From Ruegeria atlantica (GTDB lineage Bacteria > Pseudomonadota > Alphaproteobacteria > Rhodobacterales > Rhodobacteraceae): a stretch of 64,000 bases of DNA. Location: positions 682,001 through 746,000 of the forward strand of contig NZ_WQFE01000001.1 in NCBI RefSeq assembly GCF_013033965.1. Direction: 5' to 3'. Shown one piece after another: positions 1 through 64,000 of the stretch (the stretch's first letter is position 1; each line of letters opens with the position of its first letter). The notes under the pieces are model-generated. The model was not told where the DNA came from. It was given only the letters and a program-made list of their open reading frames with translations, and searched no databases. The position numbers and the translations under genes are program-made.

Positions 1-667
1 GGTGGCGTACGACTGAAAGGTCGTGGCTGATGAACAGCATCGCCATGTTTTCCTGAGTGCGTAGTTCATCCAGAAGATTCAGGATTTGGGCCTGAACTGA
101 TACATCAAGCGCGCTGACTGGCTCATCTGCCACAATGATCGACGGGCTGTTCGCAATGGCCCGTGCGATCGCGATGCGCTGCCGTTGACCACCGCTGAAA
201 TGTTGAGGAAACCGCGCCGCGTGTTGAGGGTTCAAACCAACCCGCTCAAGCAATGCTTGAACAAGGTCCATTTCGTTGCTTCGTTCTGCCGTTTTCTGAA
301 TGCGAAACGGTTCGGCCAACGTGTATCCAACGGTCTTTCGAGGATGCAGCGAGGAATAGGGATCCTGAAACACCATCTGCACCTGGCGCGCCAATTTGCG
401 TCGGTCAGAAGGCTTGGTGGCGTCAAGTGCCTCACCGTTCACCACCAATGACCCACTCGACTGCTCGACAAGGCCAACGATCGCTTTTCCCAAAGTCGTT
501 TTCCCACTGCCAGACTCGCCGATCAAGCCGAGCACTTCTCCGGGGTTTACGGACAGAGTGATGTTATTGAGGGCTCGGAATGTGGAAGGTGCTTCAAAAA
601 CCCCTCTTGGCGCAGATGACGCGAACTCGACTGACAGGTTCTCTATATTGAGTGCTGGGTTAGTCAT
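1..667 (-). CDS. Oligopeptide/dipeptide-type ABC transporter ATP-binding protein (DppF-like), 3' end outside window
   Basis: Second ATPase of a Dpp/Opp-type importer. Translating the minus strand from ATG at 667 gives an open frame to the window edge (about 222 codons, C-terminus missing). It contains Walker A GESGSGKT, the ABC signature SGGQRQR, Walker B IIVADEP and the H-loop ISHDL, in the expected order and spacing. The start overlaps the stop of the upstream ATPase (TGA 666-664) in an ATGA junction, so the two are translationally coupled. The pair is divergent from the binding protein and permease genes starting at 1864. The family powers uptake of peptides or other cationic/amide solutes; the neighbouring agmatine genes suggest a polyamine-like substrate (inference). 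Confidence 0.9.
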   Translation of the reverse strand, partial: MTNPALNIENLSVEFASSAPRGVFEAPSTFRALNNITLSVNPGEVLGLIGESGSGKTTLGKAIVGLVEQSSGSLVVNGEALDATKPSDRRKLARQVQMVFQDPYSSLHPRKTVGYTLAEPFRIQKTAERSNEMDLVQALLERVGLNPQHAARFPQHFSGGQRQRIAIARAIANSPSIIVADEPVSALDVSVQAQILNLLDELRTQENMAMLFISHDLSVVRH

Positions 668-1671
668 GCGGTCTTCCTCTGAGGTGTCGTCCCGCTGCGC
701 AAGTAGCAAGCCACCAGATGGTCACTCTTATCAATCATGACTTGTGGCGGCGTCGCCTCGGTACAGTTACCTACGGCCTCACTGCATCGATCTCGGAAAG
801 CACAGCCCGAAGGGCGTTCCCAAATGGAGGGAGGCGCGCCTGGGATAGGAGTTAGCCGGTCCTGATCTGCATCCAGTGAAGGATGCGCACTGAGAAGGCC
901 AATCGTGTATGGGTGTTGAGGGGACTCAAGCACCTGTTCGGTAGGCCCGCGTTCCACGTCCCGACCCGAATAAAGCACAATAACTTCGTCGCTCATTTGC
1001 GAAACGACGCCCAGATCATGAGTAATCAAGACGACCGCCATATCGAGGTCCCGAGAGAGAGCCTTAAGCAAATCGAGGATTTGCGCCTGAATGGTCAGGT
1101 CCAGAGCAGTCGTCGGTTCATCTGCAATCAGCAACCGGGGTTTGAATACAATCGCCATCGCGATCATCACACGCTGTCGTTGACCACCGCTAAGTTGATG
1201 TGGATAGCGCTTAAGCATTCCCTCCGGGTCGGGCATTCCTACTTGGGACAACACCTCGATGGCGCGAGACCATGCCTCTTTTGCGGGTTGCTTGCGGTGG
1301 GCCTGAACACATTCGATTATCTGGTCACCGATCCGCAAGACCGGGTTGAGGCTGCTCATAGGGTCTTGGAAAACCATCGCTATTTCAGTGCCCTGCAGAT
1401 CGCGCAGTCTCTTTGGCGATAGCTGAAGAAGATTCTGGCCATCAAACTCAACAGCTCCGGAAACATTGAGAGAGCGCTTGTCCAGCAATCCCATAATCGC
1501 CATGGCTGCTGTGCTTTTACCTGAGCCGCTTTCCCCGACGATGCCTAGGCATTGGCCGCGACTCAGTTGGAATGACAACCTGTCCACGATTGCTGCAGAC
1601 CGGGGTCCGTTACCGACTGAAACGGACAGGTTATCAACTCTCAATAGTTCCATTTGCAGAGGCGTTCCCAT
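664..1671 (-). CDS. Oligopeptide/dipeptide-type ABC transporter ATP-binding protein (DppD-like)
   Basis: 335-residue ATPase, full length for the DppD/OppD family. Walker A GESGSGKST lies at residues 46-54, Q-loop MVFQDPMSSLNP near 100, signature LSGGQRQRV near 160, Walker B LLIADEPTTALD near 180, and ITHDLGVV near 215. The C-terminal region carries the oligopeptide-transporter motif with spaced cysteines (CAFRDRC..C) typical of the family. An internal ATG at 1653 is an alternative start; neither start has a strong Shine-Dalgarno. It is the first gene of a two-gene minus operon with the ATPase at 667 and is divergent from the substrate-binding protein. Membrane-associated, works with the permeases at 3531-5464. 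Confidence 0.92.
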   Translation of the reverse strand: MGTPLQMELLRVDNLSVSVGNGPRSAAIVDRLSFQLSRGQCLGIVGESGSGKSTAAMAIMGLLDKRSLNVSGAVEFDGQNLLQLSPKRLRDLQGTEIAMVFQDPMSSLNPVLRIGDQIIECVQAHRKQPAKEAWSRAIEVLSQVGMPDPEGMLKRYPHQLSGGQRQRVMIAMAIVFKPRLLIADEPTTALDLTIQAQILDLLKALSRDLDMAVVLITHDLGVVSQMSDEVIVLYSGRDVERGPTEQVLESPQHPYTIGLLSAHPSLDADQDRLTPIPGAPPSIWERPSGCAFRDRCSEAVGNCTEATPPQVMIDKSDHLVACYLRSGTTPQRKTA

Positions 1672-1863
1672 TCCGCGGAATTTGTGCAGTGGTGTTCCGA
1701 GCCGAGTTCCGGCCGTTCGTTTTTAATACATGGTTCTGCACTAGGCGGCTGTGCCCCATAGGTGGTATCGACAGGTTGGACGGCAAACTGCGACGCTGGT
1801 TCCCATCAAAAAGCACAAACCGCGATGCATCACGCTCGTTGGATAAACTGCAGGGAGCCAGCA

Positions 1864-3519
1864 ATGACCAAACGAACACCGACACGAAATTCACCACAGT
1901 TCCAATTGCCACGCCGGTCATTCCTTGCTGGGACGTGTTCTATGGCGGCGATGGCATTCGCCCCCACAGGTCGCGTATGGGCGGATACCGCTGCAACTGC
2001 TCCTGACATTGGCGCGCGCGATCCCAATACGCTTGTTGTTCTGGTCGACGCCACGGTCGAAAACCTAGACCCAGCGACGAATATCGAGTGGGCTTATGGC
2101 TTGCGTCCCATCTACGAGACCCTGACGATTCTTGACGGAAGCGATACTCTTTCGGTCAAACCAGCGCTAGCAGAGGCCTGGGAAGCCAATGAAGACAACA
2201 CAAGCTGGACGTTCACGCTGGTCGATGGCGTGACCTTCCACGATGGCACGCCGTTCAACGCAGAAGCCGTGAAAAAAGCGGTGACCCGGATGGTGCTGCA
2301 TCCTGCTGGTCTTGCCGGAACCTGGCAACTTGACGATCCCGAGACACAGATTGTCGTCGTTGATGACAGGACCGTTCGTTTTGATCTGGGAGAACCACGT
2401 CCCTTCTTCGACAGGCAGGTTAGCTCGCAATACGGGTTCTGGATGGCCAGCCCAACTGCTGCCGAAGCCAATTCAAAGGGCGATGATGACATGGGGTCCG
2501 AGTTTCTTCAGTCCAACCCTGTGGGAACGGGCCCTTACAAGCTGGAGAGCCTGAATCCAGGCCAAGACGCCACCTTTGTTGCCAACCCAGACTATCGTGG
2601 CGGGTGGGAGCATCCACATTTCAACCGTGTCATCACCAAGACGATGCCTGTATCCGCAACACGCAGACAGCTGTTGGAGACCGGTGAGGCTGATATGACG
2701 CTGGCGATGGAGCCGGAAGATATGATGGCCTTACGGGACGATCCGCGGTTCAACATGATCGACGCGCCCACTTTTACGGTTCAATACGTTGCGTTTGCCA
2801 CAGATGGTAAGCTTGCTGATCCAAAAGCAAGGCAAGCAATCAGCCATGCGTTTGATCACGACGCATACATCGAGCAGGTAGCCCTTGGCACGGCAGACAA
2901 GCCGACATCGGTTTTCCCCGCACAAATGCAGGGACTTGACGGCAAGGATCGCCTGTTGCCCTTCGACCTGGATCGCGCCCGGGCATTGCTTGAAGAGGCT
3001 GGCATTGCGGAAGGCACCGAACTCACAATGGCCTACTACGCTGGGTTCGGAGATATCGAAGGTCAACTGCTGCAGGCCTGGCTGGCTGAAATTGGCATTG
3101 ACCTGAAACTTCAGGAGCTATCTTTCTCGGCCTATCTCGATGTGTTCTTCGGCGAAGGTGAAGCTGACGAGCGCCCGGATCTCTTCTACTTCTCCTGGTG
3201 GCCGAACGTCGATCATCCCTACAGCTTCGCCTGGGGCCTGTTTAGCGGAGACGCCGCAACTTACGACGGCAATGCCGGTCGTTATGCCAACGATGAGGCG
3301 ACGGCGTTGATCGACGAGCTTCGCAACCAGGTCATGACCGAGGATATGGCGGCCAAGTTCCGGCGCCTGGCAGACATTCTGACAACTGAGGACCCTGCCT
3401 GGCTTCCGATCCTGCAGGAACGCGCGCAATTCGTGTCACGAAATGACATCAAGGGCGTTGAGAACAACCCGATCTATGTTGCGACGCTGGACATGTACAA
3501 TCTGTCGCGCGGCAACTGA
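1864..3519 (+). CDS. ABC transporter substrate-binding protein, SBP_bac_5 (peptide/nickel/opine) family, Tat-exported
   Basis: 551-residue periplasmic binding protein. I place the start at ATG 1864 rather than further upstream because an AGGGAG-like element precedes it and the N-terminus then forms a signal peptide with a twin-arginine motif (LPRRSFLAG, near residues 16-24) and an Ala-rich h-region ending near VWA. The mature part shows family hallmarks: an early VVLVDATVENLDPA segment, YETLTILDG, W.F.L.DGVTFHDGTPFNA, and NPVGTGPYKLESL. It is the first gene of a plus-strand operon with two permeases and agmatine deiminase. The ligand cannot be read from sequence; agmatine, N-carbamoylputrescine or arginine-containing peptides are suggested by context. 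Confidence 0.9.
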   Translation: MTKRTPTRNSPQFQLPRRSFLAGTCSMAAMAFAPTGRVWADTAATAPDIGARDPNTLVVLVDATVENLDPATNIEWAYGLRPIYETLTILDGSDTLSVKPALAEAWEANEDNTSWTFTLVDGVTFHDGTPFNAEAVKKAVTRMVLHPAGLAGTWQLDDPETQIVVVDDRTVRFDLGEPRPFFDRQVSSQYGFWMASPTAAEANSKGDDDMGSEFLQSNPVGTGPYKLESLNPGQDATFVANPDYRGGWEHPHFNRVITKTMPVSATRRQLLETGEADMTLAMEPEDMMALRDDPRFNMIDAPTFTVQYVAFATDGKLADPKARQAISHAFDHDAYIEQVALGTADKPTSVFPAQMQGLDGKDRLLPFDLDRARALLEEAGIAEGTELTMAYYAGFGDIEGQLLQAWLAEIGIDLKLQELSFSAYLDVFFGEGEADERPDLFYFSWWPNVDHPYSFAWGLFSGDAATYDGNAGRYANDEATALIDELRNQVMTEDMAAKFRRLADILTTEDPAWLPILQERAQFVSRNDIKGVENNPIYVATLDMYNLSRGN

Positions 3520-3530
3520 GCGGCAAGCAG

Positions 3531-4538
3531 ATGCTTCGGTTCATTCTCCGCCGCGCAATCGCAACAACGATTCTGATCGGCGGAGTCGTATTGATGACAT
3601 TCGCGCTCGCCCGGCTTTTGCCGGGCGATCCCGCTCGTCTGATCGCCGGTGCCCGGGCCGATGCTGACGCGGTGGCGGCAGTCAGGGAACGCCTGGGACT
3701 GGATGACCCAGTTGGCATGCAGTTCCTGACTTATGTGAGCAACGTTATGGAAGGTGACTTTGGTCGTTCGGTTGTCACACGCCGTCCGATTTCCGAAGAC
3801 ATCGTCACCTTTTTTCCGGCAACGCTGGAGCTGGTCCTTCTGGCGGCCTGCATCTCACTTGTACTTGGTGCCTTGTTGGGTGTTCTGGCTGCGGTGCGCA
3901 GTGGCACACCTTCGGACGTTGGCGTGCGGGGCGTGGCCGTACTGGGCCTTTCCGTGCCCGATTTCTGGTTGGCGTTGGTCTTCCAGCTGCTGTTTTTCGC
4001 AACGCTCGGCCTATTGCCGTTTGGAGGTCGTCTGGGAACCGGCGTCACACCACCGGACTTCGTAACGGGTTTCATGACACTCGACAGCCTTCTGGCCGGT
4101 CGGTTTGACCTGCTTGTCGATGCACTGAAGCATATGATCCTTCCGGTTACAGTTTTGGCCATCCCTTCAATGGCGATCACGATCCGCGTCGTTCGCACCA
4201 CAATGCTTGAGGTTCTGTCGCAGGATTTCATCCGAACGGCGCGCTCCAAAGGCATTCGGCCGGTTCGCGTTTACTTGCGGCATGCTCTGCGTAACGCGCT
4301 TTTGCCGATCGTGACGATTTTTGGTCTGAACACAGGTCTTTTGATCTCAGGAGCGGTGTTCATTGAGTTGATCTTCGATTGGCCGGGCTTAGGACGCTAC
4401 ACAGCCAACGCAATCGCGTCTTCGGATTACAACGCCATTATGGCGATCACACTTGTCGTTTCGATTGCCTACACCTTGATCAACTTCTTGGTCGACCTCA
4501 GCTATTCGCTGCTCGACCCGCGGGTGAAACTCTCATGA
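3531..4538 (+). CDS. Dpp/Opp-type ABC transporter permease (DppB-like)
   Basis: 335-residue inner-membrane permease, normal length. It starts with a membrane segment (residues about 9-30), then the family motif LLPGDPARLIAGARADADAV, the long periplasmic loop, and about five further helices. The coupling motif around EVLSQDFIRTARSKGI.. (EAA loop) near residues 224-245 contacts the ATPase. It begins 11 bases after the binding-protein stop, and its TGA stop overlaps the next ATG (4535). Part of the transporter formed with the ATPases at 1-1671 and the permease at 4535. Confidence 0.93.
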   Translation: MLRFILRRAIATTILIGGVVLMTFALARLLPGDPARLIAGARADADAVAAVRERLGLDDPVGMQFLTYVSNVMEGDFGRSVVTRRPISEDIVTFFPATLELVLLAACISLVLGALLGVLAAVRSGTPSDVGVRGVAVLGLSVPDFWLALVFQLLFFATLGLLPFGGRLGTGVTPPDFVTGFMTLDSLLAGRFDLLVDALKHMILPVTVLAIPSMAITIRVVRTTMLEVLSQDFIRTARSKGIRPVRVYLRHALRNALLPIVTIFGLNTGLLISGAVFIELIFDWPGLGRYTANAIASSDYNAIMAITLVVSIAYTLINFLVDLSYSLLDPRVKLS

Positions 4539-5464
4539 GCTCAGATTCCAACTTGATCCGTCGAAGCCAAAGCTTGCAATTTCCGGGACGCGAACGCGCA
4601 GCACAGATTGTTAGGTTTGCGACATCTTCCGGTCAGGCCCTTCTGGCAGTTTGCATCGTCTCGTTTATCCTCGTCGTCTCGGTTTCTGCTTTTGGCGCTT
4701 TTATTCTGGACATACATGTCACCGCCTTCGATCCGTTGAAGATGAACATCATGGCGCGGCTCGAGCCGCCGAGTGGAGAACACTGGATGGGTACCGACAA
4801 GATTGGGCGAGACATGCTAGCCCGGGTCGTTGCCGGATCATGGATTTCGCTATCGGTTTCGTTCGCGGTTTTGGCTGTAGCATCTGTGGTCGGCACCTCG
4901 GTCGGTCTGGTCGCAGGATACGTCGGCGGATGGGTTGATGAGGTTTTGATGCGGTTTACAGATCTGTTTCTGGCCTTTCCGGCATTGATTCTGGCTGCGG
5001 CTATCGCCGCGAGCTTTGGTGGCGGCATGGTCTCAACCACCGTCGCATTGGCCGCGGTTTTCTGGCCCTGGTACGCCCGACTTATCCGCAGCCGTGTGCT
5101 TTCCTTGAAAGAACAGGAATTTGTCGCGGCCAGCCGATGCCTTGGTGCATCGCATACGCGGCTGATCTTCACATCGCTGCTGCCGATGGTGTGGCCACTG
5201 GTGATCGTGCAAGCAACGACGGATGTAGGGTTCGTCATTTTGGCGGCGTCGGGCCTGTCTTTTCTAGGGTTGGGCGCACAGCCGCCCACTCCGGAATGGG
5301 GGGTTATGATTTTCGAAAGCCTGACCCACCAACCTGCTTCCTGGTGGCTTGCCGTCTTCCCGGGGGGCGCAATTGCGCTGGTTGCTATTGGCTTCAACCT
5401 ATTGGGTGACTCCTTGCGCGACCGTTTGGATCCATCTCTAGGGGCATCGGAGGCCGGAGTTTAA
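4535..5464 (+). CDS. Dpp/Opp-type ABC transporter permease (DppC-like)
   Basis: 309-residue permease partner of the preceding gene. The ATG at 4535 overlaps the previous stop as ATGA, which decides the start over a longer upstream extension. DppC hallmarks: cytoplasmic N-terminal arm, first helix near residues 35-57, EHWMGTDKIGRDMLARV.. (the conserved GTD..GRD motif), EAA loop RSRVLSLKEQEFVAASRCLG, and LSFLGLGAQPPTPEWG near the end. Its TAA shares its last base with the ATG of agmatine deiminase (5464), so transport and agmatine deimination are co-translated. Confidence 0.93.
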   Translation: MSSDSNLIRRSQSLQFPGRERAAQIVRFATSSGQALLAVCIVSFILVVSVSAFGAFILDIHVTAFDPLKMNIMARLEPPSGEHWMGTDKIGRDMLARVVAGSWISLSVSFAVLAVASVVGTSVGLVAGYVGGWVDEVLMRFTDLFLAFPALILAAAIAASFGGGMVSTTVALAAVFWPWYARLIRSRVLSLKEQEFVAASRCLGASHTRLIFTSLLPMVWPLVIVQATTDVGFVILAASGLSFLGLGAQPPTPEWGVMIFESLTHQPASWWLAVFPGGAIALVAIGFNLLGDSLRDRLDPSLGASEAGV

Positions 5465-6579
5465 TGGAACACATGAATAGGCGGTTCTTTTTAGGCGCAA
5501 CCGCTTCCTTAAGTTTGGCGTCGCCAAGTTGGGCCAGAAAGGACAAACAAGTGGACTATAGTCAAACGGGCGCAACAATCGTGAAAGGCGCCGGTGGCAC
5601 AGATGGCTATCACTTCCCTGCCGAATGGGAAAAGCACGAGCGGACATTGATGCAGTTCCCATCCCCCCAGAACTGGCGCCGCCGTGATCTGGAGGATGCC
5701 CGAAGGGAGTGGGCTGAAACCGCAAATACCATCGCTGAGTTCGAGCCTGTGACGATGGCGGTTCGTGAGCAGGATATTAAAGCCGCTAAAAGCATGCTCA
5801 GCAGCCAGATCAAGCTGATCAAAATGCCGCTTAACGACGCCTGGTCGCGCGACAGCGGTCCGATGATCCTGAAAAACGCTTCAGGTGATCGTCGCGTTGC
5901 GGGGTTCACGTTTAATGGGTGGGGCAAGAAATTCCCTCCATATCGTGACGATCAGCTCGTTAAAGGAAGGCTCGCTGCCAAGTTGGATATGCCAATGTAT
6001 CAGAGCAATCTGGTGCTCGAAGGTGGGGCGGTAGCATTTGATGGGCAGGGAACCGTTCTGACCACTGAAGAGTGCCTGCTGAATTCCAACAGAAACCCTG
6101 GCTGGACCAAGACTGAAATCGAAGCCGAATTACGGTCACATCTCGGCGTGATGAAAGTCTTGTGGCTGCCTCGAGGTTTAACACCGGACCCGATTACCGA
6201 TGGCCACATTGATGGAATAGCGGCATTTGCAGCGCCAGGAATGGTCTTACTGCACACAACCGATGATCCGAGTGATCCGAATATGCAAATCACGCAGGAG
6301 GCTCGGGCTATCCTCGAAAGCGTAACGGATGCAGCTGGCCGGAAATTAGACGTAGTTGGGATTCCTCTGACCAGTTTTGATGTCGTCCACATGAATTTCT
6401 ACATTTGTAACGGTGCGATTATTGTGCCCATTGCGGGACGCCGGTCGGAAGACGATGAGCCGCTTGGGATTTTGCGCGAAGTGTTCCCGCACCACGAAGT
6501 CAAAGGTGTTTCAGGAAGGATGATCGGTGGCGGTGGTGGCGGCGTTCACTGTATCACGCAACAGGTGCCAGCCATCTGA
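5464..6579 (+). CDS. aguA: Agmatine deiminase family protein (PAD_porph fold) with apparent Tat signal peptide
   Basis: 371 residues, guanidino-modifying family. Known family reaction: agmatine + water gives N-carbamoylputrescine + ammonia. Conserved parts seen: EWEKHERTLMQFP near 54-66, SRDSGPM at 128-134, TDGHIDG at 245-251 and the glycine run followed by the nucleophile in VHCITQQ (Cys363). Odd feature: the N-terminus MNRRFFLGATASLSLAS then PSWA is a convincing twin-arginine signal peptide, whereas classical AguA is cytosolic. The enzyme may therefore act in the periplasm, upstream of import. Start may be 5464 or 5473 (Met4); 5464 overlaps the permease stop. The next pathway enzyme, AguB, is convergent at 6662. 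A secreted peptidyl-arginine deiminase-like activity cannot be excluded. Confidence 0.87.
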   Translation: MEHMNRRFFLGATASLSLASPSWARKDKQVDYSQTGATIVKGAGGTDGYHFPAEWEKHERTLMQFPSPQNWRRRDLEDARREWAETANTIAEFEPVTMAVREQDIKAAKSMLSSQIKLIKMPLNDAWSRDSGPMILKNASGDRRVAGFTFNGWGKKFPPYRDDQLVKGRLAAKLDMPMYQSNLVLEGGAVAFDGQGTVLTTEECLLNSNRNPGWTKTEIEAELRSHLGVMKVLWLPRGLTPDPITDGHIDGIAAFAAPGMVLLHTTDDPSDPNMQITQEARAILESVTDAAGRKLDVVGIPLTSFDVVHMNFYICNGAIIVPIAGRRSEDDEPLGILREVFPHHEVKGVSGRMIGGGGGGVHCITQQVPAI

Positions 6580-6600
6580 CCCAATTCAGACCAGCGAAGT

Positions 6601-6626
6601 AAAAAAGGGGACCGCAATGCGATCCC
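6601..6626 (-). terminator. Rho-independent terminator for aguB (minus strand)
   Basis: Between the convergent agmatine deiminase and amidase genes. On the minus strand an 8-bp stem (GGGATCGC paired with GCGGTCCC, one G-U pair, 3-base loop) is followed by C and six T residues. Read on plus, one pair becomes a C-A mismatch and no U-run follows, so it favours the minus strand. Confidence 0.7.
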
Positions 6627-6661
6627 TTCAAGTTTCGGGGAGTTTGTGAGTGGTAGTCGGC

Positions 6662-7543
6662 TTATTGGCCCTGCTCAGTCATCCCATCCAAGCTGCGCAA
6701 GGCTTTGTACATATTTGGCCTCCGATCCCGGAAAACACCCCAATTGTCGCGATATGCGTTGGCGGCATCCAGGTCCACGGCTGCAGTAATCACCGCCTCT
6801 GAAGCGCTATCCGCGTCCGCAAGAATTTCACCGGTATATCCGGCAATGAAAGACGTTCCATAAAACAGGCCTTCCGTATCACCCTGAGTTTCATGGCCAA
6901 CACGGTTAGAGGCAACAAGCGGCACCATATTCGCCGCTGCGTGCCCTTGCATTGTCCGACGCCAATGGCCGCTGCTGTCGAGTTCCGGTTTCTTGGGCTC
7001 CGATCCGATCGCAGTTGGGAACATCAGAATTTCAGCGCCTCGCAATACAAGGCTGCGAGCTGTTTCCGGAAACCATTGATCCCAGCAAATACCGCACCCA
7101 ACGCGGCCGTATTTGGTTTCGACAACTTGGAACCCGGTGTCACCAGGACTGAAGTAGAACTTCTCCTCATATCCAGGTGCTTGCGGAATATGCGTCTTGC
7201 GGTAATTGGTCAGAACTGAGCCGTCTGCGTCAATCACAGCCAACGAGTTGTACCGCGTCAGACCAGCGCGTTCGTAATAAGACACCGGAAGGACCACATC
7301 CAATTCTTTTGCCAGCGCACTAAAGTGGCTGACCACTCTGCTGTCCTCAAGCGTGCGCGCCATGTCAAAGTATTGGAGATCCTGTTCTAAACAGAAGTAC
7401 GGCGTTTCGAACAACTCCTGCAAAAGAATGACTTGCGCACCAGCATCGGCGGCCTGCCGGACGAGTCCTTCGGCTCTGGCAATGTTGTCGTCAATGTCCC
7501 AACTACAGGGCATCTGCGTGGCGGCGAGAGTGATGTTTCGCAT
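6662..7543 (-). CDS. aguB: N-carbamoylputrescine amidase (nitrilase superfamily)
   Basis: 293-residue carbon-nitrogen hydrolase, usual AguB length. The catalytic triad is visible: Glu43 in LLQELFETPYF, Lys116 in YRKTHIPQAPGYEEKFYF, and Cys153 in GCGICWDQWFPE. The phrases ETPYFCLEQD and the C-terminal GVFRDRRP.MY are characteristic of AguB rather than other nitrilases. Known reaction: N-carbamoylputrescine gives putrescine, CO2 and ammonia, in the cytoplasm. It lies 5 bases downstream of the aminotransferase gene, so aminotransferase and amidase form a minus operon. It converges on the deiminase and ends at a hairpin terminator. Confidence 0.93.
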   Translation of the reverse strand: MRNITLAATQMPCSWDIDDNIARAEGLVRQAADAGAQVILLQELFETPYFCLEQDLQYFDMARTLEDSRVVSHFSALAKELDVVLPVSYYERAGLTRYNSLAVIDADGSVLTNYRKTHIPQAPGYEEKFYFSPGDTGFQVVETKYGRVGCGICWDQWFPETARSLVLRGAEILMFPTAIGSEPKKPELDSSGHWRRTMQGHAAANMVPLVASNRVGHETQGDTEGLFYGTSFIAGYTGEILADADSASEAVITAAVDLDAANAYRDNWGVFRDRRPNMYKALRSLDGMTEQGQ

Positions 7544-7548
7544 GCCGA

Positions 7549-8919
7549 TTATCTTTCTGCCTGAAATTCAGTGATGCTCTCGCTGATTGCGCCGACTATC
7601 TCGTCGCATTGCTCTTTGGAAATGATCAGCGGGGGCGACAAAACGATCCGGTCACCGACCGGGCGAACAATCACGCCGCGCTCCATACATTTGCGGAATA
7701 CGTGATGCCCGGCGTTAGCACCGGCATCCATCGGTGCTTTGCTCGACTTGTCGCTTACCAAGTCTATTCCCATCATCAGGTGGCTTCCGCGTACGTCCCC
7801 AACAATCGGAAGATTCAGAAGCGACTTTGCGGTCTCTTGCAAGTAAGGCCCGACTTCGCACACGTTTTCGAGCAGGTTTTCACGATCCATGATTTCAATG
7901 TTTTTCAATGCCGCGGCGCAAGCGACTGGATGGCCGAAATATGTCAGACCCAACGACAACAAGCCGCCTTCGCATTGCGGCTTTGCTATAACATCGTAGA
8001 CCTTGGTCGAGATCAGAGTCGCACCCAAAGGGATGTAGCCAGAGGTCAAGCCTTTGGCGCAGACCAGGATATCTGGCTGGTAGTCAAACAGTGTTTCTGA
8101 CGCGAACCATTCCCCCAGCCGCCCAAAGGCCGTCACGACCTCGTCAGCGATGTACAGCATGTCGTAGCGCTTGCAGATCTCCCACATACGTTTGTGGTAC
8201 CCCTCGGGCGCGACCAGCACGCCACCAGCGCCCATGATGGGTTCGGCAATAAAGGCCGCTACATTGTCGGGACCCAATTGCTGGATGCGTGCCTCGAATT
8301 CGCGAACGAGGTAGTCGCAGTATTCAACATCGCTCCAGCCATCCGGTTTGGCGTAAAGATTGGCCTCGGACACGTGGTTTATGAAGTCTTCTCCAATCCG
8401 GTCGAACCCAAGTTTTGTCCCGTGAATTCCGGTGAGTGATGCGGCGACATAGGTCGCGCCGTGATATCCGTTTTGACGGGAAATGATCTTCTTCTTTCGA
8501 TGTTGGCCCTTCTGGTCAAAATAGAAATGAACCAGCCGAATGGCGGCATCATTCGCTGTTGAGCCGCCACATGTGTAGTAAACGTGGTTCAAATCACCAG
8601 GCGCAAGCTCTGCGAGTTTAGCGCCCAGGTTTGCCGCTGGAACGTTAGAGCTGTGGCCAAACGGGTTGTAGTACTGCATGTTCATGACCTGCTCGGCGAT
8701 GGTGTCTGCCATTTCCTTGCGGCCATGCCCGATGTTGACACACCAAAGCCCGGCAATACCATCCAACAGGCGGTTGCCCTCAGTATCGCTCACATGCATT
8801 CCCTCGGCGCGCTCGATGATCTGGCTGCCTTCCTTCGAGAAGGTCGAGAAGTCGGTATACGGATGGATGAGATGCGCGCGATCTTGTTCAAATGCGGCGT
8901 TTCGATCGAGGGTGGTCAT
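7549..8919 (-). CDS. Class III PLP aminotransferase, putrescine-pyruvate type (SpuC-like)
   Basis: 456 residues from ATG at 8919, chosen because GGAG lies about six bases upstream; an in-frame ATG at 8931 overlaps that element. Family marks: GLWCVNIGHGRKE near 58-69, YYTCGGSTANDAAIR near 114-128, GYHGATYVAASLTG near 151-164, D259 in IADEVVTAFGRLGEW, and the PLP lysine K289 in LVCAKGLTSGY. Resembles putrescine or spermidine/beta-alanine:pyruvate transaminases. With AguB next door, putrescine to 4-aminobutanal is the likely reaction. It is divergent from the aldehyde dehydrogenase at 9151 that would take the aldehyde onward. Confidence 0.88.
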   Translation of the reverse strand: MTTLDRNAAFEQDRAHLIHPYTDFSTFSKEGSQIIERAEGMHVSDTEGNRLLDGIAGLWCVNIGHGRKEMADTIAEQVMNMQYYNPFGHSSNVPAANLGAKLAELAPGDLNHVYYTCGGSTANDAAIRLVHFYFDQKGQHRKKKIISRQNGYHGATYVAASLTGIHGTKLGFDRIGEDFINHVSEANLYAKPDGWSDVEYCDYLVREFEARIQQLGPDNVAAFIAEPIMGAGGVLVAPEGYHKRMWEICKRYDMLYIADEVVTAFGRLGEWFASETLFDYQPDILVCAKGLTSGYIPLGATLISTKVYDVIAKPQCEGGLLSLGLTYFGHPVACAAALKNIEIMDRENLLENVCEVGPYLQETAKSLLNLPIVGDVRGSHLMMGIDLVSDKSSKAPMDAGANAGHHVFRKCMERGVIVRPVGDRIVLSPPLIISKEQCDEIVGAISESITEFQAER

Positions 8920-9150
8920 CGTAGACTCCATGAAAACTTGTGCACCATTCGGCTGATTGCTGAGATCAGCATCGGCTAACAACTGTGCCCAACACAGTCC
9001 CCCACACGTGGTATCGACGCGACTAGAGACCTCCATCTAGGTACGGAAACGTCATCTGGTTCCCTGCACCGTTGACTGTAACCAAGGACGTTATTGCTGA
9101 TGCAATGGGCATTCTCAAAGCGTCGATCGATGCCTTGCAAGAGGTCTGAA

Positions 9151-10626
9151 ATGCTGGATACCAAAGTGACGAAACTGAACCTCAAAGACCCTTCTCTCTT
9201 GGAAACACGCGCTTACGTGAATGGAGAGTGGGTCACCAAGGAAACTACCTTTGCAGTCTTCAACCCAGCCAATGGTAATCTGATCGCGAATGTTGCCGAC
9301 ATGGATGCCGACGACACGCGTGGCGCGATCGACGCAGCATACGCTGCGAAGTCCGAGTGGGCAGAGCGTACAGGCAAGGAACGCGCCTTCATTTTGCGCA
9401 GATGGTACGACCTGCTGATTGAGAATACGGATGATCTGGCAATGATCCTTACCGCAGAAATGGGTAAACCTTTGGCCGAGGCCCGCGGCGAAATCCTTTA
9501 TGGTGCATCCTTCATTGAGTGGTTTTCTGAAGAAGCCAAACGGATTTATGGTGACGTTATCCCTGGTCACCAGCGCGACAAACGCATCATTGTTTTGAAA
9601 CAACCGGTGGGCGTTGTTGGGTCTATCACACCCTGGAACTTTCCAAATGCGATGATCGCGCGCAAGGTCGCGCCTGCGCTGGCTGTGGGCTGCACATTTG
9701 TTGCACGTCCCGCTGAACTCACTCCACTGTCAGCACTTGCCATGGCCGTGTTGGGTGAACGTGCTGGTATTCCGGCGGGCGTTTTCAACGTTATCCCATC
9801 ATCTGACAGTGCCGGAGTGGGCCAAGAACTCTGCGCGAATGAAAAGGTAGCCAAAATCACGTTCACCGGTTCCACACGGGTAGGCAAAATCCTGATGCGG
9901 CAGTGCTCGGATACCATTAAGAAAATGTCGCTGGAATTGGGTGGCAACGCGCCCTTCATCGTCTTTGATGACGCCGACATCGATGCAGCGGTCGAGGGTG
10001 CAATGATCGCAAAATACCGCAACAACGGGCAGACCTGTGTGTGTGCCAACCGTATTTATGTGCAGTCGGGTGTATACGAAGAATTCGCAAGAAAACTCCA
10101 AGAAAAAGTCTCCCGATTGAACGTCGGCAATGGCTTTAGCGATCACGTGACCATCGGACCTCTGATCAATGAGGCTGCAGTTGCAAAGGTTGAAGAACAC
10201 ATTGCTGATGCGACGTCTAAAGGCGCGACCATAGTCGAAGGTGGACAGCGTTCAGATCTTGGTGGCACATTTTTTGAACCAACCGTTTTGACAGGCGTGA
10301 CGCAGGGCATGAAGGTAGCCAAGGAAGAGACCTTTGGTCCAATCTCCCCGCTTTTTCGGTTCGAGGATGAAGCTGATGTCGTCGCCATGGCCAATGACAG
10401 TGAGTTCGGGCTGGCATCGTACTTCTACAGCCGTGATTTAACCTGTGTTTGGCGCGTTGCCGAGGCTTTGGAAAGCGGGATGGTCGGGATCAACACTGGC
10501 TTGATCTCAACTGAGGTGGCGCCCTTTGGCGGCATCAAGCAATCCGGACTGGGACGCGAGGGTGCTAAGTACGGTGCGGAGGACTTTTTGGAAGTAAAAT
10601 ACCTATGCCTTGGCGGAATAAGTTAA
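9151..10626 (+). CDS. NAD(P)-dependent aldehyde dehydrogenase, succinate-semialdehyde dehydrogenase-like
   Basis: 491 residues from ATG 9151 (AGAGG six bases upstream); a longer in-frame start at 9094 is less likely. Catalytic residues: general base Glu262 in SLELGGNAPFIVFDDAD and nucleophile Cys296 in NNGQTCVCANRIYV, with the double-Cys arrangement typical of GabD. Also TPWNFPNAMIARKVAPALA and GGIKQSGLGREG. Known family role: succinate semialdehyde (or 4-aminobutanal-type aldehyde) to acid. One oddity: the usual lysine of the KP(A/S)E cofactor motif is arginine here (VARPAELTP, residues 184-192). Divergent from the aminotransferase; the shared 231-bp spacer likely holds both promoters. Confidence 0.9.
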   Translation: MLDTKVTKLNLKDPSLLETRAYVNGEWVTKETTFAVFNPANGNLIANVADMDADDTRGAIDAAYAAKSEWAERTGKERAFILRRWYDLLIENTDDLAMILTAEMGKPLAEARGEILYGASFIEWFSEEAKRIYGDVIPGHQRDKRIIVLKQPVGVVGSITPWNFPNAMIARKVAPALAVGCTFVARPAELTPLSALAMAVLGERAGIPAGVFNVIPSSDSAGVGQELCANEKVAKITFTGSTRVGKILMRQCSDTIKKMSLELGGNAPFIVFDDADIDAAVEGAMIAKYRNNGQTCVCANRIYVQSGVYEEFARKLQEKVSRLNVGNGFSDHVTIGPLINEAAVAKVEEHIADATSKGATIVEGGQRSDLGGTFFEPTVLTGVTQGMKVAKEETFGPISPLFRFEDEADVVAMANDSEFGLASYFYSRDLTCVWRVAEALESGMVGINTGLISTEVAPFGGIKQSGLGREGAKYGAEDFLEVKYLCLGGIS

Positions 10627-11184
10627 GCTCGACACAATCAAATGACTGCTGTGGCAACAAACAAAAGGTTTGACACGCTAGATGGTTTCGCTGAGTAGCC
10701 CGTGAATCAAACCAAATTGTATCCTTCAAGCTTCGAAGAATGGCGGCAATGCTTGCTGCACCGCGGCGTATCGTCCTCGCCTCAATGTCTCTTTTGGGCC
10801 GTACTTACTAGTTGTGGTGGGAATATCGGCCATCGACTCTTTTTTGAGGGCCAGCAGGATTTGGACAAGCCAAACGCCCTTGGCCGTCAGGGTGAGGGCG
10901 CGCGCCCCCCTCGGGCAACCCTATTAGACAGGGCCGTGTCCTCGGCGGTGCCTGCGGACCGTACCACCCCTGTCGGATAGCATTGCCTCGCCGCCATCCG
11001 CGTTCGCCACGTGGCAGATCAGCAGGAACAGGCGCCTTAGGCGTCTGATCTGCAAATCAGCCTGATTTTCCAAAAAGAAAGTCAGGATCAACGAAATCAG
11101 TCTGGATGCTGGAGGAAGGAAGTTAGGCGCAAATGACAAGGTTCTGTCGCTGGTACCCATCGACACCATAGACACCGAAGCCTG
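10627..11184. other. Gene-poor stretch after the agmatine locus
   Basis: No convincing gene. Short open frames here lack a recognisable fold or ribosome site. The minus strand at about 11100-11184 continues the reading frame of the truncated HTH gene at 11185-11292 beyond its stop codon. No terminator, tRNA or clear promoter seen. Confidence 0.4.
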
Positions 11185-11292
11185 CTAAATCCCAAGCTCG
11201 CGGCTGATCTCAGCTAGTGAGCTTCCCACTAGCCTTAAACCACACTTGATCCGCTCATGCTTTCTAAGGTCGGTGGAAGTGGGCTGATGCAT
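11185..11292 (-). pseudogene. Remnant of a small Nlp/XRE-type HTH regulator with an in-frame TAG
   Basis: ATG at 11292 opens a 35-codon frame (KHERIKCGLRLVGSSLAEIS...) that ends at TAG 11187-11185. The sequence resembles the first helices of phage Nlp/Ner-like or XRE DNA-binding proteins. Beyond the TAG, in the same frame, it goes on QASVSMVSMGTS, which looks like the expected recognition-helix continuation, so the stop appears to interrupt an older gene. After that the similarity I can see fades. Probably a dead regulator from a mobile element; a genuine 35-residue peptide is less likely. Confidence 0.45.
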
Positions 11293-11499
11293 AAGCCAAG
11301 TCCTAACATCTTTTGAGGTTGTTCATTCTTCCCTCAATTTTAGCCAAAAATAAACTTTTTCCAATTTTTTCTGATGCTTACATTATGCACCCCTGATTTC
11401 GCGATGTTATAGTTTTGGTGCAAGAAATTGACAAAATCCGCTGAGTTTGTTGTCGCTGACTCGTGCGGCAGCTTTGCCAGGCAACTTGGGAGCTATTGA

Positions 11500-11796
11500 T
11501 TGCCCAGCGATGTGTCAGTGATGATTGAAGATGAGCGGAGGATGGTCGCAATCGCTGTCTCTGAAGGCGAATGGCGCTGTTATCTGCCGTCTGAAATTAA
11601 GAAAATCTACAATCAGTCGGACACCTTGCGATCGATGGCACTGTTTCTCGGAATCACGCCCCTACTCGCCAGAAAAGCGCTTCAACTTGCAGGTGTTGAC
11701 TACCTTCGCGATCTCTATGGAAAGCGCCAAACCGGCAAATCCTTTAAGGAAATTGCGACCGACAATGGAATGAAGCGATCAACGCTGACAAAATGA
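11500..11796 (+). CDS. Hypothetical HTH protein, N-terminal part of a probable frameshifted gene
   Basis: 98 codons from TTG 11500, or from ATG 11521. I do not recognise a named family. The C-terminal part (GKSFKEIATDNGMKRSTLTK) reads as the beginning of a helix-turn-helix and stops abruptly at TGA 11794-11796. The next open frame starts at ATG 11793 in the -1 frame and continues the helix naturally (MIKQRGWPVKPGRPRRL). The shift occurs at an A-run (ACAAAAT). The neighbourhood is AT-richer than the flanking operons, suggesting acquired DNA. Confidence 0.45.
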   Translation: MPSDVSVMIEDERRMVAIAVSEGEWRCYLPSEIKKIYNQSDTLRSMALFLGITPLLARKALQLAGVDYLRDLYGKRQTGKSFKEIATDNGMKRSTLTK

Positions 11797-12041
11797 TCAA
11801 GCAAAGGGGGTGGCCGGTGAAACCGGGAAGGCCACGCCGTCTGTTTTCTCAGTACCAGCTGGCCAAGGCCGCGATGCAATGCAAGACAGTCAATTCCGTT
11901 GCACGCAAACTCCGAGTGCATTGGAGCACTGCCAAACGGATGCTCTCGTCAGAGAAGCTCTTGGCGAAGCTAAACAGTAGGTACTTTTTGGTTGTTGGAG
12001 ATGGATTTCTTGGCCGCGCTCAGACGCAGCTGAGGATTTAG
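11793..12041 (+). CDS. Hypothetical HTH protein, C-terminal part of the same probable frameshifted gene
   Basis: 82 codons overlapping the previous gene by four bases (ATGA). It completes the basic HTH begun upstream (GRPRR patch) and contains a second HTH-like stretch, TVNSVARKLRVHWSTAKRML. Either a coupled two-protein arrangement, programmed -1 slippage at the A-run, or a single DNA-binding protein broken by a one-base deletion. The last is my preference. Function unknown. Confidence 0.4.
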   Translation: MIKQRGWPVKPGRPRRLFSQYQLAKAAMQCKTVNSVARKLRVHWSTAKRMLSSEKLLAKLNSRYFLVVGDGFLGRAQTQLRI

Positions 12042-12206
12042 CTGGGTGTCAACATTGCGACGTTGACAATGATGACCGGCCCCATCCGGACATCCAATCT
12101 AACCAAGATTGCTGCACTGCGACTTCTGCGAAGCGGACATTGATCCGGACAGAGTAGGAGTGGTTTGGGAATACTGACGAGCTTGTTTGATGGCGCTATG
12201 GCGAAC

Positions 12207-12887
12207 TCATCCAAGCAGTTCTCGTATTTCACCATTTTCGAGTACGGCACTCTCACGAGGATCGCGCATGGGTGATTCCAGCATTGCACGAGCCAGTTCG
12301 TCGGAGGTCACTCCGATTTTCGGCATAAGCCTTTGGAGCGGCTTGAAGACATAATCTGCTGGTTTCCAACTGCTCCTCGGCCCGGAAGGCGCAATATAAC
12401 CCGGACGGAAAGCGAACTTCCGTTCGAGGGCGGAGGCGAACAGTGCGCTCTCTGCCTCGCCCTTGATCTTCAATGCAAACGACATGCCGCCACCGTCGGG
12501 TCGAGCACCTTGGGCGGAAAACAAACAGAACGTGGCATTTGGGGAGACCTTTTCGCAGGCAGAGAGCAAAGCACGTAGCCATTCAACGGTGATTTCCTCG
12601 TATTCCGCACGGCTGACGCGCGAGGAATAGGTGGCCAGGCAGTTGAAGACCGTATCGATACCATTCAAGTGAGTTTCGATTGCCTGAGCATCGCCGAACG
12701 ATGAGAATTTTGTTTCGCTCAGCTTGGCGTGATCTCGGCCCGACGGTCTGCGCCCAAGCGACACAACCTCTTGCGTGCTATCCTCGTTCAGTAAGGCAGA
12801 GAGAACCGATGACCCCACCATCCCGGTCGCCCCGGTCAGCAGAACCCGCCCAAGTGGTCGCGGTGTCTTGTCAGATGGATTGGGCAC
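12207..12887 (-). CDS. NAD(P)-binding Rossmann-fold oxidoreductase/epimerase-like protein
   Basis: 226 residues. The N-terminal dinucleotide-binding motif GATGMVGSSV (about residues 18-27) and the following strand with VVSLGRR mark an atypical/extended SDR of the NAD(P)H-binding (NmrA/HTATIP2-like) type. FCLFSAQGA and FAFRPGYIAPSG occupy the usual catalytic-strand positions, but no clear YxxxK is seen, so it may be a reductase-like or regulatory member. Last gene of the minus operon starting at 15555. Its ATG lies 17 bases inside the upstream SRPBCC gene. Confidence 0.75.
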   Translation of the reverse strand: MPNPSDKTPRPLGRVLLTGATGMVGSSVLSALLNEDSTQEVVSLGRRPSGRDHAKLSETKFSSFGDAQAIETHLNGIDTVFNCLATYSSRVSRAEYEEITVEWLRALLSACEKVSPNATFCLFSAQGARPDGGGMSFALKIKGEAESALFASALERKFAFRPGYIAPSGPRSSWKPADYVFKPLQRLMPKIGVTSDELARAMLESPMRDPRESAVLENGEIRELLG

Positions 12888-13350
12888 GACGTTCTGCCTC
12901 AGCCTTCAAGCCGCGATTGAAGGCCTTGTAGCCGTCCACGTACATCTTTGCCAAACGACCGCCCATCAGGAACGTGATGCCCCCCATAATCTCGTCGGAT
13001 TGCACGAAGCGGGTTGTCCCATCTTCTAGAGGCTCGACCTGGAAATGATGGTTGTCGCGAATGCCGCCTGGTCCCTTCTCGGCCCAATAGAACTGCGTTC
13101 CGTCCACGACTGTGATTGTGTGATCCAACGTAGTCAGCTTCTCCTTTGATGCATCAAGTTGAAAGTCGACGGTGATCTTCGAACCGTCCTTGATCTCACC
13201 CTTGATACCGACGAGAAACGCAGCCCAGTTCCCGTAGTTGGCCGCGTCAGTCAGTACCGACCATACCACCTCTGGCGGCGCATCGATCACGATGTCGGTG
13301 TGAATCCTGTGATGCGAGAAGCTCACCTTTTCCGATGATCCGTTTTCCAT
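12871..13350 (-). CDS. SRPBCC-family (polyketide cyclase/START-like) protein
   Basis: 159 residues with the SRPBCC pattern: IDAPPEVVWSVLTDAANYGNWAAF (residues about 19-42), then beta strands KITVDFQLDAS and HHFQVEPLEDGTTRFVQSDEI, and a long C-terminal helix ending in KAFNRGLKAEAERRAQSI. Members bind hydrophobic ligands or act as cyclases. Its position among reductases suggests a role on a lipid, sterol or polyketide-like substrate (inference). No signal peptide, presumably cytosolic. Confidence 0.8.
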   Translation of the reverse strand: MENGSSEKVSFSHHRIHTDIVIDAPPEVVWSVLTDAANYGNWAAFLVGIKGEIKDGSKITVDFQLDASKEKLTTLDHTITVVDGTQFYWAEKGPGGIRDNHHFQVEPLEDGTTRFVQSDEIMGGITFLMGGRLAKMYVDGYKAFNRGLKAEAERRAQSI

Positions 13351-13368
13351 GACTTTCTTCCTTACGTC

Positions 13369-13833
13369 TCAGGCACTGATTGGCCACAGGCCATCCCTGC
13401 CCTGAACTGTGATCCTCCCGAACCGATCCCGCATGCGCTTGGATCGGAAGAGATAGATCGAGATGATGATGTAGTTGATGCACTCCTGAACAAAGTTCCG
13501 GTAGCGATCCGGGCTTTCCAGCATATCGAATGTCTGTACCGCACACATGGTGGCAAGCGCGGTGAACATGACCAGCATGGCAATCGGCGTGAAGCTCCAG
13601 CACAGGAAGTATCCAAGGAGAAAGGTGGCCCCAGATGCGGTGATCAGTATCCAATGGAGTGTCTGCATACCGACCGGGAAAGTCGCGTTCTGCAGTGGCA
13701 TCAACGGCGCGAAACCCGTGAAGTACTCCAGAAACCCGAGCAACCCCCAGCCCAGCATGATCATCGATGCGAGCACGATCAGAAACTCGAAGCCTCGCGA
13801 GGTACGGTCCATTAGTGTCGTCATCAGACTCAC
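13369..13833 (-). CDS. Predicted four-helix inner-membrane protein of unknown function
   Basis: 154 residues with four hydrophobic segments (about residues 15-38, 54-74, 75-100 and 118-135) and a basic C-terminal tail (FRSKRMRDRFGR). No family recognised. Its start overlaps the stop of the upstream SDR gene (ATGA at 13833-13830), so it is part of the operon; an internal ATG at 13824 is possible. It might anchor the pathway at the membrane or transport its substrate; nothing in sequence decides this. Confidence 0.7.
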   Translation of the reverse strand: MSLMTTLMDRTSRGFEFLIVLASMIMLGWGLLGFLEYFTGFAPLMPLQNATFPVGMQTLHWILITASGATFLLGYFLCWSFTPIAMLVMFTALATMCAVQTFDMLESPDRYRNFVQECINYIIISIYLFRSKRMRDRFGRITVQGRDGLWPISA

Positions 13834-14663
13834 CCCAACATCCGCATCATAAACCGATCGAACATGCGGTCGCTTAGGATACGACGGAAGAAAATGGCCT
13901 GCCTGACGCCGACACCGGCGGCGTAGCGGGTTTTGGGCTTCGGTATCTGGATTGCCCCGACGATGACCTTGGCAATCACGCTGGGTGGAGAGGCCGTGCC
14001 GTTCTCCGCACTCATGTTGCGGAACCAGTTCGCCATCTTCCGCGCGATGGCGCTGTACGGACCGCTTCCCGAGGTCTCGAGCAACGGATCGATAAAGCCG
14101 CCCGTGATCTCGGTATCGATCGCGCCGGGGCGAACGATCACCACATCAATCCCGAATTGTGCTGTTTCGGCTCGAAGACAATCGCTGAAGCCTTCGAGCG
14201 CGAACTTGCTCGAGACGTACCAGGCTGCCAAAGGTGCGTGCACCTTCCCCTCGCCGGACGACACATTGATGATTTTGCCCCACCCCTGCTGGCGCATATG
14301 CGGCAGGACCAATTGGGTCAGGCGGCCAAGCCCGAAGAAATTGACGTCGAACTGATAGCGAGCCTTGTCGATGTCCGTTTCCTCGACCGACCCATAGACA
14401 GACAGGCCGGCATTGTTGACGAGGATGTCGACACCGCCATGGTCGCGCTCGATCTGTTCGACTACAGCGACAACGTCCCCCTCCTTGGTCACGTCCATCT
14501 TGATCGGGATGCATCCAAGCGCTTTCAGGTCGTCCATGATCTCAACCCGGCGCGCAACTGGATAGACCACATGCCCTTCCTTGACGAGCGCTTCTGCGGT
14601 GGCCTTGCCGATACCGCTGGACGCGCCGGTCACAAGGGCAACTCTCTTTTCATTGTTGTTCAT
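13830..14663 (-). CDS. Short-chain dehydrogenase/reductase (classical SDR)
   Basis: 277 residues from ATG 14663, preceded by GAGGG; a longer start at 14684 would lie inside the upstream gene. Cofactor motif TGASSGIGKA (residues about 12-21), NNAGLSVYG near 86-94, catalytic Ser in NVSSGEGK and YVSSKFALEGF (YxxxK) near 155-165, then RPGAIDTEI. Substrate unknown. The C-terminus is long and basic with LSDRMFDRFMMRML, possibly membrane-associating. Overlaps the neighbouring genes on both sides in the operon. Confidence 0.88.
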   Translation of the reverse strand: MNNNEKRVALVTGASSGIGKATAEALVKEGHVVYPVARRVEIMDDLKALGCIPIKMDVTKEGDVVAVVEQIERDHGGVDILVNNAGLSVYGSVEETDIDKARYQFDVNFFGLGRLTQLVLPHMRQQGWGKIINVSSGEGKVHAPLAAWYVSSKFALEGFSDCLRAETAQFGIDVVIVRPGAIDTEITGGFIDPLLETSGSGPYSAIARKMANWFRNMSAENGTASPPSVIAKVIVGAIQIPKPKTRYAAGVGVRQAIFFRRILSDRMFDRFMMRMLG

Positions 14664-14673
14664 GGCTTCGCCC

Positions 14674-15555
14674 TCAAACAGCAAATGTTTGACCGGTCAT
14701 CTCTTCCGAGAGCAACCAGAGACGCTTGGCCACATCATGATCGTTGCAGATCGGATTGCGGATCGCGACGCCAGTCTCCCCGCTCATCTCCTCGGGGCCA
14801 GTCGGACCATAGTAGTCCCCACCCTCGACCTCCTCAGACAGGGCGGCAAACAGTGACGGCTTGGCAGCGTCTTCGTTGGAATGCAGCAGTTGCTCGACTT
14901 GCGCCTTCATCGCCTCGCGAGAGGCTTCGTCCAGATCCTGGAATAGGCCGGAATCGGAACCACCTGGATGCACAGTCAGCGACTTCAAATTCTTGCCGGA
15001 CGCCCGAAGACGGCGGTCCAACTCGTCGCCGAACAGGAGACAGGCGAGCTTGGACTGTCCGTAGGCCAAACCCGGATTCTGCCCACAGGTCAGATCATCG
15101 AAGTGAATGCTGGCGCCCTTGTGCGCAATGCTCGACAGCGAAACGATCCGCGATGCTGGGTTATCCGGGATCAGGTCGATCAGAAGTGCGGTGAGAAGGA
15201 AATGCCCGATATGGTTGGTGGCGAATTGCAGATCGACGCCTTCGGCATTGGTTTGCGCCGAATAAAGAAGGATTCCCGCGTTGTTGATCAGGACATCAAG
15301 CTTCGCATAGCGGTCGCGAAACGCTTTAGCAAACGCTCGGACCGAACTGAGATCACTGAGGTCCAGCGCGATGATATCGAGCGACGCTGAGGGAACACGC
15401 GTGGCAACTTCTGCCTTGGCAGCTTCGGCTTTCTCCTGGCTACGGCAGGCCATGACGACGTGAAAACCGGCCTTGGCCATGCCGACCGTTGTTTCAAATC
15501 CAATGCCGTTGTTTGCACCGGTGACGATAGCGATTCTTCGAGATTGTGCAGACAT
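14674..15555 (-). CDS. Short-chain dehydrogenase/reductase (retinol dehydrogenase/WWOX-like)
   Basis: 293 residues, first gene of the five-gene minus operon. TGANNGIGFET at residues about 12-22, NNAGILLYSAQTNAEGVD near 90-107, NHIGHFLLTALL typical of the RDH/WWOX branch, catalytic Ser in IVSLSSIAHKG and YGQSKLACLLF (YxxxK). Known relatives reduce retinoid-, steroid- or protochlorophyllide-like ketones; substrate here unknown. Divergent from the TetR gene at 15636, with an inverted repeat in the 80-base spacer. Confidence 0.88.
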   Translation of the reverse strand: MSAQSRRIAIVTGANNGIGFETTVGMAKAGFHVVMACRSQEKAEAAKAEVATRVPSASLDIIALDLSDLSSVRAFAKAFRDRYAKLDVLINNAGILLYSAQTNAEGVDLQFATNHIGHFLLTALLIDLIPDNPASRIVSLSSIAHKGASIHFDDLTCGQNPGLAYGQSKLACLLFGDELDRRLRASGKNLKSLTVHPGGSDSGLFQDLDEASREAMKAQVEQLLHSNEDAAKPSLFAALSEEVEGGDYYGPTGPEEMSGETGVAIRNPICNDHDVAKRLWLLSEEMTGQTFAV

Positions 15556-15596
15556 ATCAAATCCTGACGAGTTGACAGTTCGTGTATGATTGTCAT

Positions 15597-15629
15597 CATA
15601 TTGACACTCAGCGTCCGTTTGTCAATATG
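15597..15629. promoter_or_regulatory. Inverted repeat, probable TetR operator
   Basis: Perfect 10-base arms CATATTGACA and TGTCAATATG separated by 13 bases, between the SDR operon start (15555) and the TetR start (15636). The arms contain TTGACA-like hexamers on both strands, so bound protein could block both divergent promoters. The nearby TTGACA at 15572-15577 may be another promoter element. Confidence 0.7.
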
Positions 15630-15635
15630 TAAATC

Positions 15636-16199
15636 ATGGAAGATCGCTACGGATACATCATCGAGGCCGCGAAAGGCCTGTTTCTTCGCTACGGGGTGAA
15701 GCGAACCGGCATGAACGATATTGCCGAGGCCGCGGGCATTTCTCGCCAGACTCTCTACAAGGCATTTGCCAATAAGGATGAGGTGTTACAGGCTACGATA
15801 CGGTCCCTGGCGGACAAAGTTGTCCTGGATATCGAGGCCGGACTGGACAAGGCCTCCGGCCTTGGCGCGCAACTGGATCTCATTTTCAAACACACCGTCA
15901 TTGAACACTATGACTTCCTGCAATCCTCGCCCAATGCCGAGGACATCATTGCGGGCGTGACAGCCTCCAGTCAGGAAGAGCTTGAGGCAGGCGCAAAGAG
16001 AAACACCGAGATCATTGCGCGAGTTTTGGAACCCTTCTCTGGCTATATCGAGACGTGTGACCTAACCGTCAGCCAGTATGCCGACTTCATTCAGCGTTCT
16101 GCGACTGCCACAAAATACAGTGCCAAGAGCAGAAAGCACTTGCTTGAACTTTTGGCTGCGCTTCGGGTGTCGGCATTGAAGGTGACGGGTACCGATTAG
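15636..16199 (+). CDS. TetR/AcrR family transcriptional regulator
   Basis: 187 residues. The N-terminal HTH (residues about 8-54) reads GVKRTGMNDIAEAAGISRQTLYKAFANKDEVLQATI, a classic TetR DNA-binding domain. The rest is a helical ligand domain with no recognisable signature. Divergently paired with the SDR operon and next to the 33-base inverted repeat, so it most likely represses that operon and itself until a substrate-like ligand binds. Confidence 0.9.
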   Translation: MEDRYGYIIEAAKGLFLRYGVKRTGMNDIAEAAGISRQTLYKAFANKDEVLQATIRSLADKVVLDIEAGLDKASGLGAQLDLIFKHTVIEHYDFLQSSPNAEDIIAGVTASSQEELEAGAKRNTEIIARVLEPFSGYIETCDLTVSQYADFIQRSATATKYSAKSRKHLLELLAALRVSALKVTGTD

Positions 16200-16207
16200 G
16201 GGGCCAC

Positions 16208-16275
16208 GACGGCCCATTGCGGACTTTGGTCCAAAGCGGCTCAGCTGCGTCGCAGCAACTGCAAAGCAGAAATTC
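16208..16275 (+). repeat. Intergenic mosaic repeat, copy 1
   Basis: Begins with the 5' module GACGGCCCATTGCGGAC shared with copies at 25418, 26926 and 58613. It includes the short dyads CTTTGG-T-CCAAAG and GCTGCG-T-CGCAGC, then AAAGCAGAAATTCG. Lies just after the TetR stop. Confidence 0.5.
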
Positions 16276-16321
16276 GTTTGGTTTCAGTCCAGCGAAATGC
16301 CTCCGCCAACTCAACTCTTTC

Positions 16322-17278
16322 TTAGGTATCCGACTGGCCAACCTGATGTGCGTCGTAGCTCGCTTCCAGTTCGCCTCTCAGAAACTGTCCAAAATTCAGG
16401 GCATCGAATTTAGCAACCCCTGTCCCCGACAGCGGCGCAATTTCAGCGGAGACATGTGGGTCGAAGAAGAACGGCACGGAATAGCGCTGTTGCCCGGTCG
16501 CGTTAATCACCCGGTGCGGGGTGGACAACAGCTTTCCGTTGGAGAGCCGGTGCAGCATATCGCCTACATTGACCACGAAGGCATTGTCGATTGGCGGTGC
16601 ATCCACCCAACGGCCCGCGGGCGTCTGGACTTGCAAACCACCAACATCGTCCTGTGCAAGCAATGTCAGACATCCAAAGTCCTTGTGGGGGGCAGATCCG
16701 AACAGATCATCTGGCGCCTGTGCCGGTTGTGGTGGATAGTGAAGCAGGCGTAGCCAAGTCGTTGGCGTCTGGAATGCACTGAGGATCGAGTGATCGGCAA
16801 CGCCAATTGCATCAAGGGCCAGACCCATGAGCTTGCTACCCAGGTTTATCATCGCCTCGGCATAGGCCTCGCAGGCCTCTCGGAACCCTTCCAGAGCAGG
16901 CCATTGGTTTGGTCCGGACAGATAGACGGCAGGGTCGACCTCGGGATCCTCGCGCATCATCATGAACGACGCGGACTGATTGGGCTTAGTCACCTTTGCC
17001 AGATCAGAGTTCACGTCCGTGGATGTGTTGATCGCGATGTAGCCACGATGGCATTTATTAAGCGCTATTGCCTGTTTTTCGACCTCCGGCAGTGCATGAA
17101 ACGCCCTTGAGGCGGCAAACACGGCAGCGCGTAAGTCAGGATCAACGCCGTGATTAATTACATAACCAAATCCGGTTTTTCCGTAGGCTTCGGCGAATTC
17201 CAAGGCGAGGTTGGACGTGTCTTCGCCCTGGATCAGCGGTGCAAGATCAAGCACCGGGATTTGTGTGAATTCAGTCAT
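16322..17278 (-). CDS. 2-oxoglutarate/Fe(II)-dependent oxygenase, isopenicillin N synthase-like family
   Basis: 318 residues from ATG 17278 with GGAGACC upstream. N-terminal DIOX_N part (IPVLDLAPLI, GFGYVINHGVD). The catalytic facial triad is visible: His and Asp in PHKDFGCLTLLAQDD (near 190-205) and distal His in STPHRVINA, with the 2-oxoglutarate-binding RxS in QRYSVPFFFDP. Bacterial members hydroxylate or cleave small molecules; substrate unknown. It stands alone, without an obvious operon partner. Confidence 0.88.
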   Translation of the reverse strand: MTEFTQIPVLDLAPLIQGEDTSNLALEFAEAYGKTGFGYVINHGVDPDLRAAVFAASRAFHALPEVEKQAIALNKCHRGYIAINTSTDVNSDLAKVTKPNQSASFMMMREDPEVDPAVYLSGPNQWPALEGFREACEAYAEAMINLGSKLMGLALDAIGVADHSILSAFQTPTTWLRLLHYPPQPAQAPDDLFGSAPHKDFGCLTLLAQDDVGGLQVQTPAGRWVDAPPIDNAFVVNVGDMLHRLSNGKLLSTPHRVINATGQQRYSVPFFFDPHVSAEIAPLSGTGVAKFDALNFGQFLRGELEASYDAHQVGQSDT

Positions 17279-17763
17279 CTGAGGTCTCCAAGATTGTTTT
17301 GTCGAGCAGGTCACAAATGGAAGACCAGCTATCCCGCAAAACGTTTGCGGCGATGAGCACAGTTGCGCTCTAAGACAACAAGATGGAGAAACTCGGACAT
17401 TTGCCGAACGCTATGACAGACTGAATCCACGATCAATCTATAAACACTACGACCCGGCCCAAAGCGGTCACTGGACAAGGTAACGAAATTCCGCAGCACA
17501 GCCCATATTGCGGCCATTCGCTGCATGAGCAACGGCGCGGGTCGCTCGAACGCATAGTCTGCGCAACAATGCCGCCGATGCGCAATGTCGAGCACAAACC
17601 CGCCTTGGCTAGACTTCAGGCCTTGAAGCACATTGCAGGGAACAGGCGGATGGAGTCCACACGACATTGCCAAATTATTCAGTGAAGGATGACGGACCAA
17701 ACGCAGGTAGAGAAAGCTAAGATCGCGCCTAAATCCCTGCGGTTCCTTCACGTGTTTCATCGA
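17279..17763. other. Intergenic stretch without recognisable gene
   Basis: Should contain the oxygenase promoter at its left end and the 3' region of the isomerase gene at its right. A 143-codon minus frame (17760-17329) has no recognisable domain or ribosome site and overlaps a repeat copy at 17501, so I do not call it. Confidence 0.4.
17501..17565 (+). repeat. Intergenic mosaic repeat, copy 2
   Basis: Carries the core module ATTGCGGCCATTCGCTGCA, then an AGCAA and a TCGCTCGAACGCATAG segment that match the core and 3' modules of the copies at 26000 and 58650. Confidence 0.5.
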
Positions 17764-18450
17764 TCAGCCCAGCCATTTGGAATAGTCGCTGACCAACAGA
17801 TGTGTCGGATCAACATCCTCCTGAACTTCGGCAAATCGGCCAATTGGGTCGCGAAAAATATTGTCGGTCTCGTCATCATTGACCGTTGAGACCACACCGA
17901 TCAACACATCCCCCCCTTCGCCCCAGAATGCGTGCCAATCACCAGGGCGCAGGGTCACGCTTTCCCCCGGGGCCAGGCGCAGTTTCTCACCCGGGTTGAA
18001 GCTGTGTCGGATGCCATCCAGCCAAACCACACCACCGCGATCCTCAGCAAACCCACCTGCGTCGTCTGAGCCGAAAAGCTCGACCACCAGAGTAGCGCCG
18101 CCGCGGTTGATGATATCTTCCGCCTTCAAAACATGCGTGTGCATGGGCGATAGCTGGTCCTGCCTTGAAATCAACAGCTTCTCTGCGTAGCACATGCCGC
18201 CGCCCTTGGCCAAATCACTCTGCAACCCGTTGCGCAGGGTAAAAAGGAACAAGCCCATCTTGTCAAAATCACCATCACCGTAATCGGTTATGTCCCAACC
18301 GCACCTTACGTCAATCACGTGACGGGCATCACTTTCACGGGCTTTAAACTCCTCGGGCGTCCAATAAGCAAAAGGTGGCAACGTGAAACCGTGAGAGCGG
18401 ATCATCTCATCTGTTTGGTCCATGATGTCATTGATGCGGGAGCGTTTCAC
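17764..18450 (-). CDS. D-lyxose/D-mannose-type ketol-isomerase (cupin, lyx_isomer family)
   Basis: 228 residues. I choose GTG at 18450 because it overlaps the upstream stop (GTGA) and gives the family-typical start VKRSRINDIM. The cupin metal site is seen as MHTHVLKAEDIINRGG (His104, His106, Glu111) and His173 in DWHAFWGEGG. TLVVELFGS is also characteristic. Family enzymes interconvert D-lyxose/D-xylulose and often D-mannose/D-fructose. Beside a mannosyl/glucosylglycerate-type hydrolase, mannose to fructose is the attractive role (inference). Last gene of the sugar operon reading from 23824. Confidence 0.85.
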   Translation of the reverse strand: MKRSRINDIMDQTDEMIRSHGFTLPPFAYWTPEEFKARESDARHVIDVRCGWDITDYGDGDFDKMGLFLFTLRNGLQSDLAKGGGMCYAEKLLISRQDQLSPMHTHVLKAEDIINRGGATLVVELFGSDDAGGFAEDRGGVVWLDGIRHSFNPGEKLRLAPGESVTLRPGDWHAFWGEGGDVLIGVVSTVNDDETDNIFRDPIGRFAEVQEDVDPTHLLVSDYSKWLG

Positions 18451-19724
18451 GCCGGCACTCTTTTGGTCTTGAGGATTTCGATTACCATGGCTGCGGTCCA
18501 GGTAAAGCTGCCGCCCCCACAAGGTTCGCCGCTGATCGGGTCATAATATTCCGCAAAGCCACTTTTCTGAATAAGGTTCAGGCTGTCGGCGAGGATACGT
18601 TGTGCCATTCCATCCTGCCCAGACCGGCTTAGACCTTCGGCAATTAAATAGTTCACGATCAACCATGTCGGCCCACGCCAATAGCGCAGACAGTCAAAAG
18701 CATCATCCGCCGGGTCGTGGCTGGGCACCAGATAGCCGCAACGCTCGGCCAGCAAAGCGATCCTTCGTGCCAGCTCTTCAGCACGGCCCAGAGGGACATC
18801 GGCAATTGCGGCGAGCAGCCCGCCAATCGTGGGCGTATCCTGCAGATGCCCAGCAGCGCGGTTGTAACAGGTGTATTGCCCAAGCGTCGGGTTCCAGAGG
18901 CTTTCCAATGCCGACCGACCCTTCGTGGCCATCGCGCGGGCCTCTGAGGCCATTGAGCTATCGCCCAGGACTTCGGCCAAGTCGGCAACATCGTCGCAGG
19001 ACCGTATCAGAATGCCGTTAAAGCCTGGATCAACCAGTCGGAAGGGTGAGGCATCGTGAAGTTTCGCGTTGTCCCAGCCAAGCTCACGGAAATATTCAAG
19101 CAGCCAGATATAACATTTGTATTGCTCGTCGGAAGGGCGGTGATCGGGGTTAGCATGTGTCGTGTCACGTCGCGTGAAAGGCGCTATTCCCTCAATCGGC
19201 ACATCATCCAAGCCTTCGTCCCAGTCCACAGAGTTGTCTCGACCAGATTCCCATGGATGAATGATTGCCACCAGCCCCGTGTTTTCGGGATCGCGGTCGC
19301 GGTAGAACCACTGATGCCAAGCGTGGACCTTGGGCAAATGCTTGGCCAGCCGCTTTCTTGCGGCGGCTTTGTCTTCGGCGCGGTCGTAGAGCTTGCGCAA
19401 GGCAAAGCCTACGACTGCAGGTTGGGTGATGCCGGTCGTGGGCACGGCTCGTCCGGTTTGCCAGACGTCAGGTCCGGGAAAATACCCGTCATCGGGTTCG
19501 TGGAAAATGATATGGGGCACCATACCGTCGTCCCACTGATGGGCCATAAGTGTCTCGATCTCGACCCAGGCCCGATCCATGTCAAAATGTGAAAATCCAA
19601 GCGCAGACAATGCGCTGTCCCAGTTCCACTGGAATGGATAGAGGCCATGGGTGGGCACGGTATAGCTGCCAAGGTCATTGCCTTCCATGACCTTGCGAGC
19701 CTGATCGATCAGCGCTTGACTCAT
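18447..19724 (-). CDS. GH63-like glycoside hydrolase (mannosylglycerate/glucosylglycerate hydrolase type)
   Basis: 425 residues, (alpha/alpha)6-barrel MGH1-like family. Seen: FQWNWDSALSALGFSHFDMDRA (residues 31-52), the acid-site motif HPWESGRDNSVDWD (156-169, candidate Asp163) and the C-terminal FAEYYDPISGEPCGGGSFTW with the candidate base glutamate (392 or 400). No signal peptide, so cytosolic after import. Family members split mannosylglycerate or glucosylglycerate, compatible solutes of marine microbes. The adjacent lyxose/mannose isomerase favours a mannosyl substrate; a trehalose- or oligosaccharide-like substrate is the main alternative. Overlaps the isomerase gene by four bases. Confidence 0.82.
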   Translation of the reverse strand: MSQALIDQARKVMEGNDLGSYTVPTHGLYPFQWNWDSALSALGFSHFDMDRAWVEIETLMAHQWDDGMVPHIIFHEPDDGYFPGPDVWQTGRAVPTTGITQPAVVGFALRKLYDRAEDKAAARKRLAKHLPKVHAWHQWFYRDRDPENTGLVAIIHPWESGRDNSVDWDEGLDDVPIEGIAPFTRRDTTHANPDHRPSDEQYKCYIWLLEYFRELGWDNAKLHDASPFRLVDPGFNGILIRSCDDVADLAEVLGDSSMASEARAMATKGRSALESLWNPTLGQYTCYNRAAGHLQDTPTIGGLLAAIADVPLGRAEELARRIALLAERCGYLVPSHDPADDAFDCLRYWRGPTWLIVNYLIAEGLSRSGQDGMAQRILADSLNLIQKSGFAEYYDPISGEPCGGGSFTWTAAMVIEILKTKRVPA

Positions 19725-19736
19725 CGCGCTTCTCCT

Positions 19737-20777
19737 TTACGCAACAGACAGAGTGGTTTCGGGGTCGAACCAACGCCCCCGGCCCTCTTGCGGCGCCAGG
19801 GTAAGTACGTCACCAGGCTTAACGCTAAGCTCACTGTCCAATACTGCGCGGAACTGGTGACCCTCTACATCACAGGTTACGAGCAGATGTGCACCTAAGG
19901 GCTCAACGACCTTCGCTCGCGCACCAAAACCCTGATCGGCAATACGCAGGTCTTCTGGACGGATAGCCCACTTTAGATCCTTTCCGTTTGCCGGGCCCTC
20001 AAAGCTCTGACCGGCAACGGTCCAGCGACCAGAGCCCGCGGCTTCAGCGGGGAGGAAATTCATTGGCGGATTGCCGATGAAACTGGCCACAAACTCGGCC
20101 GCTGGATCGCGGTACACCTCGATGGGCGAAGCTGCCTGAACAATTTTGCCCTGGTGCATGACACTAATCCGGTCAGCCATTGACATGGCCTCGACCTGAT
20201 CGTGGGTCACATAGATGGCGGTGGTCCTGCTTTCGGCCAGAACGCCCTTCAGTTCGGCCCGCATCTCCATCCGCAACAGCGCATCAAGGTTCGACAGGGG
20301 CTCATCCATCAGGATCACGTCTGGTTCCATCGCCAGCGCGCGGGCGACAGCAACCCGCTGGCGTTGGCCGCCGGACAACTCGCCCGAATAGCGCTTCAAG
20401 AGCTGTTCGATATGCATCAACCCGGCGGTGCGCTCGACCCGGCGTTTGACTTCATCATCGGGCAGTTTCTGCATCCGCAAACCAAAGCCGATGTTCTCGA
20501 ACACCGTCAGGTGCGGAAACACCGCATAGTTCTGGAACACCATCGAGATACCGCGATCTTTGGGCGACAGGTGATCCACCCGGCGGCCACTGATCCAGAC
20601 TTCGCCGGTCGTGGCAGTTTCCAACCCTGCGATGATACGCAGAAGCGTGGACTTACCACAGCCTGAGGCTCCCAGAAGGACCATGAATTCCTGGTCTGCA
20701 ATGGTCAGGTTGATGTCGTGAAGCGCTTGGTAAGATCCAAAGTTCTTGGCGACGTTTTTGATCCGAATTTCAGCCAT
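19737..20777 (-). CDS. Carbohydrate ABC transporter ATP-binding protein (UgpC/MalK type)
   Basis: 346 residues, usual MalK length. Walker A GASGCGKST at 36-44, signature LSGGQRQRVAVARALA near 133-148, Walker B VILMDEPLSNLD near 154-165, switch His in YVTHDQVEAM, and C-terminal TOBE-like beta domain from about 235. Energises the importer encoded by the next three genes. Located between hydrolase and permeases in one minus operon. Confidence 0.93.
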   Translation of the reverse strand: MAEIRIKNVAKNFGSYQALHDINLTIADQEFMVLLGASGCGKSTLLRIIAGLETATTGEVWISGRRVDHLSPKDRGISMVFQNYAVFPHLTVFENIGFGLRMQKLPDDEVKRRVERTAGLMHIEQLLKRYSGELSGGQRQRVAVARALAMEPDVILMDEPLSNLDALLRMEMRAELKGVLAESRTTAIYVTHDQVEAMSMADRISVMHQGKIVQAASPIEVYRDPAAEFVASFIGNPPMNFLPAEAAGSGRWTVAGQSFEGPANGKDLKWAIRPEDLRIADQGFGARAKVVEPLGAHLLVTCDVEGHQFRAVLDSELSVKPGDVLTLAPQEGRGRWFDPETTLSVA

Positions 20778-20800
20778 AACAGTTTCCTTTCAGCCACCGC

Positions 20801-21637
20801 TCAGCGGTTAGCGATACCCCACATGGCAAAGAGATATTTGCGCACTGCGAAGATGAAGATCAGGGCAGGCACCACGAGGATGAACCCACCTGCAAATTTC
20901 AGGTGCAACGGGGCCTCGCCCAGTGTCTGCAACAGGAATGCGGGCAACGTTCGGTTCTCGATCGTCAGCACGGCGGCTGCGAACACTTCGTTCCACGAGA
21001 TCACAAAGGCGAAAATCGCCGAGGCTGTGATCCCCGGTAACACCAGAGGTAGGATCACCTTGGTGAAGGCGGTCAGCCGTGTGCAGCCCAGCGTCCAGGC
21101 TGCCTCCTCAAGTTCCAACGGAATACCCGAGAAGAGCGAAAAGGTGATAAGCACCGCGAAGGGGATCGCCAACGTCGTGTGAACCAACGCCAGACCGAAA
21201 GCCGTATCATCCAGACCTGTTCGGATGAAAAGAACTGCCAAGGGCAGTGCCAGAAGCGGCAACGGAAAGGCCCGTGTCAGCAGGATCAGCAACCGGAACA
21301 GCTCTTTCCCGCGAAAGTCAAACCGCGACAGGGCGTAGCCTGCAGGGGCCCCGATGGCGATGGACATCACCATCGTCATCAAAGCCACCAGAACCGAGTT
21401 CCACAGCGCCCTCAGCATTCCCTGGAACCCCATGAAGAATTCCAGTGATCCCATATTGAACTCCGGGATGAAGCTCTTTGGGAAACTGTTCACCGTATCC
21501 GGTGAAGACATTGTGTTCACGAATAACAAGTAGAGCGGTATGATCACCCAGGCACACAGCAAGATCACGCCTGCCCAGTAGAGCCCCCTTCCCGCCTTGC
21601 GGGCGTCAGGGGTCACAACATCAGCAACAGCCGTCAT
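20801..21637 (-). CDS. Carbohydrate ABC transporter permease (MalG type)
   Basis: 278 residues, six membrane segments beginning at residues about 17-38. The EAA motif appears as ELEEAAWTLGCTRLTAFTKVILPLVLPG near residues 176-203, contacting the ATPase. The start overlaps the stop of the upstream permease (21634-21637). Works with the MalF-type permease at 21634-22479. Confidence 0.92.
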   Translation of the reverse strand: MTAVADVVTPDARKAGRGLYWAGVILLCAWVIIPLYLLFVNTMSSPDTVNSFPKSFIPEFNMGSLEFFMGFQGMLRALWNSVLVALMTMVMSIAIGAPAGYALSRFDFRGKELFRLLILLTRAFPLPLLALPLAVLFIRTGLDDTAFGLALVHTTLAIPFAVLITFSLFSGIPLELEEAAWTLGCTRLTAFTKVILPLVLPGITASAIFAFVISWNEVFAAAVLTIENRTLPAFLLQTLGEAPLHLKFAGGFILVVPALIFIFAVRKYLFAMWGIANR

Positions 21638-22479
21638 ATCGTAGCTCCTTTAGGGACGCGCAGCGCACGTATGATGATCAGAGTGAAGACGATCGAGATA
21701 ATCAGAACGATGATCGCCAGCGCTGCTGCTGCCCCACCATTTTGCAGGTCAAACTGATAGGCGTAGATCTCGCCCATGAGCACCGGGAAAATCGTGCCAC
21801 CAAGGGCTGCAACCACGGCGAAGACCTCAAAGGCCAGGATGACGCGCAAGACCAGTGCCGTTTGCAGCGACGGGCGCAGAAGAGGCAGGGTGATCCGCGT
21901 GAATTGCTTCCAGCGCGAGGCTCCAAACACGTCTGCAGCCTCGTAGTATTCCTTGGGGATCAACCCAATGCCCGCCACAAGGATCACAAGCATAATCGCG
22001 GTCGCGCGCCAAATCTCAGCCAGCATAATTGCTAAGAATACAACCCAAGGGGTTTGGTAGCTCAACAAACTCATAGGTTGCTCAGTGACCCCAAGCCCGA
22101 CCATCATCGAGTTCAGGAAACCCGACTGCTCGAAGATCGCCAGCCAGATGATACCAGCCGCAAGATCTGAGATGCCCAGCGGTATGGTCCAAATATAGAG
22201 AACCAAATCGCGGCCCTTTTGCATCTTAGTGACCATCGTGGCCATCAGCAGTGACAGCGCCAGTTGGATCGGCACCACGGCCGCAGCCAGAAGAAAGGTG
22301 TTCTTCATCGAGATCGGGAACTTCCAGTAGGTCACAACCTCGCGAAAGTTATCCAGTGAAAAGCCGTTCTCTGTACCAAACGCCTGCTGCGCAACCAGCG
22401 CAAATGGGTAAAGGAAAAAAAGGCAGAGAAATAGCGTCACCGGGAGGATCAGAAAGTAAGGCAATAGCCGCGCTTCCAT
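21634..22479 (-). CDS. Carbohydrate ABC transporter permease (MalF type)
   Basis: 281 residues from ATG 22479, preceded by GGAGCGG; a longer start would overlap the binding-protein gene. Six membrane helices; EAA loop EYYEAADVFGASRWKQFTRITLPLLRP near residues 180-206. First permease after the binding protein in the operon. Confidence 0.9.
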   Translation of the reverse strand: MEARLLPYFLILPVTLFLCLFFLYPFALVAQQAFGTENGFSLDNFREVVTYWKFPISMKNTFLLAAAVVPIQLALSLLMATMVTKMQKGRDLVLYIWTIPLGISDLAAGIIWLAIFEQSGFLNSMMVGLGVTEQPMSLLSYQTPWVVFLAIMLAEIWRATAIMLVILVAGIGLIPKEYYEAADVFGASRWKQFTRITLPLLRPSLQTALVLRVILAFEVFAVVAALGGTIFPVLMGEIYAYQFDLQNGGAAAALAIIVLIISIVFTLIIIRALRVPKGATI

Positions 22480-22555
22480 CGGACCGCTCCTATAAGTTGG
22501 GATTTTGCTGGGGAACCGGGCCACTATTTCAGCGGCCCAGCAGTCAGGAAGTACC

Positions 22556-23824
22556 TTACTCGACCGGGCAAGCGCCTTCAGACGGTGCATCTGGTGCCCA
22601 GCAGGGTGCGCCAGTTTCGGTCATGATTTTTACAAGTTGCTTCTTCTGGTCATCCAGAACCTGCTCGATGGGCTGGCCAGCCAGAACAATGCGTTCGAAC
22701 GCATCTACATACACACGGTTGAAGTCACCGCCCATGCTGCCCAGACCTGCAGGCAGCAACCCAGGATTGGCGTCTGCCGAGCCGCTCATCGTTGCAACCG
22801 CTTCGCCGGCAGCTTTGACCGAAGGCGGCAGGTCGTCAGGCAGTTCAACATCCACCACGGGAAAGAAGTTAGTGGCCTTCAGGGTCGCGATCTGCGTCTC
22901 GGGCTTCATCAGATAGGACACCAGAGCTTTGGCCCCTTCGGCATCCGGCGCGGTGCGCGGGATGGCAACGCCTGCCAGAACAGGCATGAAGCCGCGGCCA
23001 GTCGGGCCCGCAGGCGCCGGGAAGGCGACGAAATCGTCGGGACGTTCATTAAATGCCTGCGCCAGACGCGAGGTATGGTCAAAAACGATCCAGGCATCAC
23101 CGTTCAAAAGTTGTTCCTGCATGAACGAAAAGTTAGTCGAAGCAGGGTTCGTATGGCTCCAAAGCTCTTTAAACTTCTCCCAAGCCGTCACAGCCTCTGG
23201 TGATGCGAAAGTCCGTACAACGCCGTCGGTGTAGGACGGGTAGAGATAGCCCTGAAAGAAGCGGTGTTTCAGCCCCTTCGGACCTGCCGGAAAGCCGAAT
23301 TTCTTCTGACCAGTCGCGTCCTCTACATTTGCCGCCCACGCGATCAATTGATCATAGGTCAGCGCATTAATGTCCGCACCTTCCGGCAAGTATTGCAGCG
23401 CTTCTGTGTTGGCAGCCATGATATAGCTCGCTTGCATCCATGGCATGTATTGCAGGCTGTCCGTTCCCAGCTTGGCCAGATCGTTGAAAGTGTCTGAGGC
23501 CGACATGACGCCAAGATCGCCGAGGTCCATCAGGTCATCAGGATTCATCGCCGAGAAGTTTCCGTGCAAAGAGCCCAGCAAGTCAATGCTGCCTGAGTCG
23601 GCTTGCAGCTCGGCTTGCAAGCGAGTCAGCCAGGGGCCGTCTTCATTCGGCTGGTAGTCAACCTCACCCTCATAGCCACCAAGAACTTCGGTCCGCATAG
23701 CTTGTGCTTCTTCGGCGGGCCGGGCTTGGGTCGACCAGAATAGAGTTTCGGCCTGCACGGAGGCGGCGGAAACAAGCATGGCCACACCGGACACAGCGCC
23801 CGACAGTTTCAGATGAATCGACAT
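22556..23824 (-). CDS. Carbohydrate ABC transporter substrate-binding protein (family 1)
   Basis: 422 residues from ATG 23824, placed after a strong GGAGGAAATC ribosome site. Sec signal peptide MSIHLKLSGAVSGVAMLVSA then ASVQA. SBP_bac_1 features: FWSTQARPAEEAQAM, a DLLGSLHGNFSAMNPDDLMDLGD region, and GDAWIVFDHTSRLAQAF. Binds the glycoside delivered to the hydrolase at 18447. First gene of the sugar operon, facing the divergent LacI gene. Confidence 0.92.
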   Translation of the reverse strand: MSIHLKLSGAVSGVAMLVSAASVQAETLFWSTQARPAEEAQAMRTEVLGGYEGEVDYQPNEDGPWLTRLQAELQADSGSIDLLGSLHGNFSAMNPDDLMDLGDLGVMSASDTFNDLAKLGTDSLQYMPWMQASYIMAANTEALQYLPEGADINALTYDQLIAWAANVEDATGQKKFGFPAGPKGLKHRFFQGYLYPSYTDGVVRTFASPEAVTAWEKFKELWSHTNPASTNFSFMQEQLLNGDAWIVFDHTSRLAQAFNERPDDFVAFPAPAGPTGRGFMPVLAGVAIPRTAPDAEGAKALVSYLMKPETQIATLKATNFFPVVDVELPDDLPPSVKAAGEAVATMSGSADANPGLLPAGLGSMGGDFNRVYVDAFERIVLAGQPIEQVLDDQKKQLVKIMTETGAPCWAPDAPSEGACPVE

Positions 23825-23914
23825 GATTTCCTCCCTATGTCTGAGGCTGACCGGAGCCCGACAACCTCTCTCCCTCGCCGACACCTTTGGGTCAGTCCGC
23901 GGGCGAATGTGATT

Positions 23915-23944
23915 AATATGGTATATCGTTGTATCTTGAGTCAA
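23915..23944 (-). promoter_or_regulatory. Possible promoter of the sugar operon
   Basis: On the minus strand TTGACT (23944-23939) and CATATT (23920-23915) are 18 bases apart, about 90 bases before the binding-protein start. A GGTATA-containing near-dyad at 23917-23927 overlaps the -10 and is a candidate LacI half-site. Confidence 0.35.
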
Positions 23945-24035
23945 GCCTGTTGCTATCAAGCATTCGCCATAAATTGCTTGCCATTTACAAAACCACTTGC
24001 GATTTTAGAAAAACGTTATATCTACACTGTGACCC

Positions 24036-25046
24036 ATGACGAAAAAACCCACCTTATCCAGCGTTGCCAAAGAAGCGGGTGTGTCGGTTCCAACCGTCAG
24101 CCAGGTTATGCGTGACACCGGCCGAATTTCAGAGAAGACACGTCAGAAAGTCCTGAGCGCAGCCAAGCGTCTGCGCTACGTCCCAAATCAAGCGGCGGCC
24201 ACCATGCGATCGGGGGACAATCGCGAAATCGGTTTTATCCTTAACAAATTGGCCAACCCGTTTAACGCAGAGGTTGTCAGCGGCGCCGTCGACTTGCTCG
24301 AAACCGAAGGATTCATGGTTTCGGTCCTTGATGCACAAGGGGATCTTCAACGTCAGGACCGCCTCCTGGAAGCTTGCATCAGATTTGGTCGCCGCGGCTT
24401 GATCTGGGTTCCGGCCCTCAACACGAATGAGGACGCCATGGAGCTTCTGGACGCTCATGGAGTTCCCGCTGTTACTTTCATGCGCAAGGTATCACAGTCC
24501 CTTGATCATGTTGGCATACTCAACACTGAAGCTCTCGCACAAGCCACGCAGCACTTGATTGACTTAGGGCACAAGCACATCGCCTACTTTGGCGGCACCG
24601 AGCAATCGTCCGTGCGTGAGGAACGCATTGCCGGTTACCTTGGCACTTTAGAGCAGCTGGATGACGTGCAGCCAATTGTCTGGCCATGCAATGAGAATAA
24701 GAGCGCCGGTGTTGACGCTATTGCCGCACTCCGTCACCAACACCCCGAGGTGACGGGCATTGTTTGCAACGGAGACGTTGTGGCGCTTGGCGCCTGCTTC
24801 GGCTTGATCCGATCCGGTTGGAAACCCGGGCATGATTTTTCGGTGGTGGGTTTTGATGACATCGAGGATGCGGCCGTCTCGACGCCCGGCCTCACAACCA
24901 TGGCGATCGACCCGAAGAAGTTAGGCAAGCGGTTGGCCGAGATCCTTCTGGACCGAATGCGAACACCCGAACTACCAGTCCGTCATTTCGAGTATTCTGC
25001 GACCCTGACAATTCGAGGAACATCAGGAGCAGCCCCCGGGCACTAA
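24036..25046 (+). CDS. LacI family transcriptional regulator
   Basis: 336 residues. HTH plus hinge at residues 1-60: TLSSVAKEAGVSVPTVSQVM followed by RLRYVPNQAAATMRSGDNREIGFIL. Periplasmic-binding-protein-like effector domain with GVPAVTFMRK, HLIDLGHKHIAYFGG, GIVCNGDVVALGA and FSVVGFDDIEDAAVSTPGLTTM. Divergent from the sugar ABC operon, so it probably represses it until a glycoside or its product binds. Confidence 0.93.
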   Translation: MTKKPTLSSVAKEAGVSVPTVSQVMRDTGRISEKTRQKVLSAAKRLRYVPNQAAATMRSGDNREIGFILNKLANPFNAEVVSGAVDLLETEGFMVSVLDAQGDLQRQDRLLEACIRFGRRGLIWVPALNTNEDAMELLDAHGVPAVTFMRKVSQSLDHVGILNTEALAQATQHLIDLGHKHIAYFGGTEQSSVREERIAGYLGTLEQLDDVQPIVWPCNENKSAGVDAIAALRHQHPEVTGIVCNGDVVALGACFGLIRSGWKPGHDFSVVGFDDIEDAAVSTPGLTTMAIDPKKLGKRLAEILLDRMRTPELPVRHFEYSATLTIRGTSGAAPGH

Positions 25047-25623
25047 AGTGTATATCTCAGTTGCTATCGCTGGTATCTATTGCGGCTTGCGATGGTGAAG
25101 ACGCCCCAATTTCGGTTGTTCGCAAACCCACAATGGCACGTGCTGCCGATGAGATAGGAATTCTTAACCTGCGGCAACAGCCGCGAGGCAGCGGTCAAGA
25201 TCACCCCTACACTGTTGAACCGAGGGTCCGCTTTGAAATGCTTAAATGCCGTTGCAGTATCATGCGGTATTCGAAACTTTGGGCTCAGAGCCGAATTGCT
25301 GTGGTACAGTTCAAATTCCGAAATGCCCGCCATTTGAGTGTCGGCCTCCTTGCTGGGCCCCAGATGGTTTCGCGCTCGCAGAGAAGGTCTGATCTCCCGC
25401 CCTTCCTGCCGGTGATGTGACGGCCCATTTCGGACATTGAGTGTGCCGAGCGGTGCTGCATCGCAGCCTCTTATATGCGGACATCCTATTGCAGAAGTTC
25501 GAAGTCGCCAGAGGGCTCGATGTGTCCCCTGCCAAAGCTCTGAGCGCACATGCTTTGACGCGGGCATGCATTATTGCTCATCACTTGCTATGCTCATTTG
25601 GATAACTTTGTGTGGAGGGCTAA
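25047..25623. other. Intergenic stretch holding a repeat copy
   Basis: No gene called. A 167-codon minus frame (25567-25064) has no recognisable domain and runs through the repeat at 25418, so it is not credited. The right end (25613-25618) carries the ribosome site of the gene at 25624. Confidence 0.4.
25418..25500 (+). repeat. Intergenic mosaic repeat, copy 3
   Basis: 5' module TGACGGCCCATTTCGGACAT, then GTGCTGCATCGCAGCCTC (a diverged core) and GCGGACATCCTATTGCAG. Confidence 0.5.
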
Positions 25624-25980
25624 TTGGCTACTAACTTAGATTTTGAGAAGACACGCATTCAACTCTATTCTGAAGCACCTGGTGGAGGGGCCTATGATTT
25701 TGTGTGTGAGGCTCGATTTTTGGACGGAAGCGGAAACGTTGTCGGCACTTACAGTTTCTATGACCGCGCGGGCCTACAAAAGTCTGCCATCGTCCGAACC
25801 GTGATTGGTGGTAGTGGTCCAGAGCACAGTATCCACGTAGTTTTACATGTCCGCGAACTAGACACATACTTATATCTGCTTGGTCAGAATGGGACCGGAA
25901 AGCTTCTGGCCACCGACGATCCACCTGCTTCAGCAGGCGAGCTGCAGACGCGAGTATCTTTACAGTTAACTTCAGACTGA
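25624..25980 (+). CDS. Hypothetical small protein with TTG start
   Basis: 118 residues. TTG at 25624 is placed by a good GGAGG five bases upstream and no better ATG in frame. No signal peptide. Composition suggests an all-beta domain (alternating hydrophobic strands such as HSIHVVLHVRELDTYLYLLGQNG). No family recognised. It stands alone between two intergenic repeat copies, which suggests an accessory cassette. Confidence 0.6.
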   Translation: MATNLDFEKTRIQLYSEAPGGGAYDFVCEARFLDGSGNVVGTYSFYDRAGLQKSAIVRTVIGGSGPEHSIHVVLHVRELDTYLYLLGQNGTGKLLATDDPPASAGELQTRVSLQLTSD

Positions 25981-25984
25981 GAGC

Positions 25985-26095
25985 TCGGCCCTTTGCAGAC
26001 ATTGGGCATAACAATCATTTTCTGCGGTCGAGCCCGCATTCCGGTCATTCGCTGCAAGTGCAAATTTTGGCGCCGCTCGAACTCACACATTGCTC
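25985..26095 (+). repeat. Intergenic mosaic repeat, copy 4
   Basis: Modules in order: CTCGGCCCTTTGCAGACATT, an ATAACAATCATTTTCTGCGG segment, core GCCCGCATTCCGGTCATTCG, then GCCGCTCGAACTCACA. Bases 25998-26030 are identical to 58629-58661 (33 bases). Confidence 0.7.
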
Positions 26096-26245
26096 ACCCA
26101 ACCGGTCATTCCACAGCATGCCATTGTAGTGTTTTCAAACTGCCTCTTCACTGCGTCGTAATCGAAGAAATGAGACTGCTGTTTAGCCGACCTTGACCCC
26201 TGAGCGCCTGGCGCAGAGAGTGTCTAAAAATCAGGAGCTCCATTC

Positions 26246-26854
26246 ATGTCACTTGAATTCTTATTAACTTCATTGGTTGTCGTATTACTGCCTGGAACTG
26301 GGGTGATCTACACTTTGGCAATCGGCCTCGGTCGCGGATTTAAGGCAAGTGTGGCTGCTGCTGTTGGATGCACCCTTGGAATTCTACCTGCGGCTGTCGC
26401 CAGTATCATTGGTTTAGCCGCGCTGCTTCATACCAGCGCTTTGGCGTTTCAAGTCATTAAGTATCTTGGGGTCGCATATCTATTTTTCATGGCTTGGAGA
26501 ATTATGAAAGATGACACCGTCATGGAAATGCCCGAAGATAAGAGCCAAATCGGGTATCTGCGCATCGCGACAACAGGAACCTTGTTAAATGTTTTGAATC
26601 CCAAATTGTCCCTGTTCTTCTTGGCATTCCTTCCTCAGTTCATTTCCCCTTCAGCGCCAAACGCAACAGCTTCGCTGATCTGGTTGGCGATTTTGTTCAT
26701 GATGATGACCTTCATTGTTTTTGTCGGTTACGGCGTGTTTGCTGCTTATGCACGTGAGTACGTAATTCGCCGTCCCGATGTTATGAAGTGGATCAAACGA
26801 TGCTTTGCTGGGACATTCGGATTTTTAGGAGCCAAACTCGCTATCGCCAACTGA
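26246..26854 (+). CDS. LysE/RhtB family amino-acid exporter
   Basis: 202 residues, usual length. Starts after AGGAGCT. Family marks: PGTGVIYTLAIGLGRGFKAS (residues about 16-35, the PGP-like motif), then KYLGVAYLFFMAWRIMKDD and LNPKLSLFFLAFLPQF. Five to six membrane segments. Exports amino acids or homoserine lactone-like molecules; substrate unknown. Single-gene unit. Confidence 0.92.
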   Translation: MSLEFLLTSLVVVLLPGTGVIYTLAIGLGRGFKASVAAAVGCTLGILPAAVASIIGLAALLHTSALAFQVIKYLGVAYLFFMAWRIMKDDTVMEMPEDKSQIGYLRIATTGTLLNVLNPKLSLFFLAFLPQFISPSAPNATASLIWLAILFMMMTFIVFVGYGVFAAYAREYVIRRPDVMKWIKRCFAGTFGFLGAKLAIAN

Positions 26855-26925
26855 AGCATTCGGTCAATATGGGCTCGCTTTGGTCCTCGGATGAAGCGCG
26901 GCATCACACTAGTTTTAAGCGTCTA

Positions 26926-27000
26926 TGACGGCCCATTCCGGACCTTGGCCACCATGTTCGTTCGCTGCGGTGCAGCTCGACAAAGCCGCCATTCGTTGTC
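26926..27000 (+). repeat. Intergenic mosaic repeat, copy 5
   Basis: 5' module TGACGGCCCATTCCGGACCT, then TTCGCTGCGGTGCAGCTCGA and AAGCCGCCATTCGTTG, i.e. the core in a variant arrangement. The remaining interval to 27176 shows no gene. Confidence 0.55.
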
Positions 27001-27176
27001 TCAGCAATCTCACTGGATGCAAGAACGACACTCCGCAAATTTTACGGAGGCTTAGGCGGTTGAGTTCTGCGTTTCCAAAACGGATGAAATAGTCGATCAA
27101 CTTATCAAAACTCAATCCGCAAAAACCTGGGTCGCGTTCGCAATCAAGGAAGTACTCCCAAATACTGCTAAACGGC

Positions 27177-27200
27177 ACCCGGCCTGAGCAATGGCCGGGT
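27177..27200 (-). terminator. Hairpin downstream of the large repeat-protein gene
   Basis: Perfect 8-bp stem ACCCGGCC/GGCCGGGT with an 8-base loop, 18 bases beyond the stop of the gene at 27218. Only three T follow on the minus strand, so it is a weak intrinsic terminator or an mRNA end-stabilising hairpin. Confidence 0.5.
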
Positions 27201-27217
27201 GGAGTGTCAATTGGGCT

Positions 27218-29788
27218 TCAGGCTATGGACATTCCGAATGCTTCCAGCTGATTCACCAAGGCGCTGTTCGCCTCGTCGATAGAGTTCCAGTCATCTGCTG
27301 TGAGGTTACCGAGGTTCAGGTCTTCTGCCTGAATACCCTGGAGCGTCACCGTATGACCGCCGTTTTCGACGACTTCAAACACCAGATCATCACCGTTCTC
27401 GCTGACTTCAACGTTTCCTTCACCGAGTGAGTTGAAATCCAGCACGTCCTCGCTTGCATTGAAACCGATGATCTCTGTCTTCACACCCCAGTTCCAGGTA
27501 AGCTCTACAACATCGGCACCTGCAGCGAATGAAACGGTGCCTGTTGTTTGGTCATCGTCTGTATCCATGGTTCCGCCATCTGTGACACCACCATTGTTAG
27601 TACCTGAAGAGCTTCCGGTAAGATCACCGGTTCGGGTCTGATAGCCGTCGGTCGTGGCTCCAACAGGTGCCTTTGGCGTTAGCAACACGGTGCGATCAAC
27701 CAGAGTCACATCGTTCTGATCAAAACCAAACGGGACCTCCAGATTGTCTTCCATCACCTGATCATGGTGAAATTCAACCAATCCGGGGATTAGGTCAGCC
27801 TTGGAGACGCCCGTCAGAGTCACGCTTTGTCCTGTCGGCAGCGATGAAATGACCAACCCCTGGCTGCTATCCTCAACATTCAGGCGCTCACGCGTACCAA
27901 AATACAAGAAACTGATCTTCATTGCGGCTGGGTCGAAACCGTCGATCACCTCATGCACACCATATTCATGGCTGCGGATATAGATCGTATCAGCATCGCG
28001 CGGACCGACGCCTTGTTCCCAGCTGACAACGGCCCCCATGTCCTGCCGGAAATGTTCGTTGCCAACGACACCGAAATCTTCGATCGTTACATCCTGGTAA
28101 GTCACGCCCTGTACGATCTGGGCCGCATCGGACCAGGGGCTGTCGATCACGATCTCTCCTGTAGATGATTTGGTAACAATCATGCCGTGTACAGACGTTC
28201 CGCCGAAATCCAGTTGATCCGTGCCGGGGCGGAACCCGGTTATGTCGTCGGCGTTGCTGTCTGTCCGGAATTTAACGCCGCCCGTATCCGTTGTACCGGT
28301 TGTGGCGGGCGGGTTTGAACCATCGGCGTCGTAGCTCAGCTCATAGCCTTCACCGACACCCGGAGTGACAATGATTTGACCCAAGGCAGAGGATACTTCG
28401 TTCAACACGGCTTGGTCCGTGATCGAGAAATTGCCTAAATCCAGATCAGCCAGTCCAAAGCCGGTGAATATTATTTGTTTCGTCACTCCGCTTTCGGTCA
28501 GCTCAATACGGACAGTTTGACCAAGAGCATCACCGCTTTCTTCAAAGATCGCGAAACTATCGGCTGAGATATCCGGGTCAATTTCAATGACGTCACCCAT
28601 CGCAGGCATGAAGCCATCTATCTCCTGCGCGTCTGATGCGAGGCTTAGTGTGACATGCATATGCTGATGGCTGTGACCATTGCCATCGCCGCCGGGGTTC
28701 GTCCCGTGCGACCCCACCATGCTGAGAACCTCAGTCGCTGCAGTGCTATCCAGGATTGTAAAGTTGGCGGGGCTCAGATCCGCCAGAGTCACGCCGCTCA
28801 ACGTGGTAGATTGGTTGTTGGATGGGATCGCAAACACAACGGATCCATCAACTTCTCGAACGTCCAGCGCATCTGCGCCCACCCATGAGATGAAGATCGT
28901 ATCGGTCTCCGGATCAAAATCCGGGATCGTCACGTCCGTGCCCCAAGCCCAGGTTATGACCACATCCGCCGTACTTTCCGGGGCGTCGGCGGTTCCGTTG
29001 CCGGTCGGAGCGGTCGGTACCGGCGGCTCGAGGGGTGGAGAGACATTTCCGGTGCCGCTTCCACCTCCGGTATCCGTTAGCAAGATACCATCGGTATAGA
29101 CCTTGATGGCGTCCCCTACCGAAGGCGCGTCGTAGCCGCCGAATTGATTGATATAGCGCAGAATGGATGTGCCATATTCATCAGTTGACACATTGCCGCC
29201 CTGCAAAAGAGACAGAGTTCCCCATGCGCCGCGCAAATGCGCCGCCGCCATAATCCCTGTCATGGTAAGGGTAACAGTCACCTCTTGCCCGTTATCGATA
29301 TAAATCCGGGTCGTGCCGAGGTAGTCGCTCAGGCTTTCGCCCTGATAGCCCAAACCGGTTTCGATTACCTGAAGGTTATAGCCAAAGGCTTCCTGTATTG
29401 CGCGCTCCTGCGCGGCTTCGGTGGTAAAATCGTCAAGCGAATTGACACCGTTCTTACCGGTCCAGTTTCCATCCCACGTGTTCGAAGCTGCCCCGTTTCC
29501 GTAATAGACATCGTCCGTGTAATACCCCAGATCGATCAATAGAGCTTCGCCGAACTGATAGCCGACAAACCCCAACGAATTCATAGAGCGATAGGACATG
29601 GCGTCCCACTCGTCGCTGCTCAGATCTGACCAGCTGGAATAGTTTGGATAGAAATCTGCAACCACCCCACCGGCCCATTGGTCTAGTTGCCAATCCTGAA
29701 TGACGCCGGCTTCATAGCGATCTCGATCCCAACCAGATTCAAACGCACGTAAGGCGTCGCGAAATTCTTCATACGTTCCATTACTCAT
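27218..29788 (-). CDS. Large acidic repeat protein with lysozyme-like N-terminal domain, secreted-type
   Basis: 856 residues, very rich in Asp, Gly and Thr, with almost no Cys. The first ~150 residues (TYEEFRDALRAFESGW, then SMNSLGFVGYQFGEALLIDLG and TGKNGVNSLDDF) resemble the lysozyme/transglycosylase-like domain found at the N-terminus of some secreted proteins; the Glu in AFESG would be the catalytic acid. After a Pro/Thr linker (about 260-275) come five degenerate repeats of roughly 70-95 residues, each with the pattern I.GF.P..D.I.....V.L.GV...DL...NF. No Sec signal, so type I or another non-classical export is likely. Peptidoglycan or chitin targeting is a guess from the domain; substrate unknown. 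Confidence 0.75.
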   Translation of the reverse strand: MSNGTYEEFRDALRAFESGWDRDRYEAGVIQDWQLDQWAGGVVADFYPNYSSWSDLSSDEWDAMSYRSMNSLGFVGYQFGEALLIDLGYYTDDVYYGNGAASNTWDGNWTGKNGVNSLDDFTTEAAQERAIQEAFGYNLQVIETGLGYQGESLSDYLGTTRIYIDNGQEVTVTLTMTGIMAAAHLRGAWGTLSLLQGGNVSTDEYGTSILRYINQFGGYDAPSVGDAIKVYTDGILLTDTGGGSGTGNVSPPLEPPVPTAPTGNGTADAPESTADVVITWAWGTDVTIPDFDPETDTIFISWVGADALDVREVDGSVVFAIPSNNQSTTLSGVTLADLSPANFTILDSTAATEVLSMVGSHGTNPGGDGNGHSHQHMHVTLSLASDAQEIDGFMPAMGDVIEIDPDISADSFAIFEESGDALGQTVRIELTESGVTKQIIFTGFGLADLDLGNFSITDQAVLNEVSSALGQIIVTPGVGEGYELSYDADGSNPPATTGTTDTGGVKFRTDSNADDITGFRPGTDQLDFGGTSVHGMIVTKSSTGEIVIDSPWSDAAQIVQGVTYQDVTIEDFGVVGNEHFRQDMGAVVSWEQGVGPRDADTIYIRSHEYGVHEVIDGFDPAAMKISFLYFGTRERLNVEDSSQGLVISSLPTGQSVTLTGVSKADLIPGLVEFHHDQVMEDNLEVPFGFDQNDVTLVDRTVLLTPKAPVGATTDGYQTRTGDLTGSSSGTNNGGVTDGGTMDTDDDQTTGTVSFAAGADVVELTWNWGVKTEIIGFNASEDVLDFNSLGEGNVEVSENGDDLVFEVVENGGHTVTLQGIQAEDLNLGNLTADDWNSIDEANSALVNQLEAFGMSIA

Positions 29789-29881
29789 TTGAACTAGACT
29801 CCCATCTTGTCTTTGCTTCAGCCTAAATTTTACGGCTTTCTAAGCCCGATCACCTCGGACCCAACTTGCGTAACAAGTTAG

Positions 29882-30577
29882 AAGTTCGGGTTTCGTCAAA
29901 AGTTCATTAACGAATTAATCTGCGCGGATGCGGGCCCAGACCCATCTTTTGATGCGCTAAAAAACGCCGTAGGTCAGTGGGTTAAAGCAGAGATTGAGCA
30001 AGAGAACGGCGCAATTGCGCGAGTCTTCGCCAAATTTAGAATGCCGCAATAATTAACTTTGCATCCTTACCAGATCGAATTGTTAAGAATGCCTCATCCG
30101 AAAACAACGGCATTGCTGCATCGGGGCGCAGAATATACCGCGCGATTCAAGCCGTGGCCAAATCAATGATTGATGACGGCCTGATCGGTGCCGACTGTCT
30201 TAGGTCGTTTTTGTTTTCTCTCTGGTTCATGACAGAAGCAGAGGCACGTCACGCTCTTGAGGAAAACTCCGAATTGAAGGATGTGTTTGAAATCTGCCAG
30301 ATCAGTGTGGAACCTGCTCCACTCAAGGCTGACGATATATTCAAAGAGCATATCGAAGATCCCCATACCTATGCCAAGAAATATGTTGGGTACATCCGGG
30401 CCTTTGCTGATTCCACTTTGAGAACGCAACTATTTGCGTCCCAAATGCGACAACTCTGAAATCCTCGAACAGCTTATGGACGAATTCTACAATTATCTCG
30501 CGCTTTTGTATCAACGTGAAGCAAGTAAATATGCGTGTGAGATTTGGCACCTTGTCGTTGTTCTACGCAGAAATTAG
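29882..30577 (+). pseudogene. Decayed gene readable across three frames
   Basis: Segment 1 (29882-30052) encodes FINELICADAGPDPSFDAL and onward to ENGAIARVFAKFRMPQ and a stop, with no start codon. Segment 2 (about 30040-30459; ATG-initiated part from 30154) reads AIINFASLPDRIVKNASSEN through to SQMRQL. Segment 3 (to TAG 30575-30577) reads CDNSEILEQLMDEFYNYLAL and onward to VVVLRRN. All three have coding-like, mostly helical acidic composition, which suggests one ancestral protein of about 230 residues broken by at least two frameshifts. Family not recognised. The 101-codon frame at 30154-30459 could still be expressed. Confidence 0.4.
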
Positions 30578-30654
30578 GCTGGCATTCGCTCGGCGAGCGT
30601 CAGTCGGCTTTGTCGGCTGAATTCTGCTCTAACAACGCTCGGTACTTTTGTTCG

Positions 30655-30800
30655 ACGAACGGCCATTCCTGCCGTTGGCCAATTGGTCAAGATGCTGCTA
30701 TTGCAGCCCGCATTGCCGCCATTCGCCGCAACCGCAAAATCTGGGTAGGGTCGAACTTACAGATCGCGGACCAAGCGGTCATTCGAACTTTTCCAACAAG
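30655..30800 (+). repeat. Intergenic mosaic repeat, copy 6
   Basis: Contains CGAACGGCCATTCCTGCCGT, TGCTGCTATTGCAGCCCGCA, TTGCCGCCATTCGCCGCA and GGTCGAACTTACAGATCGCG, followed by AAGCGGTCATTCG. Ends just short of the histidine kinase stop. Confidence 0.6.
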
Positions 30801-30816
30801 ATCAGTTATAGGATGC

Positions 30817-33324
30817 TTAGCGGGCCTTGAACCGGTTTGATTCCACCAAAGCGCTGGACATGTTGGCTTCGGCGACGGGTTTCTCCACAAATTTTGCATC
30901 TTCGCTTGGCAGGTCATTGAAGGATGATTTGCCGCTAATCAGAATTCGATCTGACTGAGGCAGGATTTTCTGCGCGCGTGACAATACGTCTAAACCAGTC
31001 CGCGATCCGCCGAGATCGAAGTCGCTGACAACCAGATCGAACAAGCTTGTGTTCAATGCACGAATGCCATCATCTGCTGTGCTAAACATCTCCACCTCGT
31101 AACCAAGGCTTTCCAATACCTTTGCTGTCACTCTCCGATCGCTGTCGTTGTCATCGACCAGTAGTGCTTTCTTTCCTACGTAGTTTTCTTTCGACAATCC
31201 TTGATCTCTAGCCAACGGCAGTGAAAGAATGACATTTGTGCCTTTGCCTTCCTGGCTGTCGATCTCGAGCCTGCCGCCACTTTGATTGATGAAGCCGTAG
31301 ACAATCGAAAGACCCAGTCCTGTTCCACCAGCTCCAGCGCGGGTTGTGAAGAATGGCTGAATAGCTTTGGATCTGACACTGGCAGGCATCCCTGATCCCG
31401 TATCTGAGACAACAATTTCCGCACTGTTGTTGGGACCTTTGGACAGGTTGATGCGTATTATTCCGATGTCTTTGATGGCGTTGTTGGCATTCAAGACGAG
31501 ATTGAAGACTGCGGATTCCAGTTGCCCTGGATCTGCACGCACGTGCAAAGGAACGTCAGCGCGGACAATATCCAGTTCAACTCCTGGCTTGAGCCCGATT
31601 TCGACCAAGTCAACCATCCCTTCAACAAGGGTATTCAGATCGAAGATTTCTGGTGAAAGTGGTTGTTTGCGCGCGAATGCTAACAATCGGTCAGTCAATG
31701 AGGTTCCATAGTCCAGTGCATTCTCAATCGCATTCAGGTTGTCCGTTTCGGCCGGGATTTCTTCTCCCAATAAATGGGCATGCGTTCGGATTGTCGCTAG
31801 AACGTTGGCAAAATCATGCGCTGTATCACCGGCAAGTTTCCCGAGGAGTTCAATGCGATCGATCTGTTCCACGCGTTCAGCAACGTGTCGCTGTTCCGTC
31901 ACATCCGAGATCAGCCAAACCCGTCCTTCGTCAGGCAGGCGGCTGACCCTAATTTCAAGGATTTGTCCGTCGTTGCCTTGTAGAACCAAATGCCCTCGAT
32001 GTTTTATGTTCAGTTGCGCAGCATTCGCGGATGCTCCGAACGTGGATTGAAACAACCAATCAACTAAAGACCCCTTAATCTTTTCGGCTGAGAGAATTCG
32101 ACCAAGAGCGGGGTTTGAGGCGGTGAGTTTTCCAGTATTATCGGTGATCGCAATCCCGTCCGTGATGTTGGCAAACACCTTTTCGAAGAGGGCATTTCGC
32201 TGATCGAGCAGTTTGTTGGAGCGGTCCAATCGTAGTGCATTTGCTCGGAAGTTCCGGAAAGAGCGAAACAAATCCCCGATTTCATCATCACCCCCAAGCT
32301 TGCGCGGCAAGACACTGCTTCGATCCCCGTTGGCCAATCGCACCATAGCCTCCGAAACACGTCCGATGTTGAAGGCCACGTAACGAGAGACATAGAGCGC
32401 GGCGACCAATGCCAAACCAAGGGCGGCAAGGCTGACGATAGCGACAAAAATACGTGTGAATTGGATCGTGTTGGAAGAGGAACTGCGCTCTTCCGTCAAC
32501 GTGGACTCGGCGCGGTTTGCAAAATCCGCTGCAAGCTCGTTTATGCCATTGGCGTCACGTCGAATGCGGAACATGGCGTTTTGCGCATCAAGGTTAAGAC
32601 CCAATTCATCCCTTCGCAGTTCGAAGATGCCAGTTTCCCCATAGACGAGGGTGTCAAGGCTGTGCAGGAATTGAGTTTGATCCGCTGTCTTCGTCGCGCT
32701 TTGCGCCAACGTCCCCTGCCGTTGGTAGTGTCGCTGCTCCTCACCGACACCGATCAGATTGCTCGCATATGCCGCATTCAAAGCATCAGCATTCATGCTT
32801 TGCAAGGTCCACCATGTCAGGCGCTCCGCGGTCGCAATACTCTGATCTTCAATGCGATCCGTGACGACCTCACGCAAGGTGCTGAGTTCTGCAATGCGCG
32901 CACGGACAAGAGACTGTACCCGGTCAAGCGATTGGGAGGCTTTTACCAAATCAAGGATACCAACTTCCATTGCCGCGGTAAGATCAGCCAAGACCGTGCG
33001 GTCAGGCTCTGATGTTGAGGAAGATGGCCATTCTTCCCGAACCCGCGCCAATACATCGAGAAGCTTTTCCCCTTCCTGTTGGATCAGGAAGTTCGAGCGT
33101 TGATTAAGCAGATATGGCGCAGAGGTCGCCAAATCCGAGGACCGTTTGGAGAGATCGATTGCTTGCGCGACCTGGCTGAGCGACTGAGTGTGCAGGTCTT
33201 GCAATCGATCATCAACCCTCTGAAGTGCGATCCAGGTCAGCATGCTGATGCAAATGATGGCGAGCGATAATAAGCCTAACGCAGTCCAAAGCCGTCCTCG
33301 CACCGACCGCGGTAGAAATGACAT
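30817..33324 (-). CDS. Hybrid sensor histidine kinase (periplasmic sensor, HAMP, PAS, HisKA, HATPase, REC)
   Basis: 835 residues. TM1 at about 12-32, a helical periplasmic sensor to about 290 (TorS-like layout), TM2 near 293-315, HAMP (ISRY-type SRYVAFNIGRVSEAM..LANGD), PAS near 380-500, phosphoacceptor His in GDTAHDFANVLATIRTHAHL (the usual HDFNN reads HDFAN), ATPase N/G boxes FNLVLNANNAI, VSDTGSGMP and GAGGTGLGLSIVYGF, and C-terminal receiver with LLVDDNDSDRR and Asp in VVSDFDLGG. Directly follows the response regulator in the same operon (stop and start share base 33324). Divergent from the importer at 34288, which it probably controls. Confidence 0.92.
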   Translation of the reverse strand: MSFLPRSVRGRLWTALGLLSLAIICISMLTWIALQRVDDRLQDLHTQSLSQVAQAIDLSKRSSDLATSAPYLLNQRSNFLIQQEGEKLLDVLARVREEWPSSSTSEPDRTVLADLTAAMEVGILDLVKASQSLDRVQSLVRARIAELSTLREVVTDRIEDQSIATAERLTWWTLQSMNADALNAAYASNLIGVGEEQRHYQRQGTLAQSATKTADQTQFLHSLDTLVYGETGIFELRRDELGLNLDAQNAMFRIRRDANGINELAADFANRAESTLTEERSSSSNTIQFTRIFVAIVSLAALGLALVAALYVSRYVAFNIGRVSEAMVRLANGDRSSVLPRKLGGDDEIGDLFRSFRNFRANALRLDRSNKLLDQRNALFEKVFANITDGIAITDNTGKLTASNPALGRILSAEKIKGSLVDWLFQSTFGASANAAQLNIKHRGHLVLQGNDGQILEIRVSRLPDEGRVWLISDVTEQRHVAERVEQIDRIELLGKLAGDTAHDFANVLATIRTHAHLLGEEIPAETDNLNAIENALDYGTSLTDRLLAFARKQPLSPEIFDLNTLVEGMVDLVEIGLKPGVELDIVRADVPLHVRADPGQLESAVFNLVLNANNAIKDIGIIRINLSKGPNNSAEIVVSDTGSGMPASVRSKAIQPFFTTRAGAGGTGLGLSIVYGFINQSGGRLEIDSQEGKGTNVILSLPLARDQGLSKENYVGKKALLVDDNDSDRRVTAKVLESLGYEVEMFSTADDGIRALNTSLFDLVVSDFDLGGSRTGLDVLSRAQKILPQSDRILISGKSSFNDLPSEDAKFVEKPVAEANMSSALVESNRFKAR

Positions 33325-34049
33325 CAGATTGAGTTCCGATGTGGATCAGTGACGAAGATGTAACCTTGCCCGCGTCGTGTTTGGAGATGCACTGGTTTGG
33401 ATGGGTTCTCTTCGATTTTGCGCCTTAATCGTAAAATCAACACGTCCACAGTCCGATCTACATATTTTGAAAGATCACTACCAAGTTCGGACAGCAACTC
33501 AACTCTCGGGATGATTTGGTTTGGACGGCTCAGAAAGTATTCAAGCAGGCGGTATTCCGCGTTTGTGAGCGGAATTTCCTGGTCAGTTTCATCAAAGAGG
33601 ATGCGTTGCTTGTGATCCACGCTCAGTCGCCCAAATGTGTTCCGCCCAATATCGCTTTGTGTCGTGGATATCTGATCGGAATTGCCGTAGCGACGGAGCA
33701 CGGCACGGATTCGAGCGATTAGCTCGCGTGGATTAAACGGCTTCAACAAATAATCATCGGCGCCGATCTCCAGCCCAATTATTTTATCCGTCTCGTCACC
33801 CTGTCCAGTTAGCATAACAATCGGCAGGTCTTTTGTCCGGCGGATGTCCATTGCCAACGTGAGACCACTCTCGTCGTTTAGCTGAAGATCAATCAATACC
33901 AAATCCAGAGAAGTTCTTTTGTCCGCATCGTGGAACTCAGAAATATTCGCCATGGGGACTGGTTCGAATTGGTTCTCAGCCAGCAACGCAACAAGCGCGT
34001 TGCGCATCGACGCTTCGTCTTCCACAATTCCGATTTTTGGCAGCGACAC
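33324..34049 (-). CDS. OmpR/PhoB-type response regulator (TorR-like)
   Basis: 241 residues from GTG 34049, with AAGGAG upstream. Receiver: IVEDEASMR, phospho-Asp54 in LVLIDLQLND, and Lys in DDYLLKPFNPRE. C-terminal winged helix: EYRLLEYFLSRPNQIIPR and VDVLILRLRRKIEEN. Partner of the hybrid kinase, likely activating the divergent AfuA/FbpA-like importer operon at 34288. Confidence 0.92.
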   Translation of the reverse strand: MSLPKIGIVEDEASMRNALVALLAENQFEPVPMANISEFHDADKRTSLDLVLIDLQLNDESGLTLAMDIRRTKDLPIVMLTGQGDETDKIIGLEIGADDYLLKPFNPRELIARIRAVLRRYGNSDQISTTQSDIGRNTFGRLSVDHKQRILFDETDQEIPLTNAEYRLLEYFLSRPNQIIPRVELLSELGSDLSKYVDRTVDVLILRLRRKIEENPSKPVHLQTRRGQGYIFVTDPHRNSI

Positions 34050-34287
34050 ACAAAGTCTCCTTCCTCACACCTTTCTAGCACCAAAGCCGTACGCGCGTCG
34101 CAAGCCTTTTTGTTTCGAATATTTCAATGCTGAGCGTCGGCTGTAACATTATTAACCAAACGCCTGCGCACTTGTAATTTTGTTCATATAGGTTGTGTGT
34201 CCCCACGATGAGCCGCCCCTTACCAATAGACCTGCACCCTAGCGCGGAGGAGCGCAGGGCATACACCAAACTCAATGGGAGGAATAA

Positions 34288-35310
34288 ATGAAAAAGTTAG
34301 GAATGGTGTCCGTGGCCGCGCTATTGGCATCCGGTGCAGTGGCTTGGGCTGATGAACTCAGCCTTGTATGTAGTGCAGAGCAGGATTGGTGTGACTTGAT
34401 GGTCGCCGCGTTCGAAGCGGAAAACCCGGACACTGATGTGCTGATGGTTCGAAAATCGACGGGTGAAACGCTGGCCCAGGTACGAGCCGAAGCGGGCAAC
34501 CCGAAGATTGATGTTTGGTGGGGCGGCACCGGTGATCCGCATTTGATCGCCGCCGAGGAAGGCCTGTCGCAGGCCTCTGGAGTGGACACCAGCGAATTGC
34601 TTGGCTGGGCTCAGAACATGGCTGAAATCTCCCGCGGCAAGACAGTCGGGATATATGCAGGTGCATTGGGGATCGGCTACAACGCGGATATTCTCGCCGA
34701 GAAAGGCATTGAACCGCCGCAATGCTGGGCTGATCTTGAAGACTCACGATTTGAGGGAGAAATTCAGGTTGCAAACCCGAACAGCTCCGGCACAGCATAC
34801 ACCGAATTGGCGACATTTGTTCAGCTCTTTGGCGAAGACGAAGCGATGACCAAACTCGCTGCTGTCGGTAAGAATGTGAATTCTTACACCAAGTCAGGTT
34901 CTGCTCCATCGAAAGCAGCTGCACGTGGCGAAACTGGAGTGTCCATCGGCTTCATGCACGACATGGTGAAGCTTGCATCGCAAGGCTTTCCGCTGAAAAT
35001 TGTCGCCCCGTGTGAAGGCACGGGTTACGAGGTTGGTGCGGTCTCGATCATCGACGGTGCGCGTAATTTGGTAGGTGCTAAAAAATGGGTCGAGTTCGCG
35101 CTGAGCGCAGAGGTTCAGTCGCGCGCGCCTGAGGTTGGCTCATTCCAGGTTCCGTCAAATTCCAATGCTCAAGTGGCTCCGGAATCGCCGGATTTGGCAT
35201 CAATCAAGTTGATTGACTACGACTTTGCAACCTATGGCTCCAGCGAGACGCGTGAACGACTGCTGGCCCGTTGGGACTCAGAAGTCGGTGATCCGAACCC
35301 GCAGCAGTAA
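34288..35310 (+). CDS. ABC transporter substrate-binding protein, FbpA/AfuA-like
   Basis: 340 residues with signal peptide MKKLGMVSVAALLASGAVAW. Ribosome site GGAGGAATAA. Type II periplasmic binding fold (LSLVCSAEQDWCDLMVAAFE, DVWWGGTGDPHLIAAEEG, NPNSSGTAY). The binding-cleft region has His224-Asp225 (SIGFMHDMVKLA) and Glu243 (APCEGTGYE) rather than the paired tyrosines typical of iron-binding FbpA. A His-Asp pair plus Glu is what I recall for AfuA, a hexose-phosphate binder, so a phosphorylated organic ligand is more likely than iron (inference). Confidence 0.85.
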   Translation: MKKLGMVSVAALLASGAVAWADELSLVCSAEQDWCDLMVAAFEAENPDTDVLMVRKSTGETLAQVRAEAGNPKIDVWWGGTGDPHLIAAEEGLSQASGVDTSELLGWAQNMAEISRGKTVGIYAGALGIGYNADILAEKGIEPPQCWADLEDSRFEGEIQVANPNSSGTAYTELATFVQLFGEDEAMTKLAAVGKNVNSYTKSGSAPSKAAARGETGVSIGFMHDMVKLASQGFPLKIVAPCEGTGYEVGAVSIIDGARNLVGAKKWVEFALSAEVQSRAPEVGSFQVPSNSNAQVAPESPDLASIKLIDYDFATYGSSETRERLLARWDSEVGDPNPQQ

Positions 35311-35357
35311 CGTCTCCTCCCCGTCGCTTGACCGAAACTGACCTGTCGAGCTGACAC

Positions 35358-35390
35358 GGATGCCCTGCTCTGCGGGGCATCCCCCAATTT
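35358..35390 (+). terminator. Hairpin between binding protein and permease (attenuator/processing site)
   Basis: Perfect 8-bp stem GGATGCCC/GGGCATCC with a 9-base loop, followed by CCCAATTTT. Its place between binding-protein and permease genes fits partial termination or 3' protection that raises the binding protein relative to the membrane subunits. Confidence 0.65.
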
Positions 35391-35404
35391 TCGCGAGAAT
35401 ACAC

Positions 35405-37576
35405 ATGAAAAAGACAGTTCTGATATGGCTGGCTATCGGGCTAGTCAGTTTTGTGCTGCTGCCTTGGCACATGACAGAAGATGGCCTCTATGACGCGACT
35501 TGGATGACAGATGGCGTTGCCGCAACCGGCCTCTTCAGCATTCTAGCTGGTCAATGGTGGCTTGCACCGGCGGGCCTTGCCATTTTGGCTGCAATTGTCA
35601 TTCAGCTTGCCATCGATGAACCGGTCAAGCGAGCGCGCCTTACCCTTGGAACAGCGGTTGCAGGGCTGGCCTTCATCGCTCTGCAAGGTTTGATCATCGT
35701 TCGTGCTGGCCCACGGATTTTCGAGACCCTTTTCGTAAGCGAAGCAGTTATGGCCGGACAACCCGGCATGGGTGCAGGCGCTGGAATATGTGCACTGGCC
35801 CTCCTGTTTGCAGCGACGATTTCACTATCGCAATCGGACAAAGGCCAAGGTGACGCCTTTGTTGTCAGCACTATCGGACTGATTGTGGCCCTCGTCGCGA
35901 TCTTCGTCTTCTTCCCTGTCATCCACATTTTGGTACGTGCCTTTGAAGTGGACGGCGGGTATTCCCTGACAGAGTTTTTCCCACGCTTCTTCAGTAGCGA
36001 TATCTGGGACTTGAGTTGCTTGATCAGTAATCGGTCCTGTGGCGTTGGCATAAACTCGCTATTTCTGGCCGTCATGACAGGCGCAGGCACAACGCTACTG
36101 GGTTTGTCTTTTGCTCTGATCTTCACCCGCACCGATTTTCGCGCAAAGAAGCTTCTGCGGGTATTAACGGTACTTCCGATTATCACACCGCCCTTTGTGA
36201 TTGGTCTGGCCCTGATCCTGCTCTTCGGTCGCACAGGTACAATAACTGAGTATTTCGCGGACCTTCTTGGTTGGGAGGCCACGCGCTGGCTCTATGGCTT
36301 CTGGGGCATTTATTTCGCACAACTTCTGTCCTTCACGCCTATCGCATTCCTCGTTCTGATCGGGGTCGTGCAAGGAGTCAGCCCGAGCATGGAAGAAGCG
36401 TCGCAAACCCTGGATGCTAATCGTTGGCAGACATTCCGCTTTGTCTCGTTGCCGCTGATGCGTCCGGGTCTTGCGAATGCGTTCCTGCTGGGCTTCATCG
36501 AAAGTCTGGCGGATTTCGGCAACCCACTGGTCTTGGGCAGTGGCTACAGCGTGCTTTCGACGGATATCTATTTTGCCATCGTGGGTGCGGTTGCAGACCC
36601 GGCTAAGGCCGCCATCCTGGCTATCGCCTTGCTGACACTCACGCTGACCGCCTTCATGGCGCAGCGGATGTGGCTCGGCAAAAAATCCTATGCTACGATC
36701 ACAGGCAAAGCTGATAGCGGGCAGAATGCCAGCCTAAACCCAATACTCAAATGGGCGTGTTATTGCACGGCGTTGCCTTGGGCCGCGTTCACGTTGGTGG
36801 TCTATTCCATGATCATCTTCGGCAGCTTTGTGAAACTCTGGGGTATCAATCACGGCTTTACATTTGATCACTACATCCGCGCATTTGGAATTGACTTCTC
36901 TACTGGCAGATTTTCGGGCGTTGCCTGGGATAGCTATTTCACAACGTTAACGATTTCGTCGATTGCAGCCCCGCTAACTGCATTGGTCGGGCTTTCGACT
37001 GCCTACCTTCTGGTGCGGCAAAAGTTCTGGGGCAAAGACGCGTTCGAGTTTTCGACCATGCTCAGCTTCGCCATCCCCGGCACGGTTATCGGTGTGAGTT
37101 ACATCATGGCCTTCAACTTCCCGCCGATTGAACTAACCGGTACGTCCATCATCCTGATCATCGTCTTTGTCTTCCGCAACATGCCGGTGGGCGTGCGCGG
37201 CGGTATCGCGGCGATGAGCCAACTCGACAAAAGCCTGGATGAAGCATCCATCACATTAGGAGCCAACAGTTTCACCACCGTACGCCGGGTGATCTTGCCG
37301 CTTATGGGGCCCGCGGTTTTGGCTGCTTTGACCTATAGCTTTGTGCGGGCGATCACTTCTGTCAGCGCAGTAATCTTCCTGGTCAGCGCGAAGCACAATA
37401 TGGCGACATCCTTTATCGTGGGGCGCGTGGAAAACGGCGAGTTCGGTCTCGCGATCGCCTATTCGGCTGCGCTGATCATCACGATGCTCGCGGCCATCCT
37501 TCTTCTTCAACTTCTGGTCGGAGTGCGCCGTCTGCGGCGCTCTGACCGCGTTCAACAAATCGCTAAGACGGCGTGA
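35405..37576 (+). CDS. ABC transporter permease, fused two-domain FbpB/AfuB type
   Basis: 723 residues from ATG 35405. Two permease modules in tandem with about 12 or more membrane helices; the extra N-terminal helices (residues 1-150) precede the first module. Two EAA-type loops: SMEEASQTLDANRWQTFRFVSLPLMRPG near 340-368 and SLDEASITLGANSFTTVRRVILPLMGPA near 610-637. A single fused polypeptide replaces separate permeases, as in Afu/Fbp systems. Followed 10 bases later by the ATPase. Confidence 0.9.
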   Translation: MKKTVLIWLAIGLVSFVLLPWHMTEDGLYDATWMTDGVAATGLFSILAGQWWLAPAGLAILAAIVIQLAIDEPVKRARLTLGTAVAGLAFIALQGLIIVRAGPRIFETLFVSEAVMAGQPGMGAGAGICALALLFAATISLSQSDKGQGDAFVVSTIGLIVALVAIFVFFPVIHILVRAFEVDGGYSLTEFFPRFFSSDIWDLSCLISNRSCGVGINSLFLAVMTGAGTTLLGLSFALIFTRTDFRAKKLLRVLTVLPIITPPFVIGLALILLFGRTGTITEYFADLLGWEATRWLYGFWGIYFAQLLSFTPIAFLVLIGVVQGVSPSMEEASQTLDANRWQTFRFVSLPLMRPGLANAFLLGFIESLADFGNPLVLGSGYSVLSTDIYFAIVGAVADPAKAAILAIALLTLTLTAFMAQRMWLGKKSYATITGKADSGQNASLNPILKWACYCTALPWAAFTLVVYSMIIFGSFVKLWGINHGFTFDHYIRAFGIDFSTGRFSGVAWDSYFTTLTISSIAAPLTALVGLSTAYLLVRQKFWGKDAFEFSTMLSFAIPGTVIGVSYIMAFNFPPIELTGTSIILIIVFVFRNMPVGVRGGIAAMSQLDKSLDEASITLGANSFTTVRRVILPLMGPAVLAALTYSFVRAITSVSAVIFLVSAKHNMATSFIVGRVENGEFGLAIAYSAALIITMLAAILLLQLLVGVRRLRRSDRVQQIAKTA

Positions 37577-37586
37577 GGTAACAGCT

Positions 37587-38645
37587 ATGACAAAAAAAAC
37601 AGGTTCCGTTCGCTTCGAAAGTGTCGTGAAAAAATATGGTGAGGTGACGGCACTCAAAAAGCTCGATCTGTCCATCGATCCCGGCAAACTCGTTACATTG
37701 TTGGGGCCAAGTGGCTGTGGGAAAACCACAACCCTGCGTCTGATTGCTGGGCTGGAGATGGCCACAGAAGGAAAGATCTATATTGGCGGCGAGGATGTTA
37801 CGCATTTGACTGCCACCTATCGTAAGGTCTCGATGGTTTTCCAATCTTATGCACTCTTCCCGCACATGACCGTGCGCGAAAACGTGGCCTATGGGCTCAC
37901 AGTCAAGTCCGCACCCAAGGCTGAGGCTGCGCAAAAGGCAGATGAAGGTCTCGAACTCGTGGGGCTCGCCGGTTTTGGAGACCGTCTGCCCAGCGAGTTG
38001 TCGGGCGGACAGCAACAGCGTGTCGCCGTGGCCCGAGCCATCGTGCTGGAACCCGAAGTTCTGCTGCTGGATGAGCCCTTGTCGAACCTTGACGCCAAGC
38101 TGCGTCGACACGTTCGCGAAGAGATCCGCCAGATCCAACAAAGCCTTGGCTTGACGGCGGTTTATGTGACCCATGACCAGGAAGAAGCTATGGCGGTGTC
38201 AGACGATATCATCGTCATGAACAATGCTGAGATCGCCCAGATCGGCACGCCCAATGACCTATACGAGGCACCATCCTCAGCCTTCATTGCGGATTTTATT
38301 GGCGATGCGAACTTAGTGCCCTGCGATGTGGATGCGCTCGATGGCGCGATCGCAAGGGCTAGGGTCAATGGGCAAAAGTTGTCGGTCCCAAGCAATGGCA
38401 TCCGAAAAGGGGCCGCCCAAATGGTTCTGCGGCCGCAGGCATTGACGCTGCAAAAACCAGACCAACCCGGCCTCGAAGGACAGATCAGCTATGCCGCTTA
38501 TCTCGGAAAAGAGATGCAATACACGGTGGAAACATTGGTCGGATCTTTGTTTGTGATTGGTCCGGTCCAGGCACAGCCGTTTTTGCGAGGGGATAGCGTG
38601 TCTGTCGGCATCATCGAAGATCAAGCGCGTTTGGTCTCTGCTTAA
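37587..38645 (+). CDS. ABC transporter ATP-binding protein, FbpC/AfuC/PotA type
   Basis: 352 residues. Walker A GPSGCGKTT at 40-48, Q-loop MVFQSYALFPHMTV, signature LSGGQQQRVAVARAI, Walker B LLLDEPLSNLD, His in YVTHDQEEAM, and C-terminal TOBE domain with ATMVLRPQ-like segment (AAQMVLRPQAL). Start ATG 37587. Third gene of the importer operon; the HAD gene begins two bases after its stop codon. Confidence 0.92.
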   Translation: MTKKTGSVRFESVVKKYGEVTALKKLDLSIDPGKLVTLLGPSGCGKTTTLRLIAGLEMATEGKIYIGGEDVTHLTATYRKVSMVFQSYALFPHMTVRENVAYGLTVKSAPKAEAAQKADEGLELVGLAGFGDRLPSELSGGQQQRVAVARAIVLEPEVLLLDEPLSNLDAKLRRHVREEIRQIQQSLGLTAVYVTHDQEEAMAVSDDIIVMNNAEIAQIGTPNDLYEAPSSAFIADFIGDANLVPCDVDALDGAIARARVNGQKLSVPSNGIRKGAAQMVLRPQALTLQKPDQPGLEGQISYAAYLGKEMQYTVETLVGSLFVIGPVQAQPFLRGDSVSVGIIEDQARLVSA

Positions 38646-38646
38646 C

Positions 38647-39297
38647 ATGCGAATTCCAATGTTGCAGGCCATTCTTCACCACCGAGGGGACGCGCGCAGT
38701 GTGTCCAGCGATCAGTGGTTAAACCTCTTCGATGCAGAGGAGTTTAGCGCAGCCATTTTTGATTGCGATGGCACATTGGTCGAAAGCGCGGAAGCGCATT
38801 TGGCTTCAATGCAATCCGCTGCGCAGGATCAAGGGTTGGACATGTCCGCCGACTGGTATCACACACGCACCGGGCTGGACCGACGCAGCCTGTTTCTAGA
38901 GTTCCAAGCCTCTACCCGGACCGCATTCGACATCGACCGGGCATGTCACGTGAGCATTGCTTGTTTCTCGGACGCGGTTTCTCTTGTGAGACCCATAACG
39001 CCAGTGTTGTGTTTTGCGAAAGCGTTGAGCAAACGAGGGATCTCATTGGCGGTCGCAACGAATGCGGAACGAAGCGTTGCAGAGCTGTCACTTTCAGCCG
39101 TAGGGACGAGGGGTCTTTTCGGCCATTTGATCAGTATCTCTGACGGCGTTCGGCCAAAACCTTCGCCAGAGTTATTCAAACTAGCGGCAAAACGTTTGGC
39201 GGTGCCTCAAAACGACGTGTTGGTTATCGAGGATTCACCGCAAGGTGTACAGGCAGCAATAGACGCGGGCATGAGCGTCCTTCAGCTTATCGATTAA
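38647..39297 (+). CDS. HAD-family phosphatase/phosphoglucomutase-like hydrolase
   Basis: 216 residues from ATG 38647, which lies immediately after the ATPase stop. HAD motif I AIFDCDGTLVESAEAH (nucleophile Asp39, acid Asp41), motif II VATNAERS, motif III KPSPELFKLA and motif IV VLVIEDSPQGVQAAIDAGM: a subfamily I hydrolase. As last gene of an importer operon it likely dephosphorylates the imported compound, which supports a sugar-phosphate-type substrate (inference). Beta-phosphoglucomutase or phosphonatase relatives remain possible. Confidence 0.85.
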   Translation: MRIPMLQAILHHRGDARSVSSDQWLNLFDAEEFSAAIFDCDGTLVESAEAHLASMQSAAQDQGLDMSADWYHTRTGLDRRSLFLEFQASTRTAFDIDRACHVSIACFSDAVSLVRPITPVLCFAKALSKRGISLAVATNAERSVAELSLSAVGTRGLFGHLISISDGVRPKPSPELFKLAAKRLAVPQNDVLVIEDSPQGVQAAIDAGMSVLQLID

Positions 39298-39605
39298 AGC
39301 ATGGGCATTTGATTACCGCCGTGGGCGTCTGGTATCGTCTATCCTCCGCCATTCCTTTGAAGCGCAGCATCGGTCAAGTTGGGCTCTCTGCCACCATTAG
39401 ACCAGTCGCAGCAATTTCAGCGACGGCGTGCTTAGCGCTAGCAAGGACGGCCCTTAGAAGACATCCGTTTCAGTCGTTGATCCGGGACGCTGTCCGTACA
39501 AGCAGCTATTCGCTGCTAATGCAAGTCCGTTTGAATCCGCATCGAATGCGCCGAAAGGTCCGAAACCTCTCTTTGCGTTAATATCTGAATGCTACATGCA
39601 AAGGC
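39298..39605. other. Intergenic stretch without recognisable gene
   Basis: Convergent spacer between the HAD gene and nadC. Contains fragments resembling the intergenic repeats (GACATCCGTTTCAGTCG; GCTATTCGCTGCTAATGCAA) but too diverged to call a copy. No clear terminator seen. Confidence 0.35.
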
Positions 39606-40475
39606 TCATTTTTGCTTTGCAACGACATCCAAACCGATATCAAGACAGGGTGAGCTATGGGTGATCCAGCCCATGGAAATCAGATCGACCCCGGTTTCAG
39701 CCACCGTGCGCACGCTGTCTGGTGTGATCCCACCCGAGGCTTCGGCGATGGCTGTCCCATCAATCATAGCCACAGCGTCGCGCAACGTGGCCGGGGTCAT
39801 GTTGTCGAGCAGCACGGCATCGGCACCGATTTCAAGAACTTGCTCTAACTGCGCAAGCGTATCGACCTCGATCTCAATCTTGACCATATGGCCGACCGTC
39901 TGCTTCGCCCTGGTCAGGGCCGGGACGACACCACCGGCAATGGCAATGTGGTTGTCCTTGATCAGCATCGCATCGCTGAGGGAATAGCGGTGGTTCATGC
40001 CGCCACCGGCGCGTACGGCATATTTTTCCAGCGTTCGCAGACCGGGGGTTGTCTTGCGGGTGCAGGCAATCGCGGCGCGCGTGCCTTCGACACGACGCAC
40101 CAGATCAGCGGTCACACTAGCAATGCCCGAAAGATGCCCCAAAAAATTGAGCGCGGTCCGTTCGGCGATCAACAGGCTGCGGGACGGACCTTCGAATGTT
40201 GCAATCTCCGTTCCGCTTGCAATCGGGTCTCCGTCCTTCACGCGGCGGGTCACCGTGATGGCAGGATCAACCAGGGCGCAAGTCAATTCTACGCAGTCCA
40301 GACCGGCAACGCGACCGGGTTGTCGCGCGCAAGCCACAACCTCGGATCGGCGATCTGGTGGAATGACGGCGGCAGAGGTGACATCACCCGCCAGACCAAG
40401 ATCTTCATCCAGCGCGCGGCGGATCATTGGCTCAAGCATTGTGCGGGGTAAAGGGGAAAGGGGCATAGCGGGCAT
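39606..40475 (-). CDS. nadC: Nicotinate-nucleotide pyrophosphorylase (carboxylating)
   Basis: 289 residues, usual length. Known reaction: quinolinate + PRPP gives nicotinate mononucleotide. Seen: DEDLGLAGDVTSAAVIP, NFLGHLSGIAS, the substrate-binding ACTRKTTPGLRTLEKYAV, GGGMNHRYSLSDAMLIKDNH and ASGGITPDSVRTVAETGVD. Third gene of the nadABC operon, three bases after nadB. Start ATG 40475; later in-frame ATGs exist. Confidence 0.96.
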   Translation of the reverse strand: MPAMPLSPLPRTMLEPMIRRALDEDLGLAGDVTSAAVIPPDRRSEVVACARQPGRVAGLDCVELTCALVDPAITVTRRVKDGDPIASGTEIATFEGPSRSLLIAERTALNFLGHLSGIASVTADLVRRVEGTRAAIACTRKTTPGLRTLEKYAVRAGGGMNHRYSLSDAMLIKDNHIAIAGGVVPALTRAKQTVGHMVKIEIEVDTLAQLEQVLEIGADAVLLDNMTPATLRDAVAMIDGTAIAEASGGITPDSVRTVAETGVDLISMGWITHSSPCLDIGLDVVAKQK

Positions 40476-40478
40476 GGG

Positions 40479-42017
40479 TCAGGCTGTCCTCAGCTGGGGT
40501 TCTTGGTCTACCGAACTCGCATGCGACAAAATTTCAGTCAGGTTCATCCGGTTTGATCGCGCATTGATCGCTGGATCAGGAAAGTCGCTACGATAGTGCC
40601 CACCGCAGGACGCCCGGCGCTTTTCGGCGAAAACCGCGATTGCAAGGGCAACGAGGGCCGGATCCGAGGCTGGCCCACAGAATTGAACCTGCGGCAACAG
40701 GTTCGAGATCATCTGCCGAAGCCCTGCCCGATGGCGGACTACACCCAAATGCAGCGACATCATGGGCCTGACGGAACGAGGATCGGGATCAGGCAACGCA
40801 GCGGGGTTCGGGACAAAAGCCCGGGCTCGCATCTTGCTGTTAGCTACATCGTTGGCGGCACGACGCGCCATCACAACCGCCTCGAGCAGAGAGTTGCTGG
40901 CCAGGCGATTTGCGCCATGCAAGCCGGTGGCGGCACATTCTCCGATTGCCCAGAACCCGGGCAGCGTGCTTCGGCCCGTCTGGTCAACCGCAATGCCACC
41001 CATATGGTAATGTGCAGCCGGGCGCACCGGAATCGGGTCGCGCGCAGGGTCGATTCCACGGGTAGCGCACAGGGCCTGAATGCTGGGAAAGCGCTTGGCA
41101 AAGCCAGCGCCCGGCGCGGTGCGAGCATCAAGAAACGCACGCCCTCCACTTGCGATGACCTGATGCACGGCGCGGGCCACCACGTCGCGCGGGGCCAGTT
41201 CGGCATCCGCAATATGCTCCATGAAACGCTTGCCGGTTTGGTCGATCAGAATGGCACACTCGCCCCGCACGGCCTCGCTGATCAGGGCCAAAGGCGCTTG
41301 GGCGGCATCCAGCGCGGTTGGATGAAATTGCACGAACTCCATATCGCGCAGAGCAGCGCCTGCACGTGCGGCCATCGCCAAACCCTGCCCGAAATTGCCG
41401 GACGGGTTTGTGCTGGCGTCGAACACACCCCCGCAGCCACCTGTCGCCATAATGACCTGAGCGGTACGAAATACAGCCGCTTGACCCATCGCTTGCAGAT
41501 GAACTCCGACAACACACCCGTCGGCGGTCACAAGCCGCCGGGCCTCAACCCCCGATAAACAAGTGATCGAGGGGCAATGCTGCACGGCGCGGGTCAGAGC
41601 GGACATGATCTCGGTCCCAGTCCGGTCACCGCCGATATGCAGAATACGGCGACGGGAATGCGCGGCCTCGCGCGCCAAGGCGAAAGTGCCATCCTGCGCC
41701 CTGTCGAAGCGAACGCCGTATCGCTCAAGCACAGCGATCGCGTCAGCGGCCTCTGACAGGATACCCGAGGCGACAGTTGCATCACACAGCCCATCTCCGG
41801 CCCGGAGCGTATCGGCCAGATGCCGGGCAGGATCGTCATCGGCGCCAAAAGCGGCGGCAATCCCCCCTTGCGCCCAGGCGCTTGAGCATTCCTGCCCCAG
41901 CCCGGCGCGAGTGATAAGCACCACAGGCTGCGGAGCCAGTTCCAATGCGGCCACCAGCCCAGCGATACCGCCACCGATGATGGCGATCCGGTCATGGAGC
42001 CCCTCAAGCCGGATCAT
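40479..42017 (-). CDS. nadB: L-aspartate oxidase
   Basis: 512 residues. N-terminal FAD motif [46 protein letters not shown], catalytic-region [16 protein letters not shown] and [27 protein letters not shown] near 345-371, then [15 protein letters not shown]. Known reaction: L-aspartate to iminoaspartate for quinolinate synthase. Start overlaps the nadA stop (ATGA). Confidence 0.96.
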
Positions 42018-42985
42018 TTCACGGCCAGCATCCGCTCGACCGAACGGCGCGCATCGTCAGCGATGGCCGGATCGACGGTGACTTCGTGGCGACCCAATTC
42101 CAGAGCTTCGCGGATATTGCCCAAACTGATGCGTTTCATATGCGGGCACAGATTGCACGGGCGCACAAACTCCACATCTGGATGATCCAGTGCCACGTTG
42201 TCGCTCATTGAGCATTCTGTCAGCAGACAAACCCTTGCCGGTTTCTTGTCGCCGACGAAGTCTGACATCCCAGCTGTGGAGCCTGAGAAATCCGCCTCGG
42301 CCACGACCTCGGGGGGACATTCCGGGTGGGCCAGCACCGTGACACCCGGCCATGCCTCGCGCATCGCGCGAATGTCGTCTGGGGTGAACAGCTCATGTAC
42401 CTCGCAATGCCCGTGCCAGGCAATCAGTTCGACATCGGTCTCTTTGGCGACGTTCTTGGCGAGGTACTCATCCGGTATCATCAACACGCGCGGCACCCCG
42501 AGGGATCCCACCACTTTCACGGCGTTACCAGAGGTGCAGCAGATATCCGAGGCGGCCTTCACCGCAGCCGATGTGTTGACATATGTGATCACTGGCACAC
42601 CTGGATGCGCTTCTCGTAGCAGCGCGATATCCTCAGGCGTTATGGAATCCGCCAGCGAACATCCCGCCCCCACATCAGGGATCAGCACGGTTTTTTCAGG
42701 GTTCAGCAGCTTGGCGGTTTCAGCCATGAAATGCACGCCGGCCAGCACGATGACATCGGCGTCGACCTCAACGGCTTCGCGCGCAAGGGCCAGGCTGTCA
42801 CCTACGATATCGGCGACGCCGTGGAAGATCTCGGGCGTTTGGTAGTTGTGCGCAAGGATGACGGCATTCTTCTGCTGCTTCAGGTCGAGGATGGCTTCCA
42901 GATCCTCTTCGTACTGCATCCATTCAGCTGGCGGAATGATTTGCTTAACCCGATCGTACAACTCTGGCAGGCGGAAATCTTTCAT
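42014..42985 (-). CDS. nadA: Quinolinate synthase
   Basis: 323 residues from ATG 42985, chosen for the GGAGGAGCTA ribosome site directly upstream. Condenses iminoaspartate with dihydroxyacetone phosphate. Conserved iron-sulfur cysteines appear in [18 protein letters not shown] and [21 protein letters not shown] and [21 protein letters not shown] are also family marks. First gene of the operon, under two palindromic NrtR-type sites. Confidence 0.96.
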
Positions 42986-43000
42986 TAGCTCCTCCAATTA

Positions 43001-43015
43001 TACTCGATTCGAGTA
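43001..43015. promoter_or_regulatory. Palindromic operator 1 (NrtR-type) before nadA
   Basis: TACTCGA-T-TCGAGTA, perfect 7-base arms around one base, starting 16 bases upstream of the nadA ATG. Confidence 0.75.
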
Positions 43016-43033
43016 CATTAGGGCCGTGATTAT

Positions 43034-43046
43034 TCTCGATTCGAGA
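43034..43046. promoter_or_regulatory. Palindromic operator 2 (NrtR-type) before nadA
   Basis: TCTCGA-T-TCGAGA, perfect 6-base arms, centre-to-centre 32 bases from operator 1 (about three helical turns). Lies between the regulator's stop and nadA. Confidence 0.75.
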
Positions 43047-43062
43047 TTATGTCAAGCGAGAC

Positions 43063-43983
43063 TCAAGATTTGGACAGAGGCAGCCTTGCGCCCGACAGCA
43101 TGCGGGCCTCAAGAATAGCGGGCCGGTACCTGAACAGACGCGCCGGTCGGCCGCCGGTGCCGCTCGAGATTTCGCCTGTTTCTTCAACCAGTTCCTGCTG
43201 GTCGATCTGGCGGCGGAAGTTGGGTTTGTGCAAGTGCAGACCCGACAGCGCCTCGACCGTGCGCTGCAATTGAAGCAGGGTAAAGCTTTCGGGCATCAGC
43301 TCGAACACAACCGGAGAGTATTTGATCTTGGCCCGCAGCCGCGAAATGCCAGTGGCAAGGATGCGGCGGTTGTCGCCCGCCATAGGCAGACCAAACTCGG
43401 GCACATCGACCAGACCGGCCTCATACATCAGCTCATAGCGCTGTAGGACCAGCTCCTCGTTCCATGTCTTTCCATTCAGACCGAATAAATAGTCGACACG
43501 CTGAGCCTTGAGCGGATCTGCCCCGGCCCACGCCGTCAGGCGATCGGCGATACGCGGCACTTCCTCGGGGATGCAGTCGCGATGATCTTCCCATGGGAAG
43601 TACCGGTACCAACTGCGCCAAGACGGGCGCCCTGCCCCGGCAGCATCCTGTTCGCGCACCAGCCCTAGATAGCTAATCGAAATCCGCTGCGAGGTTTCAA
43701 CATCCCCGGACCTAGGATCGCGATCCCTGTCCGCAAAGGTATAGAGCTGTTCGAGATAACCCACCGGATGGCCGGTCTGCGCCTCAATCCAGGCGCGCAA
43801 GCTGCTCTGCAGGCTGCGATGAGAGGATTCGAACGGCCCCGATGGCAGCGCCTCACCCCCCCGCAAGGTCATGACACGCGGCTGGTTGTCGGTCACAGCG
43901 ACAAGGATTGCGATCAGTTCGGCAGGGGCTAGTCCGCTGGGCAAGAAGGTACCTGTGTATTGCGCAATGCCAGTCATTGACAT
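43063..43983 (-). CDS. nrtR: NrtR-type regulator (NUDIX-like domain plus winged helix)
   Basis: 306 residues. The N-terminal NUDIX-like domain contains GYLEQLYTFADRDRDP and ISISYLGLV, as in NrtR regulators; the canonical catalytic NUDIX box is not evident, consistent with a sensor of ADP-ribose-type ligands. The C-terminal part (TVEALSGLHLHKPNFRRQID..GRPARLFRYR) is the DNA-binding winged helix. Lies just upstream of nadABC on the same strand with two palindromic sites between, so it very likely represses NAD synthesis and may read into it. Confidence 0.87.
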   Translation of the reverse strand: MSMTGIAQYTGTFLPSGLAPAELIAILVAVTDNQPRVMTLRGGEALPSGPFESSHRSLQSSLRAWIEAQTGHPVGYLEQLYTFADRDRDPRSGDVETSQRISISYLGLVREQDAAGAGRPSWRSWYRYFPWEDHRDCIPEEVPRIADRLTAWAGADPLKAQRVDYLFGLNGKTWNEELVLQRYELMYEAGLVDVPEFGLPMAGDNRRILATGISRLRAKIKYSPVVFELMPESFTLLQLQRTVEALSGLHLHKPNFRRQIDQQELVEETGEISSGTGGRPARLFRYRPAILEARMLSGARLPLSKS

Positions 43984-44074
43984 CGTGTTTGATTTCTAAC
44001 TTCTATCTTAAGCGTTTGCGCGCGGAAATTGCCAAAGCGGATCAACTTGCTGAAAAAACACATGTCGATCGTCA

Positions 44075-44836
44075 TTAGCTGAAATTGCTAAAGTACTTAC
44101 GGCCCAATTCAAGTGCCGGGTCGGCCCATACCTGCCGTTGATCGGTGCGCTTCGTCGCTGCGGCGCGGCCCGTCAAAGGAGACATTCGCTGCGCGAGCGA
44201 AGCTGGAAGACGGACGGAGGTCCGAAAAGCGATTGCTGCGAGGGTAAATTCATTCTGTGCACCGCAGGGCCCTCGAAGCCGGAGCCGTCCCATGCCAAGA
44301 ATGCGTTTGAGGTGGGCGAAGAGCATCTCGACCTTTTTGCGTTTGGCCTGGACCTTTGGGTTGAAGGGCGATTTGGCAGCCAGCCGGGCAAAATCACGGG
44401 CGTCTTCATGTTCTTCGCGACCGATGAAACGGGTGTTTGTGTTCGGGCAGCATTTTGGTTTCGACGGGCACGCATCGCATATTGCTTTGGTGGCTCGGTA
44501 GCGGCGACGGCCGGTTTTGGGTTCTTTCCTGCGTGGGTCAGAGTAGTTGCGCCGAGACTGCAACAGGTGCTGGCCTTCTGGACACGTATAACCACCGACG
44601 GGAACATACCCTCGACAGAGCTTTTGCTTTTCAAGTTTTTGGAACACTTCACCGGCCAGGGCTCCGCCATCATACGTTACCATCTTGGCTTGCCCGTTTG
44701 TGCCAATACGTTCCCAGGTGCGAAGAACAGAAACTTCCCCGAACAGCACCGGCTGCAGTTCAATCCCATAGAACCGCGCCATGTTGATCTCGGGGTCCAC
44801 ATGGATCAGGTGGACAGGTGTGGTGTCTGACAGTTC
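44075..44836 (-). pseudogene. WGR-domain gene fused in frame to an IS1182-type transposase fragment
   Basis: From ATG 44836 the first ~77 residues form a WGR domain (HLIHVDPEINMARFYGIELQ, FGEVSVLRTWERIGTNGQ, ending LCRGY), where such proteins normally stop. The frame then runs into the middle-to-C-terminal region of an IS1182-family transposase (YTCPEGQHLL, CDACPSKPKCCPNTNTRFIG, KKVEMLFAHLKRILGMGRLR). After LAAIAF the usual IS1182 end is replaced by unrelated residues to TAG/stop at 44075. Neither the catalytic N-terminal half nor the ends of the IS are present. The frame extends further up (44974) without a better start. Product, if made, is a chimera; transposition is impossible. Confidence 0.65.
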
Positions 44837-45134
44837 CATGATCTGATTGTCGATCAGTTCAGCCGTTCTGCCCAATGACCTTTCGAGATTGGCGAGTTCT
44901 GGCATTTCGTTAACAATTAAGTATGGACCACACCCGCGTTGTGGTTTGTCCTTCCACTGCGAAAGGGCGCGCATTCAGGTGGCATTGAGATTCTGTACGA
45001 GGCTGCCCAAAAAAATTGATACAATTGATACAACTCTCAACATTGCTTTGAAACACACTGCATTCACTATGGCGACTGTATCAAGCGGTGCCTGTTGGAC
45101 TTTGCGCCAGTTCGGAATGCGGGAGAGAAGTTTT

Positions 45135-45890
45135 ATGATCGGTCAAAGGCATCTAAGAATTGCCGTATCGTCATTGATGCTAATGATTGCCAAAGGAGCG
45201 CTGGGGTGCGAGCCAATGCACATAGTTCAATACCAGACCGATGGAGGCAACCATGACATTCGATTGAATGGCGTTCTGGTTAAATCAGGTGATGGCTACT
45301 CCGGCGTTGTAAAGCTTGATCAGGGTCTGTTGGACGGCGAGAACGTCGTAACTGTTACCTATGACGCCGCGAGCGCAAGGGGCTCAGCAAACTTCGCGGT
45401 GCACGCAGGATGTGAGGGTGGTTTCCCGGACGAGCACGTGCTCGTGTCAACGGAAATTCACGGTAGCGGAAAGCAAGATCTGATCTTCGATACCGAAATA
45501 CATGCCGGGGTACTTTTTCCGGGTATTATTGCAACCAACGGCGACGGTCTGATCGAAGCTGTGCAGGAACTGCAGGCAGCGGTACGAAGGCGCGATGCCG
45601 AGGCAGTGTTTGCCTTGCACGAACCTCTTCTGAGCAAAATGGCCGAGCGCGGTGCTCCGATGGATCGGATCAATGCGCATGTGACGAAGATGCTGACAAC
45701 AGGTGAGATCACTCTCACACAAAATCTGTTCTTGACGCCGGTCTTGGATGGTATGGCGTGGGAAGCCCTAACCTCTTCCAATCAGCCGCCTGTCATTGTT
45801 CGTCTTGAAGAGGATGGCGGGCAGTACGAATGGACCAGTGGCACACGATGGATATTTGTCGAGGAATCCTGGTACATCATTGAACCATGA
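45135..45890 (+). CDS. Hypothetical exported protein
   Basis: 251 residues from ATG 45135, preceded by GGGAGAGAAG. N-terminal signal peptide (RHLRIAVSSLMLMIAKGALG) followed by Cys-Glu; the cleavage region is not a classical lipobox, so periplasmic or lipoprotein. The first half looks like a beta-sandwich (VVKLDQGLLDGENVVTVTYD), the second half begins with a helix rich in Arg/Glu and ends in a beta region (RWIFVEESWYIIEP). No family recognised. Upstream of the kinase gene but separated by 110 bases. Confidence 0.7.
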   Translation: MIGQRHLRIAVSSLMLMIAKGALGCEPMHIVQYQTDGGNHDIRLNGVLVKSGDGYSGVVKLDQGLLDGENVVTVTYDAASARGSANFAVHAGCEGGFPDEHVLVSTEIHGSGKQDLIFDTEIHAGVLFPGIIATNGDGLIEAVQELQAAVRRRDAEAVFALHEPLLSKMAERGAPMDRINAHVTKMLTTGEITLTQNLFLTPVLDGMAWEALTSSNQPPVIVRLEEDGGQYEWTSGTRWIFVEESWYIIEP

Positions 45891-46001
45891 AGTTAACGTC
45901 TGAATTCAGTTTATCGCTTGTCGCCAAGTTCATACCTCGACAAATTTGAAAGGACCCGCAGGTTATGGCCTTCACCTGATTGAGATTAGAGGACAGCGGA
46001 A

Positions 46002-48323
46002 ATGACCACCACCCAAGAGATGCCGACCTCTGTCGCGGGTAATCCGGGACAGGGTTCTGCCTTGGTCGAAGACCTGATCGATGCTTTGGACGAAGGGATC
46101 GCACTCTTTGATGATGAGGGCAGATTTCTTCTGTGCAACGTCAAATATATGGAACTGCTGGCACCACCGGGTCATCCAAAGCCAATCCCCGGAACCTCTT
46201 CACGGCAGGTTGCGCGTGTTTTTTCCGGGACGGGTTATCTGCAGCCGACCGATGGCAAGGGTGATACGACATTCTCGTCTTGCGTTGGTGTTCCGTCTGA
46301 ACCGGGCCAGACCCTCGAGTTCAGAAATGCGGATGGACACACTATTACAGCGACGACTAAAACCACAGGGTGCGGCAGGACAATGGTAAGCGTACGGCTG
46401 TCGAGGGAGGCACAAACGCCTGATCAATCGGCACGCGACATGCTGCTAGACGCGTTTCAGGCACTGGACGAAGGGCTTGTCCTGTGTGACGAGAACATGC
46501 GCTTTGTCTTTGCCAACACGGCCTGGAAGGAGATGATGTACGGCGCGCGACCGCATCTGACCCCTAAACCCGGCGATGACGTCGCCGACAAGGTCATTGA
46601 ACTGGTCAGAGAAGGCTTCTACGACATCCCCGAGGATCAGAGCCATGAGGATTACATCAATTGGCTGATGACTGAGATGTCGCAGCACGGCAAACAGGTA
46701 GAGATACGCACCGCCGAGGGTAAGCACTATGTCGGCGCGTCGCATCTGACGGCCTATGGCGGCTCCCTGCTTTTCGTCCGTGATCTGACCAATCAGCGAC
46801 GGGCGGAAGCAACCCGGCTGGAGGCGGTCAACGGTGCCATTGATGCGGTGGATTACCCGCTGGTCCTCTTTGATGCAGATGAAAAGTTCGTCCTGGCCAA
46901 CAAGGCATGGTACGCAATGATCGAGCCTACGGGGATAAAGCCGCAGCCTGGCGCCCCCGGTAGCGAGTTCTTTTGGTCCATCGTTGAATCTGACTATTAC
47001 CTTCGCCCGGAGGGAATGAGCAAAGAGGACTACTATGCCGCGGGAATGGCGCTGATCTACAATTACGGACGTGAGTTTCCACTTCAAACGACGGATGGAA
47101 GGATTTTCCTGGGCAGTTCCAACGTCACTGCTTTGGGTGGGTTTCTGCTCTCTTATCGCGAGATTACCGATCAGGTTCGCGCCGAGGCCGAGCTTGAACA
47201 ACAGCGCGAGGTTGCGCATCAGAACGAGAAGCTCTCTGCCCTTGGGGAACTGCTGGCCGGCGTTGCGCATGAGTTGAACAACCCCCTATCGGTGATCTTT
47301 GGATATAGCCAAATGTTGCAAGGCAAGGTTAGCGACCCTGTTTTGTCCGAGCGCATTGATTTGATGTGCCAATCCGCTGAACGCGCTGGAAAGATCGTCA
47401 AAACTTTCCTTGCCATGGCGCGACAGCGCCCTACACGGATAGATATCTGCTCGTTGAACGACGTGGTGGCGACTGCACTGGAGGTCTCGGGTTATTCACT
47501 AAAAACCAACGGTACCGTAGTTGAAACCGAACTGGACGAAACTGCGCCTCCAATTTCGGGCGATTTTGACCAACTGGCGCAAGTGTTCAGTAATCTCATC
47601 GTCAATGCTGGCCATGCTCTTCAGGACCAGCGCGAAGACGGCCGTATTCTCGTCCGTTCATATCATGATGCAGACGAAAACCGCACCGTAGTCGAGATCC
47701 GAGACAACGGGCCGGGTATTCCGGCAGATATCCAAAATCGGGTTTTCGAGCCGTTCTTTACCACGAAGGAAGTTGGCGAAGGCACGGGTGTTGGGCTTGC
47801 CTTCAGTCACAAGATCATCGAAGGCCACGAAGGCGAGTTGTCACTGCGCTCTGCCCCTGGGGAGGGTACCAGTTTCTACGTCAAACTTGATTCAGTCGCT
47901 GACGACAATACACAGAACGAATTGGATCGTCTGGCCCCAAGACCCTCAAAGGCTCTCTCTTGTCTTGTGGTCGATGACGAGGCAGGTGTGGCGCGACTGC
48001 TTTCGGACCTACTCACCGATGAAGGGCACTCGGTCGAGATGACGACCACCCCCCGGCAAGCCCTGCATATGGCTGAGGCCCGGGAATTCGATATCATCCT
48101 GAGCGATTTCAAAATGCCCGACATGGATGGTGAAGCGTTCTACGAAGCCTTGCGGCTGATTTCACCGCGCAACGCCGATCGAGTCGGGTTTATTACCGGT
48201 GATGCCCTGAGTGAGAATGTCCGCGACTTTTTTGCGCGCTCAAAACGCCCCTTCATCGAAAAACCGATCATAAAACGCGAGCTTCTGACATTGATCCGGC
48301 TCGTGCTCTACGAACTGGAATAA
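46002..48323 (+). CDS. Cytosolic hybrid histidine kinase with three PAS-like domains and receiver
   Basis: 773 residues, no membrane segment. Three related PAS_7-like modules start near 24 (IDALDEGIALFDDEGRFLLC), 150 (FQALDEGLVLCDENMRFVFA) and 275 (IDAVDYPLVLFDADEKFVLA). Then HisKA with His in LLAGVAHELNNPLSVIFGYS near 425, ATPase NLIVNAGHAL, IRDNGPGIP, GTGVGLAFSHKII, and a receiver with VVDDEAGVARLL and Asp in ILSDFKMPDMDG near 703. It should sense a cytosolic signal. The next gene, three bases later, is its response regulator. Confidence 0.92.
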   Translation: MTTTQEMPTSVAGNPGQGSALVEDLIDALDEGIALFDDEGRFLLCNVKYMELLAPPGHPKPIPGTSSRQVARVFSGTGYLQPTDGKGDTTFSSCVGVPSEPGQTLEFRNADGHTITATTKTTGCGRTMVSVRLSREAQTPDQSARDMLLDAFQALDEGLVLCDENMRFVFANTAWKEMMYGARPHLTPKPGDDVADKVIELVREGFYDIPEDQSHEDYINWLMTEMSQHGKQVEIRTAEGKHYVGASHLTAYGGSLLFVRDLTNQRRAEATRLEAVNGAIDAVDYPLVLFDADEKFVLANKAWYAMIEPTGIKPQPGAPGSEFFWSIVESDYYLRPEGMSKEDYYAAGMALIYNYGREFPLQTTDGRIFLGSSNVTALGGFLLSYREITDQVRAEAELEQQREVAHQNEKLSALGELLAGVAHELNNPLSVIFGYSQMLQGKVSDPVLSERIDLMCQSAERAGKIVKTFLAMARQRPTRIDICSLNDVVATALEVSGYSLKTNGTVVETELDETAPPISGDFDQLAQVFSNLIVNAGHALQDQREDGRILVRSYHDADENRTVVEIRDNGPGIPADIQNRVFEPFFTTKEVGEGTGVGLAFSHKIIEGHEGELSLRSAPGEGTSFYVKLDSVADDNTQNELDRLAPRPSKALSCLVVDDEAGVARLLSDLLTDEGHSVEMTTTPRQALHMAEAREFDIILSDFKMPDMDGEAFYEALRLISPRNADRVGFITGDALSENVRDFFARSKRPFIEKPIIKRELLTLIRLVLYELE

Positions 48324-48326
48324 CCC

Positions 48327-49028
48327 ATGTATCATTCCGTCATCATCTGCGACGACGAAGCGCCCCTGCGCAAGATGCTTGCGGATCACCTGAGCGAATG
48401 TGGATACGCCGTACAAGAGGCTGAAGACGCCACGACGCTCATGTCGCTTTTGGCCGAACAGGAACCTGATCTGGTCTTGCTGGATGTCAGGATGCCAGGC
48501 AAGGACGGGTTTACGGCTCTGCGCGACATCCGGACGGGCTCTCAAGTGCCGGTGATGATGTTGACGGCTGCGGGAGATGTTGTCGACAAGGTGCTAGGGT
48601 TGGAATTTGGCGCTGATGATTATCTTGTCAAACCAGTGGACCTCCGCGAATTGCAGGCCCGGATAAAAGCAGCAATCCGACGCAGTGCGATCAGAGAATC
48701 TGAACAAGAAGTGCATGATCGCCTTAGCGGCACCGTGGCCTTTGGCCCCTGTCATCTTGACATAGATGGTGCACGGTTGTTCGCGGAAGATGGTTCTGAG
48801 ATTGCGATTACGGCTATGGAATTTAGCCTGCTGCGGGTCTTTGCTGAAAACCGAGGCCGGACCTTAAACCGCGACCAGTTGCTGGCAAAGGCGCATGATC
48901 GTGGCTGGGAACCATTTGATCGATCAATTGATCTCAGAATTTCGCGCATCCGCCGAAAGATCGAAAAGAACCCGGAAAAGCCCGAGGTGATCCGCACCGT
49001 TCACGGCATCGGCTATGTGTTTGGCTAG
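48327..49028 (+). CDS. OmpR/PhoB-type response regulator
   Basis: 233 residues. Receiver: IICDDEAPLRK, phospho-Asp53 in LVLLDVRMPGKDG, and DDYLVKPVDLREL. Winged helix: IAITAMEFSLLRVFAENRGR and SIDLRISRIRRKIEKNPEKP. Starts three bases after the kinase stop, so the two are co-translated. Targets unknown; the autotransporter at 50005 is the nearest candidate on the same strand. Confidence 0.93.
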   Translation: MYHSVIICDDEAPLRKMLADHLSECGYAVQEAEDATTLMSLLAEQEPDLVLLDVRMPGKDGFTALRDIRTGSQVPVMMLTAAGDVVDKVLGLEFGADDYLVKPVDLRELQARIKAAIRRSAIRESEQEVHDRLSGTVAFGPCHLDIDGARLFAEDGSEIAITAMEFSLLRVFAENRGRTLNRDQLLAKAHDRGWEPFDRSIDLRISRIRRKIEKNPEKPEVIRTVHGIGYVFG

Positions 49029-49179
49029 GCAATTGCCGAATGCAGAACCTGAATTGACTATCCGCTTCGTGCGGCAGCAATGACCTGGATGAAAGAGGAG
49101 TGCCCTGCAAGTGATCAAGTAATTCCAGTCGATCAACCAGCCGAATTGGCAAATTGGATACACTTAATCGGAGCACACC

Positions 49180-49707
49180 ATGCATCCCATCATTTATGAC
49201 GTCGCCGTCTCACTGGACGGCTTCATTTCTGGTCCGTCCGGAGATGTTTCGTTGTTTGCCCACGAAGGGCCAGTCGTCGAAGACTACAACACCCGTCTGG
49301 CGTCATACGCTACCGCAATCATGGGTCGGTCCACCTATGAGTTTGGATATAGCTTTGGGCTGAAACCGGGTCAGAACCCTTATCCGCATATGGAAACCAT
49401 AGTTTTTTCCCAATCCATTGGCGATCTGAAAGACTCGGAAGTCTCGCTCTGCAGGTCAGCGACTGTCGGAGTTGTCGAAAAGCTCAAAGCCACCGCAGAG
49501 GGACCGATCTATCTCTGCGGAGGCGGTTTGTTTGCGGGCTGGCTATTGAATAAAGGCCTGATTAACCGGATCGTGCTCAAACGAGCGCCCTTCGTCTATG
49601 GCAACGGAGTATCGCTTTTTGGCGGTGCTACCGCTCCGCGCCAGTTTAGAAAGATCGCCTCAAAAGCATATGATAACGGGTATGCGCTGGAAGAATTTGA
49701 AACCTAG
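49180..49707 (+). CDS. DHFR-like (RibD C-terminal domain) protein
   Basis: 175 residues. RibD_C/DHFR-like fold: YDVAVSLDGFISGPSGDV (residues about 6-23), AIMGRSTYEFGYSFG near 45-59, IYLCGGGLFAGWLL near 108-121 and LKRAPFVYGNGVSLFG. Small one-domain members are common and mostly uncharacterised NADPH-dependent reductases. Single gene; a GGAG lies eight bases upstream of its ATG. Confidence 0.85.
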   Translation: MHPIIYDVAVSLDGFISGPSGDVSLFAHEGPVVEDYNTRLASYATAIMGRSTYEFGYSFGLKPGQNPYPHMETIVFSQSIGDLKDSEVSLCRSATVGVVEKLKATAEGPIYLCGGGLFAGWLLNKGLINRIVLKRAPFVYGNGVSLFGGATAPRQFRKIASKAYDNGYALEEFET

Positions 49708-50004
49708 GAGTTAACGGAAATCCTGCTGCTCTCTTAGGGCGGGATGCCCAAGCGGCGGCAGGATCGCATCTTCGCGGAGATTGCGCTGGACTCTCGTCTT
49801 CACAGATCTGCTAGGTAAGAATCTGACTGCCGACGGCGGTATTGAGTCTTCTTGCATCTGCAGCAGTTAATCGCGTTTTACGCCTGCGTGCTTCCACTTT
49901 CCAAAATTCGACAAACCGCTGACATATTTGATACATCCACCGAAACAAGCCTGACAAACCGACATCTTATCGCTTCCAAAATTGTATTGGAGAGGCGATT
50001 AGGC
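49708..50004. other. Spacer before the autotransporter
   Basis: No gene called. The reading frame of the autotransporter is open further upstream (to 49852), but no ribosome site or signal peptide supports a longer start. Confidence 0.35.
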
Positions 50005-52473
50005 ATGTCACCAAAGACACATCTGTTCAAACTATTCATCAGCACATCAGTTGCGGCGCTGCTTTCAACAGGGACGGGTTCAGCGCAGGTGATCGTCGAC
50101 CCAGGCGATACATTGGTTGTGGGTTCTGGAGAGACGATAAACGACCAGGTCAGGCTGTTTAACAACTCAACTCTTCAGGTTGAAAGCGGCGGGACGGTGA
50201 CGAATGACGTTAGCACGGTGCGGGCGGGCGAAGCCAATGCCACAGTCGAAGTCATCAACAATGGCCAAATTCGTTCAGATATTGCGAATGCGATACGAAT
50301 GGCAACAAGCACGCTTCGCGTCGAGAACTCAGGTGAGATTGCCGGCAACCTACATGGGATAGTTTTACAGACTCCGGTCTCAACTCTAGATTATCTTCAT
50401 AATTATACGACCGGTATTATCAGTGGGGAAACTGGAGATGGTGTGCGTGTTACGGGCACTACCCAGACCGTCATAAACGACGGCTTGATAATTGGCGACG
50501 ACAACGGATTCTTTGGAGCGGGGTCAATCGGCACGATCCAAAACACTGGCAGGATTCAAGGCACAGATAACTTCGGTATATTTGGTGGTTCGGATATCGG
50601 AGAGATCCAGAACTCCGGCGAGATATTGGGTACTTTTAACGCCATCCGCACCGTCGGAAATGTGGGCGAGATCACTAATCAGGGGATTGTTCGCGGGGGG
50701 CAAGACGCGATCGCAATTGGTGGAAGTTTGGGGGCGTTAAGAAATGATGGTTTCATCGAGGCGCTAGATGGTGACGGAGTATCCGTCGACGGCCAATTCT
50801 CCCGGTTGAACAATACGGGACAGATTATTTCGAACGACGGCAATGGTGTTACAGCCAGTAGCGGGATTTCGGCATTTGCCAATTCGGGCACAATAAGCGG
50901 CGCGCAGGTTGGTGTTCTTAGTGACGGAACCATGACATCGCTGGACAATAGCGGTGTGATTTACGGGAACAGCAGTGTCGGCCTGGCGGCCAGAGACATC
51001 ATAAGTTTTACCAATACCGGCACTATTTCCAGCGATAACGCTTCGGGCGCCATTACTGGTCAAATCGAAACGTTTTTCAATGCAGGTCGGATTGAAGGCC
51101 ACGAGCTCGGGCTTGGTGTCGACGGAGACGTAGGCAGTTTCGAAAACCACGGTACCATCACAGGACGGCTTAACGCAGGCTTTGAAAACACCGGCGTCAT
51201 TTCCTCATTTGTGAACACCGGAACAATTTCGAGCGACGATAGTGTGGGAGTTATCCTCTTTGATACCGCGACATTCACCAATAGTGGTTTGATCAAAGGC
51301 GACACTGTCGCGTTTGAGATCTATGGCAGCACGGGTACTGATCTCTTTCTGCGTCAGGGTTCCAACATCCAGGGCTTGATCGATATTGTCGGACCAAGCA
51401 CCTTGAACACCGATCCCGGAATGAATCTTGATCTAACATTCCTCAACGATGTGCCTGTTGTTGGAGACACCTCCGGTTCACCTTTCGTAGTAAGTGGCGA
51501 CACGATCGTTGTGGTCGATCCTACCGAATTTACCGGCTCTGACCTTTTTGCCAGCGATGTAACGCGTTCCATTTTTGACATTGTGGGCAACACTGGCGCT
51601 CGAGTTCCTCTCATCAGGCGGGAAGACGAGGCGGAACGAAATATCTGGATCTCGGGCTTCGGCGGACAAAATCAGGTTTCAGGAGACAATGTTCTTCAAG
51701 ACAGCTATGCCGGAGTTATCGGCGGCGTGGATTTCCCCACGACCAACGGTTCGCTGCTTAGTCTGTTCGGAGGCTATGCCTCAGGTGACATAACTTCGGA
51801 CGCTTCGAGCAATACGCGCACCACCAAGTCCGTCTTCGCCGGTGGTCAGTACTTTCGTGACTTTGGTTCGAACTACATCCGCGCTGCAGTTGTCGGCGGC
51901 CAGTTGAGATCTGATAGTGGCAACCGGCAGGTCTTCAACAACTTGACTGCCGGTGGGGTTGAGACCGCTTCTTCCGAACATGATGGCTATTTCGTATCGC
52001 CGTCCTTCGAGTTTGGAACCCGTTTCGACAATGTGCTTGCAAACAAGTCGCTCCTGGCCAGCCTGCAGGTCAGCTATCTGCACATGTCCGAGAACGGGTA
52101 TACTGAAACCGGTGTTGCGAGCCCGATCACGATAGATGACAGCCAAAGCGATTATTTGAATGCGCGGGCGCAGGTCACACTACCCCATGAATTTTCCCTA
52201 GGCGCGGGTCCGGACGCATTGTTGGAATTAACGGCAGGTATCGATGGGCAGTTCACACTGGGAGATGCCTCGCGGAAAGCCACTGTACTGGGGTCAGAGA
52301 TTACACTGGACCCGACCTACGACGACCAACTCATTCGTGGGTTTGTTGGTGGTGGGCTCCGCCAACAGACACGCAACGGCCGTGGAATCTTCTCTATCGG
52401 TGCGGATGGGTTCTTTGGCGGCAGCAGCAACTACGAGATCCGTGGAACACTGTCCTTTCAGTACGTCTTTTAA
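50005..52473 (+). CDS. Autotransporter with beta-helix-like passenger and C-terminal beta-barrel
   Basis: 822 residues from ATG 50005 (GGAGAGG upstream). Sec signal SPKTHLFKLFISTSVAALLS. Passenger (about 40-500) is built of short repeats of the form F.N.G.I.(S/G).. (for example IQNTGRIQGTDNFGIFGG, then IGEIQNSGEILG), typical of a right-handed beta-helix. The barrel domain begins near 560 (NIWISGFGG) and ends in the strand RGTLSFQYVF with terminal Phe, the outer-membrane insertion signal. Type V secretion; adhesin-like role likely. No protease motif seen. Confidence 0.9.
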   Translation: MSPKTHLFKLFISTSVAALLSTGTGSAQVIVDPGDTLVVGSGETINDQVRLFNNSTLQVESGGTVTNDVSTVRAGEANATVEVINNGQIRSDIANAIRMATSTLRVENSGEIAGNLHGIVLQTPVSTLDYLHNYTTGIISGETGDGVRVTGTTQTVINDGLIIGDDNGFFGAGSIGTIQNTGRIQGTDNFGIFGGSDIGEIQNSGEILGTFNAIRTVGNVGEITNQGIVRGGQDAIAIGGSLGALRNDGFIEALDGDGVSVDGQFSRLNNTGQIISNDGNGVTASSGISAFANSGTISGAQVGVLSDGTMTSLDNSGVIYGNSSVGLAARDIISFTNTGTISSDNASGAITGQIETFFNAGRIEGHELGLGVDGDVGSFENHGTITGRLNAGFENTGVISSFVNTGTISSDDSVGVILFDTATFTNSGLIKGDTVAFEIYGSTGTDLFLRQGSNIQGLIDIVGPSTLNTDPGMNLDLTFLNDVPVVGDTSGSPFVVSGDTIVVVDPTEFTGSDLFASDVTRSIFDIVGNTGARVPLIRREDEAERNIWISGFGGQNQVSGDNVLQDSYAGVIGGVDFPTTNGSLLSLFGGYASGDITSDASSNTRTTKSVFAGGQYFRDFGSNYIRAAVVGGQLRSDSGNRQVFNNLTAGGVETASSEHDGYFVSPSFEFGTRFDNVLANKSLLASLQVSYLHMSENGYTETGVASPITIDDSQSDYLNARAQVTLPHEFSLGAGPDALLELTAGIDGQFTLGDASRKATVLGSEITLDPTYDDQLIRGFVGGGLRQQTRNGRGIFSIGADGFFGGSSNYEIRGTLSFQYVF

Positions 52474-52522
52474 GACGCACCACATCCTCAATCATCTAAA
52501 CGTCAAACATGAAGGAAAAAGT

Positions 52523-52990
52523 ATGCCTGTCCGCAATTTCCACTGCGGGTTGCTTGGAGGCCTGATCGCACTTGCGGCCTGCTCCAACACGACCCCAGTT
52601 CCTATCCTCGCCGAACCGGTTTTGAACAAATTCGACGTCACCCCCAATTGCTCAGTTCATCCTGAATTAAGGAGGACGCACGCATGCGAGCAATCAGAAC
52701 ATCAATGCGTTGATGCGACCGGTAACAGCGCGTCGTGCATCCCCTCTGTGGAAGAGTGTATTACTGCTGCTGGAACGGCCTGCCCGCCGCCAATTCCGCG
52801 AGGTGAAGAAGATCACGGCGATGGAAGTTCAACCGGTGGAGGTCGAGATCCGGGTCAGGACGACGGGGGCACGACTGATGGTGGCCGAGATCCGGGTCGG
52901 GGTGATGGAAGCACGGCTGATGGTGGTCGAGATCCAGGTCGGGGTGACGGAAACCCGACCGGCGGTGGTGGAGATCCTACTCCTCAATAA
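52523..52990 (+). CDS. Small Gly/Asp-repeat lipoprotein
   Basis: 155 residues from ATG 52523 (AAGGAAAAA upstream). Signal with lipobox-like LIALAAC, so Cys20 is probably lipidated. A cysteine-containing middle (NCSVHPE, ACEQSEHQC, CIPSVEEC, ACPPP) is followed by a C-terminal tail of three 14-residue repeats GGRDPG(Q/R)(D/G)DG...(T/A/G)D. The gene sits 49 bases behind the autotransporter and may be co-expressed with it. Function unknown. Confidence 0.7.
   Translation: MPVRNFHCGLLGGLIALAACSNTTPVPILAEPVLNKFDVTPNCSVHPELRRTHACEQSEHQCVDATGNSASCIPSVEECITAAGTACPPPIPRGEEDHGDGSSTGGGRDPGQDDGGTTDGGRDPGRGDGSTADGGRDPGRGDGNPTGGGGDPTPQ
52838..52963 (+). repeat. 42-base tandem repeat, three copies, coding
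   Basis: Units 52838-52879, 52880-52921 and 52922-52963 encode GGRDPG-rich 14-mers; a degenerate fourth begins after. Copies differ at several positions, so the array is not brand-new, but it could still vary in number. Confidence 0.75.
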
Positions 52991-53413
52991 ACGCAGATCT
53001 CAAAAAGTCACGATCCTAGGCCACCATTGCAGACGCGTTCAATTCAATTGTCTGATCAGGTGTACGCGTTGTGTTGGTAGGGGTAACTCGAATTTCTTGT
53101 TCGCAAGTGAAGACTGAGAGCATCGCTACCCTGCCTATGCCAACTTGAGGTCGGCCTGAACAGTAGCAAAACAACCGCCTGCCGCTCACTCACGGTTACC
53201 CCTCGCAGGCGGGTCTGGTGTCGGTTCATTCAGGATTAATCCTCTTGAAAGATCCGGCACCACAATTTCTAAGACGGGTCCTTCAAGTTGAGTTGCAAGC
53301 GGTTTGTTTTGTCAACATCGGCCCCAAGCGGATGAGGTGGATGGCTCCTGCTCCACCGGCATCGAACATGCCAAAGTGCAGTTGTTATCGACTGCTAGGA
53401 AAGGAGCCACCCA
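52991..53413. other. Spacer with inverted repeat upstream of the dead IS110
   Basis: No gene called. CCGCCTGC (53175-53182) and GCAGGCGG (53205-53212) form a perfect 8-base inverted repeat with a 22-base loop, which could be a terminator for the lipoprotein gene or part of the IS end. The left boundary of the IS110-type element probably lies within about 150 bases of 53414; I cannot place it. Confidence 0.4.
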
Positions 53414-54271
53414 ATGACAGTAAAGACTGTGGGCCTGGATTTGGCCAAGGAAGTTTTTCAGGCGCACTGTGTTTCAGCCACGGGGCGTCGGATCATCAAC
53501 AAGAAGATAAAACGCGCGAAGCTGATTGCCTTCTTCGAGACATTGCCGCGCTGTGTGGTTGGTATGGAGGCCTGCGGATCATCCCATCACTGGGGGCGCA
53601 AGTTGCGTGAGCTTGGCCATGACGTTCGGCTCATGCCAGCAGCCTACGTCAAACCTTACGTGAAGCGCGGCAAGACCGATGCAGCCGATGCAGAAGCGAT
53701 CTGCGAAGCGGTGCGTCGCCCGACCATGCGCTTCGTCGAGATCAAGTCCGAAGACCAGTTGGAGATGCCCGAGATCGCGGACGGCATTCTTGGCGTGATG
53801 TGTCATCAACTGAACGGGCTCAATGCGCGGGTTGACGGGCTCACCAAACTGATTGAACAACACGCGTGGCTAGATGCCGATGCCCGACGTCTAATGCGCA
53901 TGCCAGGGATCGGACCGATCACCGCGTCGGCCGTTGTTGCCACCATTGGCGATGCAAAACAGTTCGAGACTGGCCGCGATTTAGCCGCCTGGTTGGGCTT
54001 GACACCGCTGAACAAATCCAGCGGCGGTCGAAAGCGCCTTGGGCGGATCACGAAGAAGGGTGACCGTTACATCTGAAAACTGCTGATCATTGGAATGACG
54101 TCACGTGCGCTCATGGCCAAGAACAGCCCAGAGAAAGCCGACACCTGGACCGCTAAGCTTCTGGACGAAAAGCCCTTCCGACTGGCAACAGTCGCCATGG
54201 CCAACAAGTCCGCTCGGATCATCTGGGCGCTACTGACGAAACAGGAGGAATACCGGCAGCCGATCTGGTGA
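53414..54271 (+). pseudogene. IS110-family transposase, inactivated
   Basis: N-terminal DEDD-type domain is present (TVGLDLAKEVFQAHCV, GMEACGSSHHW, KPYVKRGKTDAADAEAICEA). After VEIKSEDQ the sequence jumps to LEMPEIADGI, missing roughly 50-60 residues of the usual linker and coiled coil. The C-terminal transposase_20 part follows (MRMPGIGPITASAVVATIGD, GLTPLNKSSGGRKRLGRITK), but GDRYI is followed by TGA (54074-54076) where the family has Leu/Arg. Reading through gives KLLIIGMTSRALMA and onward to a second TGA at 54269-54271. Two lesions, so dead. Confidence 0.85.
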
Positions 54272-54748
54272 TCCTGCCAAGAGATGCAAGACGATTGATG
54301 TGATGATGCGAAACGAAGTCAACCAAGAGTAAGGACACTCCGACGAATGTCGCGGCACTTGAGGTCGTTTAGCCGATAGGAACCTTGCTCGCGGAACTCA
54401 TCAGGGCCAGTGGCAACCGCCACGCAAACAGGCCGGACACACGACTGTACTGACAGACCATCGCAGTCTCAGAAATCTCTTGTAATGCAGGAGCCATCCA
54501 CACATGCCTTTCGCCGACCGGTCAAAATGCTGCGGTCGCACCCGCTTAGCCGTCATTCGCCGCAAAAGCGAACTTCGGACCTCGTCGAACTCACAGATGC
54601 GGAATAGCACCAATTCGCTGCGCTTGCACCAAGGTCGGCTTTCAAGGGCGCGCCCAGTTCTCGGACCTAATCCTACCGGACTATGGCACTGTAGTCGCCG
54701 CGCAATTGAAGCGTCACCGTACCGGCCACGTGGCGAAGGTTGCCATCC
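54272..54748. other. Intergenic stretch with repeat copy
   Basis: No gene called. Contains repeat copy 7 and, at 54628-54650, CACCAAGGTCGGCTTTCAAG, another short motif I associate with Roseobacter-group intergenic repeats. Confidence 0.4.
54513..54602 (+). repeat. Intergenic mosaic repeat, copy 7
   Basis: Contains ACCGGTCAAAATGCTGCGGT, CGCACCCGCTTAGCCGTCAT, TCGCCGCAAAAGCGAAC and GTCGAACTCACAGATGCGG: the core and 3' modules, without the 5' module. Confidence 0.6.
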
Positions 54749-55186
54749 TTAGTCATGCGGTGGATTGCGGCCTGCTTGAATTTCCTGAACGCGCTCAGGC
54801 CAAGTGGAGCGCATATAGGCGAGAATGTCCCAGATATCGTCGTCGGTGAGGGTATCCCCAAATCCGGGCATGCCACTCGCAAAGCCGTCGACGCCGCGCG
54901 CGGCCAACGCGGCCTCGCCACCCAGCCGGGTGTATTCGAATAGAAGCTGGTTATCGTGGTGCCATGTGTGCCCGGTTTCGTCATGGGGCGGCGCAGGCAG
55001 AATGCCGTTGTTGTCAGGCGTCTGCCAATCTGGCTGTCCTTCGAGATTGACGCCATGACAGGACGCGCATTGTTCGGCGTAGAGGGTCTGACCATTGGTC
55101 AAGTCCCGGTCGTCCATTTCATGACCGGCACTTGCACTCGTAGCGAAGCTGAAAAATGTGACGATCAAAAAGTCGCGCCTGTTCAT
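54749..55186 (-). CDS. c-type cytochrome, Tat or Sec exported
   Basis: 145 residues. N-terminus MNRRDFLIVTFFSFATSASA is a signal peptide with a twin-arginine-like RRDFL. Class I haem site CASCHG (Cys40, Cys43, His44) and probable distal Met in SGMPGFGDTLTDDDIWDILAYM. Periplasmic electron carrier. Last gene of the copper-type operon reading from 56848, nine bases after copD. Confidence 0.88.
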   Translation of the reverse strand: MNRRDFLIVTFFSFATSASAGHEMDDRDLTNGQTLYAEQCASCHGVNLEGQPDWQTPDNNGILPAPPHDETGHTWHHDNQLLFEYTRLGGEAALAARGVDGFASGMPGFGDTLTDDDIWDILAYMRSTWPERVQEIQAGRNPPHD

Positions 55187-55194
55187 GCAATACC

Positions 55195-56061
55195 TCAGTT
55201 CGGTAGGGTCAAAACACTGGTGAGCGTCGCGGTTGCTGCAAGGATCACCAGAATGATTACTGCTTCGATTTCAATGGAGCGTACCAAGTGGCGGGCAGCT
55301 TTATTGTCCCCAGATTGCATGGCTGGAACGAAGCGAAGTTTGTTTGCGGCGGCCAACATCAGGACCGCGCCCACAAGCGCGAGTTTGATTAACAGTGTTT
55401 GCCCATAGCCCGTTGTCATTAACGCCCACATATCGCCAAGCAACATCCAAGCCATCAGCAGTCCCGCCAAAATCAATGCAGGGACAATGACCGAAGCAGC
55501 CTGCCCAAACCGATGCCCCAACATGGCCGCGTCGTTCAGATATTCAGGCCGTTGCGACAGGGCGCGCAACGGTCCCAGGATGCCGACCCAAAACGCGACA
55601 CCGAGAAGGTGCAAGAGCAACAGCACACGGACGCCGGTTATCTCCAACTCGGGGACATGCCCGATCTGGGCGAATGACCAAAGCGCGATCATTCCACCGG
55701 CAAGCGCGATCCATTGGCCGACTAGGGGCATGAATACGCCGACGATTATCAAAACCGTCCCGATAATCCGATAGACCAGAACGTCGCCAACCTGGGTCTG
55801 CCACAGCAGTCCGAGCATTTCTGGATCGGTCATACCATCAGGTCCGCCCGTCAGGGCAGCACCGCGCAGCATGAACCCAAGGACAGAGCCCGCAAGCGCA
55901 AGCCCCGCCAACAGAGCAATCTGACCACGCATCCTATCGCCCAGAGGCGACACCAAGTCGGCAAAAATAGCCCGAATGATCAAAAGACCAGTCGCTCCTC
56001 CAATGCCGACATACAGCATCAGCTTGGACAAAATCGCGCCTATTCCCCAAATGTCGGGCAT
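55195..56061 (-). CDS. copD: Copper resistance protein D family membrane protein
   Basis: 288 residues from ATG 56061, just behind the copC stop (56064). About eight membrane helices; CopD family region includes LLHLLGVAFWVGILGPLRAL (with the conserved His-Leu-Leu pattern) and LLIKLALVGAVLMLAAANKLRFVP near the C-terminus. Known family role: copper uptake/handling across the inner membrane with CopC. Confidence 0.88.
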   Translation of the reverse strand: MPDIWGIGAILSKLMLYVGIGGATGLLIIRAIFADLVSPLGDRMRGQIALLAGLALAGSVLGFMLRGAALTGGPDGMTDPEMLGLLWQTQVGDVLVYRIIGTVLIIVGVFMPLVGQWIALAGGMIALWSFAQIGHVPELEITGVRVLLLLHLLGVAFWVGILGPLRALSQRPEYLNDAAMLGHRFGQAASVIVPALILAGLLMAWMLLGDMWALMTTGYGQTLLIKLALVGAVLMLAAANKLRFVPAMQSGDNKAARHLVRSIEIEAVIILVILAATATLTSVLTLPN

Positions 56062-56063
56062 GG

Positions 56064-56405
56064 TCAGTCCACTGTGAATGTGAACTCGCCCTGCATGGCG
56101 TGCCCGTCCGCTCCCAAGCCCCGCCATTCAATGCGATAGGTGCCTTCGCCCATGCTTTGAAGCGGGAGCGCGAACGCGCGCCCAAAACTTGTTTGGTCTC
56201 CAAGGTCGAGTGTGACGGTATGAGCCTCCTGATGGATCATGTTGACCTTTGTCAGGCGAATATCATCCGCGAAATTGAAACTGATTTCAGAAGGCACTTC
56301 GGCAACAGTCGCCCCGTCTTCGGGTGTGGTGGTGTCCACGCTCGAATGGGCAAAAGCACTGCTGGCAAGCATGGAAATCAATGCAAATGTGGTGAGCTTC
56401 TTCAT
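56064..56405 (-). CDS. copC: Periplasmic copper-binding protein CopC
   Basis: 113 residues from ATG 56405. Signal MKKLTTFALISMLASSAFA is cleaved before His, giving the N-terminal His copper ligand (HSSVDTTTPEDGATV). PSEISFNFADDIRLTKVNM and the C-terminal WRGLGADGHAMQGEFTFTV with its His complete the CopC beta-barrel pattern. Only a few bases separate it from copD. Delivers or buffers periplasmic copper. Confidence 0.9.
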   Translation of the reverse strand: MKKLTTFALISMLASSAFAHSSVDTTTPEDGATVAEVPSEISFNFADDIRLTKVNMIHQEAHTVTLDLGDQTSFGRAFALPLQSMGEGTYRIEWRGLGADGHAMQGEFTFTVD

Positions 56406-56416
56406 TGACGGGTTCC

Positions 56417-56848
56417 TCAATTTATTCCATTAGCGCGCTGGATTTCGCGGATGTAGTCGATGACCATAGCCACATCGCCACGGGTCAAGCCTTCAACCGG
56501 AGGCATGTCGCCAAACTGCCAGTGGTGGCTTTTGACGCCCATTGCTACCGCGCGTTGGAAGGACTCGTCTGCATGATGGCTGGGTTCGTAAATAATATGG
56601 ATAAGCGGCGGCCCTGCGCCCTCAACACCTACCGCGTTGCTTCCGTGGCACGAGGCGCAAGCGTTTTCGAATATCCGTTGCCCGATGGCCACGTTTCCTT
56701 CGATAGGCGGTATCTGAATGGCTACCATAGCATTCCCTTCGGCAGGTGCCGACTGCGCGGCGTCCTCAACCGGGACGGGGTGTAGAGTGATGTAGGCAGC
56801 GATGGCTGCCACGGCGCATGTGCCGATCAGGAGATATTTTCGGTTCAT
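56417..56848 (-). CDS. Membrane-anchored c-type cytochrome
   Basis: 143 residues. N-terminal hydrophobic anchor (YLLIGTCAVAAIAAYITLH), Pro/Ala linker, haem motif CASCHG (Cys64, Cys67, His68) and likely distal Met in FGDMPPVEGLTRGDVAMVIDYI. First gene of the cytochrome-copC-copD-cytochrome operon. The pairing suggests electron transfer linked to periplasmic copper, for instance maturation or oxidation (inference). Confidence 0.87.
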   Translation of the reverse strand: MNRKYLLIGTCAVAAIAAYITLHPVPVEDAAQSAPAEGNAMVAIQIPPIEGNVAIGQRIFENACASCHGSNAVGVEGAGPPLIHIIYEPSHHADESFQRAVAMGVKSHHWQFGDMPPVEGLTRGDVAMVIDYIREIQRANGIN

Positions 56849-56944
56849 GTACTGGTCCTAACCTTGTGTAACAGAGCGGTACCGCAAATAAATCGCAGCA
56901 CACCGGAACGTGTTCACTGCCGTGAACAGCGTCGGAAATCTGTT

Positions 56945-57313
56945 TCAAGTGTTAGGTGGCCTGTCCGGGTTGTCCGGTTCATTGAGCGTCGACAGGCTTG
57001 TGGCCCGCAATGCTAATACGACTGCTGCTTGGTTAGGTTTGGTTTCGGAAGCCGATGTTGTGATCGCGAGAACGTTACACAGGAATGGGTTGCATCCTTC
57101 GTGTGCTGCACTGCCCTGCTCATGCTGCCCGTCTTCGCTGGAAGCGACCAGCCCGTGGTCAGCGTGTTGAGCCTCAACACTTGTGGCCATGTGTTCAATA
57201 CAATGCCCGCCAACGCACTCATTAGCTAACGCATGCGCGACGTTCCCAAGCCCCATAACAAGGATCAGAAAAACCGTAAGAATTGTCGTGGTTATTGGCC
57301 GAAGGTACTTCAC
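56945..57313 (-). CDS. His/Cys-rich exported small protein
   Basis: 122 residues. Signal MKYLRPITTTILTVFLILVM with cleavage near AHA. The mature part has ECVGGHCIEHM, QHADHG, GQHEQG, HEGCNPFLC: many His and Cys suited to metal binding. No family recognised, although the layout resembles DUF2946-like heavy-metal-associated proteins. Lies between merR and the copper operon on the same strand, so possibly part of the metal response. Confidence 0.65.
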   Translation of the reverse strand: MKYLRPITTTILTVFLILVMGLGNVAHALANECVGGHCIEHMATSVEAQHADHGLVASSEDGQHEQGSAAHEGCNPFLCNVLAITTSASETKPNQAAVVLALRATSLSTLNEPDNPDRPPNT

Positions 57314-57384
57314 GTGGCGATGCTACCGCGGATTCTGACCGAACACAACGCGCGGCCAAAGGGTCGCGCAACACCCGATGTTCC

Positions 57385-57774
57385 CTATCGATTACGCAAT
57401 TGAGAAAGCATAGGGCAGGAAACATTCCCGCTGTCGCAGTTGGCTGTGAGTTCAGTCAACGCCGCCTCCAAATGCTCAAGTTCCTTTATCTTTTCGCGCA
57501 CATTCAAGACGTGGTGCTCAGCCAAGTCCTTAACGGATTGGCAGTCTTCGCTATCGCCTTCAGATAGTTCGAGTAGCGTCCTCGCATCAGCAAGCGGAAA
57601 ACCCAAGTCACGGCATTTCTTTAGGAACCGAAGCCGTCCAATATCCTGCGTGGAGTACATTCGTCGATTGTTTGAAGCGCGTTCCGGTTTAGGCACGATC
57701 CCTTCGCGTTCATAGTAGCGGATCGTTTCAATGCCGATACCGCTTTGACGGGATGCTTCCCCAATCGCAAACAT
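57385..57774 (-). CDS. merR: MerR family regulator, Hg(II)/soft-metal type
   Basis: 129 residues. N-terminal winged HTH FAIGEASRQSGIGIETIRYY, then the dimerisation helix and three cysteines, Cys78, Cys113 and Cys120. Spacing 35 then 7 parallels the three-cysteine Hg(II) site of MerR (35 then 9), unlike CueR, which lacks the first Cys. Divergent from a merT-like gene across a promoter with a 19-base spacer, the architecture MerR proteins untwist. Zn/Cd/Pb sensing is the alternative. Confidence 0.85.
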   Translation of the reverse strand: MFAIGEASRQSGIGIETIRYYEREGIVPKPERASNNRRMYSTQDIGRLRFLKKCRDLGFPLADARTLLELSEGDSEDCQSVKDLAEHHVLNVREKIKELEHLEAALTELTANCDSGNVSCPMLSQLRNR

Positions 57775-57789
57775 GTGAGATTCCCCACC

Positions 57790-57820
57790 TTGATCCTGTA
57801 GTGGCTACAGAAGTTATACG
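57790..57820 (+). promoter_or_regulatory. MerR-type promoter/operator with 19-base spacer
   Basis: TTGATC (57790-57795) and TATACG (57815-57820) are separated by 19 bases containing the dyad CTGTAG-TGG-CTACAG (57796-57810). Long spacer plus internal dyad is the hallmark of MerR-activated promoters; it drives the merT-like gene at 57872. Confidence 0.8.
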
Positions 57821-57871
57821 ACAGGATGTCGCTTAGACAACTCCGCGCAAAAAAGGTCGTCAGGAACGCCA

Positions 57872-58195
57872 ATGCAGAAGTACCTTAGCCTCAGTTACCT
57901 AGGATCGCTGTCCGCTCTTGGCGTCGCAACTTGCTGTGTATTGCCCATGACGATGATGCTGCTGGGATTGGGCGGCAGTTGGCTGGCGGTCTTCGGGAAG
58001 ATAGCAGCGGCTAGCTACTATGTGTTGGCGATATCGACCGCGCTCGTCGCGGTATCTTGGCTGCTGTCTCATCAGCGCGGTTCATTGCCAAAGTTGAAGT
58101 GGTGGCTTTGGGGAACGACCGCTATGACCGGTTTAGCTTGGGTTATCGTGTTCTATGAGGCTCGGATCAACGATTTTCTGATTATGCAGATGTGA
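57872..58195 (+). CDS. MerT-like mercuric/metal transporter
   Basis: 107 residues, three membrane segments. The first helix holds the vicinal pair Cys21-Cys22 in GVATCCVLPMTMMLLGLGG, the MerT metal-accepting motif. Ends with a cytosolic-facing helix. No merP or merA follows, which is unusual for a mercury system. Co-transcribed with the GDCCVxC gene four bases later, from the MerR-type promoter. Confidence 0.85.
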   Translation: MQKYLSLSYLGSLSALGVATCCVLPMTMMLLGLGGSWLAVFGKIAAASYYVLAISTALVAVSWLLSHQRGSLPKLKWWLWGTTAMTGLAWVIVFYEARINDFLIMQM

Positions 58196-58199
58196 GACA

Positions 58200-58418
58200 A
58201 TGACGGAACAAACTTTAGCGCTTGAAAGCACACTGACTTGTCCAAACTGTGGGCACAGTCAAACCGAAAAAATGCCTACGAATGCCTGTCAGTGGTTCTA
58301 TGAGTGCAAGTCGTGCAAGACGGTTTTGAAGCCGTTGGAAGGCGACTGTTGCGTCTATTGCTCTTACGCCAACGTGCCGTGTCCACCAATTCAGTCGGGT
58401 AATGGCTGCTGCGGATAG
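58200..58418 (+). CDS. GDCCVxC domain protein
   Basis: 72 residues, cysteine-rich. Two CPNC/CKSC-type zinc-ribbon pairs (TCPNCGH, ECKSCKT) and the name-giving GDCCVYCSYANVPCPP, with a terminal GNGCC. Family members sit beside metal genes in many bacteria; function unproven. Context here (MerR, MerT-like) supports a thiol-based soft-metal ligand role in the cytoplasm. Confidence 0.88.
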   Translation: MTEQTLALESTLTCPNCGHSQTEKMPTNACQWFYECKSCKTVLKPLEGDCCVYCSYANVPCPPIQSGNGCCG

Positions 58419-58866
58419 TGTGAAGGATTCCGGTGTTGCTCACTTGGTGAACTTGCCACCGGACGATTTCGACAATTTTCCCAACCGTTGCTCCGGTCTA
58501 TGATCTTGGGAAGCCCGGCATTCAGTGTTTGCGCAGCATGAGGTATTTTGGGCTCGTTGCGGCCATCGGAGCGCGAGCAGCATATCGCTGGTAGGTCAGC
58601 CTCATCCGGATGAAGACGGCCCATTCCCGACATTGGGCATAACAATCATTTTCTGCGGTCGCAGCCCGCATTGCCGCCATTCGCTGCACAAGCAAAGTGA
58701 GGAGCCACTCGAACTCTCAGCCTAAAGGTCAAAGCTGACGTTCCATATGCAATTTCGATTAACCACCTTGCTCGTCTTCTCGCAATTTCAATAATTCTGG
58801 TTAATTCTTTAAGAATTGTCTCCTTTCGGGCTTTGGGCGTCAGCTCTTTCTCCGCTTCCGTAGATA
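58419..58866. other. Intergenic stretch with repeat copy
   Basis: Convergent spacer between the metal island and the amino-acid importer. No gene called. Contains repeat copy 8; the rest (58730-58866) is AT-rich with no clear hairpin and T-run. Confidence 0.4.
58613..58722 (+). repeat. Intergenic mosaic repeat, copy 8 (most complete)
   Basis: All modules in order: AGACGGCCCATTCCCGACAT, an ATAACAATCATTTTCTGCGG segment, CGCAGCCCGCATTGCCGCCA, TTCGCTGCACAAGCAAAG, and GAGCCACTCGAACTCTCAG. Shares the 33-base identical block with copy 4. Confidence 0.7.
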
Positions 58867-59664
58867 TTATCCGAAGCTGCCATTCCGGCGTCCAGTCCCA
58901 AGTACCTTAACTTCTAACCAGTGGAAGCCCAACGCGATCACACCCGCCACGAGAATGTAAAAAACCGCCAACAATAGAAGCGGTTCATAGATTATGAACG
59001 TGTCTGAACGCACCCGAGAAGATACTGCGTAGATATCGACAACGGTGATGGTCGCAACCAGTGGGGTTGCCTTCAATTGCAGGATGGTTTCACCACCCAG
59101 CGTGGGCAATACGTTTCGAATTGCCTGCGGCAACCAGATGCGTCGGAACATCGTCAGCCTTGGCATTCCAAATGATTTGGCTGCCTCAAGCTGCCCCTTG
59201 GCAACCCCCTTGAAGGCACCACGCATGACCTCACCCTCGTAGCCGGCATAAGACAGCGTCAGAGCCAGCACCGCATAGGGCCAGGCCTGACGAAGGTAGG
59301 GCCAGAGCTCGGATGAGCGTATCCACGGGAATTGGGGGAAGAGCGATCCAAGCCCATAATACAACAACCAAAGTTGCAGCAGCAGCGGCGTGCCACGGAT
59401 GATGGTACAAAATGCCTTTGCAGGTGCGGCAAGATACCAGGGACCGACCGCCTGTGCCAATCCAAGCGGTACTGCGAGAAGGAAACCGAGAACGACTGTG
59501 ACGACAAGCAGCCAGATTGTCGTCCAGATGCCCTGAAGGGCCAGCGGGCCGTATTTCGGTATCCAGTCCCACTGCAGCGATACTGCACACCAGATAACGA
59601 TCCCGGTGAAGATCAGCATCATCACGATGCGATGAGGCTGCATCAATGATTTGAAATCGATCAT
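58867..59664 (-). CDS. Basic amino-acid ABC transporter permease (HisM-like)
   Basis: 265 residues from ATG 59664, which overlaps the upstream permease stop (ATGA). HisMQ family: GIWTTIWLLVVTVVLGFLLAVPLGLAQ near 40-66, the EAA region GQLEAAKSFGMPRLTMFRRIWLPQAIRNVLP near 165-195. Last gene of the importer operon. Confidence 0.9.
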   Translation of the reverse strand: MIDFKSLMQPHRIVMMLIFTGIVIWCAVSLQWDWIPKYGPLALQGIWTTIWLLVVTVVLGFLLAVPLGLAQAVGPWYLAAPAKAFCTIIRGTPLLLQLWLLYYGLGSLFPQFPWIRSSELWPYLRQAWPYAVLALTLSYAGYEGEVMRGAFKGVAKGQLEAAKSFGMPRLTMFRRIWLPQAIRNVLPTLGGETILQLKATPLVATITVVDIYAVSSRVRSDTFIIYEPLLLLAVFYILVAGVIALGFHWLEVKVLGTGRRNGSFG

Positions 59665-60413
59665 CTGCTCCCTCCCTTCAGAGAGGGTTGGCCGCGACGG
59701 GCCCATTTCTCAATCCGTGCGAAAATACCGCCAGAAAAGAGCGTGACCATGAGATAGAGAAAACCCGCCGCCAGAAAGAAAGTGAAATAGGCGCGCGTAC
59801 TACTGGCGGCCTGTCGCGTTTCCAATGTCAGCTCGTTGAAACCTACGACTGCAAGCAGTGCCGTGTCTTTGGTCGCAATCAGCCACAGGTTAGCCAAACC
59901 GGGTACGGCGAAGCTCATCATGGCCGGAATTGTGACACGCCGCATGGTCATAAAGGCGGGCATCCCAAAAGACTTAGCGGCCTCGATTTGACCGGGTGGA
60001 ACCGCCTGAATGGCACCGCGAAGAACCTCGGTCGCATATGCGCCCTGAACAATGCCCAGCACCCATATGCCTGCGCCAACGCCACTAACCTCGACGCGAC
60101 CACCACCCATGGCGGCAGAAATTTTGTTGATAATATCCGATCCCACGTAATACAGGATCAGGATCAGGACCAGTTCCGGCACGGCCCGGATCACCGTCGT
60201 ATAAATGGCGAGAAGATCGCGCGTGACCTTCCCGCCATAAAGTTTGCCATAGGCTCCGAACAGTCCGATCACCAGACCGAGCGCATAAGCGCCAAAGGCG
60301 ATCTGCAGCGAGTGGGACAATCCGCGCAGCAAATTGCCGCCCCATCCCGGCGGCGAGAGCGACAGAAGCTCTGCGCTCTGCGCCAATCCAAGTGAATCCA
60401 GAAGTCCGGTCAC
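59661..60413 (-). CDS. Basic amino-acid ABC transporter permease (HisQ-like)
   Basis: 250 residues, HisMQ family: GLSHSLQIAFGAYALGLVIGLFGAYG near 31-56, VIRAVPELVLILILYYVG, and EAA loop GQIEAAKSFGMPAFMTMRRVTIPAMMSFAVPG. The phrase GAYGKLYG.K is characteristic of Arg/His/octopine permeases. Ten bases after the binding-protein stop. Confidence 0.9.
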   Translation of the reverse strand: MTGLLDSLGLAQSAELLSLSPPGWGGNLLRGLSHSLQIAFGAYALGLVIGLFGAYGKLYGGKVTRDLLAIYTTVIRAVPELVLILILYYVGSDIINKISAAMGGGRVEVSGVGAGIWVLGIVQGAYATEVLRGAIQAVPPGQIEAAKSFGMPAFMTMRRVTIPAMMSFAVPGLANLWLIATKDTALLAVVGFNELTLETRQAASSTRAYFTFFLAAGFLYLMVTLFSGGIFARIEKWARRGQPSLKGGSR

Positions 60414-60422
60414 AACAGCGGC

Positions 60423-61187
60423 TTAGTAGATGCTGGCCGAGAAATAATTCGAAGTGATCTTCTCGTGCGTGCCATCGGCAAGAATTGCGGCGATGCCTTT
60501 GTTCAACGCCTCGAGCAAATCATCCTGCCCTTTGCGGACACCCGCACCAACACCCCGGCCCAGAATGACCGGATCATCGGCAACAGCGCCTTTGATTTCG
60601 CAACAGGCCCCAGCGTCTGAGTTCACAAAGTCAGCCATGGCAATACTGTCGGCCTGAGTGGCATCAATTCGGCCCGCGAACAGGTCCTGATTGGCCTCAT
60701 CTTGGGTTTGGTAGACACGCAGTTCGGAATCCTTGAAGTATTCCTGCGCATAGGCCTGGTGGATGGTCGAGGCCTGAATGCCAACAACTTTGCCAGCCAG
60801 CGACTCTGGGGTCGCTTCAATATCCATCGACTTGTCTGCGACGATGACGGCGGGGGTGTTGTAGTAAGGATCACTGAAATCAATAGTTTTCAGCCGCTCT
60901 TCGGTGATCGACATCGAGGCCATGATTGCGTCGATCTGCTGCCCGGTCAGCGACGGGATGATACCGTCCCAGGCCACCGGCGTGATAACGCAGTCAAGTT
61001 CCGCAGCGGCGCATACGGCATTGATAACATCGATCTCCCAGCCAACCCAGGTGCCTGAGCTGTCCAGCGAAGCGAATGGCGGATAGGGCTCGGCAGCGAT
61101 GCCGATCTTGACTTCTTCGGCACTTACGACACCAGCCGAAAAGATGGCGGCGGCAAGCCCCGATGCGAGTAGTTTCTTGACGTTCAT
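60423..61187 (-). CDS. Basic amino-acid ABC transporter substrate-binding protein (Lys/Arg/Orn type)
   Basis: 254 residues. Signal peptide MNVKKLLASGLAAAIFSAGVVSA. SBP_bac_3 fold: VKIGIAAEPYPPFASLDSSG, GWEIDVINAVCAAAELDC, VAWDGIIPSLTGQQIDAIMASMSITEERLKTIDFS. The LAO/HisJ-type binding residues and a likely disulfide pair are in place. Downstream arginine-type transaminase genes favour arginine or a guanidino relative as ligand. Confidence 0.9.
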   Translation of the reverse strand: MNVKKLLASGLAAAIFSAGVVSAEEVKIGIAAEPYPPFASLDSSGTWVGWEIDVINAVCAAAELDCVITPVAWDGIIPSLTGQQIDAIMASMSITEERLKTIDFSDPYYNTPAVIVADKSMDIEATPESLAGKVVGIQASTIHQAYAQEYFKDSELRVYQTQDEANQDLFAGRIDATQADSIAMADFVNSDAGACCEIKGAVADDPVILGRGVGAGVRKGQDDLLEALNKGIAAILADGTHEKITSNYFSASIY

Positions 61188-61228
61188 TTTGTTACTCCCT
61201 TTTGGTTCGTTATGTTGTTTTTGCTGGA

Positions 61229-62026
61229 TCAGGCGACCGAACTGAGGAACTGTTTCAATCGCTCTGATTTTGGATTACCGAAGACCTCGGCAGGTGGACC
61301 CTGCTCTTCAATGCGGCCCTCGAAGAGATAGACAACGTGGTTGGCAACTTCGCGCGCAAATTTCATTTCATGGGTGACAAGCAGCATGGTGCGCCCTTCT
61401 GCAGCAAGATCGCGGATCACGGTCAAAACTTCGCCAACCAGTTCGGGATCAAGCGCCGAGGTGGGTTCATCAAAAAGCATGACGGACGGATCTACCGCAA
61501 GCGCGCGTGCAATGGCCGCGCGCTGTTGCTGACCGCCTGAGAGATAGGCGGGATAGGTATCAGCCTTATCGCCGAGCCCCACCCTTTCCAGGAGTTCATG
61601 CGCCCGCGCAATGGCCTCTGTCTTTGGCACCTTCAGGACATGCACCGGTACTTCAATCACATTTTCCAAAAGCGTGCGGTGTGTCCACAGATTGAACTGC
61701 TGGAAAACCATGGCCAGACGCGTGCGGATACGTTCGATCTGTCGCCGGTTGGACGGGCTACCGTCGGCGTGCATTTCAACTAGTTCGCCACCGATGGTGA
61801 TCTTTCCCGAATTCGGCGTTTCCAGGAAGTTGATACAGCGCAGCATGGTGGATTTTCCAGAGCCTGACCCCCCGATAATGGCAACAACATCCCCCTTGTT
61901 TGCTGTCAGGGATACGCCTTTCAAAACCTCCAGCGTGCCAAAGGACTTGTGCAGATCCTCAACCTTGATCGCCTCGTCGGGCGTTGTTGTTTCGGGTGTG
62001 GGTGAAACGGCTTTGGCTGTGTCCAT
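61229..62026 (-). CDS. Amino-acid ABC transporter ATP-binding protein (HisP/GlnQ type)
   Basis: 265 residues from ATG 62026; a longer start at 62083 is possible but adds a non-family leader. IKVEDLHKSFGTLEVLKGVS, Walker A GGSGSGKST, signature LSGGQQQRAAIARALA, Walker B VMLFDEPTSALDPE and LVTHEMKFAREVA. First gene of the importer operon, divergent from the TetR gene at 62104. Confidence 0.92.
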   Translation of the reverse strand: MDTAKAVSPTPETTTPDEAIKVEDLHKSFGTLEVLKGVSLTANKGDVVAIIGGSGSGKSTMLRCINFLETPNSGKITIGGELVEMHADGSPSNRRQIERIRTRLAMVFQQFNLWTHRTLLENVIEVPVHVLKVPKTEAIARAHELLERVGLGDKADTYPAYLSGGQQQRAAIARALAVDPSVMLFDEPTSALDPELVGEVLTVIRDLAAEGRTMLLVTHEMKFAREVANHVVYLFEGRIEEQGPPAEVFGNPKSERLKQFLSSVA

Positions 62027-62103
62027 ATCCAAGATTCTTCTGATTTCAGCTTGCAGTAAGCCCCGAATCTCGCAATTATGCAAGTGTATAATAACTCCGT
62101 GCC

Positions 62104-62760
62104 ATGGATGACACTGACGTGCAGGACGACAGCCGCAAATTCAAACGTGAGTCTGCCGAGTTTCGCCGCGAGGCGCTGATTCTGGCAACTTTGGACCTGA
62201 TCGCCGAGATGGGCGTTCGGGGTGCCACGGTGCGCGAGATCGCAGCCCGCGCGAACGTGACCCAAGGTTTGATCCGGCACTATTTCTCATCCAAGGACGA
62301 ACTGGTTCAGGCGGCGTATGAACACCACATGAATACGCTGACGGACCAGACAGCGGCGTCGTCAGGATCGGGAAGCGCGGTTTCTCAGTTGACCAACTTC
62401 GTCGACGCATCTCTGCGACCGCCAATCGTCGATCCAAGCGCCGTGGCGTTGTGGGCGGGTTTCCTGAACAAGGTGCAGCATGACCCGAAAATGCAGCGCA
62501 TTCACCAGCGAACCTATGACTATTTTCGGGATCACCTCGAGAAGCTGATCGTCGCCGCATTGCAGGAAACCGGGCGTTCGGTTGATGTGTCAGAGGCAAT
62601 GCAACTGGCCATCGCCTGCAACGCGGTGATCGACGGCCTGTGGCTTGAAGGGGGCGCGCTTCCGGATGCGTTTTCCGAAGGTCAGCTGGCGCGGATCGGT
62701 TTGGATTCCGTCAGCGCTATCGTCGGGATTCCATTGACCAAAGAGGTGGAGCAGTCATGA
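62104..62760 (+). CDS. TetR family regulator (BetI-like)
   Basis: 218 residues. HTH at about 22-66: ILATLDLIAEMGVRGATVREIAARANVTQGLIRHYFSSKDEL. The C-terminal half resembles BetI-type ligand domains (DPSAVALWAGFL..VQHDPKMQRIH, CNAVIDGLWLEGGAL). Divergent from the ABC importer and overlapping the aminotransferase gene (ATGA at 62757-62760), so it likely senses the amino acid or its product and controls both directions. Confidence 0.9.
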   Translation: MDDTDVQDDSRKFKRESAEFRREALILATLDLIAEMGVRGATVREIAARANVTQGLIRHYFSSKDELVQAAYEHHMNTLTDQTAASSGSGSAVSQLTNFVDASLRPPIVDPSAVALWAGFLNKVQHDPKMQRIHQRTYDYFRDHLEKLIVAALQETGRSVDVSEAMQLAIACNAVIDGLWLEGGALPDAFSEGQLARIGLDSVSAIVGIPLTKEVEQS

Positions 62761-63941
62761 AGACCACATCGGTGACAGAACGGTTGGCGGGCTTGGGTGG
62801 CGCCAAATGGGGCGTACATCTGAAAGCCCGCGACCTTATCAAGGCCGGAGCGGACATCGTCGAAATGACGATAGGAGAACCGGACGTGCCGGTGCCGGAC
62901 GCGCTGGTCGAAGCCACCGTTGCCTCATTGCGGGCTCAGCGGACAGGGTACTCCAACGGGCGCGGTGAAGCAGGGCTGCTTGACGCGCTTGCTGCGCGCT
63001 ATTCTGCCTCTCGCGGGCGGGTTTTCGAGCCCGGGAATTTTCTGTGCTTTCCCGGCACGCAAACCGCCCTGTTCGCAGCCATGGCCGGGGTCGCCGAGGC
63101 GGGCGACGAAGTTCTGGTCGGCGATCCGATGTACGCGACCTATGAAGGTGTTGTTCGTGCGTCCGGGGCCGAGATGGTGCCCGTACCGCTGCGGCCCGAG
63201 AAAGGGTTTCGCATGCAGGCCGAAGATATCGCGGCCCGCATCACTCCGCGCAGCCGCGCCATTCTTCTGACAACACCGCATAACCCGACGGGCGCGATCC
63301 TGACCGCCGCGGATATTGCCGAGATCGGGCAACTGGCGATTGCGCGTGACTTGTGGATCATCTCGGACGAGGTTTATGAAGAACTGATCTTTGACGGTGC
63401 CCGATTTGTTTCACCATTGGCAGATCCGGAACTGGCGGATCGTGTCATTGGCGTTTCATCCATCTCGAAATCTCATGCCGCTCCGGGGTTCCGCAGTGGC
63501 TGGTGTGTCGGGCCCGCCGCGTTCTGCGAAGCGCTGCTGCCCTATTCCGAGACCATGCTTTTTGGCAATCAACCGTTCATCGCGGACATGACCGAAAAGG
63601 CGATCCGTGACGGGTCCGAGGTTGCCCCCGGGATGGCCGCCCGATTCTCTGGTCGCGCGACCCTGTTGGCCGATCGTCTTGAAGCCGAAACGGATCTGAA
63701 AGTTCACCGGCCCGAGGCGGGAATGTTCGCACTCATCAATGTCTCTGCCACCGGGCTGGATGGCGAAGCCTATGCCTGGGATCTGCTCCAGGCCGGGGTG
63801 GCCGTCATGCCGGGATCCGCCTTTGGTGACAGCTTGAAGGACTGGGTGCGGGTCGCTTTGACGATCAATGACACGGATTTTGGTACTGCGGTTTCCCGTA
63901 TCATCGATCATGCCAACAGCAAATCACGCGAGGTCGCATGA
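62757..63941 (+). CDS. Class I/II PLP aminotransferase, probable arginine:pyruvate transaminase (AruH-like)
   Basis: 394 residues. Fold type I: MTIGEPDVPVPDALVEA, GYSNGRGEAGLLDALA, PHNPTGAILT (Asn176), SDEVYEELIF (Tyr207), PLP lysine Lys238 in SSISKSHAAPGFRSGW, and the substrate-carboxylate Arg region near the end. The general family also includes aspartate and aromatic transaminases. The call to arginine rests on the next gene, a TPP enzyme with the N-terminus of 2-ketoarginine decarboxylases, and the basic amino-acid importer. Confidence 0.75.
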   Translation: MKTTSVTERLAGLGGAKWGVHLKARDLIKAGADIVEMTIGEPDVPVPDALVEATVASLRAQRTGYSNGRGEAGLLDALAARYSASRGRVFEPGNFLCFPGTQTALFAAMAGVAEAGDEVLVGDPMYATYEGVVRASGAEMVPVPLRPEKGFRMQAEDIAARITPRSRAILLTTPHNPTGAILTAADIAEIGQLAIARDLWIISDEVYEELIFDGARFVSPLADPELADRVIGVSSISKSHAAPGFRSGWCVGPAAFCEALLPYSETMLFGNQPFIADMTEKAIRDGSEVAPGMAARFSGRATLLADRLEAETDLKVHRPEAGMFALINVSATGLDGEAYAWDLLQAGVAVMPGSAFGDSLKDWVRVALTINDTDFGTAVSRIIDHANSKSREVA

Positions 63942-64000
63942 GAGGTATGACAATTGGCGAAGCTCTGGTTGCCGGGCTGCACCAGCGGGATGTGACCTGC
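63938..64000 (+). CDS. TPP-dependent enzyme, probable 5-guanidino-2-oxopentanoate decarboxylase (AruI-like), 5' end only
   Basis: 21 codons are inside the window, beginning ATG 63938 and overlapping the aminotransferase stop (ATGA). MTIGEALVAGLHQRDVTC matches the opening of thiamine-diphosphate enzymes of the acetolactate-synthase-like class. With an AruH-like transaminase directly upstream, a 2-ketoarginine decarboxylase is the best guess; the frame runs off the window. Confidence 0.55.
   Translation, partial: MRGMTIGEALVAGLHQRDVTC

Follow-up and report, generated by a model that had tools for sequence, protein, structure and literature searches.

The closest described counterpart of the putatively exported deiminase considered here is Agu2A' of Pseudomonas aeruginosa PA14 (PA14_48450), which is listed among experimentally identified twin-arginine (Tat) substrates in PMC6085387, and whose operon, agu2ABCA', is reported in PMC4211729 to respond to agmatine in the environment and to enhance biofilm. 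The plasmid locus L057 of our comparison carries the signal sequence printed for PA14_48450. For a plant enzyme of the same family, MtAIH, PMC6447857 reports that Asp220 binds the terminal amine of agmatine.

The locus compared with these systems lies in a 64 000-nucleotide stretch of Ruegeria atlantica DNA, referred to in its entirety as the window, in which the genes for a solute-binding protein (SBP), DppB, DppC and a deiminase follow one another on the plus strand and make up a Dpp-type importer with an adjoining enzyme. The first-pass annotation had placed these genes correctly, all on the plus strand. The features are as follows.

664..1671, minus strand: DppD-type ATPase, divergent from the SBP gene
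1864..3519, plus strand: SBP, SBP_bac_5 (Dpp/Nik/Gsi type), with the twin-arginine signal LPRRSFLAG (PF00496, 272.7 bits)
3531..4538, plus strand: DppB-type permease (PF00528 and PF19300; identity 84–99% in L036–L040)
4535..5464, plus strand: DppC-type permease (PF00528; identity 79–95% in L036–L040)
5473..6579 (listed open reading frame from 5464), plus strand: deiminase, PAD_porph (AguA-like), predicted Tat export (PF04371, 360.8 bits)
5473..5547 (end approximate), plus strand: region coding for the twin-arginine signal peptide, from the sequence (pLDDT < 50 at residues 1–27 of the listed frame)
6662..7543, minus strand: AguB, N-carbamoylputrescine amidase (TIGR03381, 447.9 bits against a cut-off of 410.25)
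7549..8925, minus strand: class III aminotransferase, PRK07036 (NF005447, 665.8 bits, cut-off 618; identity 78–98% in L036–L040)
9154..10626, plus strand: aldehyde dehydrogenase, succinate-semialdehyde type (TIGR01780, 721.9 bits, cut-off 646.35), outside the conserved 12-gene block
Left of the window, at 5676–10709 of the own-genome locus L004: DppF, LysR, two signal-less deiminases and LuxR

The deiminase in the window is identical to the L004 copy. The block has 54.8% G+C and the remainder of the window 54.9%, which rules out a foreign base composition.

The N-terminus of the deiminase reads NRRFFL followed by an uncharged hydrophobic stretch, and all eight rows of its clade (the window and L036–L042) pass a simple sequence rule for Tat signals; of 4100 upstream stretches that had been shuffled, 65 also satisfy it. 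Four calls elsewhere were changed by hand after the automatic rule (L138 and L153 to not Tat, L095 and L143 to Tat). Over the 24 codons from MNRR, the window and L036 differ by nine synonymous and four non-synonymous codons, so the signal region behaves as translated sequence. The twin-arginine signals that the first-pass annotation had read in the deiminase and in the binding protein are both upheld at the sequence level; PRRSFLAG is invariant in six of six aligned SBP sequences, and TatC is encoded in the genome. The annotation had also noted that the deiminase ATG overlaps the permease stop. The ATG at 5464 does have one base in common with the DppC stop, and in L036 a GTG overlaps it in the same way, but no overlap was seen in L037–L040, and the start conserved in all six importer loci (the window and L036–L040) is Met4 (MNRR, at 5473 in the window), which follows the DppC stop by 8, 8, 15, 15, 17 and 17 nt. 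The ATG at 5464 is thus probably not the true start; the DppC and deiminase genes are tightly coupled, and the one-base overlap is not the conserved feature. As the listed start is probably wrong, one might suspect that start mis-calling has created the apparent signal and that the enzyme stays in the cytosol, but this is extremely improbable and we reject it: the Met4 start retains the entire signal, the next Met occurs only at residue 63 and all eight clade rows are signalled. The deiminase is very probably periplasmic.

The deiminase scores 360.8 bits against a gathering score of 25 bits for PF04371 (PAD_porph) and falls below the cut-offs of both AguA models, TIGR03380 (320 against 381.8 bits) and PRK13551 (322.5 against 483 bits), which is uninformative alone because both signal-less paralogs likewise score below them. 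Its structure model (pLDDT 87.5) has 6nic, 6nib and 3h7c as its best Foldseek matches, with a TM score of 0.83 to 6nic, and adopts the pentein fold. All 31 Tat rows, like the window enzyme, keep the active-site D, W, D, E, H, D and C. The position of the plant Asp220 is occupied by Ile244 in the window enzyme and by Ile or Val throughout those 31 rows; Asp89 is retained. The alignment shows no counterpart for some 25 residues of the plant enzyme, at and before its gate loop, and shortened loops are also seen in many signal-less rows. Of the signal-less paralogs, ADI3 has Ile at the Asp220 position in six of six rows, and ADI2 has the acidic residue of the characterized agmatine deiminases, a Glu as in the Enterococcus faecalis and Streptococcus mutans enzymes. 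The first-pass assignment of agmatine as the substrate of the exported enzyme is called into question by the Ile; the enzyme also misses the AguA cut-offs, as the paralogs do. A hydrophobic residue at this position does not necessarily rule out agmatine, which, like other guanidines, remains a candidate substrate.

The SBP matched 11 NCBIfam models and falls short of every cut-off, by a wide margin for the DppA, NikA and GsiB equivalogs (110.1 bits against a cut-off of 1005 for the DppA model NF043070). Asp408 and Arg355 of DppA, which we take to be the positions that bind the peptide termini, correspond in the SBP to Asn448, invariant in six of six sequences, and to a gap; the possibility, raised in the first-pass annotation as an objection to its own proposal, that the SBP is specific for peptides is thereby weakened. 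The structure model of the SBP was poor (pLDDT 38.3, from six sequences). Plasmids searched with the SBP sequence (E ≤ 1e-60) gave no match, and among 387 class and 394 family genomes, with at most three candidates scored per genome, the SBP was found in its own genome alone. Its restriction to the block is weak evidence because of that limit on candidates and because the search of 248 family genomes for the Tat-deiminase ortholog also found it in the own genome alone.

The 12-gene block is rare and recurs in Ruegeria arenilitoris, Roseovarius, Leisingera, Hoeflea and an Azospirillaceae MAG, being retained in all five relatives whose contig holds the importer (L036–L040). In each of these AguB adjoins the operon, as in the window, and the block contains the two signal-less deiminases ADI2 and ADI3. 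The conservation of both the Tat N-terminus and the importer–deiminase operon, for which the first-pass annotation had proposed a survey, was thus found (in eight of eight rows and six of six loci, respectively, the window included), and judged from gene order and sequence the arrangement is real and conserved. L041 has the Tat-deiminase, ADI2 (without a signal), AguB and LysR, and its 20.9 kb contain no Dpp- or Pot-type match. As SpeA and agmatinase are encoded elsewhere in the genome (both, like NspC, over their cut-offs), the block is probably catabolic.

Tat-type enzymes were also surveyed across the Alphaproteobacteria in a class sample of 86 of 134 places (125 genomes), with one genome per genus picked from a list (two for g406), which left out the own genome and most cut-off genes. 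Fourteen of the 86 PAD_porph places are Tat-type. Importer genes within 7 kb are not enriched beside them, accompanying 1 of the 14 and 15 of the 72 other places (p = 0.45), and AguB is near none of the 14 against 26 of the 72 (p = 0.008), so most of the Tat-type relatives sampled lie outside any visible AguB pathway; these neighbour counts are lower bounds, as 24 of the 86 loci (six Tat-type) have less than 7 kb on one side. Ten solo Tat-type enzymes have upstream neighbours with no common pathway: dnaB in four cases, one each of class I tRNA synthetase, class IV aminotransferase and RNase T2, and a gene with no Pfam match in the other three. On both trees, built from 139 of 146 deiminase rows (leaving out the window copy, which equals L004, L126, which equals L042, L060, which equals L096, and the short rows L044, L056 and L059, the last with two), the eight rows of the window's group lie apart from the other Tat rows. 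A single Tat clade (32 rows, L183 included) was not rejected by an AU test on 62 of the 139 rows (p = 0.155); its appearance in 0% of 200 bootstrap trees is uninformative because the other Tat group is in any case broken by L183, a signal-less row nested within it. Tat signals and the hydrophobic residue gave three independent contrasts, of which an average of 2.7 ran in the direction expected, a number too small for significance.

The explanation that we favour, and that we regard as evenly poised between right and wrong, is that the block, patchy in its distribution, serves the catabolism of an agmatine-like guanidino compound from outside the cell, by means of a Tat-exported deiminase and a co-operonic Dpp-family importer. 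The pentein-fold deiminase would work in the periplasm after Tat export, turning a guanidine into a ureido group, and the importer of the same operon, with its Tat-signalled SBP, would carry the substrate, the ureido product or both across the inner membrane. From what is known of these families, signal-less ADI2 and ADI3 would handle any leftover guanidine in the cytoplasm, AguB would release putrescine by taking off the carbamoyl group, and from there the aminotransferase and a succinate-semialdehyde dehydrogenase would lead on to succinate. In favour of this explanation are the Tat signals of the clade and of the SBP, the conserved block and operon, the intact active site, an AguB that passes its cut-off, the SpeA, NspC and agmatinase genes found elsewhere in the genome, and operons in other bacteria that join a Tat-deiminase to Pot-type importer genes. 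Against it, the signal-less deiminases in the block make a periplasmic step look unnecessary, importers are neither enriched beside Tat-type enzymes nor matched in L041, and AguB is near none of the 14 Tat-type places of the class sample. Of the first-pass proposal that the first deimination moves outside the inner membrane, the very probable periplasmic location, the importer operon and the adjoining AguB stand; the two signal-less deiminases kept in the block, with the acidic residue of ADI2, tell against it.

What enters through the importer can be read in several ways. In the exact form proposed in the first-pass annotation, the exported enzyme converts agmatine to N-carbamoylputrescine, which the importer brings in for AguB. 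The AguB score above the cut-off, the conservation of AguB next to the operon, a Tat-deiminase that always follows DppC in the six importer loci and, in L057, L061 and L178, comparable combinations of a Tat-deiminase with AguB and importer genes of the polyamine type all fit this scheme; the Ile at the Asp220 position and a signal-less ADI2 that keeps the acidic residue in the five block relatives and L041 do not, and we consider it rather unlikely. That very ADI2 residue, matching the E. faecalis and S. mutans enzymes, would suit an importer that brings in agmatine unaltered (or a polyamine) to be processed by ADI2 and AguB in the cytosol, as beside ordinary AguA; in the class sample, 15 of the 72 signal-less deiminases have importer genes no more than 7 kb away. 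The exported enzyme would then have a separate job, on another guanidine or in a response to external agmatine such as that proposed for agu2ABCA' in biofilms (PMC4211729). Such uptake is possible if somewhat unlikely, as it is the Tat-deiminase and not ADI2 that shares the importer operon in six of six loci.

The substrate of the exported enzyme might instead be a larger guanidine that lacks a free amine in the usual position, for example a bis-guanidine such as arcaine, an acyl-agmatine or a peptide that contains arginine, with the importer fitted to the ureido product. The exchange of the acidic residue for Ile or Val in every Tat row, the Ile of ADI3 and the missing plant residues at and before the gate loop point this way. 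The three tree contrasts below significance, the loop shortening in signal-less rows, the compatibility of a hydrophobic residue with agmatine, the retained Asp89 and a search at the level of literature listings that found no paper on bacterial arcaine use make it unlikely. Its fullest form joins these elements into a pre-import step: a periplasmic enzyme not built for the free amine of agmatine would convert a guanidino group, on a bis-guanidine or another larger guanidine, to an uncharged ureido group, a dedicated Dpp-family importer would take the ureido product and cytosolic ADI3 or ADI2 with AguB would yield putrescine, the coupling existing with both Dpp- and Pot-type importers. This we hold to be improbable.

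Returning to the favoured block for an external guanidino compound, if its deiminase acts before import then bacteria would modify a guanidine nutrient in the periplasm, both in charge and in shape, so that it suits the importer, rather than importing agmatine itself. Many alphaproteobacterial `agmatine deiminase family' annotations would then denote exported enzymes, perhaps with another substrate; given the Tat-type share of the class sample, gene presence alone could mislead on the place, and perhaps the chemistry, of agmatine metabolism.

Compared with classical AguA (plant AIH, 6NIB/6NIC; E. faecalis, 2JER), the window deiminase has the pentein fold and active-site residues in common, but has Ile where these enzymes have D or E at the Asp220 position, a shorter gate loop than plant AIH and a signal that the E. 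faecalis copy compared does not have. The importer shares SBP_bac_5 and DppB/DppC permeases with the Dpp/Opp family (DppA, GsiB, NikA) and departs from DppA at Asp408 and Arg355 (Asn448 and a gap). The plasmid block L061 of Phyllobacterium sp. T1293 has, as here, a Tat-deiminase, an ABC importer, a PRK07036 aminotransferase, AguB, LysR and a second deiminase. Its whole importer is of the Pot (polyamine) type, whereas that of the window is of the Dpp type: the ATPase is over the potA subfamily cut-off, and the SBP and permeases match PotD, PotB and PotC best, under the cut-offs. Its Tat-deiminase groups with Agu2A', from which the window enzyme lies apart on both trees. The aminotransferases of both loci are over the PRK07036 equivalog cut-off, which suggests the same cytosolic route behind the two importer types. 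Same-direction operons of Tat-deiminase and Pot-type importer genes occur in L061, in Sinorhizobium (L058) and in P. aeruginosa (L057, SBP alone).

Agu2A' is itself a Tat-signalled PAD_porph deiminase encoded, as here, with a signal-less deiminase, AguB and an importer SBP. It is 35% identical to the window enzyme and falls in the other Tat group on both trees (a single Tat clade having an AU p value of 0.155), and the agu2ABCA' SBP in L057, PotF/PotD-like and best matched by PotF, stands alone with no adjoining permeases, whereas the window has a whole Dpp-type importer. Judged by titles and abstract openings, we found no literature on N-carbamoylputrescine import or on this 12-gene block. 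The first-pass annotation had presented the pathway variant as undescribed; exported enzymes of the agmatine-deiminase family were already known, Agu2A' being listed as one (PMC6085387), and it is their arrangement with a Dpp-type importer that looks new.

The four genes at 1864-6579, all on the plus strand, were placed correctly and rightly read as one operon in the first-pass annotation. The operon and its surroundings are laid out as follows; the genes from LuxR to the aminotransferase make up a block of 12, to which the dehydrogenase does not belong.

1864-6579, plus strand: SBP_bac_5 binding protein, DppB, DppC and PAD_porph deiminase (assigned by family matches)
Divergent from this operon: DppD, then DppF outside the window
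Beyond DppF, outside the window: LysR, then ADI2 and ADI3 (PAD_porph deiminases without a signal) and a LuxR regulator
Right of the operon, convergent: AguB (447.9 bits against a curated cut-off of 410.25)
Next after AguB: class III aminotransferase
Farther right than the aminotransferase: succinate-semialdehyde-type dehydrogenase

The genome has no PAD_porph matches besides the operon deiminase (TatADI), ADI2 and ADI3. Among the loci compared, the closest named relative is Ruegeria arenilitoris (deiminase at 91%). To the left of the block, at 2679-5672 of the locus fetched from the same genome, lie a carbamoylase-family amidase (PRK09290; 531.9 against 452 bits) and an amidohydrolase. Ureido compounds are possible substrates of the amidase; the amidohydrolase has a Sec-like N-terminus and is matched C-terminally in L036 and L037.

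The deiminase N-terminus reads MEHMNRRFFLGATASLSLASPSWA, and the twin-arginine signal claimed for it holds: NRRxF with a hydrophobic stretch is found in all eight rows of its clade, seven of which read MNRR and one, L042, LNRR. The signals were called by a rule of our own, which gave 65 hits among 4100 shuffled upstream sequences. In the binding protein PRRSFLAG is invariant (6/6), and the genome encodes TatC. Judged by its sequence, the deiminase is almost certainly exported. The ATG at 5464 does share a base with the permease stop, as had been described, but it is probably not the true start, because conservation points to the Met at residue 4 (5473); this Met lies 8 to 17 nt past the DppC stop in all six loci.

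A survey of relatives, as proposed at first pass, found both the Tat N-terminus and the importer-deiminase operon to be kept, in few genomes. One scan of genome contigs gave 21 loci, nine of which hold a relative of the window deiminase at ≥60% identity, seven near full length and two partial (L044 and L056). The order LuxR-ADI3-ADI2-LysR-DppF-DppD-SBP-DppB-DppC-TatADI-AguB-aminotransferase is identical in R. arenilitoris (L036), Roseovarius albus (L037), Leisingera aquaemixtae (L038), Hoeflea sp. (L039) and an Azospirillaceae MAG (L040), the last with more divergent ATPases (40 and 51%). L041 (20.9 kb) has TatADI, ADI2, AguB and LysR and no Dpp- or Pot-type matches; L042 is a contig of 3.4 kb; L044 starts within the deiminase and retains AguB and the aminotransferase. 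In L056 (Ruegeria haliotis), 9899-10213 encodes a C-terminal Tat-deiminase remnant (the last 71 residues, 70% identical), probably a decayed copy, and the only other match to a block gene is a distant LysR. The enzyme is present at orthologous level in 2/54 genomes of the genus; among 248 sampled family genomes only its own has an ortholog, and the runner-up (44%) is no nearer to it than its paralog within the same genome. From its rare and patchy occurrence the block may have spread horizontally; its base composition shows nothing unusual. In R. arenilitoris PotABCD-like genes and a second aminotransferase (14.9-20.0 kb of L036) separate the block aminotransferase from the ALDH, whereas in the window the ALDH follows directly.

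PAD_porph enzymes occur in 125 of 387 alphaproteobacterial genomes, and 14 of the 86 places fetched from these are of the Tat type, two of them assigned by hand. Within a distance of 7 kb, importer genes accompany 1/14 Tat-type and 15/72 other places (p = 0.45, with Dpp- and Pot-type references only) and AguB is near 0/14 and 26/72 (p = 0.008), all counts being lower bounds as 24 of the 86 loci (six Tat-type) have <7 kb on one side. Fifteen further rows, from 14 Rhodobacteraceae loci, include seven of the Tat type, one of which has importer genes and AguB. As so few Tat-type places adjoin either, importer coupling as in the window is untypical of these enzymes. Solo Tat-type deiminases of Rhodobacteraceae (at about 8.8-10.2 kb in each of L095, L184, L185 and L186) adjoin dnaB, and neither AguB nor a Dpp/Pot permease is matched nearby; each would be a predicted exported enzyme that modifies guanidines, with no pathway visible around it. 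The window Tat clade (eight rows) stands apart from the other Tat rows in both trees, and in the careful tree is nested in a signal-less group (26 rows, support 100/98). An AU test did not reject a single Tat clade (p = 0.155), so we make no claim that export was gained more than once.

In plant AIH the terminal amine of agmatine is bound by Asp220, the Ala360 backbone and, through water, Asp89 (PMC6447857). By alignment, the Asp220 counterpart is the residue preceding the T[ND]GH motif. The enzymes of A. thaliana, E. faecalis and S. mutans carry D or E there. All 31 Tat rows have Ile (26) or Val (5) here, and the 108 other rows E (50), D (24), H (10), G (9), I (6), S (3), L (2) and M, Q, R and P (one each). 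The six signal-less Ile rows are all ADI3 of this block, while ADI2 has Glu; L183, which falls inside one of the Tat groups and lacks a recognisable signal, has Asp. With only three independent contrasts, the association of Ile/Val with the Tat form is suggestive, not significant. In 31/31 Tat rows the catalytic residues are retained, as is the Asp89 position. About 25 plant residues at or before the gate loop (291-314) have no aligned counterpart in the window enzyme; shortened loops are also common among signal-less rows. The structure model (pLDDT 87.5; residues 1-27 below 50) is matched best by plant AIH in Foldseek (TM 0.83), with PPAD at 0.71-0.73.

SpeA (674.1 against 624.1 bits), NspC (415 against 409.05), agmatinase (197.9 against 174.3) and a carboxynorspermidine synthase-like gene scoring below cut-off are grouped elsewhere in the genome, and putrescine synthesis is therefore independent of the block. 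The aminotransferase and semialdehyde dehydrogenase make a catabolic role for the block very probable. Nine arginase/agmatinase-family matches in the same genome (contigs C1, C10, C23 and C34) suggest broad use of guanidino compounds. The binding protein is below cut-off in all 11 NCBIfam models matched, and the PDB entry that it matches best, 5u4o, has no more specific name than ABC transporter substrate-binding protein. At what we take to be the comparable DppA positions, it has Asn448 for Asp408 and a gap for Arg355; with the low scores, this would speak against ordinary dipeptides as ligand. Import coupled with periplasmic deimination of an agmatine-like guanidine is about as likely as not. 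The narrower route of the first-pass annotation, in which agmatine itself would be deiminated outside and the resulting N-carbamoylputrescine imported, seems rather unlikely.

Williams et al. (2010) reportedly found that Agu2A' of P. aeruginosa reaches the periplasm by secretion and plays a part in biofilms. The arrangement had been called undescribed, which holds only in part: PA14_48450 (Agu2A' of strain PA14) was already among the experimentally identified Tat substrates in PMC6085387, and PMC4899797 includes agmatine metabolism among periplasmic Tat substrates. A P. aeruginosa plasmid locus (L057) carries the Agu2A' operon of deiminase, AguB, binding protein and Tat-deiminase, with the same signal sequence as Agu2A'; PotF is the best-scoring model for its binding protein, at 316.9 bits against a cut-off of 636. 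A Phyllobacterium plasmid (L061) combines a Tat-deiminase with a Pot-type importer, aminotransferase, AguB, LysR and a second deiminase, its aminotransferase (641.1) and that of the window (665.8) both exceeding the same equivalog cut-off of 618. With names assigned by similarity to our own reference set, L058 (Sinorhizobium) has a deiminase, Tat-deiminase and Pot-type importer genes all in one direction, L178 has a Tat-deiminase, second deiminase, LysR, AguB and PotABCD across two strands, and L125 has a Tat-deiminase divergent from a different Dpp-type importer. The pairing of Tat-deiminase and importer thus recurs across importer families, notably the polyamine type, as would suit an agmatine-like or ureido-amine ligand.
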